From: Oscillospiraceae bacterium Zagget6
GTDB lineage: Bacteria; Bacillota; Clostridia; Oscillospirales; Oscillospiraceae
DNA length: 35,609 bases
Direction of reading: 5' to 3'
Assembly (NCBI GenBank): GCA_001941075.1
Contig: MSHH01000008.1
Coordinates: forward strand, 1-35,609
Positions 1-35,609 of the stretch are shown piece by piece. Made by a program: the position numbers and the translations under genes. Numbering within the stretch: the first letter of the stretch is position 1; every line of letters starts with the position of its first letter. Under the pieces are notes generated by a model. That model was not told the DNA's origin. It ran no database searches and saw only the letters and a list, made by a program, of their open reading frames with translations.

Positions 1-582
1 AACACCGAGGCCGATTTGGTGGTGGGCGTCCCCGACAGCGGCATTGTGGCCGCCATGGGCTACGCCAAGGAGTCCGGCATCCCCTACGGCATGGGGCTGA
101 TGAAAAACCGCTACATTCATCGGACGTTCATCCACAGCCGCAAAATCCAGCGGCAGAAATCTATCCGCATCAAGCTCAACGCCATGAGCGCCGTGGTCAG
201 GGGAAAACGCCTGATTCTGGTGGACGACTCCATCGTCCGGGGCGGCACCATGGCCCGCATCATTCAGCTGTTGCGGGACGCGGGGGCCACCGAGGTCCAC
301 GTGAAAATCACCGCGCCCCCCTTTGTCCACGCCTGCTACTACGGCACCGCCATCCCCAACGAGCGGCACCTGGTCGCCTACAACCGGACAGAGGAGGAGG
401 TTTGCCAGCTCATCGGCGCGGATTCCCTGCAATATATGCCTCTGGAGGGGCTGGAGCACCTGTCCAAGAAGCTGAACCTGCGGTACTGCGATGCCTGCTT
501 TTCCGGCAACTACGTTTTGCCCATCCCCAAGCTCCGCTCCGAGCCGCTCTACTCTGTCACCTATCCTGAGGAGGAAACCTGA
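1..582 (+). CDS. purF: Amidophosphoribosyltransferase, C-terminal part (partial)
   Basis: The first step of de novo purine synthesis: it moves ammonia from glutamine onto PRPP to give phosphoribosylamine. The reading frame is open from base 1, so the N-terminal Ntn glutaminase domain and about half the protein lie outside the window; 193 residues are visible. The visible part is the type I phosphoribosyltransferase domain, with the PRPP-binding motif LILVDDSIVRGGT (bases 220-258) and, upstream, the family's KNRYIHRTFI stretch. The tail has cysteines in YCDACFSGNY, as in Bacillus-type PurF. purM starts 2 nt after the stop, and its ribosome binding site lies within the last codons of purF, so the two are translated together. 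Any regulatory leader of the operon would be upstream of the window. Confidence 0.95.
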   Translation, partial: NTEADLVVGVPDSGIVAAMGYAKESGIPYGMGLMKNRYIHRTFIHSRKIQRQKSIRIKLNAMSAVVRGKRLILVDDSIVRGGTMARIIQLLRDAGATEVHVKITAPPFVHACYYGTAIPNERHLVAYNRTEEEVCQLIGADSLQYMPLEGLEHLSKKLNLRYCDACFSGNYVLPIPKLRSEPLYSVTYPEEET

Positions 583-584
583 AC

Positions 585-1631
585 ATGAACACCAACAGCA
601 AATCCGCTTCCTACGCTGCCGCCGGTGTAGATGTGACCGCCGGATACGAGGCGGTGGACCGCATCAAGCCCCTGGTCGCCTCCACCTATATCCCCGGTGT
701 GCTGGGGGATCTGGGCGGCTTCGGCGGTCAGTTTGCCCCGGACTTCGCTGGTATGAAGCGCCCCGTGCTGGTTTCCGGTACGGACGGCGTGGGCACCAAA
801 CTGAAGCTGGCCTTTTTGATGGACAAGCACGACACCGTAGGCATCGACTGCGTAGCCATGTGCGTCAACGACATCATCTGCGGCGGCGCTATGCCTCTGT
901 TTTTTCTGGATTACATCGCCTGCGGCAAAAACGTCCCCAGCCGCATTGAGCAGATCGTCAAGGGCATCACCGACGGCTGCAAGATGTCCGACTGCGCCCT
1001 GGTGGGCGGCGAGACCGCCGAAATGCCCGGCTTCTACCCGGAGAACGAATATGACCTGGCCGGGTTCGCCGTGGGCATGGTGGATGAGGACAAGCGCATC
1101 GACCCTGAAACCCGGATGCAGGAGGGCGACGTGCTGCTGGGCATGACCTCCAGCGGCGTCCATTCCAACGGCTTCTCTCTGGTCCGCAAGGTGCTGGACA
1201 TCGAGAACCACTGGGACGACCACTATGACGAGCTGGGCAACACCCTGGGCGCGGAACTGCTGCGGCCCACCGTCATCTATGTCCACGCTATCCGCCAGCT
1301 GCTGGCCGCCGGGGTGGACATCCACGGCGTCAGCCACATCACCGGCGGCGGCTTCTATGAAAACGTCCCCCGCATGATGAAGAAAGGGCTGACCGCTGTC
1401 ATCGACACCCGCTCCTTTCCCCGCCTGCCCATTTTCGACATCATCCAGCGGGCCGGGAACATCCCCACAAGAGATATGTACAACACCTTCAACATGGGCA
1501 TTGGCATGGTCGTAGCCCTGCCCAAAGACCAGGCGGGCCTCGCCATGGGCACCGCCGTCCGCGCCGGGCAACACGGCTTTATCATCGGCTCCGTTAAGGC
1601 GGGAGACGCCGGCGTGGAGGTCGTGTTTTGA
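585..1631 (+). CDS. purM: Phosphoribosylformylglycinamidine cyclo-ligase (AIR synthetase)
   Basis: Closes the imidazole ring: FGAM plus ATP gives AIR. The 348 residues match the usual length. Visible family marks are the YAAAGVDVTAGYEAVDRIK start, the glycine-rich GTDGVGTKLKLAF segment near residue 65, the CVNDIICGGAMPLFFLDY block near residue 90, GGETAEMPGFY near 140, and HITGGGFYENVPRM near 255. These form the ATP and FGAM binding surfaces of the PurM/SelD superfamily. The ATG at 585 is preceded by a GAGGAGG ribosome binding site inside the end of purF. The stop overlaps the purN start (TGATG), indicating translational coupling. Confidence 0.97.
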   Translation: MNTNSKSASYAAAGVDVTAGYEAVDRIKPLVASTYIPGVLGDLGGFGGQFAPDFAGMKRPVLVSGTDGVGTKLKLAFLMDKHDTVGIDCVAMCVNDIICGGAMPLFFLDYIACGKNVPSRIEQIVKGITDGCKMSDCALVGGETAEMPGFYPENEYDLAGFAVGMVDEDKRIDPETRMQEGDVLLGMTSSGVHSNGFSLVRKVLDIENHWDDHYDELGNTLGAELLRPTVIYVHAIRQLLAAGVDIHGVSHITGGGFYENVPRMMKKGLTAVIDTRSFPRLPIFDIIQRAGNIPTRDMYNTFNMGIGMVVALPKDQAGLAMGTAVRAGQHGFIIGSVKAGDAGVEVVF

Positions 1632-2254
1632 TGGTGCGCATTGCTGTGCTGGTGTCCGGCGGCGGCACCAACCTCCAGGCTCTCATCGACGCCCAGGCCA
1701 GAGGGGAGATCAAGAACGGCCAAATCGCCGCCGTGATCTCCTCCTCCCCCACCGCCTATGCCCTGGAGCGGGCGGCGAAGGCGAACATCCCCGGCTACGT
1801 TGTCAACCGCAAGGATTACGCCGACAACCGGGCTATGACAGTTGCCCTGGCCCAGCAGCTCAAAGAGTTGGACATCGGCCTGGTGGTGCTGGCGGGCTTT
1901 ATGTACGTTCTCACCGAGGAGCTGGTACACGCCTACCCCAACGCCATCATCAACATCCACCCCGCCCTCATCCCCTCCTTCTGCGGGGAGGGCTACTATG
2001 GGCTGCACGTCCACGAGCGGGCGCTGGAATACGGCGTCAAAGTTTCCGGCGCAACCGTCCACTTCGTCTCTGAGGAGTGCGACGGCGGCCCCATCATCCT
2101 GCAAAAGGCCGTAGCCGTCAACGAGGACGACACCCCCGCGACCTTGCAGCGCCGCATCATGGAGCAGGCAGAATGGGTCCTCCTGCCCCAGGCTGTGAGC
2201 TTATTCTGTGAAGGGCGGCTCTCCGTGGAAGGCCGCATCGTTCACATCCGCTGA
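1631..2254 (+). CDS. purN: Phosphoribosylglycinamide formyltransferase (GAR transformylase)
   Basis: Transfers a formyl group from 10-formyltetrahydrofolate to GAR. 207 residues, normal for PurN. The N-terminal VLVSGGGTNLQALID loop binds the phosphate of GAR. The catalytic Asn/His pair is in INIHPALIPSF (about residues 105-115) and the catalytic Asp is in the SEECDGGPII segment near 145. A TTG lies one codon upstream at 1628, but the ATG at 1631 overlapping the purM stop is the natural start. Together with purF and purM this is the canonical Firmicutes purine gene order. Confidence 0.96.
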   Translation: MVRIAVLVSGGGTNLQALIDAQARGEIKNGQIAAVISSSPTAYALERAAKANIPGYVVNRKDYADNRAMTVALAQQLKELDIGLVVLAGFMYVLTEELVHAYPNAIINIHPALIPSFCGEGYYGLHVHERALEYGVKVSGATVHFVSEECDGGPIILQKAVAVNEDDTPATLQRRIMEQAEWVLLPQAVSLFCEGRLSVEGRIVHIR

Positions 2255-2256
2255 CG

Positions 2257-2982
2257 GTGCTGGAACGACTGCTGCACGGGTTCAACCGGCCAAAGACGGC
2301 CTGGCCCGCGCATTTCGACACCATCGTCAGTCTGGGCTTTAACTGCGAGGTCAGCTTCCGCATCCAAGACCACCTGGGAGGCAAGCTGGACTCTTACCCC
2401 TTCTCCTGGTGCTATGTCTACGGCGACGCAGACCTGCCCCGGTGCATGGAGTACCCGGAGACCATCCTCTCCGGCGGCGTGGAGCTGCAAAGCAACGGGA
2501 TGTTTCTCTGCAAGACCACTCACCTCTCCTTCCACGGCAAAACCCCGCTGGAGCAGCTGCGGCTGCCCAATGGCCGGGAGGACCCCGAGGCCGTGGTACA
2601 GGCCATGCAGGAGCTGCGGGGCCGTATGGCCCACCTGGAGCACAAGTTCCAGCGGCTGCTGGAGGGGGACCGCACCACCCTTTTCGTGATGAAAAACGCC
2701 AAGATCGCCCTGGATCCGGAAGGCGCTGTCAACGATGTGGCGGCTCTGGCCCTGTGGCTGGAACAGCACTACCGGGGCGGGAATTACCTGCTGGTGGTTG
2801 TGACGGAGCGGGCATACGCCCTCCCCCGGCTGACCCGGCTGGAAAACGACCACCTGACCTTCCGCACCGTCTCCTCTTTTGCCAAAGAGGGACAGGCCCA
2901 GTCCGGCGGCGACCAGGCAGGGTGGGCTGCGATCTTCGACGAATTTGACGGAGACCGGTACGCCCTGCGGATGTTTCAATAA
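2257..2982 (+). CDS. DUF1796-like putative papain-like cysteine peptidase
   Basis: 241 residues starting at a GTG only 2 nt after the purN stop. The N-terminal part contains SLGFNCEVSFRIQDHLG followed by a YPFSW element. This Ser-Leu-Gly-x-x-Cys ... Tyr-Pro-Phe-(D/S)-Trp pattern is the hallmark of DUF1796, a family annotated as putative papain-like cysteine peptidases. The Cys near residue 29 would be the nucleophile; histidines such as those in TTHLSFHG (near 88-93) could complete a catalytic site, but I cannot assign them. No signal peptide or membrane segment is visible. DUF1796 proteins are often found near surface polysaccharide or glycosyltransferase genes, so the position inside a purine operon is unusual. 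Function unknown; the family call rests on pattern recall. Confidence 0.6.
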   Translation: MLERLLHGFNRPKTAWPAHFDTIVSLGFNCEVSFRIQDHLGGKLDSYPFSWCYVYGDADLPRCMEYPETILSGGVELQSNGMFLCKTTHLSFHGKTPLEQLRLPNGREDPEAVVQAMQELRGRMAHLEHKFQRLLEGDRTTLFVMKNAKIALDPEGAVNDVAALALWLEQHYRGGNYLLVVVTERAYALPRLTRLENDHLTFRTVSSFAKEGQAQSGGDQAGWAAIFDEFDGDRYALRMFQ

Positions 2983-3033
2983 TTTGTAACCTTTTACGAC
3001 TGTTTCGCGCCCTGGGCGCATTGGGAGGTTCCT

Positions 3034-3741
3034 ATGAGAAAACTGGACATTGCCACCGAACTGAAAAACAACCCCTATCCCGGCCGGGGTATCCTGCTGG
3101 GCCGCAGCGCGGACAACACCCAGGCGGTCATCGCCTATTTCATCATGGGCCGCAGCGTGAACAGCCGCAACCGGATTTTTACTGTCACCGAGGACGGCAT
3201 CCACACCCAGGCGTATGACCCCGCCAAAATGGTGGACCCCAGCCTGGTCATCTATCACCCCGTCCGGTACTACGAAGGCAAGACCATTGTCACCAACGGC
3301 GACCAGACCGACACCATTTGGAAGGCGTTCCAGGAGGGCCACTGCTACCGCCACGCCCTGCTGACCCGGACCTTTGAGCCGGACGCCCCCAACTACACCC
3401 CCCGCATCTCCGGCGTGGTGAAGCCTGACGGCAGCTATAACCTGTCCATCCTCAAGAGCGCCGACGGCGACCCCTCCTGCTGCTGCCGGTACTTCTACGA
3501 GTACGACGTCCCCATCGCCGGGGAGGGCCGCTTCCTCCACACCTACATGGGCGACGGCGACCCCCTCCCCTCCTTCGAGGGCGAGCCGGAGCGGGTGGGC
3601 ATCTCCGCCGCCACCGCCGGGGAGCTGGCCGACCTGCTGTGGGACAGCCTGAACAAGGAGAACAAGGTCTCCCTGTTCGTGCGGTACATCGACCTTGCCA
3701 CCGGCAAAACCGATGATGTCATCAAAAACGTCAACGAATAA
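3034..3741 (+). CDS. purO: IMP cyclohydrolase, PurO type
   Basis: Last step of IMP synthesis: ring closure of FAICAR. The 235 residues resemble the archaeal-type PurO/IMP_cyclohyd family and not the N-terminal domain of bacterial PurH. Visible family features are the NPYPGRGILLGRS start, the FIMGRSVNSRNRIF segment (residues about 35-49), the YHPVRYYEGKTIVTNGDQTD block, and PNYTPRISG near 120. The ATG at 3034 follows a GGGAGG ribosome binding site. Its partner, the formyltransferase, is the next gene, so the two activities of bifunctional PurH are carried by two proteins here. The 51 nt before the gene hold only a short weak palindrome. Confidence 0.87.
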   Translation: MRKLDIATELKNNPYPGRGILLGRSADNTQAVIAYFIMGRSVNSRNRIFTVTEDGIHTQAYDPAKMVDPSLVIYHPVRYYEGKTIVTNGDQTDTIWKAFQEGHCYRHALLTRTFEPDAPNYTPRISGVVKPDGSYNLSILKSADGDPSCCCRYFYEYDVPIAGEGRFLHTYMGDGDPLPSFEGEPERVGISAATAGELADLLWDSLNKENKVSLFVRYIDLATGKTDDVIKNVNE

Positions 3742-3782
3742 TTATTTCCGACGATCTCTTTGAATCAGCCGCGTGGTAAAAA

Positions 3783-3954
3783 GCTATTAGCCATTAGCTG
3801 TTAGCTGTTAGTCAGGCACTACCAGTCTAAAGCAAATCGCTAAAAAAGAAGCTGAAAAGAAAACCATCCGTTTGTAAAGTGATGCAAACGGCAAACGCAG
3901 CGCGTAATGCTTAGAACCGCAAGGCTAATAGCTAAGAGCTAAAAGCTAACAGCT
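3783..3954 (+). repeat. Interspersed repeat copy A with inverted heptad arms
   Basis: The 264 nt between purO and purH contain no gene but a structured repeat. The left arm is four tandem heptads of the form TTAGNNN (3787-3814: ttagcca, ttagctg, ttagctg, ttagtca). The right arm (3922-3954) is the same heptad pattern inverted, as aggctaa, tagctaa, gagctaa, aagctaa, then cagct. Between them is a perfect 7-bp hairpin, ccgtttg/caaacgg, near 3868-3891. Thirty bases (3787-3816) are identical to 24030-24059, and similarity continues for about 40 more bases. The AT-rich composition contrasts with the GC-rich genes. It looks like a small non-coding mobile repeat carried within transcripts. Confidence 0.75.
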
Positions 3955-4005
3955 ATCAAGCTGAGCAATCCGAACAACCAATTCACTTTTTGGGAGGCTG
4001 TGAAC

Positions 4006-5181
4006 ATGAAAGAACTGGAACTGAAATACGGCTGTAACCCCAACCAGAAGCCCTCGAAAATTTACATGTCCGCGGGCGAGTTGCCCGTCACCGTCCTCAA
4101 CGGCAAGCCCGGCTATATCAACTTTATGGATGCCTTCAACTCCTGGCAGCTGGTCAAGGAGCTGAAAGAAGCCACCGGTATGCCCTCCGCCGCATCCTTC
4201 AAGCACGTCTCCCCTGCCGGGGCCGCCGTGGGCAAGCCCCTCAGCGACATCGACCGGGCCATCTACTTTGTGGACAAGGATGCGGACATCACTCCCATCG
4301 CCGCCGCCTACATCCGCGCCCGAGGCGCTGATCGGCTCTGCTCTTACGGCGACTGGGCCGCCCTCTCCGATGTCTGCGACGCCGCCACCGCCGCCTACCT
4401 GAAAAACGAGGTCTCCGACGGCATCATCGCCCCCGGTTACACCGACGAGGCCTTGGCTATTCTGAAAACCAAGAAGAAGGGCAACTACAACGTCATTCAA
4501 ATTGACCCGGATTACGTCCCTAAGTCCCAGGAGCGCCGGGAAATTTTCGGCGTGGTTTTTGAGCAGGGCCACAACTTCCTGAAAATCGACGAGGAAATGC
4601 TGCAAAACATCGTCACTGACAGCAAGGAACTGCCCCAGGCCGCCAAAATCGACCTGATCGTGGCTCTCATCACCCTGAAATACACCCAGTCCAACTCCGT
4701 CTGCTACGTCAAGGACGGCCAGACCATCGGTGTGGGCGCGGGCCAGCAGAGCCGCATCCATTGCACCCGTTTGGCGGGCGACAAGGCCAACAACTGGTGG
4801 ATGCGCCAGCATCCCAAGGTGCTGGGCCTCCAGTTCGTGGACGGCATCCGCCGCCCCAACCGGGACAACGCCATCGACGTTTACACCTCCAACGAGTACG
4901 AGGATGTGCTGGCCGAGGGCGTGTGGCAGGAGAACTTCAAGGTCAAGCCCGAGGTGCTGACCGAGGAGGAGAAAAAAGCCTGGATCGCCCAGATGAGCGA
5001 CGTGTCCTGCGGCTCCGACGCCTTCTTCCCCTTCGGGGATAACGTGGAGCGGGCATTCAAGTCCGGTGTGAAATACATCGCCGAGCCGGGCGGCTCCATC
5101 CGGGACGACAACGTCATCGCGGCCTGCAACAGCCACGGCATTACCATGTGCTTCACCGGTATCCGGCTGTTCCACCATTAA
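4006..5181 (+). CDS. purH: AICAR formyltransferase, stand-alone (PurH transformylase domain)
   Basis: Formylates AICAR to FAICAR with 10-formyltetrahydrofolate. At 391 residues it has only the transformylase part; bifunctional PurH is about 510 residues with an N-terminal MGS-like IMP cyclohydrolase domain, absent here. Diagnostic motifs are KYGCNPNQKPSKIYM at the N-terminus, the catalytic SFKHVSPAGAAVG segment near residue 66 (Lys-His pair), and VGAGQQSRIHCTRLAGDKA near 245. The last residues, GIRLFHH, match the family's C-terminal signature. A GTG at 4000 is in frame, but the ATG at 4006 sits 8 nt after a GGGAGG site and is preferred. The preceding PurO-type gene supplies the missing activity. 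Confidence 0.93.
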   Translation: MKELELKYGCNPNQKPSKIYMSAGELPVTVLNGKPGYINFMDAFNSWQLVKELKEATGMPSAASFKHVSPAGAAVGKPLSDIDRAIYFVDKDADITPIAAAYIRARGADRLCSYGDWAALSDVCDAATAAYLKNEVSDGIIAPGYTDEALAILKTKKKGNYNVIQIDPDYVPKSQERREIFGVVFEQGHNFLKIDEEMLQNIVTDSKELPQAAKIDLIVALITLKYTQSNSVCYVKDGQTIGVGAGQQSRIHCTRLAGDKANNWWMRQHPKVLGLQFVDGIRRPNRDNAIDVYTSNEYEDVLAEGVWQENFKVKPEVLTEEEKKAWIAQMSDVSCGSDAFFPFGDNVERAFKSGVKYIAEPGGSIRDDNVIAACNSHGITMCFTGIRLFHH

Positions 5182-5188
5182 CCAGTTT

Positions 5189-5216
5189 GGGCAGGGGCTA
5201 CTCCCCTGCCCTTTTC
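5189..5216 (+). terminator. Rho-independent terminator after purH
   Basis: A 9-bp perfect GC-rich stem (GGGCAGGGG / CCCCTGCCC) with a CTACT loop is followed directly by TTTT. It lies 7 nt after the purH stop and marks the end of the main purine operon. Confidence 0.9.
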
Positions 5217-5235
5217 GGTTTGCGGAAAATGGGGC

Positions 5236-5264
5236 TGTTCACCGGTGGGAAAGTCGTGTATAAT
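5236..5264 (+). promoter_or_regulatory. Promoter candidate for the acetyltransferase gene
   Basis: A consensus TATAAT lies at 5259-5264. The -35 candidate TGTTCA at 5236-5241, spaced 17 nt, is poor. The position after the purH terminator and 35 nt before the next ATG supports a real start here; the -35 assignment is uncertain. Confidence 0.5.
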
Positions 5265-5298
5265 GGAAGTATAAAATATCAACTTTCGGAGGTACACG

Positions 5299-5907
5299 AT
5301 GAACCAAAAGGAACGGATGCTGGCGGGCCTGCCCTACCGGGCTGATTTTGACGGATTGCTGGAGGAACGGGACGCCTTCAAACGGAAAATCTTCACCTAC
5401 AACCAGACGCCGCCCTGGGAACACGAGGCCCTCTCCGCCCAGCTGCGGGCGCTGCTCGGCAAGGTCGGGGAAGGCTCCTGCATTGAGCCGCCCTTCCACT
5501 GCGACTACGGCTGGAACATTGAGCTGGGCAGCGGCTGTTTCATCAACTACAACCTGACTGTCCTGGACGTGGGCAAAGTGACCATCGGGGACAGCTGCCT
5601 GTTCGCCCCCAACGTGTCCCTCTACACGGCGGGGCACCCCATCCACCCGGACAGCCGCCTCTCCTACTATGAGTACGGCATCCCCATCACCATCGGGAGC
5701 CGCGTCTGGCTGGGCGGCAACGTCATCGTCCTCCCCGGCGTGACCATCGGGGACGACGCGGTGATTGGCGCGGGCAGCGTAGTGACGAAGGACATCCCGG
5801 CGGGCTGGATTGCCGCTGGGAACCCCTGCAAGCTGATTCGGCAAATCACTGAGGCAGACCGAGATTACTATTTCAAAGACCGTAAATTCGACGTGACAGA
5901 CTACTGA
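5299..5907 (+). CDS. Maltose/galactoside O-acetyltransferase-family protein
   Basis: Acetyl-CoA dependent sugar O-acetyltransferase of the left-handed beta-helix (hexapeptide) class. 202 residues, the typical length. The N-terminal MNQKERMLAGLPYRA is the Mac (maltose acetyltransferase) cap. The middle and C-terminal parts show hexapeptide repeats such as IELGSG, VTIGDS, ITIGSR, VTIGDD, VIGAGS. The catalytic His is in the YTAGHPIHP stretch near residue 115, and the coenzyme A site is the GNPCKLIR tail. The ATG follows a CGGAGG site. The acceptor sugar cannot be told from sequence. The gene is 13 nt before the deaminase gene and probably shares its transcript. Confidence 0.88.
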   Translation: MNQKERMLAGLPYRADFDGLLEERDAFKRKIFTYNQTPPWEHEALSAQLRALLGKVGEGSCIEPPFHCDYGWNIELGSGCFINYNLTVLDVGKVTIGDSCLFAPNVSLYTAGHPIHPDSRLSYYEYGIPITIGSRVWLGGNVIVLPGVTIGDDAVIGAGSVVTKDIPAGWIAAGNPCKLIRQITEADRDYYFKDRKFDVTDY

Positions 5908-5920
5908 CGAGGACAAAGCA

Positions 5921-6409
5921 ATGGCCAGACGAGACAAAATCAACTATTACCTGGACCTGGCGGATGTGGTCTCCAAGCGGGGGACCTGTCTGCGCCGCCG
6001 CTATGGGGCGGTCATCGTCAAAAACGACGAAGTCATCTCCACCGGCTATGTAGGTGCGCCCAGAGGTCGAAAAAACTGCACCGATTTGGGCTATTGCATC
6101 CGGCAACAGCTGAAAATCCCCCGTGGAGAGCGGTACGAGCTGTGCCGCAGCGTCCATGCCGAGCAGAACGCCATCATCAGCGCAGAACGCAACAAAATGA
6201 TCGGCGCGACCATGTACCTCTCTGGGCGGGAGGTCTCTACCGGGGAGTATATCAAAAATTCCTGTAGCTGCTCCCTGTGCAAGCGGTTCATCATCAACGC
6301 GGGCATCAAAAACGTCTTTATCCGGGACACGGAGGACGAATACCGGGAGATTCTGGTACAGGACTGGATCGACAACGACGAGTCCTTAGAAGGCACCTTT
6401 GGATATTGA
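5921..6409 (+). CDS. dCMP deaminase family protein (ComEB-like)
   Basis: A zinc-dependent deaminase of 162 residues, probably converting dCMP to dUMP for dTMP supply. The zinc and proton-shuttle motif HAEQNAI is near residue 82. The second zinc motif, normally PCxxC, reads SCSLCKR near residue 112, with both cysteines present but the proline replaced by serine. KNDEVISTGYVGAPRG near residue 35 fits the family's substrate loop. Start ATG 5921 follows a CGAGGA site. Substrate is inferred from family similarity; other members act on free bases or modified nucleotides. Confidence 0.82.
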   Translation: MARRDKINYYLDLADVVSKRGTCLRRRYGAVIVKNDEVISTGYVGAPRGRKNCTDLGYCIRQQLKIPRGERYELCRSVHAEQNAIISAERNKMIGATMYLSGREVSTGEYIKNSCSCSLCKRFIINAGIKNVFIRDTEDEYREILVQDWIDNDESLEGTFGY

Positions 6410-6452
6410 TTGACACGATTTTTACACGATTCTAAAAACAGGAGTGTTTCAA

Positions 6453-7715
6453 ATGAAAGTATTAGTAGTCGGCGGCGGTGGCCGCGAACACGCCATCTGC
6501 TGGAAATTGGCCCAGTCCCCCAAGGTGACCGAGCTGTACTGCGCCCCCGGCAATGCGGGCATTTCCTCTTTGGCTACCTGCGTCCCCATCAGGGCAACCG
6601 ACGTGGACGCCATGGTCCAGTGGGCCAAGGAGAACCAGATGGATTTCGTCATGGTGGCCCCGGACGATCCCCTGGCCCTGGGCATGGTGGACGCCATGGA
6701 GGAGGCCGGGCTGAAAGCCTTCGGTCCCCACAAAAACGCCGCCATCATCGAGGCGTCCAAGGCGTTCTCCAAGGAGCTGATGGCAAAGTACCACATTCCC
6801 ACCGCCCAGTACCAGACCTTCACCGACGAGGCGGAGGCTCTGGCCTACATCGACGAGCAGGGCGCGCCCATCGTGGTCAAAGCCGACGGTCTGGCCCTGG
6901 GCAAGGGCGTCACCGTGGCCGCCACAGTGGACGAAGCGAAACAGGCCGTCCGGGACATGATGGAGGGCGGCAAATTCGGCGCCTCCGGCTCCACGGTGGT
7001 CATCGAGGAGTGCATGACCGGCCCGGAGGTGACGGTGCTGGCCTTTGCCGACGGAGAACACGTGGTCCCCATGCTTTCCTCTCAGGATCACAAGCGGGCC
7101 TATGACGGCAACGAAGGCCCCAACACCGGCGGCATGGGCGCGTTCGCTCCCTCCCCCAACTACACCCCGGAAATCGCCGAGCAGTGTATGCGGGAGATTT
7201 TCGCCCCCACCATGGCCGCGATGAAGGCAGAGGGCCGACCATTCAAGGGCGTGCTCTACTTCGGCCTGATGCTGACCCCCACCGGCCCCAAGGTGGTGGA
7301 GTACAACGCCCGTTTTGGCGACCCGGAGACCCAGCCCCTGCTCTATCAGCTGGACACCGACCTGTTTGACATCTTCAACGCCTGTGTGGACGGCACCCTG
7401 GACCAGATCGACATCCGATGGAAGGACGGCGCGGCCTGCTGCCTGGTGCTGGCCTCCGGCGGCTACCCCCTCAGCTACGAGAAGGGCAATGTCATCTCCG
7501 GCCTGGACCAGGTGAAGGACGCCTATGTGTTCCACGCGGGCACCAAGTTCGGTCCCAACGGGGAATACCTGACGAGCGGCGGACGGGTGCTGGGCGTCAC
7601 CGCCTGCGGCGCGACCCTGGCCGAAGCCGTGGACAACGCCTATGCCGCTGCAAAGCCCATCACCTGGAAGGATATGCACTTCCGCACCGACATTGGTAAG
7701 GTGTGGGTGGAGTAA
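6453..7715 (+). CDS. purD: Phosphoribosylamine-glycine ligase (GAR synthetase)
   Basis: Second step of purine synthesis: phosphoribosylamine plus glycine plus ATP gives GAR. 420 residues, normal length. The N-terminal VLVVGGGGREHAICWKL motif and APGNAGI near residue 30 are typical. The ATP-grasp part shows PIVVKADGLALGKGVTVA near residue 140, SSQDHKRAYDGNEGPNTGGMGA near 210 and the metal-binding VVEYNARFGDPETQ near 285. An in-frame GTG at 6444 exists, but the ATG at 6453 lies 8 nt after CAGGAG and gives the conserved N-terminus. It is separated from purFMN by unrelated genes, in contrast to operons where purD ends the purH operon. Confidence 0.96.
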   Translation: MKVLVVGGGGREHAICWKLAQSPKVTELYCAPGNAGISSLATCVPIRATDVDAMVQWAKENQMDFVMVAPDDPLALGMVDAMEEAGLKAFGPHKNAAIIEASKAFSKELMAKYHIPTAQYQTFTDEAEALAYIDEQGAPIVVKADGLALGKGVTVAATVDEAKQAVRDMMEGGKFGASGSTVVIEECMTGPEVTVLAFADGEHVVPMLSSQDHKRAYDGNEGPNTGGMGAFAPSPNYTPEIAEQCMREIFAPTMAAMKAEGRPFKGVLYFGLMLTPTGPKVVEYNARFGDPETQPLLYQLDTDLFDIFNACVDGTLDQIDIRWKDGAACCLVLASGGYPLSYEKGNVISGLDQVKDAYVFHAGTKFGPNGEYLTSGGRVLGVTACGATLAEAVDNAYAAAKPITWKDMHFRTDIGKVWVE

Positions 7716-7743
7716 GCCTCTGAAACACATTTAAACGCACAAA

Positions 7744-7774
7744 TCCCCTCCAACCGCACGTTGGAGGGGATTTT
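7744..7774. terminator. Bidirectional terminator between purD and the opposing S51 gene
   Basis: An 11-bp perfect stem (7744-7754 with 7760-7770) and 5-nt loop is flanked by A residues on the left and TTTT on the right. It can terminate purD on the + strand and the convergent peptidase gene on the - strand. Confidence 0.9.
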
Positions 7775-7780
7775 GACGCT

Positions 7781-8437
7781 TTATTCTGCTTTTTCCGGCA
7801 AAAACAGCCGGACCCGGCCCATGGGCGTGACGCAGCCCCCCTGCACCAGCAGGCCGCCGTCGTTGTACATGGCAAAGACGGGCTTGCCCCGCTCCCGGCG
7901 TACCCGGTCGATGCTGGCGTGCTGGAGGTCGGTCTCCCGGTAGTGGACTTCGATGTAAAACCGATCCAGCATATCCATGCCGGACAGATAGACGAAGTTG
8001 GGGTAGTCCTCGTCCGGGGTGATATGGTAGCGCTTCATCTGCACCATGGCTCCGGCGCTGCACCCCATGACGATACCATCGAACTGTTCAATGAGTTCCG
8101 TCAGCCCCCACCGGCCCAGCCGGTACATCATATGGTCGGGCCAGCCGCCGGTGAAAAACAGGATGTCGCTGCTTTGGATTTTCTGCCGGGCGGACTGGGG
8201 AGTGTCCCGGAACCAGTTGACCAGCTCCACCTGCTCCGGGTCAATGCCGTAATGGGCGAAGGCGGGCAGCAGGTCACGGCGGTGGCCCTCTGAGGCGGCC
8301 TGTACCTCGTCCATGCCCGCATTGAAGGAAAAGGCGATGACCGTGGCCCGCATATCGGGCTGCAAAATCCGCTCCAGCCAGGCCGCCGCCCACGGCTCCT
8401 GAAAGGCGTAGGTGTTCAGCAAAACGTTGGTCCTCAT
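7781..8437 (-). CDS. Peptidase S51-like protein (dipeptidase E / cyanophycinase family)
   Basis: 218 residues of the class I glutamine-amidotransferase-like fold. The nucleophile elbow GCSAGAM places Ser127 as the catalytic residue, as in dipeptidase E (PepE), where Ser replaces the Cys of amidotransferases. DILFFTGGWPDH near residue 91 is the family's substrate-binding glycine loop, and a catalytic His is probably in the FYIEVHYRETD segment. No signal peptide, so cytoplasmic. The start is the ATG at 8437, preceded by GGGAG. It is the last gene on this strand, after the engB terminator; a separate promoter was not identified. Substrate is unknown. Confidence 0.78.
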   Translation of the reverse strand: MRTNVLLNTYAFQEPWAAAWLERILQPDMRATVIAFSFNAGMDEVQAASEGHRRDLLPAFAHYGIDPEQVELVNWFRDTPQSARQKIQSSDILFFTGGWPDHMMYRLGRWGLTELIEQFDGIVMGCSAGAMVQMKRYHITPDEDYPNFVYLSGMDMLDRFYIEVHYRETDLQHASIDRVRRERGKPVFAMYNDGGLLVQGGCVTPMGRVRLFLPEKAE

Positions 8438-8462
8438 GATGTACGCTCCCTTCTCTTACAAA

Positions 8463-8495
8463 ACAGGCCCTTTTCCCACGCAGAAAAGGGCCTGT
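8463..8495 (-). terminator. Terminator after engB
   Basis: A perfect 12-bp stem (8463-8474 with 8484-8495) lies just past the engB stop. On the - strand it is followed by TTTGT, a short T run. Confidence 0.8.
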
Positions 8496-8506
8496 CGAGA
8501 TGTTTT

Positions 8507-9091
8507 TTACTTCGCCAGACAGCCCAGGACCAGATTTAACAGCTCTTGCTTGCCCGTCCCCTTCTCGGCGGAAAAGGCCACCAGGGGCACGTCCTCCCCC
8601 AGCTCCAGGGTCTCCCGGATGCGGGCCAGGTTGGGTTCCACCTCGGACTTTTTCAGCTTGTCCAGTTTGTTGGCTACCACCGCGAAGGGGCAGCCGGTGT
8701 CCTTGAACCACTGGGCCATGGTGCAGTCGTCGGCGGTGGGCTTGTGCCGGGCGTCCACGATGAGCAGGCCCAGGGTGATTTGCTCATCGGCAAAATACGC
8801 CTCCATCAGCTGGCCCCAGCGGTCGCGCTCCGCCTTGGAGACCTTGGCGTAGCCGTAGCCGGGCAGGTCCACCAGATAAAAGCTGTTGTCGATGAGAAAA
8901 TAGTTCACCTGGCGGGTCTTGCCGGGGGAGTTGCCCACCCGCGCCAGGTTTTTGCGGTCCAGCAGCCGGTTGATGACTGAGGACTTGCCCACGTTGGAGC
9001 GCCCCGCCATGGCGATCTGCGCCCGCCCGTCGTGGAGGAAGTCCCCCGCTTTGGCGGCGGAGCGCACGTATTCCGCGTTGTGCAGATTCAT
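8507..9091 (-). CDS. engB: Ribosome biogenesis GTPase YsxC/EngB
   Basis: A TrmE-Era-EngA-family GTPase needed for late assembly of the 50S ribosomal subunit. 194 residues, the normal length. G1 is GRSNVGKSS near residue 31, G3 is DLPGYGYAKV near 75, G4 is NKLDKLKK near 142, and G5 is FSAEKGTGK near 175. The conserved GKTRQVNYF stretch forms switch I. It starts 7 nt after the lon stop with a GAGGGA site, the usual lon-engB linkage in Firmicutes. Confidence 0.96.
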   Translation of the reverse strand: MNLHNAEYVRSAAKAGDFLHDGRAQIAMAGRSNVGKSSVINRLLDRKNLARVGNSPGKTRQVNYFLIDNSFYLVDLPGYGYAKVSKAERDRWGQLMEAYFADEQITLGLLIVDARHKPTADDCTMAQWFKDTGCPFAVVANKLDKLKKSEVEPNLARIRETLELGEDVPLVAFSAEKGTGKQELLNLVLGCLAK

Positions 9092-9098
9092 AATTCCC

Positions 9099-11531
9099 TC
9101 ACTGTTGAATGGTCAGGCCCTGTTCCGGGCCGTTGTGTTCCACCGGGAGCAGCGGATTTTCCAGCTTCGGCTCCTCCGCCCTGCCGGTGGGCAGGGAGAT
9201 GAGCGCCTCGGCCAGCACCGCGTCCACCTGAGCGGCGGTGACAAACCGCAGCGCCCCGGCCACGGTGGGGTCAATTTCCTCCAGATCCTTTTCGTTGTCC
9301 CGGGGGATGATGACAGTTTTCATGCCGGCGCGATAGGCCGCCATGGTCTTTTCCCGCAGACCGCCGATGGGCAGCACCCGGCCCCGCAGCGTCACCTCGC
9401 CGGTCATGGCCACGTCAGGTTTGACCGGCGTGTTGGTCAGGGCGGAGACGATGGCGGTGGTGATGGTGACACCGGCGGAAGGCCCGTCCTTGGGGACAGC
9501 CCCCTCCGGGAAGTGGATGTGGATGTCCCGGTCCTTGTAGAAGTCAGCAGGCACCCCCAGCCTGTCCGCAGCGGAGCGGATATAGGAGATGGCAGAGTGA
9601 CAGGACTCCTGCATGACGCTGCCCAGGTTGCCGGTAGGCTCTACCTTGCCGGTGCCGGGCAGCACGTTGACCTCTACCTCCAGCATTTCGCCGCCCACGG
9701 AGGTCCAGGCCAGACCGTTGACCACGCCCACCTGGGGTGTGCGGTCATACCGCTCCCGGTGATACTTGCGGATGCCCAGGAATGTTTCCAGGTTGTCCCC
9801 GTTGATAGTGACGCGCTTGGTCTCGCCGCTGACCAGCTGCATGGCTCCCCGGCGGCACAGCCGGGCCAGCTGCCGTTCCAGCTGCCGCACGCCGGACTCC
9901 ATGGTGTACCCGGCGATGATCTCCCGAATGGCGTCGTCCGTGACCCGGAAGTTACGGCCATTGACGCCGTGACGCTTCATCTCCTTGGGCAACAGGTGGC
10001 GGCGGGCGATTTGCAGCTTCTCCTCGTCGGTGTAAGAGGACAGCTCGATGACCTCCATCCGGTCCCGCAGAGGGGCAGGCACCGCGCCCAGGTCGTTGGC
10101 GGTGGTGATAAACAGCACATCGGACAGGTCGAAGGGCAGCTCAAGGAAGTTGTCCCGGAAGGTGGCGTTTTGCTCAGCGTCCAGCACCTCCAGCAGCGCG
10201 GAGGAGGGGTCGCCTTTGTAGTCGCTGCCCAGCTTGTCCACCTCGTCCAGCAAAATCAGTGGGTTGGAACTGCCCGCCTTTTCCACGGCCTTAATGATCT
10301 GACCGGGCATAGCCCCGATATAGGTCTTGCGGTGGCCGCGGATCTCTGCCTCGTCGTGGATGCCGCCCAGGGAGATACGGGCCATCTTCCGGTTCATGGC
10401 CTTGGCCAGGGATGCGGCAATGGAGGTCTTGCCCACGCCGGGAGGCCCTGCCAGGCAGATGATCTGTCCCCGCAGGTCCGGGGCCAGCTTGCGCACGGCG
10501 ATGAACTCCAAAATGCGCTCCTTGACCTTTTCCATGCCGTAGTGGTCGGCGTCCAGCACCTTTCGTGCCGCATCCAGGTTGACCCGCTCCTTGGTGCGCT
10601 TGTTCCAGGGCAGGTCCAGGCACACGTCCAGATAGTTGCGGATGACCGACCCCTCGGCGGAGCCAAAGGGCTGCTTTGCCAGCCGTTTCAGCTCCTTGTT
10701 GAGCTTCTCCTCTACTTCCTGGGGCAGATGGGCCTGGGCGATTTTGTCGGCGTACTCCTGGAGGTCGCTGTCGCCGTCCTCTCCCTCGCCCAGTTCGCTC
10801 TGAATGACCTTCAGCTGCTCCCGCAGGTAATAATCCTTCTGGACCTGGTTCATATGCTCCTGCATTTTGTCATCCAGGTCGTGCTCCAGCTCCAGCACCT
10901 CACCCTCTCGCTTGAGGATGGCGTTGAGCTTTTCCAGACGGCGGAGGGGCCGCACCTCGTCCAAAATGCTCTGCTTGTCCTCGGTGCGGATGGCGATGTT
11001 CTGGGCAATGAAGTCGGCCAGATACGCCGGGTCCCGGCTGGAGATGACCGTCAGCACCACCTCCGGGGCCATCTTGGGGGACAGCTCCGCGTAGTGTTCA
11101 AACAGTTCATAGGTCTGGCGCAGCACCGCCTCACTGCGGAGGGTGCCGGAGATGGTGACGTTGGGAATTTTCTCCACGGCGGCGATGAGGTAGGGCTTGG
11201 TCTCCCGCAGCTCCACCAACCGGGCGCGGGACAGGCCCTCCACCATAATGCGCACGTTGTCCCCCGGCAGGCGGAGCAGCTGCCGGACGGCCACAATGGT
11301 GCCCATGCCGTACAAGTCCTTGTACTCCGGCTCCTCCACGGCCAGGTCCTTCTGAGTCACCAGAAAGATGGTGTCTCCGTCCTCCATGGCGACATTCAGC
11401 GCCCGAATGGACGCCTCCCGTCCCACGTCGAAGTGGACGGTCATGCCGGGGAAAATCGTCAGGCCCCGCAGGGCCATTGCGGGCATATCCGTTGTGTTGG
11501 CAACAGGTTCGGAAATCAGTTCTTCGTTCAT
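9099..11531 (-). CDS. lon: ATP-dependent protease La
   Basis: Cytosolic AAA+ serine protease that degrades misfolded and regulatory proteins. With the start at 11531 the product is 810 residues, the normal length for bacterial LonA. Domains in order are the N-terminal LON substrate-binding domain (about 15-205), a coiled-coil region, the AAA+ module with Walker A GPPGVGKT (Lys368) and Walker [10 protein letters not shown], and the protease domain with catalytic Ser685 in KDGPSAGV and the Lys of the [14 protein letters not shown] segment. The frame extends 20 codons upstream, but the ATG at 11531 has an AGAGGA site and gives the family N-terminus. It follows clpX on the same strand. Confidence 0.97.
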
Positions 11532-11569
11532 GGTCAGATTCCTCTTACAATGGGAAACAATGAGAAAGG

Positions 11570-11606
11570 CGCAGGGACTCAGAGCGAACACGCCCAGGCC
11601 CCTGCG
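11570..11606 (-). other. Hairpin in the clpX-lon gap, possible attenuator
   Basis: CGCAGGG (11570-11576) and CCCTGCG (11600-11606) form a 7-bp stem with a long loop, in the 139-nt gap between clpX and lon. On the - strand the sequence after it, CCTTTCTCATTGTTT, is only moderately T-rich. A second small stem, GGGCG/CGCCC, lies near 11617-11640. Either could reduce read-through into lon; no CIRCE or CtsR-like site was seen here. Confidence 0.35.
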
Positions 11607-11670
11607 TAGAGCTTCTCCTGGGCGGTATCGCCCTGGGATTTGTTGTTTTACTGGTTCGTTCGATCACCGC

Positions 11671-13005
11671 TCAGGATGCGGTCCCCCGGCGGCGCTTTTT
11701 GGCGTCCTGGGAGACGCCGCTCGCTGTGCGGCGAGGCGGGATGCGGCGGGTCTGGCTGGGGTTCCGCTCGATCAGCGGCTCCCCGGTGTGCCGGACACAG
11801 TCGGTGGTAATGGTCACCTTGGTGATGGTGGGGTCAGAGGGGACCATGTACATCAGCTGGTTCATGGTGTCCTCCACCACTGCCCGCAGTCCGCGAGCGC
11901 CAATACCCCGGTCTTGCGCGGCCTCCGCGATGACCTCCAGCGCCTCCGGCTGGAACTCCAGCTGCACCTGGTCGTACTCCATCAGCTTTTGGTACTGCTT
12001 GACGAGAGCGTTCTTGGGCTGGGTCAGGATCTGCACCAGCTGGTCCCGGTCCAGGGCGCTGAGGGTGGTGATGACCGGCAGACGGCCAATCAGTTCGGGG
12101 ATGATGCCGAACTTCAACAGGTCGTGGGGTTGCAGCTCCTTCAACAGAGAGGTGGCCTGCTTCTCCTTCTTGCTCAGCAGCTCGCCGCCGAAGCCGATGC
12201 TGGTGCGGTCTGTGCGGTCCTCGATGATCTTCTCGATGCCGTCGAAAGCACCGCCGCAGATAAAGAGGATGTTGGTGGTGTCCACCTGAATGAACTCCTG
12301 ATGGGGATGCTTGCGCCCGCCCTGAGGCGGCACGTTGGCAACGGTGCCCTCCAGAATTTTGAGCAGCGCCTGCTGGACGCCCTCGCCGGAGACGTCCCGC
12401 GTAATGGAGGTGTTCTCACTCTTGCGGGCGATTTTGTCAATTTCGTCCACGTAGATGATGCCCCGCTCGGCCAGTTCCACGTCGTAGTCGGCGGCCTGCA
12501 CCAGGCGCAGCAGAATGTTCTCCACGTCGTCGCCCACATAGCCCGCCTCGGTCAAAGTGGTGGCGTCGGCGATGGCAAAGGGCACCTTCATCATCTTGGC
12601 CAGCGTCTGGGCGAAAAGGGTCTTGCCGCAGCCGGTGGGACCCAGCAGCAGGATGTTGGACTTTTGCAGCTCTACGCCGTTGTCCTCCTTCATCCCGTAG
12701 CGGATGCGCTTATAGTGGTTGTAGACCGCCACGGACAGAGTGACCTTCGCGTCCTCCTGGCCGATGACGTACTGGTCCAGCACGGCGCGAATTTCCTGGG
12801 GAGTGGGCAGCTCATCCAGGAGATCGTCTCCCACGCCTTCCGATTCGTAGTAGTCGCCCATGGTGTCGTCCAGGATGCTATTGCACAGGCCGACGCACTC
12901 GTTACAGATATACACGCCCGGCCCGGCGATGATCCGCCGGACCTTATCCTGGCTCTTGCCGCAGAAGGAGCAGCGGATGCTGTGCTTGTCGTCGTTTTTC
13001 GCCAT
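11671..13005 (-). CDS. clpX: ATP-dependent Clp protease ATP-binding subunit ClpX
   Basis: AAA+ unfoldase that delivers substrates to ClpP. 444 residues. The N-terminal C4 zinc-binding domain has Cys12, Cys15, Cys34 and Cys37. Walker A is [12 protein letters not shown], Walker B is [11 protein letters not shown], and the IGF-type loop that docks onto ClpP is RTSIGFGGE. Arginine-finger and sensor regions ([26 protein letters not shown]) are present. The C-terminus ends in a basic tail, [15 protein letters not shown]... then KKRRRG, which is longer than usual and probably disordered. The gene is 73 nt downstream of clpP. The start has an AAAGGAA site. Confidence 0.97.
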
Positions 13006-13078
13006 ACTTGCTTGATTCCTTTCCCTCTTTCAGAGGGGGAGCAGCGGCCAGAGCCACCACTCCCCGTTTAGGGCTGGA

Positions 13079-13660
13079 TTACCGGTTATAGATGACCTGG
13101 TCGATCAGGCCATACTCTTTTGCTTCCTCGGCGGTCAGCCAGTGGTCCCGCTCGGTTTCGGCTTTGATGGTCTCCACCGGCTTGCCGGTGTTGGCCGCCA
13201 GGATCTCGTTCAGGTTCTGCTTGATTTTCAGGAAATGCTCCACGTCGATCTCCATGTCCGTGACCTTGCCCTGGGTGCCGGCGGAGGGCTGATGGATCAT
13301 GATTTCAGAGTTGGGCAGGGCGATGCGCTTGCCCTTGGCCCCGCTGGAGAGCAGGAAGGCGCCCATGCTGGCGGCCATGCCGCTGCAAATGGTCTGCACA
13401 TCGCACTTGATATACTGCATGGTATCATAGATGGCCATGCCTGCCGTCACGCTGCCGCCAGGACTGTTAATGTAAAGCTGGATGTCCTTGTCGGGATCCT
13501 GGGCCTCCAGGTAAAGCAACTCCGCCTGGATGACCTGGGCCTGAGAATCGTCCACCTCACCGGCCAGAAAGACGATGCGGTCGTTCAGCAGCCGGGAAAA
13601 GATGTCGTAAGAACGCTCTCCACGGTTGGTCTGTTCCACTACATAAGGTACTAAGCTCAT
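13079..13660 (-). CDS. clpP: ATP-dependent Clp protease proteolytic subunit
   Basis: The barrel-forming serine peptidase of the ClpXP complex. 193 residues with the catalytic triad at Ser98 (GMAASMG), His123 (MIHQPSAG) and Asp172 (ERDHWL). The mature start [25 protein letters not shown] is the typical N-terminus. The frame is open a further 52 codons upstream with no similarity, while the ATG at 13660 has an AAGGAG site. It lies between tig and clpX, the conserved Firmicutes order. Confidence 0.97.
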
Positions 13661-13842
13661 GAGATACTCCTTTGCTTCGAGGAACCTCTGATTCAAGGTC
13701 ATTGAACCGGAGCTTCCAAATGGGCGGCTCCGCGTCCGATGCGCAGTGCCGCGCCGGGAAAATGCGATTCGTCCCGCCGGGCAGGTCGCCCGGCAGACAT
13801 TATTATATCCCGCCAACGGGAAATTATACCGATTGGGGAATC
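13661..13842 (-). promoter_or_regulatory. tig-clpP gap with hairpin and weak promoter candidates
   Basis: In the - direction the 182-nt gap has two TATAAT hexamers (plus-strand 13823-13828 and 13802-13807), neither with a good -35 box at 17 nt. A perfect 7-bp stem GCCGGGC/GCCCGGC follows at 13776-13794, without a T run. A separate clpP promoter is possible but not proven. No CtsR-type direct repeat was recognised. Confidence 0.35.
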
Positions 13843-15207
13843 TTACTCCTCCGCAGGCTTCTCGTCGGGGGCTTCCTCAGCAGGCTCCTCAGCGGGGGCG
13901 GCCTGCTCAGTCACTTCCACCTCATCGGTCAGCTCAGTGACCACGGCGGAGCCGTAGATCAGCTTGGTGGCCTTGTCCATCTTGACGCTGTAGGCAATCT
14001 GGTCGTCGGTGATGGCGGCGCGGATCTTGTCCTCTTCCATGTTGTATTCCTCGGCCAGCTTCTCCACCTCGGCCTGCTTCTCTTCCTCGGTGGCCTCGAA
14101 GCCCTCAGCGGCGACCACCGCCTCCAGCACCAGGTCCTGCTGAATGCCACGCAGAGCGGAGGGGCGCATGTTCTCCCGGAACTCGGCCATGTTGCTGCCC
14201 ATCATGCTCAGGTACTGCTCCAGGGTCACGCCCATACCGGAGACGCGGCTCTCCATGTTCTGCATCTGCTTGTCCAGCTCGTACTCCACCATGGTGTCGG
14301 GAATTTCCATCTCGGCGGCCTCGATGACCTGGTTCATGACAGCGGCTTCAAACGCCTGCTGCGCGTTGTCGGCCTTGCGCTTTTCCACCTTGGCGCGCAG
14401 GTCAGCCTTCAACTCGTCCAGGGTCTCGAACTCGGAGACGTCCTTGGCGAACTCGTCGTCGATTTCAGGCACGTCGTCGGCCTTGACCTCGTGGAGCTTG
14501 ACCTTGAACACGGCAGGCTTGCCGGCCAGCTCCTCCGCGCCGTACTCGGCGGGGAAGGTGACATTGATGTCCTTCTCCTCACCGGCGGACATGCCGACGA
14601 TCTGCTCCTCGAAGCCGGGGATGAAGGAGCGGGAGCCGACTTTCAGGCTGTACTGCTCGCCCTTGCCGCCCTCGAAGGGCACGCCGTCCATGAAGCCCTC
14701 GAAGTCGATGACGGCGGTGTCGCCGTCCTCCACGGGGCGGTCCACGGTCTCCTGGGTGGTGGCGCGGGAGATGAGGGGCTTCATTTCGTCCTCCACGTCC
14801 TGGTCGGTGACCACGACAGTGTCCTTGGCGGAGGCAACGCCCTTGTACTGGCCCAGCTTGACCTCAGGCTTGACGCCTACGGTGGCGGTGAACTGGAAGC
14901 CGTCCGCGCCAACGTGCTCGATGTTCAGCTGGGGATAGCCCACCACTTCCAGGTCGGCCTCTTTGATGGCGTCCTCCAGGGCCTGAGGATACACGTCGTT
15001 GATGGCGTCCTCATAGAAAATGGTTTCGCCGTACATCTTCTCGATGAGCTTGCGGGGGGCCTTGCCCTTGCGGAAGCCGGGAACGGACATGCTGCCCTTG
15101 GCCCGGCGATAGACCTTGTTCACGGCGGCGTCAAATTCCTCCGCGCCCACCTCGATGGTCAGGACGACAGTGTTTTTCTCTTTCTTTTCCACGTTTTTCA
15201 GGTTCAT
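13843..15207 (-). CDS. tig: Trigger factor
   Basis: Ribosome-associated chaperone and peptidyl-prolyl isomerase. 454 residues with the usual three domains: an N-terminal ribosome-binding domain with the signature [12 protein letters not shown] near residue 35, an FKBP-like PPIase domain (about 150-240, with [14 protein letters not shown]), and a long helical C-terminal chaperone domain. The last 30 residues are an acidic low-complexity tail rich in Ala, Pro and Glu, common in Clostridia. The frame extends 26 codons upstream, but the ATG at 15207 has an AGGAGG site and gives the family start [12 protein letters not shown]. It heads the tig-clpP-clpX-lon-engB series. Confidence 0.96.
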
Positions 15208-15361
15208 GGGTCGTTTCCTCCTAGATGTCCCCCACAGGGGCGCATGATTCATCGCGTCCGCCGGTGTTTCCCGGCGCTGGCGCAAATTTAATACAAAATC
15301 CTACGAACGATAATTCTAACAGATATGCACGGAGATTTCCACCGTTATTTTGCATATTTTT
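15208..15361 (-). promoter_or_regulatory. AT-rich upstream region of tig
   Basis: The 154 nt between the metallophosphoesterase and tig is AT-rich at its distal end, in contrast with the genes. On the - strand a TATTAA hexamer near plus-strand 15290 is a weak -10 candidate without a clear -35. A perfect 6-bp stem CGCCGG/CCGGCG (15259-15276) would lie in the mRNA leader. A promoter for tig is expected here, but the boxes are not convincing. Confidence 0.35.
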
Positions 15362-16051
15362 TTAAAATTCTAAAATTCTTTTGGGCACGAAGTTCAGGTG
15401 GTCGGCGGAAATGAGGGAAAACCGGGTCCCGTTATGCCACCCCTCCACCGCCAGGCGAATGCTGGGGCCGTGGAGGTGGGCGAAGTAGCACTGCCGCACC
15501 TGATACCGCTCCAGCAGCTCCAAAATCTCCGGGCAGCGGTAGCCCTGGTAGATGGGGGGATAGTGGAGAAAGACGAGCTTCTCCCGGTCCCCCGCCGCCT
15601 GGAGGGATGTCTCCAGCCGGATGACCTCCCGGCGGAGCATTTTTTCGTTGTGGCCACCCTTTTCCTCATCCAGGAACCAGCCTCTTGTACCGCACAGGGC
15701 CACGTCCCCGTAGAGCAAACAGTTGTTGTGAAGCAGTTCAAACCGGAAGCCGTTCTCCTGAAAGAAGCGGTTCATCTTGCTGGCGGTGGTCCACCAGTAG
15801 TCGTGGTTGCCCTTGAGCAAAATCTTCCTGCCACCGGGCAGGGCGTCCAAAAAGGCGAAGTCCCGCAGGCTCTCCCCTAGGGACATCCCCCAGGACAGGT
15901 CCCCACAAAACACCACGGTATCCTCTGGCGCTACGCACTGGAACCCGGCCAGCAGCTTGTCCACATAGCCCACCCAATTTCCGCCGAACACTTCCATCGA
16001 CTTGGGGCTGTTCAGAGACAGGTGGGGGTCGCCGATCGCGTAAAGCGCCAT
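15362..16051 (-). CDS. Metallophosphoesterase
   Basis: 229 residues of the calcineurin-like superfamily. All metal motifs are visible: GDPHL near residue 7, GDLSWG near 50, KGNHDYWW near 79, and the late histidines in LHYPPIY and FAHLHGPS. No signal peptide or membrane segment, so a cytoplasmic two-metal phosphoesterase. The ATG at 16051 has an AAGGAGG site; the gene is 11 nt after thrC and co-transcribed with it. The natural substrate cannot be deduced; related Firmicutes proteins are annotated only as phosphohydrolases. Confidence 0.88.
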   Translation of the reverse strand: MALYAIGDPHLSLNSPKSMEVFGGNWVGYVDKLLAGFQCVAPEDTVVFCGDLSWGMSLGESLRDFAFLDALPGGRKILLKGNHDYWWTTASKMNRFFQENGFRFELLHNNCLLYGDVALCGTRGWFLDEEKGGHNEKMLRREVIRLETSLQAAGDREKLVFLHYPPIYQGYRCPEILELLERYQVRQCYFAHLHGPSIRLAVEGWHNGTRFSLISADHLNFVPKRILEF

Positions 16052-16062
16052 ACCGTCCTCCT

Positions 16063-17550
16063 TTACCGCAGGAAGTCGTTGACCACGGCCTTCATCTCGC
16101 TCTTGTCGGTGTACGAGGTGAAGCGGACCTTTTTCTCCTTCAAGGTTGCCAGAGGCGCGGGGGCCTCCACGCCGGTCTCCTCGGCCAGCTGGTCCAGCAG
16201 TGCGGTGCCCGTCCGCAGATTGCGGACTCCCAGGGCGTCCAGCACTGCGTCGCCAAATTTGAAGGGGCTGGCGGTGGAGGCCACCACGGTGACGGTCTCG
16301 TCCTCCGTCTCCTTCCGGTAATCCGCCAGCACCTTAAAGGCCACGGCGGTGTGGGTGTCGATGAGGTAATCCTCTCCCCGCTTCATGGCGGCAATGGCGG
16401 CTTTGGTGGCGGTTTCGTCGGCGTATCCGGCGGCAAACTCCCGCTGGAGCTTCTGGAGAATGCTGTCGCTGACCTGATACCGGCCCACCCGGTTCAGCTC
16501 CTCCATATAGGAGGCCACCAGCTGGTCGTCCTCCTCCGAGAGCAGGTAGAGCAGCCGCTCCAGGTTGCTGGAGATGAGGATGTCCATGGACGGGGAAACC
16601 GTGTTGTAGAACTGCCGGTTGCGGTCATAGACGCCGGTTTTGATGAAGTCGGTGAGAACGTTGTTGCTGTTGGAGGCGCAGATCAGCTTGTTCACTGGCA
16701 GGCCCATCTGCTTTGCGTAGAACGCCGCCAGAATGTTGCCGAAGTTGCCGGTGGGAACGCAGATGTTGATGGCCTCACCGGGCTGAATGGCCTCGTCCCG
16801 CAGCAGGTCACAGTAGGCGGAGATATAGTAGACGATCTGCGGCAGCACCCGGCCCCAGTTGATGGAGTTGGCGGAGGAGAGGAAGTAGCCCCGCTGGGCC
16901 AGTTCTTCCCGCAGTTCCTCATCGGAGAACAGGGTTTTTACGCCGGTCTGGGCGTCGTCGAAGTTGCCGATGACGGCGCTGACGCCTACGTTGTCGCCCT
17001 CCTGGGTAGCCATTTGCAGCTGCTGAATTTCACTGACGCCATTCCGGGGATAAAAGACCAAAATCTTGGTCTGGTCCACATCCTTGAAGCCCTCCAGGGC
17101 CGCCTTGCCCGTGTCGCCGGAGGTGGCCACCAGAATACAGGCGGTCTTTTTCTCGTTGTTCTTTTTCAGCGAGAGGGAGAGCAGGTGGGGCAGCATTTGC
17201 AGCGCCATGTCCTTGAAGGCGCAGGTGGGGCCGTGCCACAGCTCCAGGCAATAGGTACTGTCGTCCACCTTGCGCACCGGCGCCACCGCCTTGGTGTCGA
17301 ACTTGTCGGGGCCATAGGCCGCAGACGCGGCGCGGCTCAGTTCAAAGCTGGTGAAATGGTCCAGATACATCCCCATCACGTAGACGGCCCGCTGCTGATA
17401 GCTCATATCTTTTAGCATCATCAGCGCGCTGCCCGGCAAACGGGGGATCACCTGGGGGACGAACAGACCGCCCTCCCGGGACAAGCCCTGGGCGATGGCC
17501 TCCGCCGGGGTGTATTGCAGGGTTTTATTACGGGTGCTCACATAGTACAT
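16063..17550 (-). CDS. thrC: Threonine synthase
   Basis: PLP enzyme converting O-phosphohomoserine to threonine. 495 residues, the length of the long ThrC class. The PLP lysine is Lys113 in HGPTCAFKDMALQ. NGVSEIQQLQM and VPTGNFGNILAAFYAKQMG form the cofactor phosphate region. The N-terminal MYYVSTRNK plus REGGLFVP is the family's capping domain. The start at 17550 overlaps the end of the M19 gene by 13 nt with a weak ribosome binding site, so translation is probably coupled. The frame runs 35 codons further upstream, but that part is inside the M19 gene and has no ThrC similarity. No other threonine pathway gene is in view. Confidence 0.94.
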   Translation of the reverse strand: MYYVSTRNKTLQYTPAEAIAQGLSREGGLFVPQVIPRLPGSALMMLKDMSYQQRAVYVMGMYLDHFTSFELSRAASAAYGPDKFDTKAVAPVRKVDDSTYCLELWHGPTCAFKDMALQMLPHLLSLSLKKNNEKKTACILVATSGDTGKAALEGFKDVDQTKILVFYPRNGVSEIQQLQMATQEGDNVGVSAVIGNFDDAQTGVKTLFSDEELREELAQRGYFLSSANSINWGRVLPQIVYYISAYCDLLRDEAIQPGEAINICVPTGNFGNILAAFYAKQMGLPVNKLICASNSNNVLTDFIKTGVYDRNRQFYNTVSPSMDILISSNLERLLYLLSEEDDQLVASYMEELNRVGRYQVSDSILQKLQREFAAGYADETATKAAIAAMKRGEDYLIDTHTAVAFKVLADYRKETEDETVTVVASTASPFKFGDAVLDALGVRNLRTGTALLDQLAEETGVEAPAPLATLKEKKVRFTSYTDKSEMKAVVNDFLR

Positions 17551-18476
17551 ACTTGCTTCACCGTCCTCATCAGATTGTTGAAAAACAGGTCCTTGACCAG
17601 GGACTCCGGGTAGTTGTGCCGCAGCAGCGTCTCGTAGAAGTCCGCCCAGCTCCACACGCCGGTATAGCCCTGGGGCAGTCGGTCACAGCCGTCCCAGTCG
17701 CCGCCCAGAGCCACGTTCTTCTCCCCGCCCAGGGAGAGGAAGTGTTCCAGGTGGGCCAGCAGGGTGTCGCCAGTGACGACGCCATCGCCCAAAAAGGCAG
17801 CGTAGGCGTTCAGGCCCGCCACACCATGATTCTTCATTATGGCAGTAAATTGTTCGTCCGTCAAGTTCCTTGTATGAGAAAAGACGGCACGGCTGTTGGA
17901 ATGACTGGCCATGATGGGCTTTTTCGCCGTCTCCATCACGCCCCAGAAGCCGGGGTCAGAGAGATGGGACACATCCACCAGCATCCCCAGCTGCTGCATT
18001 TTCTGCACGTACTCCACCCCCAGCGAGGTCAGGCCCTGTTCAGGGTGGTCCATATGGCTACCGGAGAGGGCGTTGGCGTGGTTCCAGGTCAGGTTCACCG
18101 CCCGGACACCCTTGTCATAGGCGTCTTGCAGCCCCTCCAGAGAGCAGCCGATCAACTCCGCTCCCTCCACCGAGAGAAACGCCGCCACCTTGCCCTGGCT
18201 CATGGCGTCCTTGGCCTCCCGCGCGGTGCGGCAGTGCTGGATGCGGTCACGGTACGTTTTACACTCCTTCTGGAACGTCTTGAACTCCCGCTTGACCACC
18301 GATTTGGTCATGGGCAGGGCGGAATCCCAGAAGATGGCGAAGAACTGGGCCTGCTGGCCGAAGTCCCCCACCCGGTCCAAATCCCACTGACCGCTGTTGC
18401 CCGCCAGCCGCTCCATGGGCATCCGGGCCAGGCGGCTGATGGTGTCACAGTGGCCGTCAAAAACAGATAGCTTCAT
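17538..18476 (-). CDS. Membrane dipeptidase (peptidase M19 / renal dipeptidase family)
   Basis: Zinc dipeptidase of 312 residues with the amidohydrolase-like barrel of renal dipeptidase. Metal ligands are His9 and Asp11 in DGHCDT, a Glu in SVEGAELIG, and the histidines of VDVSHLSDPGFW and MASHSNSRAV. The Asp near GGDWDGCDRL is the late conserved site. Despite the family name there is no signal peptide or membrane segment, so it should be cytoplasmic. The ATG has a GGAGG site, 3 nt after yraN. It overlaps the start of thrC. Confidence 0.9.
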   Translation of the reverse strand: MKLSVFDGHCDTISRLARMPMERLAGNSGQWDLDRVGDFGQQAQFFAIFWDSALPMTKSVVKREFKTFQKECKTYRDRIQHCRTAREAKDAMSQGKVAAFLSVEGAELIGCSLEGLQDAYDKGVRAVNLTWNHANALSGSHMDHPEQGLTSLGVEYVQKMQQLGMLVDVSHLSDPGFWGVMETAKKPIMASHSNSRAVFSHTRNLTDEQFTAIMKNHGVAGLNAYAAFLGDGVVTGDTLLAHLEHFLSLGGEKNVALGGDWDGCDRLPQGYTGVWSWADFYETLLRHNYPESLVKDLFFNNLMRTVKQVCTM

Positions 18477-18479
18477 TTT

Positions 18480-18866
18480 TCAACCTCCACTTCCGTCGAA
18501 GGCGTTGGGATAATAGCAAATTTCCGGCTGAACCGTCTCCGTCCCCTGGGGTGCGTAGACCTCCGCCACGTCGAACCGGGGCTGACGGCGTTCTTCCGGG
18601 TGTTCCTGTAAGTACAGCTCCGCAGCCAACAACAGCTTTCGCTGCTTGGAAGCGCTCACCGCCTCCCGTATCTCCATATAAGAGCGGGAGCGGCGGGTCT
18701 TGACCTCTACGAAGTACAACTCGGTCTCTGTGGCAGCAATGATGTCGATTTCTCCGTAGTGGCAGCGCCAGTTGGCCGCCAGGATGGTCACGCCCTGGCG
18801 CTCCAGCGCCCGGCGCACTTGCCGCTCTCCCCACTGGCCCAGCCGGGCCGATACCCCGCCGGTCAC
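18480..18866 (-). CDS. yraN: YraN family (UPF0102) nuclease-fold protein
   Basis: 128 residues with the restriction-endonuclease-like motif of UPF0102: GQWGERQVRRALERQG at the N-terminus, the Glu-Ile-Asp of HYGEIDIIA, and FVEVKTRRS as the catalytic EVK. Such a site suggests DNA or RNA binding or cleavage, but the family has no settled function. It is regularly next to rnhB, as here. The start is GTG at 18866, overlapping the rnhB stop by 4 nt (GTGA); the ribosome binding site is weak and coupling to rnhB is likely. Confidence 0.9.
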   Translation of the reverse strand: MTGGVSARLGQWGERQVRRALERQGVTILAANWRCHYGEIDIIAATETELYFVEVKTRRSRSYMEIREAVSASKQRKLLLAAELYLQEHPEERRQPRFDVAEVYAPQGTETVQPEICYYPNAFDGSGG

Positions 18867-19480
18867 AGCTTTTTCAGGAAGGTCTTGCGGTGGATGGGAC
18901 AGGGGCCGTACTTCCGCAGCATCTCATAATGCAGCTTGGTGGGGTAGCCCTTGTGCCGCTGGAACTGGTATTCGGGGTACAGCTCCGCCATTTCCAGCAT
19001 GTAGTGGTCCCGGCTGACCTTCGCCAAAATGGACGCGGCAGCGATAGAAGCTGACAAGTTGTCTCCCTTTACAACCGTCCGGTTGGGGATTTGGATGCCG
19101 GGACTGCGGTTGCCGTCGATGAGGGCGAAGTCCGCCGCCGGGTCCAGCTGCTGAATGGCCCGGTCCATGGCCAGCATCCGGGCGTTGAGGATATTGATTT
19201 CGTCAATTTCCTGCTCCGTGGCCCAGGCCACTGCCCAGGCAATGGCCTGCTCTTTGATTTGCCCAAACAGCACTTCCCGGCGCTTTTCGGTCACTTTTTT
19301 GGAGTCATTGAGATACGGCAGGTCGTAATCCGGCGGCAAGATCACCGCCGCGCCGTAAACCGCCCCGGCCAGTGGGCCAGCCCCGGCCTCGTCCGCGCCA
19401 CAGACGACCTTCCACCCGGCGGCGTAGCATTCCCGCTCGATGCTCCAGCGGTCAATTTGCTCCGTTTCCTGCTTTTTCAT
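18863..19480 (-). CDS. rnhB: Ribonuclease HII
   Basis: Cuts RNA in RNA-DNA hybrids and at single ribonucleotides in DNA. 205 residues, normal length. The catalytic acids are Asp30 and Glu31 in CGADEAGAGPLAGAVYGAAVILP, and further acidic sites are in ARMLAMDRAIQQL and ALIDGNRSP. The ASILAKVSRDHYM segment and the HKGYPTKLHYEML tail are typical. The ATG at 19480 overlaps the rbgA stop by 4 nt (ATGA). Confidence 0.95.
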   Translation of the reverse strand: MKKQETEQIDRWSIERECYAAGWKVVCGADEAGAGPLAGAVYGAAVILPPDYDLPYLNDSKKVTEKRREVLFGQIKEQAIAWAVAWATEQEIDEINILNARMLAMDRAIQQLDPAADFALIDGNRSPGIQIPNRTVVKGDNLSASIAAASILAKVSRDHYMLEMAELYPEYQFQRHKGYPTKLHYEMLRKYGPCPIHRKTFLKKL

Positions 19481-20436
19481 CTGCTGTTCTCCCCTGCCGT
19501 GGGCGGCGTTTCCAGTGTAAAGCGTCCCAGCTTGCCGGAGCGATATTCCTCCAACAGCACCCGGCTCATCCGCTCGGTGTCCACCTCACCGCCGGAAATC
19601 AGGAATCCCCGGTTCCGCCCGGCCTGTTCCACCAGCGCCCAGCTGTCGAAGTCCGGCGGGATGTCCAGCTTATAGCGGGCGGACACCGCCTCCGGGTAAC
19701 GGCTGGCCAGCAGCTTCATCAGGTGGTTCGCCAGAGTCTCTACATCTAATATGGTATCCTTCACCGCGCCGGTAAAGGCCAGGTACATCCCCACGGTGGG
19801 GTCCTCGAACTTGGGCCAGAGGATACCCGGCGTGTCCAGCAGGTCCAGCCCCTCGTCTACGTTCACCCACTGCTTGCCCCGGGTGACGCCGGGGCGGTTC
19901 TGGGCGATGGCGGATTTCCGGTTGGCGACCTTATTGATAAAGGTGGACTTGCCCACGTTGGGGACGCCCACCACCATCACCCGCACCGGGCGACCCAACA
20001 GACCCTTCTCCCGCCAGCGTTCGATTTGGTCCTTCAAAATCGCCTTGACCACCGGGGAGAACTGCTTCACCCCCGCGCCGGTCTTGCAGTCCGTCTGGAG
20101 GACGGACATCCCCCGGCTACGGAAATACTCCGCCCAGCGCTGGTTCATGGCGGGGTCGGCCTGGTCCGCCCGGTTCAGCAAAATCAGCCGGGGCTTGCCC
20201 TCCACCAGTCCGTCCAGGTCCGGGTTGCGGCTGGCCAGGGGGATGCGGGCGTCGATGATCTCCACCACCAAATCCACCAGCTTCAAATTCTCCTGGATCA
20301 TCCGGCGGGTCTTGGCCATGTGGCCGGGGTACCACTGGATGGTCATGGCGTCCTGGTCCTGGGGAACGTTCTTTTTTGCGGGGCGGGCCTTGCGGGGGTT
20401 GTTGTTCGCGCCGCCCCGGTTCTGTCGCTTCTTCAT
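19477..20436 (-). CDS. rbgA: Ribosome biogenesis GTPase RbgA/YlqF
   Basis: A circularly permuted GTPase needed for 50S assembly. The G motifs come in permuted order: G4 NRADQAD first, then G1 GVPNVGKSTF, then G3 DTPGILWPK. The signature IQWYPGHMAKTRR and IDARIPLASRNP are present. With ATG 20436 the protein is 319 residues, including a 30-residue basic N-terminal extension (MKKRQNRGG...). A start at 20346 (MTIQWYPGHM) has a CAGGAC site and matches the usual N-terminus, so the start is uncertain. The ANTAR-like C-terminal helical domain follows the G domain. In many Firmicutes lepB lies between rplS and rbgA; it is absent here. Confidence 0.93.
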   Translation of the reverse strand: MKKRQNRGGANNNPRKARPAKKNVPQDQDAMTIQWYPGHMAKTRRMIQENLKLVDLVVEIIDARIPLASRNPDLDGLVEGKPRLILLNRADQADPAMNQRWAEYFRSRGMSVLQTDCKTGAGVKQFSPVVKAILKDQIERWREKGLLGRPVRVMVVGVPNVGKSTFINKVANRKSAIAQNRPGVTRGKQWVNVDEGLDLLDTPGILWPKFEDPTVGMYLAFTGAVKDTILDVETLANHLMKLLASRYPEAVSARYKLDIPPDFDSWALVEQAGRNRGFLISGGEVDTERMSRVLLEEYRSGKLGRFTLETPPTAGENSR

Positions 20437-20466
20437 AGTGTCATCGTATCCTATTATCCCCTGTGC

Positions 20467-20496
20467 AAAAAAGGAGCGGTTGCCCGCTCCTTTTTT
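20467..20496. terminator. Terminator between rplS and rbgA
   Basis: GGAGCGG/CCGCTCC is a 7-bp stem with A6 on the left and T6 on the right, so it can act on both strands. It lies 13 nt after the rplS stop. Read-through must still reach rbgA unless that gene has its own promoter, as the next genes are tightly coupled. Confidence 0.85.
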
Positions 20497-20509
20497 CTGC
20501 TCCAGGAAA

Positions 20510-20851
20510 TTACAGTTTCTCCTTGACCTTGGCGGCCTTGCCCACCCGGTCGCGCAGATAGTACAGCTTGGCCCGGCGGACCTTACCGCGGCGGACAGTC
20601 TCCACCTTGACGACGTTGGGGGAGTGAACGGGGAAGACCTTCTCCACGCCCACGCCGTAAGAGATGCGGCGGACGGTAAAGGTCTCGGCCACGCCGCCGT
20701 GCTTCTTGGCGATGACGGTGCCCTCAAAGACCTGGATACGCTCTTTTGCGCCTTCCTTGATCTTGACATGGACGCGAACCGTGGAGCCGATCTCGATCTT
20801 CGGCACATCGGTCTTCATGTTCTGCGCATTCAGCGTTTCAACGAGATTCAT
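20510..20851 (-). CDS. rplS: 50S ribosomal protein L19
   Basis: 113 residues, the normal size of L19, which sits at the subunit interface. [31 protein letters not shown] and [26 protein letters not shown] are the family's signature regions. The frame is open 16 codons upstream, but the ATG at 20851 follows an AGGAGG site and gives the conserved start. It has a strong promoter about 100 nt upstream. Confidence 0.97.
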
Positions 20852-20953
20852 GGTTTGTTTCCTCCTGTGATTATAGGTGTTCATGCCCGCTGGAATCATG
20901 TTCCGCCCTACCTGGGGCTGTGGCAGAGGACCACCCTTTGTTCAGACCGGTAC

Positions 20954-20982
20954 ACTATATCACACCTGCGATGGAATTGCAA
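20954..20982 (-). promoter_or_regulatory. Sigma-A promoter of rplS
   Basis: On the - strand TTGCAA (plus-strand 20977-20982) and TATAGT (20954-20959) are separated by exactly 17 nt. The expected start leaves a leader of about 95 nt before the L19 ATG, long enough for an autoregulatory ribosomal-protein leader, although I cannot assign a known L19 leader structure. Confidence 0.75.
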
Positions 20983-21049
20983 GCGTTTTTTGCTTTTTTG
21001 TTCTGATTTTCCCTGGACGGGCATAGGTCAGGGACAGGAGGCGATTGCA

Positions 21050-21481
21050 ATGGCGATGACCTATGGGACAAAGAACCGCCCGCCCCGGCGGGAGCGAAAC
21101 CGGCGGCGCTCTCCCACCGGGCTGGGCGCGCTGGCTCAGCTGCTGGCAGCGGTGGGGTTGTTTCTGGTCTGCTTTGTGGGCAAGACCCAGTTTCCCCAGC
21201 AGACAGCGGTGTATCAGCAATATCTGACGGCGGCGCTGACCGGCACCACCGACTTCCAAGCCGCCTTTTCCGCTCTGGGGGAGGAACTGGCCCAGGGCGG
21301 CGACCCGCTGGAGGCGGTGGGCGACTGGTGCGTGGCGGTGTTCGCCCCGGCGGAGACGGCGGTGGACGAGACCCTTCCCGCAGCGGCAAACGTCCTCTTA
21401 TCAGAGGAGGTACAGTTTTTCCTGACCTGGGACGGGGACGCGGCGGCCCTCTGCGCCCACCTGCTCCCCATCGAAGAATGA
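21050..21481 (+). CDS. SpoIVFA-like membrane protein (putative)
   Basis: 143 residues starting at ATG 21050 with a GACAGGAGG site. The N-terminus is strongly basic (about residues 7-24 are rich in Arg), followed by one hydrophobic segment (ALAQLLAAVGLFLVCFVG, about 30-47), giving a cytoplasmic N-terminus and one membrane helix. The rest is acidic and alanine-rich with no clear domain. It overlaps the SpoIVFB-like protease by 4 nt (ATGA), the position held by spoIVFA in Bacillus, whose product anchors and inhibits SpoIVFB. The M23-like C-terminal domain of Bacillus SpoIVFA is not seen. The role is inferred from context and layout, not from clear similarity. Confidence 0.5.
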   Translation: MAMTYGTKNRPPRRERNRRRSPTGLGALAQLLAAVGLFLVCFVGKTQFPQQTAVYQQYLTAALTGTTDFQAAFSALGEELAQGGDPLEAVGDWCVAVFAPAETAVDETLPAAANVLLSEEVQFFLTWDGDAAALCAHLLPIEE

Positions 21482-22080
21482 CTGTGCGTTTTGACCGCCG
21501 GGGGCTGACCGCTGGGCGGGTGACGCTGACGGCGGATTTTCTCTTTTTGCTGGTGCTGCTGCTCTATACGGGGATTGGGCCGGTGCTGGGCTGCTGCGGC
21601 GTGGCCGCCGCCCTCCACGAGATGGGCCACGTCCTCTGCTGCCGGGCGCTGGGCGTCCCCGTCCGCCGCCTGCGGCTGTCGCTGGTGGGAGCTGAACTGG
21701 ACCTGGGCGGGCGCTGCCGCAGCGGAGCGGAGGAATCTCTGGTGGCGCTGGCGGGGCCACTGGTCAACTTACTCACGGCGGCTTTCGCACTGGCCCCTCC
21801 CCTGCCCGGCCAGCTGCGCTATCTCTTCGCCGGGGCCAGCCTGATGCTGGCCCTGTTCAACCTGCTCCCCGTCCTCCCGCTGGACGGCAGCCGCGTCCTC
21901 CACGGAGCGCTGAGCGCTCTCTGCCCTCTGGACCGGGCGGACAACGTGACAACGGCCATTTCCCGGCTGCTGAAGCTGGTGCTGCTGCCGCCGGGCGTCT
22001 GGTGCGCGGCTCTGGGGAACCCCTCGTTGCTGGTGGTGGCGGTGTGGCTGATTCTTTCCGAACAGGAAAGGAACGTCTAG
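21478..22080 (+). CDS. spoIVFB: SpoIVFB-like site-2 protease (M50)
   Basis: Intramembrane zinc metalloprotease that in Bacillus cleaves pro-sigma-K during sporulation. 200 residues. The zinc motif HEMGH (about residue 47) lies in the second hydrophobic segment, and the third ligand Asp is in FNLLPVLPLDGSRVLHG (about 130-145). Several other hydrophobic stretches fit the usual six-segment layout. No PDZ or CBS domain, as in the short SpoIVFB type. It overlaps the SpoIVFA-like gene at ATGA. The frame runs 50 codons upstream but that part is the previous gene in another frame. Confidence 0.85.
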   Translation: MTVRFDRRGLTAGRVTLTADFLFLLVLLLYTGIGPVLGCCGVAAALHEMGHVLCCRALGVPVRRLRLSLVGAELDLGGRCRSGAEESLVALAGPLVNLLTAAFALAPPLPGQLRYLFAGASLMLALFNLLPVLPLDGSRVLHGALSALCPLDRADNVTTAISRLLKLVLLPPGVWCAALGNPSLLVVAVWLILSEQERNV

Positions 22081-22174
22081 CACTTGTTTTTTTCCGTACA
22101 ATCGGGTAAAATGGTCAAGACTACACCGGGCCGGGAGAATATTCCCCACACGGCCCCAAAAGGCAGGTACCGAT

Positions 22175-24019
22175 ATGGACCCCAAACTGGAACGCATTTT
22201 GCTCCGGGTGCAAAAACCCGCCCGCTATACCGGCGGAGAATACAACGAGATCATCAAGGACAAGGCGGAGGTGGACACCCGCTTTGCCTTCTGTTTCCCC
22301 GACACCTACGAAATCGGCATGTCAAACCTGGGACTGCGCATCCTCTACGGCGTCATCAACGAGATGAAGGGCGTCTGGTGCGAACGGTGCTTCGCCCCCT
22401 GGGGGGACATGGAGGACGAGCTGCGCAAGGCAAACCTCCCCCTCTACGCGCTGGAGAGCGGCGACCCCCTCTCCGAGTTTGACATGGTGGGCTTCTCTCT
22501 GGGCTACGAAATGGCCTACACCAACGTGCTGAATATGCTGGACCTGGGCGGCATCCCCCTCCACAGCGACCAGCGGGGCGAGGACGACCCCATCGTGGTG
22601 GCAGGCGGCACCTGCGCTTACAACGGGGAACCTCTGGCCGACTTCATCGACCTGTTCATCCTGGGCGAGGGCGAGGAGGTCAACTGCGAACTCATTGAAC
22701 TGTACCGCCAGGTCAAACGGGAGGGCGGCAATCGCCTGGCCTTCCTGGAGCGGGCGGCACAGATTCAGGGCATTTACGTCCCCGCTTTCTATGACGTGAC
22801 TTACAACGCCGACGGCACCATCCACACCATCACCCCCACCCACGGTGCGCCGCCTCTGGTGACAAAACGCATCGTCCGGGACATGGACAAGTCCTATTAC
22901 CCCACCCACACCATTGTCCCTTCCACGGAGATCGTCCATGACCGGGTGATGCTGGAGGTGTTCCGGGGCTGCATCCGGGGCTGCCGGTTTTGTCAGGCGG
23001 GGTACTGCTACCGCCCTGTCCGGCCCAAGAGCGTGAAAACATTGGTGGAACAGGGTATTGAGTCCTGCAAGGACTCCGGCTATCAGGAGGTAACGCTTTC
23101 CAGCCTGTCCTCCAGCGACTACCGGGGGCTGGAGGCAGTCTGCGACGGCCTGCTGGACTACTGTGAACCCCGGAACATCAACCTGAACCTGCCCTCCCTC
23201 CGGGCGGACGGCTTTTCCATGTCACTGATGCAGCGGCTCCAGCGCTCCCGCAAAAGCTCCATCACTTTCGCGCCGGAGGCGGGCACCCAGCGGCTCCGGG
23301 ACGCCATCAACAAAAACGTCACCGAGGAGGACCTGTTGAAGTCCTGCCAGACGGTGTTCGAGGGCGGGTGCAGCGCGGTCAAACTCTACTTTATGCTGGG
23401 CCTCCCAACCGAGACGGACGAGGACGTGTTGGGCATCGCGGACCTGGCCCAAAAGGTTTACTGGACCTGGCGGAACCACGCCGCCAGCCGCGCTCGTGGT
23501 GTGCGCATCACCATTTCGACTTCCTTCTTCGTCCCCAAGCCCTTCACCCCCTTCCAGTGGGAGGAGCAAATTTCCATGGAAGAGTACCAGCGCCGGGTGG
23601 ACCTGCTGCGGGGAGCTATCCACAACAAGTCCATTCAATACAACTGGCACGAGACCGATACCAGCTATATCGAGGCGGTGCTGGCGCGAGGCGACCGGCG
23701 GTTGGGTCGTGCGCTGGAGGAGGTCTGGCGCACCGGCGGCAAGATGGATTCCTGGAGCGATTACTTCTCCTTCCAGCGGTGGATGGACGCCTTCGCCGCC
23801 ACCGGCACCGACCCGGACTTTTACGCCCGGCGGGAGCGCACCCGCTGCGAGGTACTGCCTTGGTCTATGATCGACGTGGGCGTGCGGCCCGACTACCTGT
23901 GGCAGGAGCGGGAGCAGGCGTATAAGTCCGTCATCACCCCGGACTGCCGGGTAAAGTGTATGGGCTGCGGCGCGGCAAAGCTGATCCCCGGCGGGGTCTG
24001 CGATGAGGACAGGAGGTAA
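22175..24019 (+). CDS. TIGR03960 family B12-binding/radical SAM protein
   Basis: 614 residues. The N-terminal part is a B12-binding-like fold (FAFCFPDTYEIGMSNLGLRILYG, then GFSLGYEMAYTNVLNMLDLGGIPL). The radical SAM core has the CxxxCxxC cluster motif in FRGCIRGCRFCQAGYCYRP near residue 268. Later SITFAPEAGTQRLRDAINKNV is the SAM-contacting region, and the C-terminus has a KCMGCGAAK cysteine motif. This is the partner of the DUF2344 protein two positions on, a pair usually found before ribosomal protein L21 genes and RNase G. Its reaction is not established; tRNA or ribosomal modification is often proposed. The start has an AGGCAGG site. Confidence 0.87.
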   Translation: MDPKLERILLRVQKPARYTGGEYNEIIKDKAEVDTRFAFCFPDTYEIGMSNLGLRILYGVINEMKGVWCERCFAPWGDMEDELRKANLPLYALESGDPLSEFDMVGFSLGYEMAYTNVLNMLDLGGIPLHSDQRGEDDPIVVAGGTCAYNGEPLADFIDLFILGEGEEVNCELIELYRQVKREGGNRLAFLERAAQIQGIYVPAFYDVTYNADGTIHTITPTHGAPPLVTKRIVRDMDKSYYPTHTIVPSTEIVHDRVMLEVFRGCIRGCRFCQAGYCYRPVRPKSVKTLVEQGIESCKDSGYQEVTLSSLSSSDYRGLEAVCDGLLDYCEPRNINLNLPSLRADGFSMSLMQRLQRSRKSSITFAPEAGTQRLRDAINKNVTEEDLLKSCQTVFEGGCSAVKLYFMLGLPTETDEDVLGIADLAQKVYWTWRNHAASRARGVRITISTSFFVPKPFTPFQWEEQISMEEYQRRVDLLRGAIHNKSIQYNWHETDTSYIEAVLARGDRRLGRALEEVWRTGGKMDSWSDYFSFQRWMDAFAATGTDPDFYARRERTRCEVLPWSMIDVGVRPDYLWQEREQAYKSVITPDCRVKCMGCGAAKLIPGGVCDEDRR

Positions 24020-24023
24020 GACT

Positions 24024-24165
24024 GAGCTGTTAGCCATTAGCTGTTAGCTGTTAGTCAGGAACTGCCAGTCGAAAGCGAACAGCTAAAAAGGAAGCTGAGA
24101 GCCAAACAAGCGCTTCTACAGCGCTATCAGTGATAAATTAGCACCACAAAGCGAAAAGCTAAAAC
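24024..24165 (+). repeat. Interspersed repeat copy B
   Basis: Fills the gap between the radical SAM gene and its DUF2344 partner. Bases 24030-24059 are identical to 3787-3816 (TTAGNNN heptads then GTCAGG), followed by about 40 bases of lower but clear similarity (ACTGCCAGTC-AAAGC ... CTAAAAAGGAAGCTGA). The right arm is degenerate compared with copy A: only one clear inverted heptad, aagctaa near 24156, is left. A small AGCGC/GCGCT stem lies near 24109. The two copies are about 20 kb apart and between genes of different pathways. Confidence 0.7.
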
Positions 24166-24177
24166 GGAGGTATCCCC

Positions 24178-24852
24178 ATGGCAATGCACAAAAACAGGCT
24201 GCTCTTTACCAAGAGCGGGCGGGCCTGCTACATCTCCCACCTGGACCTGATGGCCACCTTCCAGCGGGCGTTTCTCCGCTCCGGGGTGGAAATTTGGCAG
24301 ACCGAGGGCTTCAACCGCCATGTGTTCGTCTCCATCGCCCTGCCCCTGAGCCTGGGGTACTCCAGCGACTGCGAGATTCTGGAGTTCAACCTGGAGTCCC
24401 CCTTCTCCTTCGACGAGGTGGTGGAGCGCCTGAACCGCGCTCTGCCCGAAGGAATCCACGTCCGGGAGTGCTACGAGGCGAAGATCCCCTGCAAAAAAAT
24501 CGTGGACCTGGACTGGACGGTGACGCTGGAGTACGATGACGGCGTACCCACCGCAGCTCCCGCCGCCCTGCGGGAACTGCTGGGCCGGGAGAGCTGCGTC
24601 ATTCAGAAGAAGTCCAAAAAGGCCAAAAAAGGCTACACGGAGCTGGACATCATCCCCATGGTGAAAAGCTGGTCCCTGGAGGAACAGCCGGACAAGCTGA
24701 TTTTCTCCGCTCGCCTGGCCGCCCAGAATCCGGGGCTGAACCCCGCTCTCATCATCGACACCCTGGCGGCGGAAACGCCAGCGGCCAAACCGGACTTCGT
24801 GCGGTGCCACCGAAACGAGGTCTACGGCGAAGGCGGCGTGGTGTTCCGTTGA
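24178..24852 (+). CDS. TIGR03936 / DUF2344 family protein
   Basis: 224 residues. The start NRLLFTKSGRACYISHLDLMATFQRAFLRSGVEIWQTEGFNRHVFVSIALPLSLGYSSDCEIL is the DUF2344 signature, with a conserved His-Leu-Asp (SHLDLM) and a sulfur-poor globular fold. It works with the preceding TIGR03960 radical SAM protein; in some Clostridia the two are fused. The ATG at 24178 follows a CGGAGG site; a second ATG two codons later is possible. Function unknown. RNase G and rplU, which follow in many Clostridia, are not here. Confidence 0.87.
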   Translation: MAMHKNRLLFTKSGRACYISHLDLMATFQRAFLRSGVEIWQTEGFNRHVFVSIALPLSLGYSSDCEILEFNLESPFSFDEVVERLNRALPEGIHVRECYEAKIPCKKIVDLDWTVTLEYDDGVPTAAPAALRELLGRESCVIQKKSKKAKKGYTELDIIPMVKSWSLEEQPDKLIFSARLAAQNPGLNPALIIDTLAAETPAAKPDFVRCHRNEVYGEGGVVFR

Positions 24853-25177
24853 ACCATCTTCCCTACCCCCTGCGGCGCGGTTTCCCGGAGCCTGACCGGG
24901 ACGGCGTCACAGGGGTTCTTTGTGCGCTTTTGTAGCCCCCAGAATTTGTTATCCTTTTCCCGTAGAAAACCATCCTATTTCTGTTCAAATTTACTCTTGT
25001 TTGCGGCGTATCTCCTGTGCTATACTGCTTTCGATTATAGGTGGAAATCACCTTATCATTGCGGCATACAGAACACAAAACAGGTCATAGTGCCTGTCAG
25101 AACTGCGTACCGTCATTTGATAAACACGCGCAAACAGCCAACCACTGTGGGACCTTCGCAACATATGAGGTGGTTTT
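24853..25177 (+). promoter_or_regulatory. 325-nt gap with promoter of the two-component system
   Basis: Contains a small stem CCCGG/CCGGG at 24884-24900 without a T run, then an AT-rich stretch. TTGTTT (24997-25002) and TATACT (25021-25026) are separated by 18 nt and make a reasonable promoter, about 145 nt before the response regulator ATG. No clear LytTR 9-mer pair was seen here, so autoregulation is not supported. No ORF of note. Confidence 0.55.
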
Positions 25178-25924
25178 ATGCATTTCGTCATCGTAGAGGA
25201 TATAGAGGCAGACAGGAAGCATCTGATGGATCTCATCAAGAGCGACTGCGCCGCCCACGACGAGCCTGCGGAATTCTCTGTTTACTCCAGCGCGGAGGAT
25301 TTTCTGGCGGACTTCCGCCGGGGGTTTTGCAGCGCTGTTTTTCTGGACATCATGCTGGGCAAGGGCATGACCGGCATTGACGTGGCCTGGAAGATTCGGG
25401 AAAAGGACGAATACCTGCCCATTGTTTTTACCACCACGGAAAAGGGCTTTGCCCTGGACAGCTACGGCATCCACGCCCTGGATTTCCTGGTCAAACCCAT
25501 TCAGCCGGAGGCCATTCCCTGGTGCATGGCGCGGCTGCGGGAGGCGGCGGCTTCCCCGGAATACCTGGACGTCAAGGGAAAAGACACGGACGGAAGAGCG
25601 CTGCGCACCCGAAGCGTTTTGCTGGAGGAGCTGATCGACATCGAGGCCGTCCCACGGGGCTGTGTGCTTCACACTGCGTCTGGAGACGTGTTCACGGCGC
25701 AGAAGCACGGAGAACTGATGGATCTGCTGCCAAAGACCGGGCGCTTTTATGAGTATGCCCGCGGGATGTCTGTCAACTTCTCCTTCGTCGTCTCCATCAG
25801 CTCCAAAGGAGACATCTATTTGAAGGACGGACGCCGCCTTTTTTGCAGCAGGCGGAAAACAAAGGACACCATCGAGGCATACCAGCGGTTTCAGTTTGTG
25901 CAGCTGCGCACAAAGGGGGTTTGA
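25178..25924 (+). CDS. LytTR-type response regulator
   Basis: 248 residues: a receiver domain (1-125) with acidic residues Glu7 and Asp8, phosphoacceptor Asp57 in FLDIML, and Lys106 in FLVKPI, then a C-terminal domain (about 140-245) of the LytTR DNA-binding type, with ELIDIEAVPRGCVLHTASGD, the FYEYARGMSVNFSFVVSIS stretch and GDIYLKDGRRLFCSRRKT. This is the AgrA/ComE class, which binds tandem 9-bp repeats. The kinase follows with 2 nt between stop and start. No AgrB or AgrD-like gene lies next to it. The start has a GAGGTGG site. Likely target: the promoter at 27397-27425. Confidence 0.9.
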   Translation: MHFVIVEDIEADRKHLMDLIKSDCAAHDEPAEFSVYSSAEDFLADFRRGFCSAVFLDIMLGKGMTGIDVAWKIREKDEYLPIVFTTTEKGFALDSYGIHALDFLVKPIQPEAIPWCMARLREAAASPEYLDVKGKDTDGRALRTRSVLLEELIDIEAVPRGCVLHTASGDVFTAQKHGELMDLLPKTGRFYEYARGMSVNFSFVVSISSKGDIYLKDGRRLFCSRRKTKDTIEAYQRFQFVQLRTKGV

Positions 25925-25926
25925 AG

Positions 25927-27243
25927 ATGGAAAGGTTTCTGGCCGTATTCTGCTTCGCAACGGCAGGTACTCTCCCCTACCGGGTACTGGCCTATTATCC
26001 CTTCCGGAAGCAGCTCCGTTTTCCCATCTGGACTGTCGTTCTGATCATTGGCATCGCCCAGCTGGCCCAATCGTTCCTTTATGCGCTGCTGTCGGCGCGG
26101 GGCGGCAACGGAGTGACCCTCATAGAGGGCATCTTTGCGCCGGCCTGCTTTGTCATCTACTGCATCTGCATCCGGGCAGACCGCTGGAAGGTGCTGTTTC
26201 TTTACATCTTTGTCTTTGACTACATCTCCCTGGTGTGGGGGACAGCGCGATACCTGGAGTGTCTGCTCTTTTATAACCCTGATATGACCTTCGACACGCT
26301 GCGAAGCATGGTGTTCCAGTTGATTATCCTGGGCGTGACCGTCCCGTTCGTCACGTTGTTCCTGAAGCGCACCAAGGACAAAGTGTTCTCGACGGAGGCG
26401 CCCTCCTTCTGGCATGTGATTTGGATTTTGCCGACTCTGACCACGTTGATCGTCCAGCTCTACAACGGAAATCATACCCCGCAAAACGTGCATCAGTTCC
26501 GGTTTTTCCTGGCCTACGTGCTGCTGTTTCTGGACATGGTCGCCGTGTACGGTGTCCTGCTCCGGGCGCTGGACATCATCCTCCATGAGGCCGCACTGGA
26601 GGAAAAGGCCACCCAACAGGAAAACCTGCTGGCCCTTCAGCGCACCCAGTACAGCCAGATCGCCCGCTACATGGACGAGACCCGGCAGGCCCGGCACGAC
26701 CTGTCCCAGCACCTGCGTCTCATCAACCAGTACCTGAGCACCGGGGACCAGGACGCCCTCCGAGAGTATGTGGAACGCTATCAGGAGGCCCTGCCACCGG
26801 AACGGACCGTCTTTTTCTGCAAAAACTACGCCGTCAACACCATCCTCTGCTACTATCATGAAGAGGCGCTCCAATCCGGCATTGACTTTTCCGCTGGCCT
26901 GGACCTGCCGGAGACGCTGCCCATCAGCGAGCCGGAATTTTGCTCTATGCTGGGCAACCTGCTGGAAAACGCCCTTCTCTCCTGCCGGGAGGAGGTCGAG
27001 GCGGCTCCCTTCATCCGCGTTCTGGCAAAGACCCAGGGGGACACGCTGTTGCTGGCCATCGACAACACCTGCCTGCGGGAACCGACCTGGAAGGATGGAA
27101 AGCTCTGTTCCTCCCGGCATGACGGGTTCGGGCTGGGGACGGCTTCCGTGCGTACCATCGCCTCCAATCACAACGGCGCGGTCTTTTTCACCTGGGAGGA
27201 CGAGGTGTTTTATGCCTCGGTGTCGCTGGCGCTGCCCCATTGA
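25927..27243 (+). CDS. GHKL-type sensor histidine kinase (AgrC-like)
   Basis: 438 residues. The N-terminal half (about 1-215) is hydrophobic with several membrane segments, consistent with a peptide-sensing membrane domain like AgrC. The phosphoacceptor is His257 in QARHDLSQHL, the RHDxxxH pattern of the HPK10 class. The ATPase part has the N box NLLENALLSC near 345 and a GFGLGTASV glycine motif near 400. It partners the upstream LytTR regulator. The frame is open 28 codons upstream within the regulator gene, but the ATG at 25927 gives the natural start with a hydrophobic N-terminus. The signal is unknown. Confidence 0.9.
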   Translation: MERFLAVFCFATAGTLPYRVLAYYPFRKQLRFPIWTVVLIIGIAQLAQSFLYALLSARGGNGVTLIEGIFAPACFVIYCICIRADRWKVLFLYIFVFDYISLVWGTARYLECLLFYNPDMTFDTLRSMVFQLIILGVTVPFVTLFLKRTKDKVFSTEAPSFWHVIWILPTLTTLIVQLYNGNHTPQNVHQFRFFLAYVLLFLDMVAVYGVLLRALDIILHEAALEEKATQQENLLALQRTQYSQIARYMDETRQARHDLSQHLRLINQYLSTGDQDALREYVERYQEALPPERTVFFCKNYAVNTILCYYHEEALQSGIDFSAGLDLPETLPISEPEFCSMLGNLLENALLSCREEVEAAPFIRVLAKTQGDTLLLAIDNTCLREPTWKDGKLCSSRHDGFGLGTASVRTIASNHNGAVFFTWEDEVFYASVSLALPH

Positions 27244-27357
27244 GGTCCCGTGAAAGGGGGACCAATATCGACGCGGTCTGGCAGAAGATACGGCTGTTCG
27301 ACTATGGCAAACTATACAAAAATATTACATAAAACGCTTTGAGTTTTGGAACCGCTT

Positions 27358-27386
27358 ACCGTTTACGCAGGATTTTGACCGTTCAG
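27358..27386 (+). promoter_or_regulatory. Tandem LytTR-type operator
   Basis: Two direct 9-mers, ACCGTTTAC (27358-27366) and ACCGTTCAG (27378-27386), lie 20 bp start to start, about two helical turns. The second fits the published LytTR consensus [TA][AC][CA]GTTN[AG][TG] at every position, the first at all but the last. They end 10 nt before the -35 box, as in AgrA- and ComE-activated promoters. Confidence 0.6.
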
Positions 27387-27396
27387 GCAAAATCCC

Positions 27397-27425
27397 TTGA
27401 AAAAACTCCTCCAAAATGGTACATT
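27397..27425 (+). promoter_or_regulatory. Promoter of the PqqD/HprK/exporter operon
   Basis: TTGAAA (27397-27402), 17-nt spacer, TACATT (27420-27425). The imperfect -10 suits an activated promoter. The gap from the kinase stop (27243) to here holds no gene; a short stem GGTCCC/GGGACC near 27244-27264 follows the kinase but lacks a T run. A stem GCACC/GGTGC lies right after the -10 in the leader. Confidence 0.6.
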
Positions 27426-27498
27426 AAATGCACCGTGGGGTGCCTGGAGAATGCGGCGCACTGCCCCAAGCCCCATGAACCAGGAACGGAGGGGGAAG

Positions 27499-27951
27499 AT
27501 GGTTCGGTTTGTGATTTACGCGGATTGCGAGTGCGAGGAGGATATCAGAACGTTGATTCCCCTTCTCCGCGATGCGGCCCGCAGTCGGGGCAAGTGGGCC
27601 CTTATCCAACCTTATATTGGATGGGACGCGCTGCCCCGATACCTTTCCTTTGTCAAGCGGAACCCTTATCTGGTCATGGTCGTGGCGACACGCGGCAAAC
27701 GCGGACGGGAAACTGCCGCTAGGATTCGGGAGAACAACCCTCTTGCCCGGATGCTCTGGTTCTCTGACCCGGACAACGGCGTGTACTCCTATCGGATCCA
27801 TGTGACCTGCTTCGGCCTGCTCCCTCCCACCCAGGAGGGCGTCGCTCTCGCCCTGGACGCCTGTGGCCTATCCTCTGGGGAGCCAGCGGCGGACGGCGAT
27901 GGCGCAAGACAAAGCACCTCTCCTGCGAGGACTGACCCGGAAAACCGATGA
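27499..27951 (+). CDS. Degenerate receiver-like protein without DNA-binding domain
   Basis: 150 residues from ATG 27499, after a GGAGGGGG site. It is not a recognised family. The layout resembles a response-regulator receiver: MVRFVIYADCECEED start, a strand NPYLVMVVAT near residue 55-64 where the phosphoacceptor would sit, a helix GRETAARIREN, a strand ARMLWFSD, and FGLLPPTQEGVALAL where receivers have a KP motif and the last helix. The phosphoacceptor Asp (about 61-63) and the Lys (about 107) are both absent, so it cannot work as a normal receiver. The last 25 residues are polar and probably disordered. First gene of the operon; overlaps the next ORF by 53 nt. The receiver link is inference from pattern only. 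Confidence 0.55.
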   Translation: MVRFVIYADCECEEDIRTLIPLLRDAARSRGKWALIQPYIGWDALPRYLSFVKRNPYLVMVVATRGKRGRETAARIRENNPLARMLWFSDPDNGVYSYRIHVTCFGLLPPTQEGVALALDACGLSSGEPAADGDGARQSTSPARTDPENR

Positions 27952-28051
27952 AGCGCTGATTGCCCTGTGGCTGCGAATCTCTGCGGCTGCGGGGCTGATT
28001 GCTTACAGGGCAAAAACGAAGTTGAAATCGGAAAGGACGCTGACAGCATGA
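27899..28051 (+). CDS. Small ORF, candidate precursor peptide
   Basis: 50 codons from ATG 27899, beginning MAQDKAPLLRGLTRKTDEAL and continuing with a hydrophobic stretch (ALIALWLRISAAAGLIAY, about 19-36) and a basic tail ending SERTLTA. It fills the gap between the receiver-like gene and the PqqD gene, with a 4-nt ATGA overlap to the latter, the same coupling as PqqD to HprK. The ribosome binding site is weak (GCGGACG). No Cys and no Gly-Gly leader. A small membrane or amphipathic peptide, or a RiPP precursor, are both possible. It has no recognised family and could be a chance ORF. Confidence 0.4.
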   Translation: MAQDKAPLLRGLTRKTDEALIALWLRISAAAGLIAYRAKTKLKSERTLTA

Positions 28052-28314
28052 AGATGACGAAAAACTATATCCTGCGGGATGTTGGCGGACGCTGTGTCGC
28101 CGTCCCGGTTGGGGGCGAGTGCCAACAGTTCAGCGGCTTTATCAAGCTGAATGAAACCGCGAAGCTGATTTGGAAATCCATTGAAGCGGGCTGCACAGAG
28201 GAGGAGACCATTGCCAGTCTGACAGCCCAGTACGATGTGACGCCGGAACACGCCAGAGACGCCTACCGAAACACGGTGGAGCAGCTTCTGTCTCTGGGAG
28301 CGGTTGAGCAATGA
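28048..28314 (+). CDS. PqqD-like peptide-recognition protein
   Basis: 88 residues of the PqqD family, the RiPP recognition element fold that binds leader peptides and hands them to modifying enzymes. Conserved features are the start YILRDVGGRCVAVPV, GFIKLNETAKLIWKSIEAGCTEEETIASL, and the end ARDAYRNTVEQLLSLGAVEQ. It overlaps the small ORF upstream and the kinase downstream by 4 nt each. No radical SAM or lasso cyclase partner is in the window. A start two codons later is possible. Stand-alone PqqD proteins are common in lasso peptide and radical SAM clusters, and its neighbours suggest a peptide substrate. Confidence 0.87.
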   Translation: MKMTKNYILRDVGGRCVAVPVGGECQQFSGFIKLNETAKLIWKSIEAGCTEEETIASLTAQYDVTPEHARDAYRNTVEQLLSLGAVEQ

Positions 28315-29027
28315 GCCATACCGTTTTGTCCATCGCCGGAGTGCCGGTGGGGGTGGAGCATCGATCCCCCCTTGATTCCTGGAACTGCGGCGGCCACGAA
28401 ACCGGGGCAACGCCCTGCTATACGGTTTCGGCGGGAGAGGACGAGGTACAGGCGGAATGGGAGCGGCTGCACCGTCGGTTCACCCGAAACGCCTGCGAGG
28501 GCAACTGCCTGTACCGCAAGGTCTGCCTGGGGATGCTGGATTATGACGGCTTCCTGCTCCACGCCGCCGCAGTTGCCGTTGACGGGGCGGGGTATGTGTT
28601 CACCGCGCCCGGCGGCACTGGAAAGAGCACCCACGCGGGGTTCTGGATGGAGGAATTTGGCCCACGGGCGGTGATGGTGAACGGCGACAAGCCCATCCTG
28701 CGGCGGCTGGACGGCAGTTTTTTCGTCTGTGGTTCCCCCTGGCGGGGCAAAGAACGCCTGGGCAACGGGGATATGGTCCCCCTGCGGGCGGTTTGCCTGC
28801 TGGAACGCGGGGCGGTGAACGAGGTCTACCCCGCCGACATCGACACGGTGCTGGATAAAATCTTCCGCCAGGTGCTGATGCCGGAAACGCCGAAGCAGGT
28901 CATTCTACAGCTCGACCTGCTGGACTGCCTCATTCGGCAGGTCCCGGTGTATCGTTTGCGGTGCAATTTGTCGAAAAACGCCGCAATGACTGCTTATCGC
29001 GGCATTCACCAAAGTCAGGGTGTGTGA
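28311..29027 (+). CDS. HPr kinase-like (HprK-type) ATP-binding protein
   Basis: 238 residues. Walker A is APGGTGKST with Lys105; the following VMVNGDKPILRR has the Asp-containing pattern of HprK (N/D-D-K-P), and FVCGSPWRGKERLGN is typical of the shorter HprK-like proteins next to PqqD genes. The HPr-binding N-terminal domain of true HprK/P is missing, so the sugar-regulation role is unlikely. In the paeninodin-type lasso clusters a related kinase phosphorylates the precursor peptide; here the substrate may be a peptide or polysaccharide component. ATGA overlap with PqqD, 1-nt gap to the exporter. Confidence 0.85.
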   Translation: MSHTVLSIAGVPVGVEHRSPLDSWNCGGHETGATPCYTVSAGEDEVQAEWERLHRRFTRNACEGNCLYRKVCLGMLDYDGFLLHAAAVAVDGAGYVFTAPGGTGKSTHAGFWMEEFGPRAVMVNGDKPILRRLDGSFFVCGSPWRGKERLGNGDMVPLRAVCLLERGAVNEVYPADIDTVLDKIFRQVLMPETPKQVILQLDLLDCLIRQVPVYRLRCNLSKNAAMTAYRGIHQSQGV

Positions 29028-29028
29028 C

Positions 29029-31218
29029 ATGGAGAAGAGCAATGCCCGGCAAACCGGCAGGCTGGACGAACTGGAATCCGAGGGCTTTCTGGTTATCCCC
29101 ATCAAAGGGGTCAGTATGCAGCCGCTGCTGTACGCCTGCTCCTCCCACGTCCTCATCCGCCGACTGGACGAAAGGCCGAAGAAAAATGATGTGGTGTTGT
29201 ATGTTCGTCCAGATGGTACACAGGTGCTGCACCGGGTCATAAAGTTCGACGGCGACGTTTGCCTCATCCGGGGGGACAACACCTTTGCCCTGGAACGGGT
29301 GCATCTGTCTGCCGTCAAGGGCGTTATGGAGACGGTGTGGCAGGGTAACCGGGAAATTCACGTCACCGATTTTCTCTATCGGCTGTATGTCTGGTTCTGG
29401 AACTTGATTTATCCCCTGCGCCTGCTGAAACATCAGGCAAAAATGGGGCTGCGGAGCCTCGGCAAACGGCTGCTGGGCGACACCTCCCTGGCCTGGGTGG
29501 TCAGGATGGCCCGGGGCGATCTGCCCGGGATCGCCCTGCTGACGGCTTGTACAGGAATCAGCGCCTTTCTGTCCGTTGTGCTGGCCCTGGTCATGCGCAG
29601 CGCCATTGACAGCGCCGTTGCACTGGAGAGGGGCCTGTTCCTGCGCTGGAGCGGTGTTTTTTTGGGAATCATCCTGGCGCAGCTGGGCCTCCAGGCGGCG
29701 GTCCGCCAGCTGGACGAAAATATCCGGGCCTCCATTGAGAACCGGCTGAAGGAACACACCTATGAGAGTCTGCTCCGTAGCAGCTACAGCAGCCTGAAAG
29801 CCTTCCACACCGGCGAGCTGCAAAACCGCATGACCAACGACGTGAAGGTCGTGGCCGACTACGCCACGGACCTGATCCCCGGCGTCTGCTCGATGGCAGT
29901 TCAGCTTGTCTGCGCCCTGGTGGTCCTGCTGATTTTAGACTGGCGCTTCGGTAGCCTGTTCCTGGTGGGCGGGCTGGTCATGCTGGCTGTGACATTTCTG
30001 TTCCGGCGCAGGATGAAAGGCCTGCACAAAGAGGTGCAGGAGACCGACGGTAGGCTGCGCTCCTGGCTCCAGGAATCCATCGAAAGCGTCCTCATCCTCA
30101 AGAGCTTCGGGGCAGAGGGCATGGCGGCGGGCAGGACGGCGGAGAAGGCCGCCGCCCACAAAAAAGCCCGCATGAAACGAAGGACCTTCTCCAACGTCTG
30201 CAACGTGGGGTTTGGCGCGGTGATGCAGGGCAGCTACCTCTTTGGCCTGGTGTGGTGCGGGTTTGGCATTTTGAACGGCACCCTGTCCTACGGGACGCTG
30301 ACCGCTGTACTGGAGCTCATCAGCCAAATCAGAAGCCCCTTCGCCAACCTTTCCGGCTTTGTCCCTCACTATTACGCGATGCTGGCCTCGGCGGAGCGGC
30401 TGATGGAGCTGGAGCAACTGCCCAAAGAGGCGGCTCCCGCCAAAGCGCTGCCTTCCTTCACAAGCCTCCGCGCAGAGGACCTGACGTTTATCTATGACGA
30501 CGGCGAGGAGGAGGTCATCCAGAGCGCCTCCTTTGCCATTGAGCAGGGCGAAATTGTGGCCCTGACCGGTCTCTCCGGCATTGGCAAAAGCACCCTTCTG
30601 AAGCTCCTGCTGGGCATTTACGCGCCGGTGTCCGGTCGGCTGTACGCAGTGTGTGAAACCGGAGAGATTTCCCTCAGCCCCGCCACTCGCCGCTGGTTTT
30701 CCTACGTCCCCCAGGGCAATATGCTGCTCTCCGGCAGCATTTACGAGGCGGTTGACTTCCTACACGCCGCCCCGTACACCCAGGCGCAGCGGGAACGGGT
30801 GGAATGGGCCTGCAAGGTCGCCTGCGCGGACGAGTTCATCCGTCAGCTGCCCGACGGCTACGCCACCGTCCTGGGGGAAAAGGGCGCGGGTCTCTCCGAA
30901 GGACAGGTGCAGCGGCTCGCCATTGCCCGGGCGGTGTACCGTAGCGCGCCGGTGCTGTTGCTGGACGAGGCCACCTCCGCCCTGGACGAGGACACGGAGC
31001 GCAGGCTGCTGCGCAACCTGAAAGCGCTGGGCGGCCAGACGGTGTTAATTGTGACCCACCGGCCCGCCGTCATGGAGATTTGCGGCAAGCAGCTGGTCTT
31101 TGAACACGCGAATATCACGGTGCGCAGCGGCGAAAGTCACCCATGCGCACCGACAGACGGGGGCGGGAAATGTACGGCAGAAAAATCAAACTCCAAACCA
31201 TCCTCTGTGTCCTTCTGA
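29029..31218 (+). CDS. S24/S26-type peptidase domain fused to ABC exporter
   Basis: 729 residues from ATG 29029 (GTG 29020 also possible). Residues about 15-120 form a signal-peptidase-like domain with KGVSMQPLL (Ser29), a GTQVLHRVIK motif (His68) and LIRGDN (Asp83), which fits the Ser-His type used in archaeal/ER and SipW-like enzymes. Six membrane segments follow (about 160-430), then the nucleotide-binding domain: Walker A GLSGIGKS (Lys520), Q-loop VPQGNMLL, signature LSEGQ (622-626), Walker B LLLDEATSALD (Asp646), and the VTHR His. A peptide exporter with its own protease is suggested, like the C39 PCAT class but with another protease fold. The C-terminal tail overlaps the next gene by 76 nt. 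Confidence 0.88.
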   Translation: MEKSNARQTGRLDELESEGFLVIPIKGVSMQPLLYACSSHVLIRRLDERPKKNDVVLYVRPDGTQVLHRVIKFDGDVCLIRGDNTFALERVHLSAVKGVMETVWQGNREIHVTDFLYRLYVWFWNLIYPLRLLKHQAKMGLRSLGKRLLGDTSLAWVVRMARGDLPGIALLTACTGISAFLSVVLALVMRSAIDSAVALERGLFLRWSGVFLGIILAQLGLQAAVRQLDENIRASIENRLKEHTYESLLRSSYSSLKAFHTGELQNRMTNDVKVVADYATDLIPGVCSMAVQLVCALVVLLILDWRFGSLFLVGGLVMLAVTFLFRRRMKGLHKEVQETDGRLRSWLQESIESVLILKSFGAEGMAAGRTAEKAAAHKKARMKRRTFSNVCNVGFGAVMQGSYLFGLVWCGFGILNGTLSYGTLTAVLELISQIRSPFANLSGFVPHYYAMLASAERLMELEQLPKEAAPAKALPSFTSLRAEDLTFIYDDGEEEVIQSASFAIEQGEIVALTGLSGIGKSTLLKLLLGIYAPVSGRLYAVCETGEISLSPATRRWFSYVPQGNMLLSGSIYEAVDFLHAAPYTQAQRERVEWACKVACADEFIRQLPDGYATVLGEKGAGLSEGQVQRLAIARAVYRSAPVLLLDEATSALDEDTERRLLRNLKALGGQTVLIVTHRPAVMEICGKQLVFEHANITVRSGESHPCAPTDGGGKCTAEKSNSKPSSVSF

Positions 31219-32138
31219 GCGCTGTGTTTGCCTGCGCCCTGGGCTGGATGCTCTACACGGAATACCGCCAGGAGGCGGCGTTTTCCGCCGCAAGCCAGGC
31301 GCTGAAAGAGGAGGCAGCCCCCTATGTGACCCAACGGCAGGCGCTTTTGTCCGAGCTGGACGAGCTGGAGAGCAACGCCGCCTGTTTCAGCGACGAGGCA
31401 AGGTTCATGGTCGGGTTTCTCGTCTCGGATGTGTCGGACCTCTCTTACATCCGGGAAAAAGCGGAAACCTACGGCTTCTCCCCTGTGCTGGTCCTCGACT
31501 GTGCAATGGCGGAAACGGACCTGAAGCAGCTGCTCGACGCAGCGGAGGACCAGTGGGAGGTCATGCTTTACATATCTCCCTTTTCGGCGGAGACCAACGA
31601 CGACGTATTGGCTGCCCTCTCCTGTCTGGATTCCATCGGCAAAGAACACACCGGCGTTTTCTTCCTGCGGGATGAGGACAACAGCGACGCCAACGTTCAA
31701 CTGCTCCTGGAGGACGGGTTTCTGGGGTACACCAGTTACAGTGACACCCCTACCGCCGGGCAGACGGACGATGGGACAGTGTATTTTGACTATTCCTTCC
31801 TCAGCACGTCCGGCACAACAGTTGAGAGCAGGGTCGCCTTGCTCTATCAGAGCAGGGCATTTATGTTGATTGTGTTCGATATGGCAAGCATCGACGCCGG
31901 GACGCTGACGGAGAATTATGTGACCTCCCTTTTTGCGACGCTGCAAAACTACGCGCAGCAGGACGACTGCGCCTTTTCCACAGTAGCGGACGTGGTGGCC
32001 GAGCTTTCCACGGCCAACGCCGCCCAAGCAGCGGCGCAGGCGAATTACCAGGAGCAGGTCGCGGAGATCCAGGCGCAGCTCACCCGGCTGGACGAAACCA
32101 TCGACGAGATTTTTGGGCGGCTGCAAGGAGAAGCGTAG
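31143..32138 (+). CDS. Membrane-anchored extracytoplasmic protein of unknown function
   Basis: 331 residues with a basic N-terminus and one membrane segment (TILCVLLSAVFACALGWML, about 19-37), then an extracytoplasmic part. Segments such as YGFSPVLVLDCAMAETDLKQLLDAAEDQWEVMLYISPF (about 107-145) recall a polysaccharide-deacetylase-like barrel, but the metal-binding His/Asp motifs of active NodB enzymes are not visible. The last 50 residues (ANAAQAAAQANYQEQVAEIQAQLTRL) look coiled coil. Start could be ATG 31170 instead, with a better G-rich site. It overlaps the exporter end by 76 nt and precedes wzz. Function unknown; the deacetylase resemblance is weak. Confidence 0.6.
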   Translation: MRTDRRGREMYGRKIKLQTILCVLLSAVFACALGWMLYTEYRQEAAFSAASQALKEEAAPYVTQRQALLSELDELESNAACFSDEARFMVGFLVSDVSDLSYIREKAETYGFSPVLVLDCAMAETDLKQLLDAAEDQWEVMLYISPFSAETNDDVLAALSCLDSIGKEHTGVFFLRDEDNSDANVQLLLEDGFLGYTSYSDTPTAGQTDDGTVYFDYSFLSTSGTTVESRVALLYQSRAFMLIVFDMASIDAGTLTENYVTSLFATLQNYAQQDDCAFSTVADVVAELSTANAAQAAAQANYQEQVAEIQAQLTRLDETIDEIFGRLQGEA

Positions 32139-32142
32139 CTTC

Positions 32143-32228
32143 GGAAGTGCCGCCTGACGGTAGAGGACGAAACCAGCCACTAACTACTAACAACTGGAAA
32201 CGAAAGAAGTGCCGCTTGACGGCAAAGG
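32143..32228 (+). repeat. Two copies of a short palindromic repeat before wzz
   Basis: Copy 1 (32143-32165) and copy 2 (32206-32228) share the form GAAGTGCCG-CYTGA-CGGYA. Each folds into a 5-bp stem, TGCCG/CGGTA and TGCCG/CGGCA. Copy 2 ends close to the ribosome binding site of wzz (AAAGGAGGA, 32225-32233) and may affect it. A short AT-rich stretch (ACTAACTACTAACAACT) separates them. Confidence 0.7.
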
Positions 32229-32237
32229 AGGATACGC

Positions 32238-32978
32238 ATGAACGCCAACTCTTATCAGGCAGAACAGCAAATGCTGGATGCCGATACCATAGATATCGAC
32301 CTTCTCGCGCTGTTCCGGGCGCTGCTGAAACACGCATGGCTAATCATTGCCGTCACACTCTTTTTCGGCTGTGCAGGGTACATGGTCACGAAACTCGCAG
32401 TCACGCCGACCTATCAGACGAGTTTCAGCATTTACATCAACAACTCCACCCTCTCCAACATCAACACCATCACCTCCAGCGACGTCACCGCCTCCCAGTA
32501 CCTGGCGGAAACGGGGGCTGATGTCATCAACAGCAACAACACCAAAAAACTGGTTGCGGAAGAGGTCGGTCTCGAAGCGGAGGACATCTCCATCACCACC
32601 AGCGTGAAAACTGAAAGCGGCGTGATACAGGTCTCCGTCGTCACAACGGCCCCAAAGGATGCCTACGACTGCGGCGTGGCGCTGGTGGACATTGCCGCAG
32701 AGGAAATCGCCAGGGTCGTGGAGGGCAGCTCCGTGCAGGTGATCGATGTTCCTGAGCTGCCAATGAGTTTCTACCGGCCCAATTATCTCAAAAATGTGTT
32801 CCTTTGCATGGTGGTCGGCGCGGTTCTGTCCTTTGGCCTCATCGTTGTGCGGGAACTGCTGGACGACAAGGTGAAGAGCCGGGAGGACGTGGAAAACCAC
32901 TTTGACCTGGTCAATTTGGGATCGATCCCAGACATAACGCAAGCGCAGGGAGGGAAACATGAGTATTACGCTGGATAG
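32238..32978 (+). CDS. Wzz/CapA-type chain-length regulator (YveK-like)
   Basis: 246 residues. A short cytoplasmic start, first membrane segment (AWLIIAVTLFFGCAGYMV, about 33-50), an extracytoplasmic Wzz domain with YQTSFSIYINNSTLSN and TSSDVTASQYLAETGADVINS, then a proline-rich element (PELPMSFYRPNY, about 172-183) and a second membrane segment (NVFLCMVVGAVLSFGLIVV, about 187-205). This is the Firmicutes membrane adaptor that activates the CpsD kinase and sets polysaccharide length. It ends overlapping the kinase by 20 nt. A strong AAAGGAGGA site precedes the ATG. Confidence 0.87.
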   Translation: MNANSYQAEQQMLDADTIDIDLLALFRALLKHAWLIIAVTLFFGCAGYMVTKLAVTPTYQTSFSIYINNSTLSNINTITSSDVTASQYLAETGADVINSNNTKKLVAEEVGLEAEDISITTSVKTESGVIQVSVVTTAPKDAYDCGVALVDIAAEEIARVVEGSSVQVIDVPELPMSFYRPNYLKNVFLCMVVGAVLSFGLIVVRELLDDKVKSREDVENHFDLVNLGSIPDITQAQGGKHEYYAG

Positions 32979-33846
32979 AGAGCTGCTGCAAGAGTCAAGG
33001 GGCGCAGCGCAGGGAGCGCAGCGGAAGTGCCGCTCGACGGCAGAAGTACCCCTTGAGGGTACAGGGAGGGGCAAAGCCCCGGAAGTACCCCTTGAGGGTA
33101 AAACCGGAAAACGACATGGGAATTCCCGGCGCAGCGCCTTTGATTACATTTTGGGAGACGGGACCCCCTTTGCTGTTGACGAGGCATATAAGGCGCTGCG
33201 AACAAACGTGATTTTTTCTCTGCCCGGCGACGGCTCCAAGGTCATTGGTATCACCAGCTCGGCCAGCGGCGAGGGAAAGAGCACGGCAATCCTCAACCTG
33301 GCCATCGCCTTCGGGCAAATCGAAAATAAGGTGTTGCTCATCGACTGCGACCTGCGGCTGCCAACGATTGCGGAGAAGCTGGGGATCAAAGGGACCCCCG
33401 GCCTCAGCGATTTGCTGGTGGGCAGAAGCTGCCCCATTCGGCAGTTGACGGACGTCGGCATTTGCGTGCTTCCCTCCGGCACACTGCCGCCAGACGCGAC
33501 GACGCTGCTGTCCTCCGCTAAAATGGGCGAACTGCTGGCAGAAGCGCGCAAACACTTCGACTATATCTTTCTCGACCTGCCCCCTGTCACCACCGTCGCA
33601 GACGCCGCCATCCTCGCAAAACACGTGGACGGCTTCCTCCTCGCCATCAAACACCGTGGCTCCCGCTATGGCGCCATTGCTCATATGCTGGAGCAGCTCG
33701 CCCTCGCCGACGCAAACGTGCTGGGCTATGTCTACACCAACGCTCAGGAGGGCGGCGGTCACTACCGGCATTATGGCTACGGGTACGGCTATGGCTATGG
33801 CCGCAGCTACGAAAAAAGTCGTTCAAACGATCATTCCCCCGCGTGA
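32959..33846 (+). CDS. CpsD/CapB-type tyrosine protein kinase
   Basis: 295 residues. Bacterial tyrosine (BY) kinase with Walker A SASGEGKST (Lys107), Walker A' VLLIDCDLRLP, and Walker B YIFLDLPP, then a C-terminal Tyr/Gly cluster (HYRHYGYGYGYGYGRSY) that is autophosphorylated. It pairs with the upstream Wzz adaptor to control polysaccharide synthesis. Residues about 22-48, between the start and the kinase domain, are encoded by three copies of the palindromic repeat, giving EVPLEG twice (29-34 and 42-47); this linker is not part of the family. No phosphatase (CpsB/YwqE) or glycosyltransferase follows. The ATG at 32959 has an AGGGAGGG site. Confidence 0.92.
   Translation: MSITLDRELLQESRGAAQGAQRKCRSTAEVPLEGTGRGKAPEVPLEGKTGKRHGNSRRSAFDYILGDGTPFAVDEAYKALRTNVIFSLPGDGSKVIGITSSASGEGKSTAILNLAIAFGQIENKVLLIDCDLRLPTIAEKLGIKGTPGLSDLLVGRSCPIRQLTDVGICVLPSGTLPPDATTLLSSAKMGELLAEARKHFDYIFLDLPPVTTVADAAILAKHVDGFLLAIKHRGSRYGAIAHMLEQLALADANVLGYVYTNAQEGGGHYRHYGYGYGYGYGRSYEKSRSNDHSPA
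33023..33100 (+). repeat. Three palindromic repeat copies inside the CpsD reading frame
   Basis: Copies 3 (33023-33042), 4 (33043-33062) and 5 (33081-33100) have stems TGCCG/CGGCA, GTACCC/GGGTAC and TACCC/GGGTA around CTCGA or CTTGA loops. A further stem, GGGGC/GCCCC, lies between copies 4 and 5. All keep the kinase frame open. Confidence 0.75.
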
Positions 33847-33888
33847 CCGGTCCCCCGGACCGGCGCTCAAAAAAACCAATATCGTTCC

Positions 33889-33960
33889 GGCCCGGCTGGT
33901 CGCTTTCCCGGTGTGTTTCACATCACACATCCGAGGAGCGGTCAGCCGGGTCCTTTGTTT
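33889..33960 (+). terminator. Structured terminator after CpsD
   Basis: CCCGGCTG (33891-33898) pairs with CAGCCGGG (33943-33950), with partial extension, and is followed by TCCTTTGTTT. A nested stem GTGTG/CACAC lies in the loop. Just upstream, CCGGTCC/GGACCGG (33848-33864) forms another stem without a T run. Confidence 0.65.
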
Positions 33961-33987
33961 TCTACCGGAGAATTGCGTATAAATCCG

Positions 33988-34016
33988 TTGCTTTTCGGAA
34001 AAGCAGACGATACCAT
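33988..34016 (+). promoter_or_regulatory. Promoter candidate for the recombinase
   Basis: TTGCTT (33988-33993) and TACCAT (34011-34016) are separated by 17 nt; both differ from consensus at two positions. It lies after the terminator and about 80 nt before the recombinase ATG. No other feature is seen in this gap. Confidence 0.45.
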
Positions 34017-34094
34017 ATCCTTTACAGGCGCCCGCAGAGCTGTTCAAACCAGGAGGCTGCGGGAAACGCAAGTCTATGGAAAGAAGGCAAACAA

Positions 34095-35609
34095 ATGAGA
34101 ACAGAAAGAAACCCGAAACAGGTCGAAGATCAAAGGGTCTACCGGACGGCCCTCTATCTGCGCCTCTCCCGCGAGGACGGCGACAGAGGCGAGAGCGATT
34201 CCATCGCCAACCAGCGAAAGCTCCTCCAGGACTATCTGAAAGGCAAAAGCGAGTTCCTCCTGACAGGGGAATATGTGGACGACGGCTGGAGCGGCTCCAA
34301 TTTTGACCGACCTGGCTGGCGGCAACTCTACCGGGAGCTGGAGCAGGGCGTGGTCAACTGCGTGGTCGTGAAAGACCTGTCCCGCTTTGGCAGAAATTAC
34401 ATCGAGGTGGGCCGCTATCTTCAGGTGCTGTTCCCAATGATGGGGGTGCGGATGGTGGCCGTCAATGACGGCTACGACTCCCTGAACGACTGGCGGAACG
34501 GGGACGCACTGCTGGTGCCCATGAAGAACCTCATCAACGATCTCTACTGCCAGGACATCTCCCAAAAGGTCGCCACCCAGCTGGCCACCCTGCGCAAACG
34601 GGGAGAATGGGTTTCCGCCTTTGTGCCCTACGGCTACCAAAAGAACCCCTGTGACCACAGAAAGCTGGTGGTGGACGGCGACGCCGCCGCAAACGTGCAG
34701 CAGATTTTTCAATGGAAGCTGGAGGGGTATAGCAACCGGGGCATCGCAGACCGGCTGAATGGGCAGGGGGTTCTCTCCCCTTACGAGTACCAGACGGCGC
34801 AGGGCAGCCACGTGGCGGGCAACTTCAAACGCCACGACAAGGCAACGTGGTCCAGCGGCAGCGTGTACAGCGTCCTGCACAACGAGTGTTATACGGGGAC
34901 GATGGTGCAGGGCAAGTGGAAAAAGCGCAGTTATCGCTCCAAGGAGCTGATTCTCCTGCCGAGAGAGGAGTGGATCAGAGTGGAAAACACCCATGAGACC
35001 ATTGTGGACACGACGCTGTTCACGCTGGTGCAGGAGGTCATGAAAAAGGAAACCAGGACAGCCGGAGGCAAAGATCGTGTGCATTTGCTCTCCGGCTTTT
35101 TATTCTGCGGAGCCTGCGGCAGACAACTGACCATGCAGTCGTCCTACTACAAGGGCAAAAAGTACAGCTATTACACCTGTAAGGACTGCCGCGACGGGAG
35201 CAAAAGAACCAAGCGCGTCAGTGAGCAAAAGGCTTGCGCGGCGATTTTGGCGTCCATTCGGGAGATGGCGGAAACCGCCGCACAGGTGGAGGCGCTGGCG
35301 GCAGAGGTTGGTCCGCTGCCGGAGCAGGGAACGCTGGTCCAAAAACTCGATGGGCAGCTGGTACAGCTTCAGGACGAGCTGGAGCGCTACGTCACGCTCA
35401 AAGACGGGCTTTATCAGGATTACGTCTCCGGTCTCCTGAGCAGAGAGGAGTACAGAGACTATGCACAGCTTTACAGCGACAGGATCAAACGCGCAAAGGA
35501 ATCGCTGCGGTCTGTGGCAGAGGAACGCAGGCATCTGGTCAGCGCCTGCCGGGAGGCCAGGTGGATAGCGGACTTCAAGCCCTGCCGGAACCTGCCGAAT
35601 CTGACGCGG
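34095..35609 (+). CDS. Large serine recombinase (partial, cut by window end)
   Basis: 505 codons visible; the frame runs off the window end without a stop. The N-terminal resolvase domain has YLRLSRED with nucleophile Ser25, DSIANQR, and DLSRFGRNYIEVGRYL. The recombinase domain follows (about 160-300, with FVPYGYQKNP and SNRGIADRLNGQG), then a zinc ribbon with Cys338/Cys341 and Cys362/Cys365, and a coiled-coil C-terminal segment (LVQKLDGQLVQLQDELERY). This layout is that of TnpX/TndX and phage-type integrases of Clostridia. Start ATG 34095 has a GAAAGAAGG site. It suggests a conjugative or mobilizable element at this border; attachment sites were not identified. Confidence 0.9.
   Translation, partial: MRTERNPKQVEDQRVYRTALYLRLSREDGDRGESDSIANQRKLLQDYLKGKSEFLLTGEYVDDGWSGSNFDRPGWRQLYRELEQGVVNCVVVKDLSRFGRNYIEVGRYLQVLFPMMGVRMVAVNDGYDSLNDWRNGDALLVPMKNLINDLYCQDISQKVATQLATLRKRGEWVSAFVPYGYQKNPCDHRKLVVDGDAAANVQQIFQWKLEGYSNRGIADRLNGQGVLSPYEYQTAQGSHVAGNFKRHDKATWSSGSVYSVLHNECYTGTMVQGKWKKRSYRSKELILLPREEWIRVENTHETIVDTTLFTLVQEVMKKETRTAGGKDRVHLLSGFLFCGACGRQLTMQSSYYKGKKYSYYTCKDCRDGSKRTKRVSEQKACAAILASIREMAETAAQVEALAAEVGPLPEQGTLVQKLDGQLVQLQDELERYVTLKDGLYQDYVSGLLSREEYRDYAQLYSDRIKRAKESLRSVAEERRHLVSACREARWIADFKPCRNLPNLTR

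Follow-up and report, generated by a model that had tools for sequence, protein, structure and literature searches.

PqqD–HprK gene pairs may be linked with exosortase loci in Proteobacteria, for which a literature search gave no confirmation. C39 peptidase-containing ABC exporters (PCAT) carry a leader peptidase N-terminal to a half-size ABC exporter. Linear polyphosphorylated peptides (LPP) are a RiPP family described in a May 2026 publication; the available part of the describing paper (PMC13381572) reports LPP machinery often in capsular polysaccharide loci of Bacilli and states the role of the peptides as unknown. LytTR promoters are described, in the available part of PMC6193735, as 9-mer direct repeats 11 bp apart and 10 bp upstream of the -35 element.

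We analyzed 35,609 nt of DNA from Oscillospiraceae bacterium Zagget6 (contig MSHH01000008.1; genome 76.4% complete), here called the window. Its segment 28048–33846 is probably a variant LPP-type maturation and export operon, joined to polysaccharide control genes and apparently inserted behind a putatively LytTR-controlled promoter. The features are as follows.

25178–25924, + strand: LytTR response regulator of a resident module (PF00072 1.9e-10, PF04397 9.2e-5)
25927–27243, + strand: GHKL (AgrC/SpoOB-type) histidine kinase of the resident module (PF14501 1.3e-10)
27358–27385, + strand: LytTR-type direct repeat ACCGTTTA-N12-ACCGTTCA, upstream of the receiver-like gene
27397–27425, + strand: promoter-like TTGAAA-17-TACATT with TGn, belonging to the receiver-like gene; the operon may have captured it
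27499–27951, + strand: receiver-like protein, resident gene whose 3' end meets the insertion
27878–28047, no strand: left insertion junction; the operon-free site is homologous up to 27877
28048–28314, + strand: lppB-like PqqD-type RiPP recognition element, RRE (PF05402 51.7 bits, 1.1e-13)
28311–29027, + strand: lppK-like HprK-related kinase (P-loop at residue 101, NGDKP at 124)
29020–31218, + strand: lppS-lppD-like fusion of a SipW-type S26 peptidase and an MsbA-type ABC exporter
31143–32138, + strand: membrane-anchored coiled coil with a CE4/NodB-fold domain, catalytic histidines unconserved
32238–32978, + strand: Wzz/CpsC-type polysaccharide co-polymerase (PF02706 6e-16; TIGR01006 2.8e-35, below cut-off)
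32959–33846, + strand: CpsD-type tyrosine autokinase (TIGR01007 143.9 bits, cut-off 108.05)
34089–35609, + strand: large serine recombinase in the inserted block, reaching the contig end (PF00239, PF07508, PF13408)

A preliminary description had joined peptide-handling and polysaccharide genes, from the receiver-like gene to CpsD, into one operon. Domain matches and the shared + strand bear this out from PqqD to CpsD, and its observation is partly confirmed; the overlaps it saw throughout hold for some gene pairs, but a 99-bp gap separates the anchored protein from Wzz. The operon genes have open frames and retain their catalytic residues. A domain scan of the operon proteins found no glycosyltransferase, no nucleotidyltransferase (PF14907) and no macrolactam cyclase (PF00733). 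The HprK-like kinase had no match in the Pfam scan, and its NCBIfam matches were all below cut-off (TIGR04249 5.4e-5, TIGR04352 0.0021, TIGR04355 0.022). Its GxGK and NxDKP residues are invariant among 23 aligned sequences; aligned against sequences of solved structures, the kinase gave no match.

The PqqD protein, the kinase and the S26 peptidase-ABC exporter correspond to LppB, LppK, LppS and LppD. A combination first thought unplaceable thus matches LPP-type machinery as given in the available part of PMC13381572, including a discrete PqqD-type RRE and an HprK-like kinase with a P-loop. Because the operon has no NTP transferase, we call it an LPP-like variant and not a strict member. If the LPP scheme applies, the PqqD protein would bind a small precursor at its YxxP leader and the kinase would phosphorylate a serine of the precursor's core; the phosphorylated, exported peptide of the preliminary description is plausible. 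Across 119 HprK loci (two near-identical loci were left out before counting), PqqD occurs in 91, an S26 peptidase in 76 and the PF14907 nucleotidyltransferase in 32; by its gene content, the LPP-type set is widespread in gut Clostridia.

The exporter is fused to its protease. The window protein carries SMxP (Ser32), HRV (His71), GDN (Asp86) and Walker A (517), and the catalytic residues recur across the S26 alignment: Ser in 74/74, His in 74/74 and Asp in 73/74, with one gap. In a single AlphaFold model (pLDDT 83.2) a separate N-terminal beta domain stands before six long helices, so that a complete S26 domain comes before any membrane helix of the six-helix exporter. The fusion has no Pfam S26 match in the Pfam scan; the top NCBIfam match of its MsbA-like exporter part is TIGR02203 (1.3e-70, under cut-off). 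None of 68 standalone S26 proteins has a 19-residue window of mean hydropathy >1.6 before the serine. We infer that the S26 domain faces the cytosol, where it would cut the leader at the inner membrane face, directly at its fused exporter, and cleavage and export would be coupled as in C39-type exporters by an unrelated protease. Fusions were called with a domain-only S26 model (a whole-ORF model mislabels many ABC genes) and comprise, among the compared loci, the window, L032, L033 and L044; by sequence, L171 and L172 are fusions too, and L073 has an apparently frame-broken one. The PCAT structure 4ry2 was matched by ABC similarity only. The fusion suggests that protease-coupled peptide export has evolved independently a second time. 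A search of open-licence literature found nothing on S26-ABC fusions or on LytTR control of LPP.

The polysaccharide half begins with the anchored protein, whose CE4 fold is supported by sequence or model. CE4/NodB deacetylases need a metal-binding histidine pair; among 10 aligned CE4-fold sequences each histidine is shared by at most 5, and the protein is probably not a deacetylase by sequence. Six such proteins gave no polysaccharide-deacetylase match in a Pfam scan down to E 10, the window protein had no match among sequences of solved structures, and its top Foldseek match is to a viral turret instead of a deacetylase. It may hold or sense surface polysaccharide beside the exporter, with polysaccharide length set by Wzz and CpsD.

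The preliminary description proposed that an exported phosphopeptide tunes or physically joins the polysaccharide controlled by Wzz/CpsD, which would explain the shared operon. This model is compatible with the variant LPP-type operon that we favor and would supply its purpose; taken by itself we regard it as possible but doubtful. A Wzz relative lies within 5 kb of 8/64 HprK places (one split HprK fragment of G028 left out) against 0.50 expected by even placement, a figure uncorrected for ancestry, and four loci (L056, L076, L097, L144) have HprK-S26 genes amid polysaccharide genes, named by eye. The CE4-fold protein accompanies both halves; G031, without an HprK match, has it directly 3' of a CpsB-like gene. 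Capsule-locus placement of LPP in the available part of PMC13381572 points the same way, and a tie to surface polysaccharide is plausible. Against the model, no glycosyltransferase accompanies the operon proteins, and Wzz and CpsD are near only 9/119 HprK loci (9/66 with 5 kb on both sides), being absent within about 6 kb from 110/119 (57/66). Separation in most genomes was what the preliminary description said would speak against it: the halves are indeed apart in most compared loci, but closer than even placement predicts.

The operon sits in an inserted block. In G022, of the same genus, the insertion site is present without the operon; in G027, also of the genus, a block of ~13.2 kb with three recombinase ORFs occupies the same site, and its operon DNA is 89–91% identical to the window with ORFs open. 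The block, with its serine recombinases, would have inserted directly behind the receiver-like gene, before the hairpin that follows, and its far end, beyond our contig, would lie as in G027; loss of the block from G022 is a possible alternative. The receiver-like ORF, without Pfam or NCBIfam match, forms a resident RR-HK module with the LytTR/GHKL pair. Its proposed place in the peptide system was rejected, as the gene resides at the operon-free site in the same genus.

The left junction holds a spurious small ORF (27899–28051) and a stable hairpin of ~14 pairs without a U-tract (27940–28060, z -2.55). The preliminary description had counted the ORF as a system member; it straddles the junction, the N-terminal frame does not persist in G027, tblastn found no relative other than G027 among the fetched loci, and it is probably not a gene. 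We also rejected it as the precursor, since it has no YxxP motif either. In G022, the hairpin behind the receiver-like gene folds with z -3.74 and is unlisted by the terminator scan; having no clear U-tract, it was not called a terminator.

We take the 27397–27425 site to be the single promoter of the preliminary description. A consensus scan of 24850–34150 gave three promoter-like sites against 3.0 (sd 1.8) in shuffles, which is chance level, but this site is conserved in an operon-free genome (L178, 8747–8775). It gains weight from that conservation and from its fixed distance to the repeat. The repeat has 14 sites in five genomes (this one and four related), none in the reversed control; five of the 14 are orthologous receiver-like promoters. 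Its distance to TTG is exactly 11 nt at 14/14 sites, the best spacer is 17 bp at 13 and TGn is present at 12; the -10 elements match just 3–4 of 6 positions. The repeat fits the LytTR-promoter pattern of direct 9-mers 11–13 bp apart and ~10 bp before the -35. Close regulator copies (E <= 1e-60) occur in 5/32 genus genomes; all five have sites, 14 of the 17 in total, and three genomes without a close regulator have one repeat site each, without the promoter geometry. Going by such co-occurrence, the regulator may bind the repeat; the suspected control by the LytTR/GHKL pair is plausible.

The regulator association could instead be an accident of insertion, the operon using its own unrecognised promoter free of LytTR control. 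We think this unlikely. The repeat's promoter exists also without the operon, the repeat is missing from the other fetched lpp loci, and the hairpin separates the receiver-like gene from pqqD, where it could hinder read-through. Yet from 27499 to pqqD the scan listed no promoter-like or terminator-like site on the + strand, and in G027 a repeat site starts 160 bp upstream of an unlinked LPP-like precursor with the same promoter geometry. The inserted operon may thus have come under the LytTR-controlled promoter and be transcribed from it as a unit; such capture into a LytTR surface regulon would plausibly place both halves under joint control. As the other fetched lpp loci lack the repeat, this control would be special to a few species.

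Relatives have precursors with the leader MxxxYExPExEVIxFxxEDVIxTS (32 aligned), and YxxP-leader precursors occur in 34/119 HprK loci and 27/148 genomes. Searches with two models gave none in the 35.6-kb contig or elsewhere in this genome, which is 76.4% complete (best window matches E 8.5 and 17). This, and the want of a nucleotidyltransferase in the operon, would fit a decayed LPP remnant that lost both genes, in which a polysaccharide-regulation cassette (Wzz, CpsD, CE4-fold protein) remains while the peptide genes depart. Open frames and retained catalytic residues in the window, the G027 operon at 89–91% identity with open ORFs, and the single unlinked G027 precursor, itself an open ORF with the same promoter type, make decay quite improbable.

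Weakest, and rejected as highly implausible, is the reading as lasso-peptide tailoring genes with cyclase and B2 protease elsewhere: HPr kinase, PqqD and nucleotidyltransferase do occur in rumen lasso clusters (available part of PMC7533575), but B2 protease PF13471 was found neither in this genome nor near HprK places in 148 genomes, PF00733 (Asn-synthase/macrolactam cyclase) was absent near HprK places in 13 genomes, its matches there lying on separate contigs or at distances of hundreds of kb (many short contigs weaken both searches), and an S26 protease occupies the place of B2. RiPP handling without a cyclase, as first described, stands.

For the variant LPP-type operon we tentatively propose a wider setting, in which our confidence stops a little short of even. 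Gut Clostridia LPP may be parts of a surface programme and not free-standing antimicrobials: here one LytTR/GHKL pair would co-switch the inserted LPP-plus-capsule block, the unlinked precursor, giant Glug/Flg_new repeat proteins, pili and contractile injection genes, so that pieces clustered in sister species are scattered and tied by a shared promoter element, with the exporter fused to an intracellular leader protease. In the five genomes, repeat sites precede the unlinked precursor, giant secreted repeat proteins, a pilus operon and eCIS genes; if these are sites of the same regulator, as we presume, the peptide would be made within the surface programme. In sister species, a giant secreted protein, precursor and maturation/export genes are physically clustered, and a giant protein encoded in this genome shares 47% identity over 492 columns with the L044 giant protein that adjoins a precursor. 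A promoter element common to machinery, precursor, giant secreted proteins and pili would make the role of LPP testable: removing the precursor should show which surface property depends on it.

Compared with known systems, the locus has the split Wzz + CpsD tandem of CpsC/CpsD (Wzz/BY-kinase) capsule regulators, but places it within a peptide-export operon without glycosyltransferases. Paeninodin-type phosphorylated lasso clusters share the RRE, HprK-like kinase, ABC exporter and, in relatives, a YxxP-like leader; their macrolactam cyclase and B2 protease were not found here. As in PCAT, a leader peptidase forms the N-terminus of a half-size ABC exporter, but it is of the S26 SipW type, unrelated to C39. 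The repeat fits the 9-mer, 11-bp spacing and 10 bp before -35 given in the available part of PMC6193735, and differs in its half-site (ACCGTTNAN) and in what lies downstream: giant secreted proteins, pilus, eCIS and LPP-like precursor. The nearest likeness is to lppAKBSDN of Paenibacillus alginolyticus, which in the available part of PMC13381572 has a discrete RRE, HprK-like kinase, SipW-type S26 peptidase with the same catalytic residue types (LppS S29/H68/D93), MsbA-type exporter, no cyclase and frequent capsule-locus placement. Its leader reads YxxPxVLxHQxIxFETxxS against the Clostridial YxxPxxEVIxFxxEDVIxTS, and no precursor or nucleotidyltransferase adjoins the operon here. LPP-type machinery is thus already known; the variant here fuses the peptidase to the exporter and bundles it with capsule-control genes, adding the CE4-fold protein, Wzz, CpsD and a LytTR-type site.

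The most likely product of the operon at 28048-33846 is an exported, phosphorylated peptide resembling the linear polyphosphorylated peptides (LPP), made as one element of a surface programme under LytTR control, to which the control of polysaccharide length also belongs. We infer co-transcription, regulator binding, the chemistry and the peptide itself. The genome bin comprises 1.98 Mb in 86 contigs and is 76.4% complete; the window is one entire contig, with this gene order:

25178..25924, + strand, LytTR regulator
25927..27243, + strand, GHKL kinase
27499..27951, + strand, receiver-like ORF
28048-33846, + strand, PqqD, HprK-like kinase, S26-peptidase/ABC fusion, anchored protein, Wzz and CpsD, in that order
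after CpsD, + strand, serine recombinase reaching beyond the contig end

The overlaps said in the preliminary description to run throughout occur at four gene pairs: PqqD/HprK (4 bases), HprK/S26-ABC fusion (8), fusion/anchored protein (76, counted from the latter's first start) and Wzz/CpsD (20). Between the anchored protein and Wzz lies a gap of 99 bases.

Among 148 related genomes, the receiver-like gene has strong matches in five and weak ones in two. Related genome G022 has the same chromosomal site (M50 protease, radical SAM and DUF2344-like genes, identified by eye, then regulator, kinase and receiver-like gene) with the operon absent, and window homology ends at 27877. In G027, homology to the G022 site ends at C39:17033 and restarts at C39:3849; the intervening block of about 13.2 kb, directly behind the receiver-like gene, holds the operon and three recombinase ORFs. 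A hairpin 3' of the receiver-like gene in G022 (z -3.74, folding versus shuffles) has its counterpart at the far junction of the G027 block (z -2.57). The receiver-like gene and the regulator are divergently oriented in G031 and G026, and no operon adjoins the gene there. The simplest reading is that the block would have been gained by insertion; the alternative is loss in G022. At the window junction before pqqD (27940-28060), a stable RNA hairpin without a U-tract (z -2.55; 1 of 200 shuffles equally stable) counts against easy read-through from the receiver-like gene. It is possibly an attenuator or an insertion-junction remnant.

A consensus scan for promoter-like sites gave 3 against 3.0 expected, which is chance level. 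The promoter-like site at 27397-27425, 5' of the receiver-like gene, is identical in G022 and lies downstream of a direct repeat, ACCGTTTA-N12-ACCGTTCA. This LytTR-type element, which we name the ACCGTTNA repeat, precedes the receiver-like gene with small changes in 5/5 module-bearing genomes. LytTR sites are described in PMC6193735 as 9-mer repeats 11–13 bp apart, about 10 bp ahead of the -35 element, and the repeat fits that pattern. Searching the five whole module-bearing genomes gave 14 sites versus 0 for a reversed control; five of the 14 are the receiver-like promoters, orthologous to one another, that supplied the search pattern. TTG begins exactly 11 bases past the repeat at 14/14 sites, a spacer of 17 is best at 13/14, TGn is present at 12/14, and the -10 elements have 3–4 of 6 matches.

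Across the genus, 8 of 32 genomes carry the pattern, at 17 sites (control 0). The LytTR regulator (E <= 1e-60) occurs in 5/32 genomes, all with repeat sites and together holding 14 of the 17; by hand calculation, all five would fall within those eight by chance with a probability of 2.8e-4, the related genomes not being independent. The remaining three sites lie beside more distant regulator and kinase relatives and lack the promoter geometry. Scanning 2.23 Mb of fetched loci with a weight matrix revealed no weaker copies; the other lpp loci among them are therefore not under LytTR-repeat control.

Genes downstream of the 14 repeat sites (Pfam on one example per class; remaining genes named by eye)
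receiver-like gene, 5/14
large secreted proteins, 3/14
contractile injection (eCIS) genes, 2/14
Mbeg1-like genes, 2/14
signal peptidase-pilin-sortase operon, 1/14
unlinked G027 precursor on C51, 1/14 (160 bases from repeat start)

The Pfam examples were the signal peptidase, pilin, sortase and Mbeg1-like genes of G027, the eCIS core of G026, and this genome's 1995-aa protein behind the repeat, which matches Glug and Flg_new. The eCIS core-domain genes lie behind a LytTR-type repeat at G022:C172 (L186) and G026:C93 (L187; Pfam on L187 only), possibly placing eCIS genes of gut Clostridia within a surface regulon.

In sister species (loci L033-L036, L044, L056) the genes for a giant secreted protein, for the precursor and for the machinery adjoin one another. 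Over 492 columns, the 1995-aa protein shares 47% identity with the giant protein adjoining the precursor in L044. Pfam found Flg_new in the L044 giant repeat protein, a weak beta-helix in that of L056, and no match in that of L033. In the window's lineage the three components are scattered; the giant protein carries the repeat in both this genome and G027, and the G027 precursor has the same element. The machinery would have been linked to the repeat by capture of the receiver-like promoter.

HprK-like kinase relatives occur in 45 of the 148 genomes, and in at least 578 confirmed stretches among genome contigs. The comparison took in 121 loci, namely the window, one stretch for each of 40 of the HprK places in the 148-genome set, and the best 80 of the at least 578; dropping two near-identical ones left 119. 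Neighbours were same-strand genes within about 6 kb; many loci end at contig ends, and 66/119 have 5 kb on both sides.

Neighbours of HprK at 119 loci (including the best 80 of at least 578)
PqqD, 91
S26 peptidase, 76
ABC gene, 39
YxxP precursor, 34
nucleotidyltransferase, 32
radical SAM protein, 17
Wzz and CpsD, 9
anchored protein, 7

The tie to Wzz/CpsD in the preliminary description holds in part. Within about 6 kb, we found no Wzz/CpsD at 110/119 loci, nor at 57 of the 66 flanked by 5 kb in each direction (both including the best 80 of at least 578). Wzz relatives nevertheless lie closer than even placement predicts: within 5 kb at 8 of 64 HprK places versus 0.50 expected, and at 4 of the 33 strongest versus 0.19, kinship being ignored in both and two of the four being closely related genomes sharing one insertion. 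At L056, L076, L097 and L144, the HprK set sits amid CpsB, LCP, sugar-transferase or epimerase genes (named by eye, not Pfam).

Most YxxP precursors are 31–61 aa, a few longer, with the leader consensus MxxxYExPExEVIxFxxEDVIxTS and variable tails. At L064, L065, L066 and L070, Cys-rich precursors of ~85–90 aa with YEKP/YQKP leaders lie next to a radical SAM protein (SPASM match below cut-off at L070) and an HprK variant of larger size; these may represent a crosslinked branch of the leader family. At L090:11008-13989, adjoining HprK and PqqD, one protein combines an S26 domain, a membrane helix and a large extracellular region resembling, by eye, a glycoside hydrolase. Acidic lipoproteins or membrane proteins with an LPxxP tail stand between precursor and kinase/RRE genes (L033:4673-5047, L034:3383-3793, also L042, L131, L142), and the L142 precursor itself ends in NELPILPAN. 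The tail, a pattern picked post hoc, occurs in 9/3874 near same-strand ORFs (two of the nine short and noise-like), 1/5719 far ORFs and 1/4502 near opposite-strand ORFs.

The preliminary description could not place this combination; its peptide-handling set corresponds to the LPP family (PMC13381572). In the main text of that paper a term search for 'Clostridi' and 'LytTR' gave nothing, and the places listed for 'fused' or 'two-component' include no fused peptidase-exporter. LPP clusters are described there as comprising lppA, K (HprK), B (RRE), S, D (MsbA-like) and N (NTP transferase), with no cyclase, often within capsule loci, and with their role given as unknown. LppK phosphorylates a core serine, and LppS, a SipW-like peptidase (S29/H68/D93), cleaves the leader with LppB (PMC13381572). 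The PqqD-HprK-S26-precursor set matches this family and is already known.
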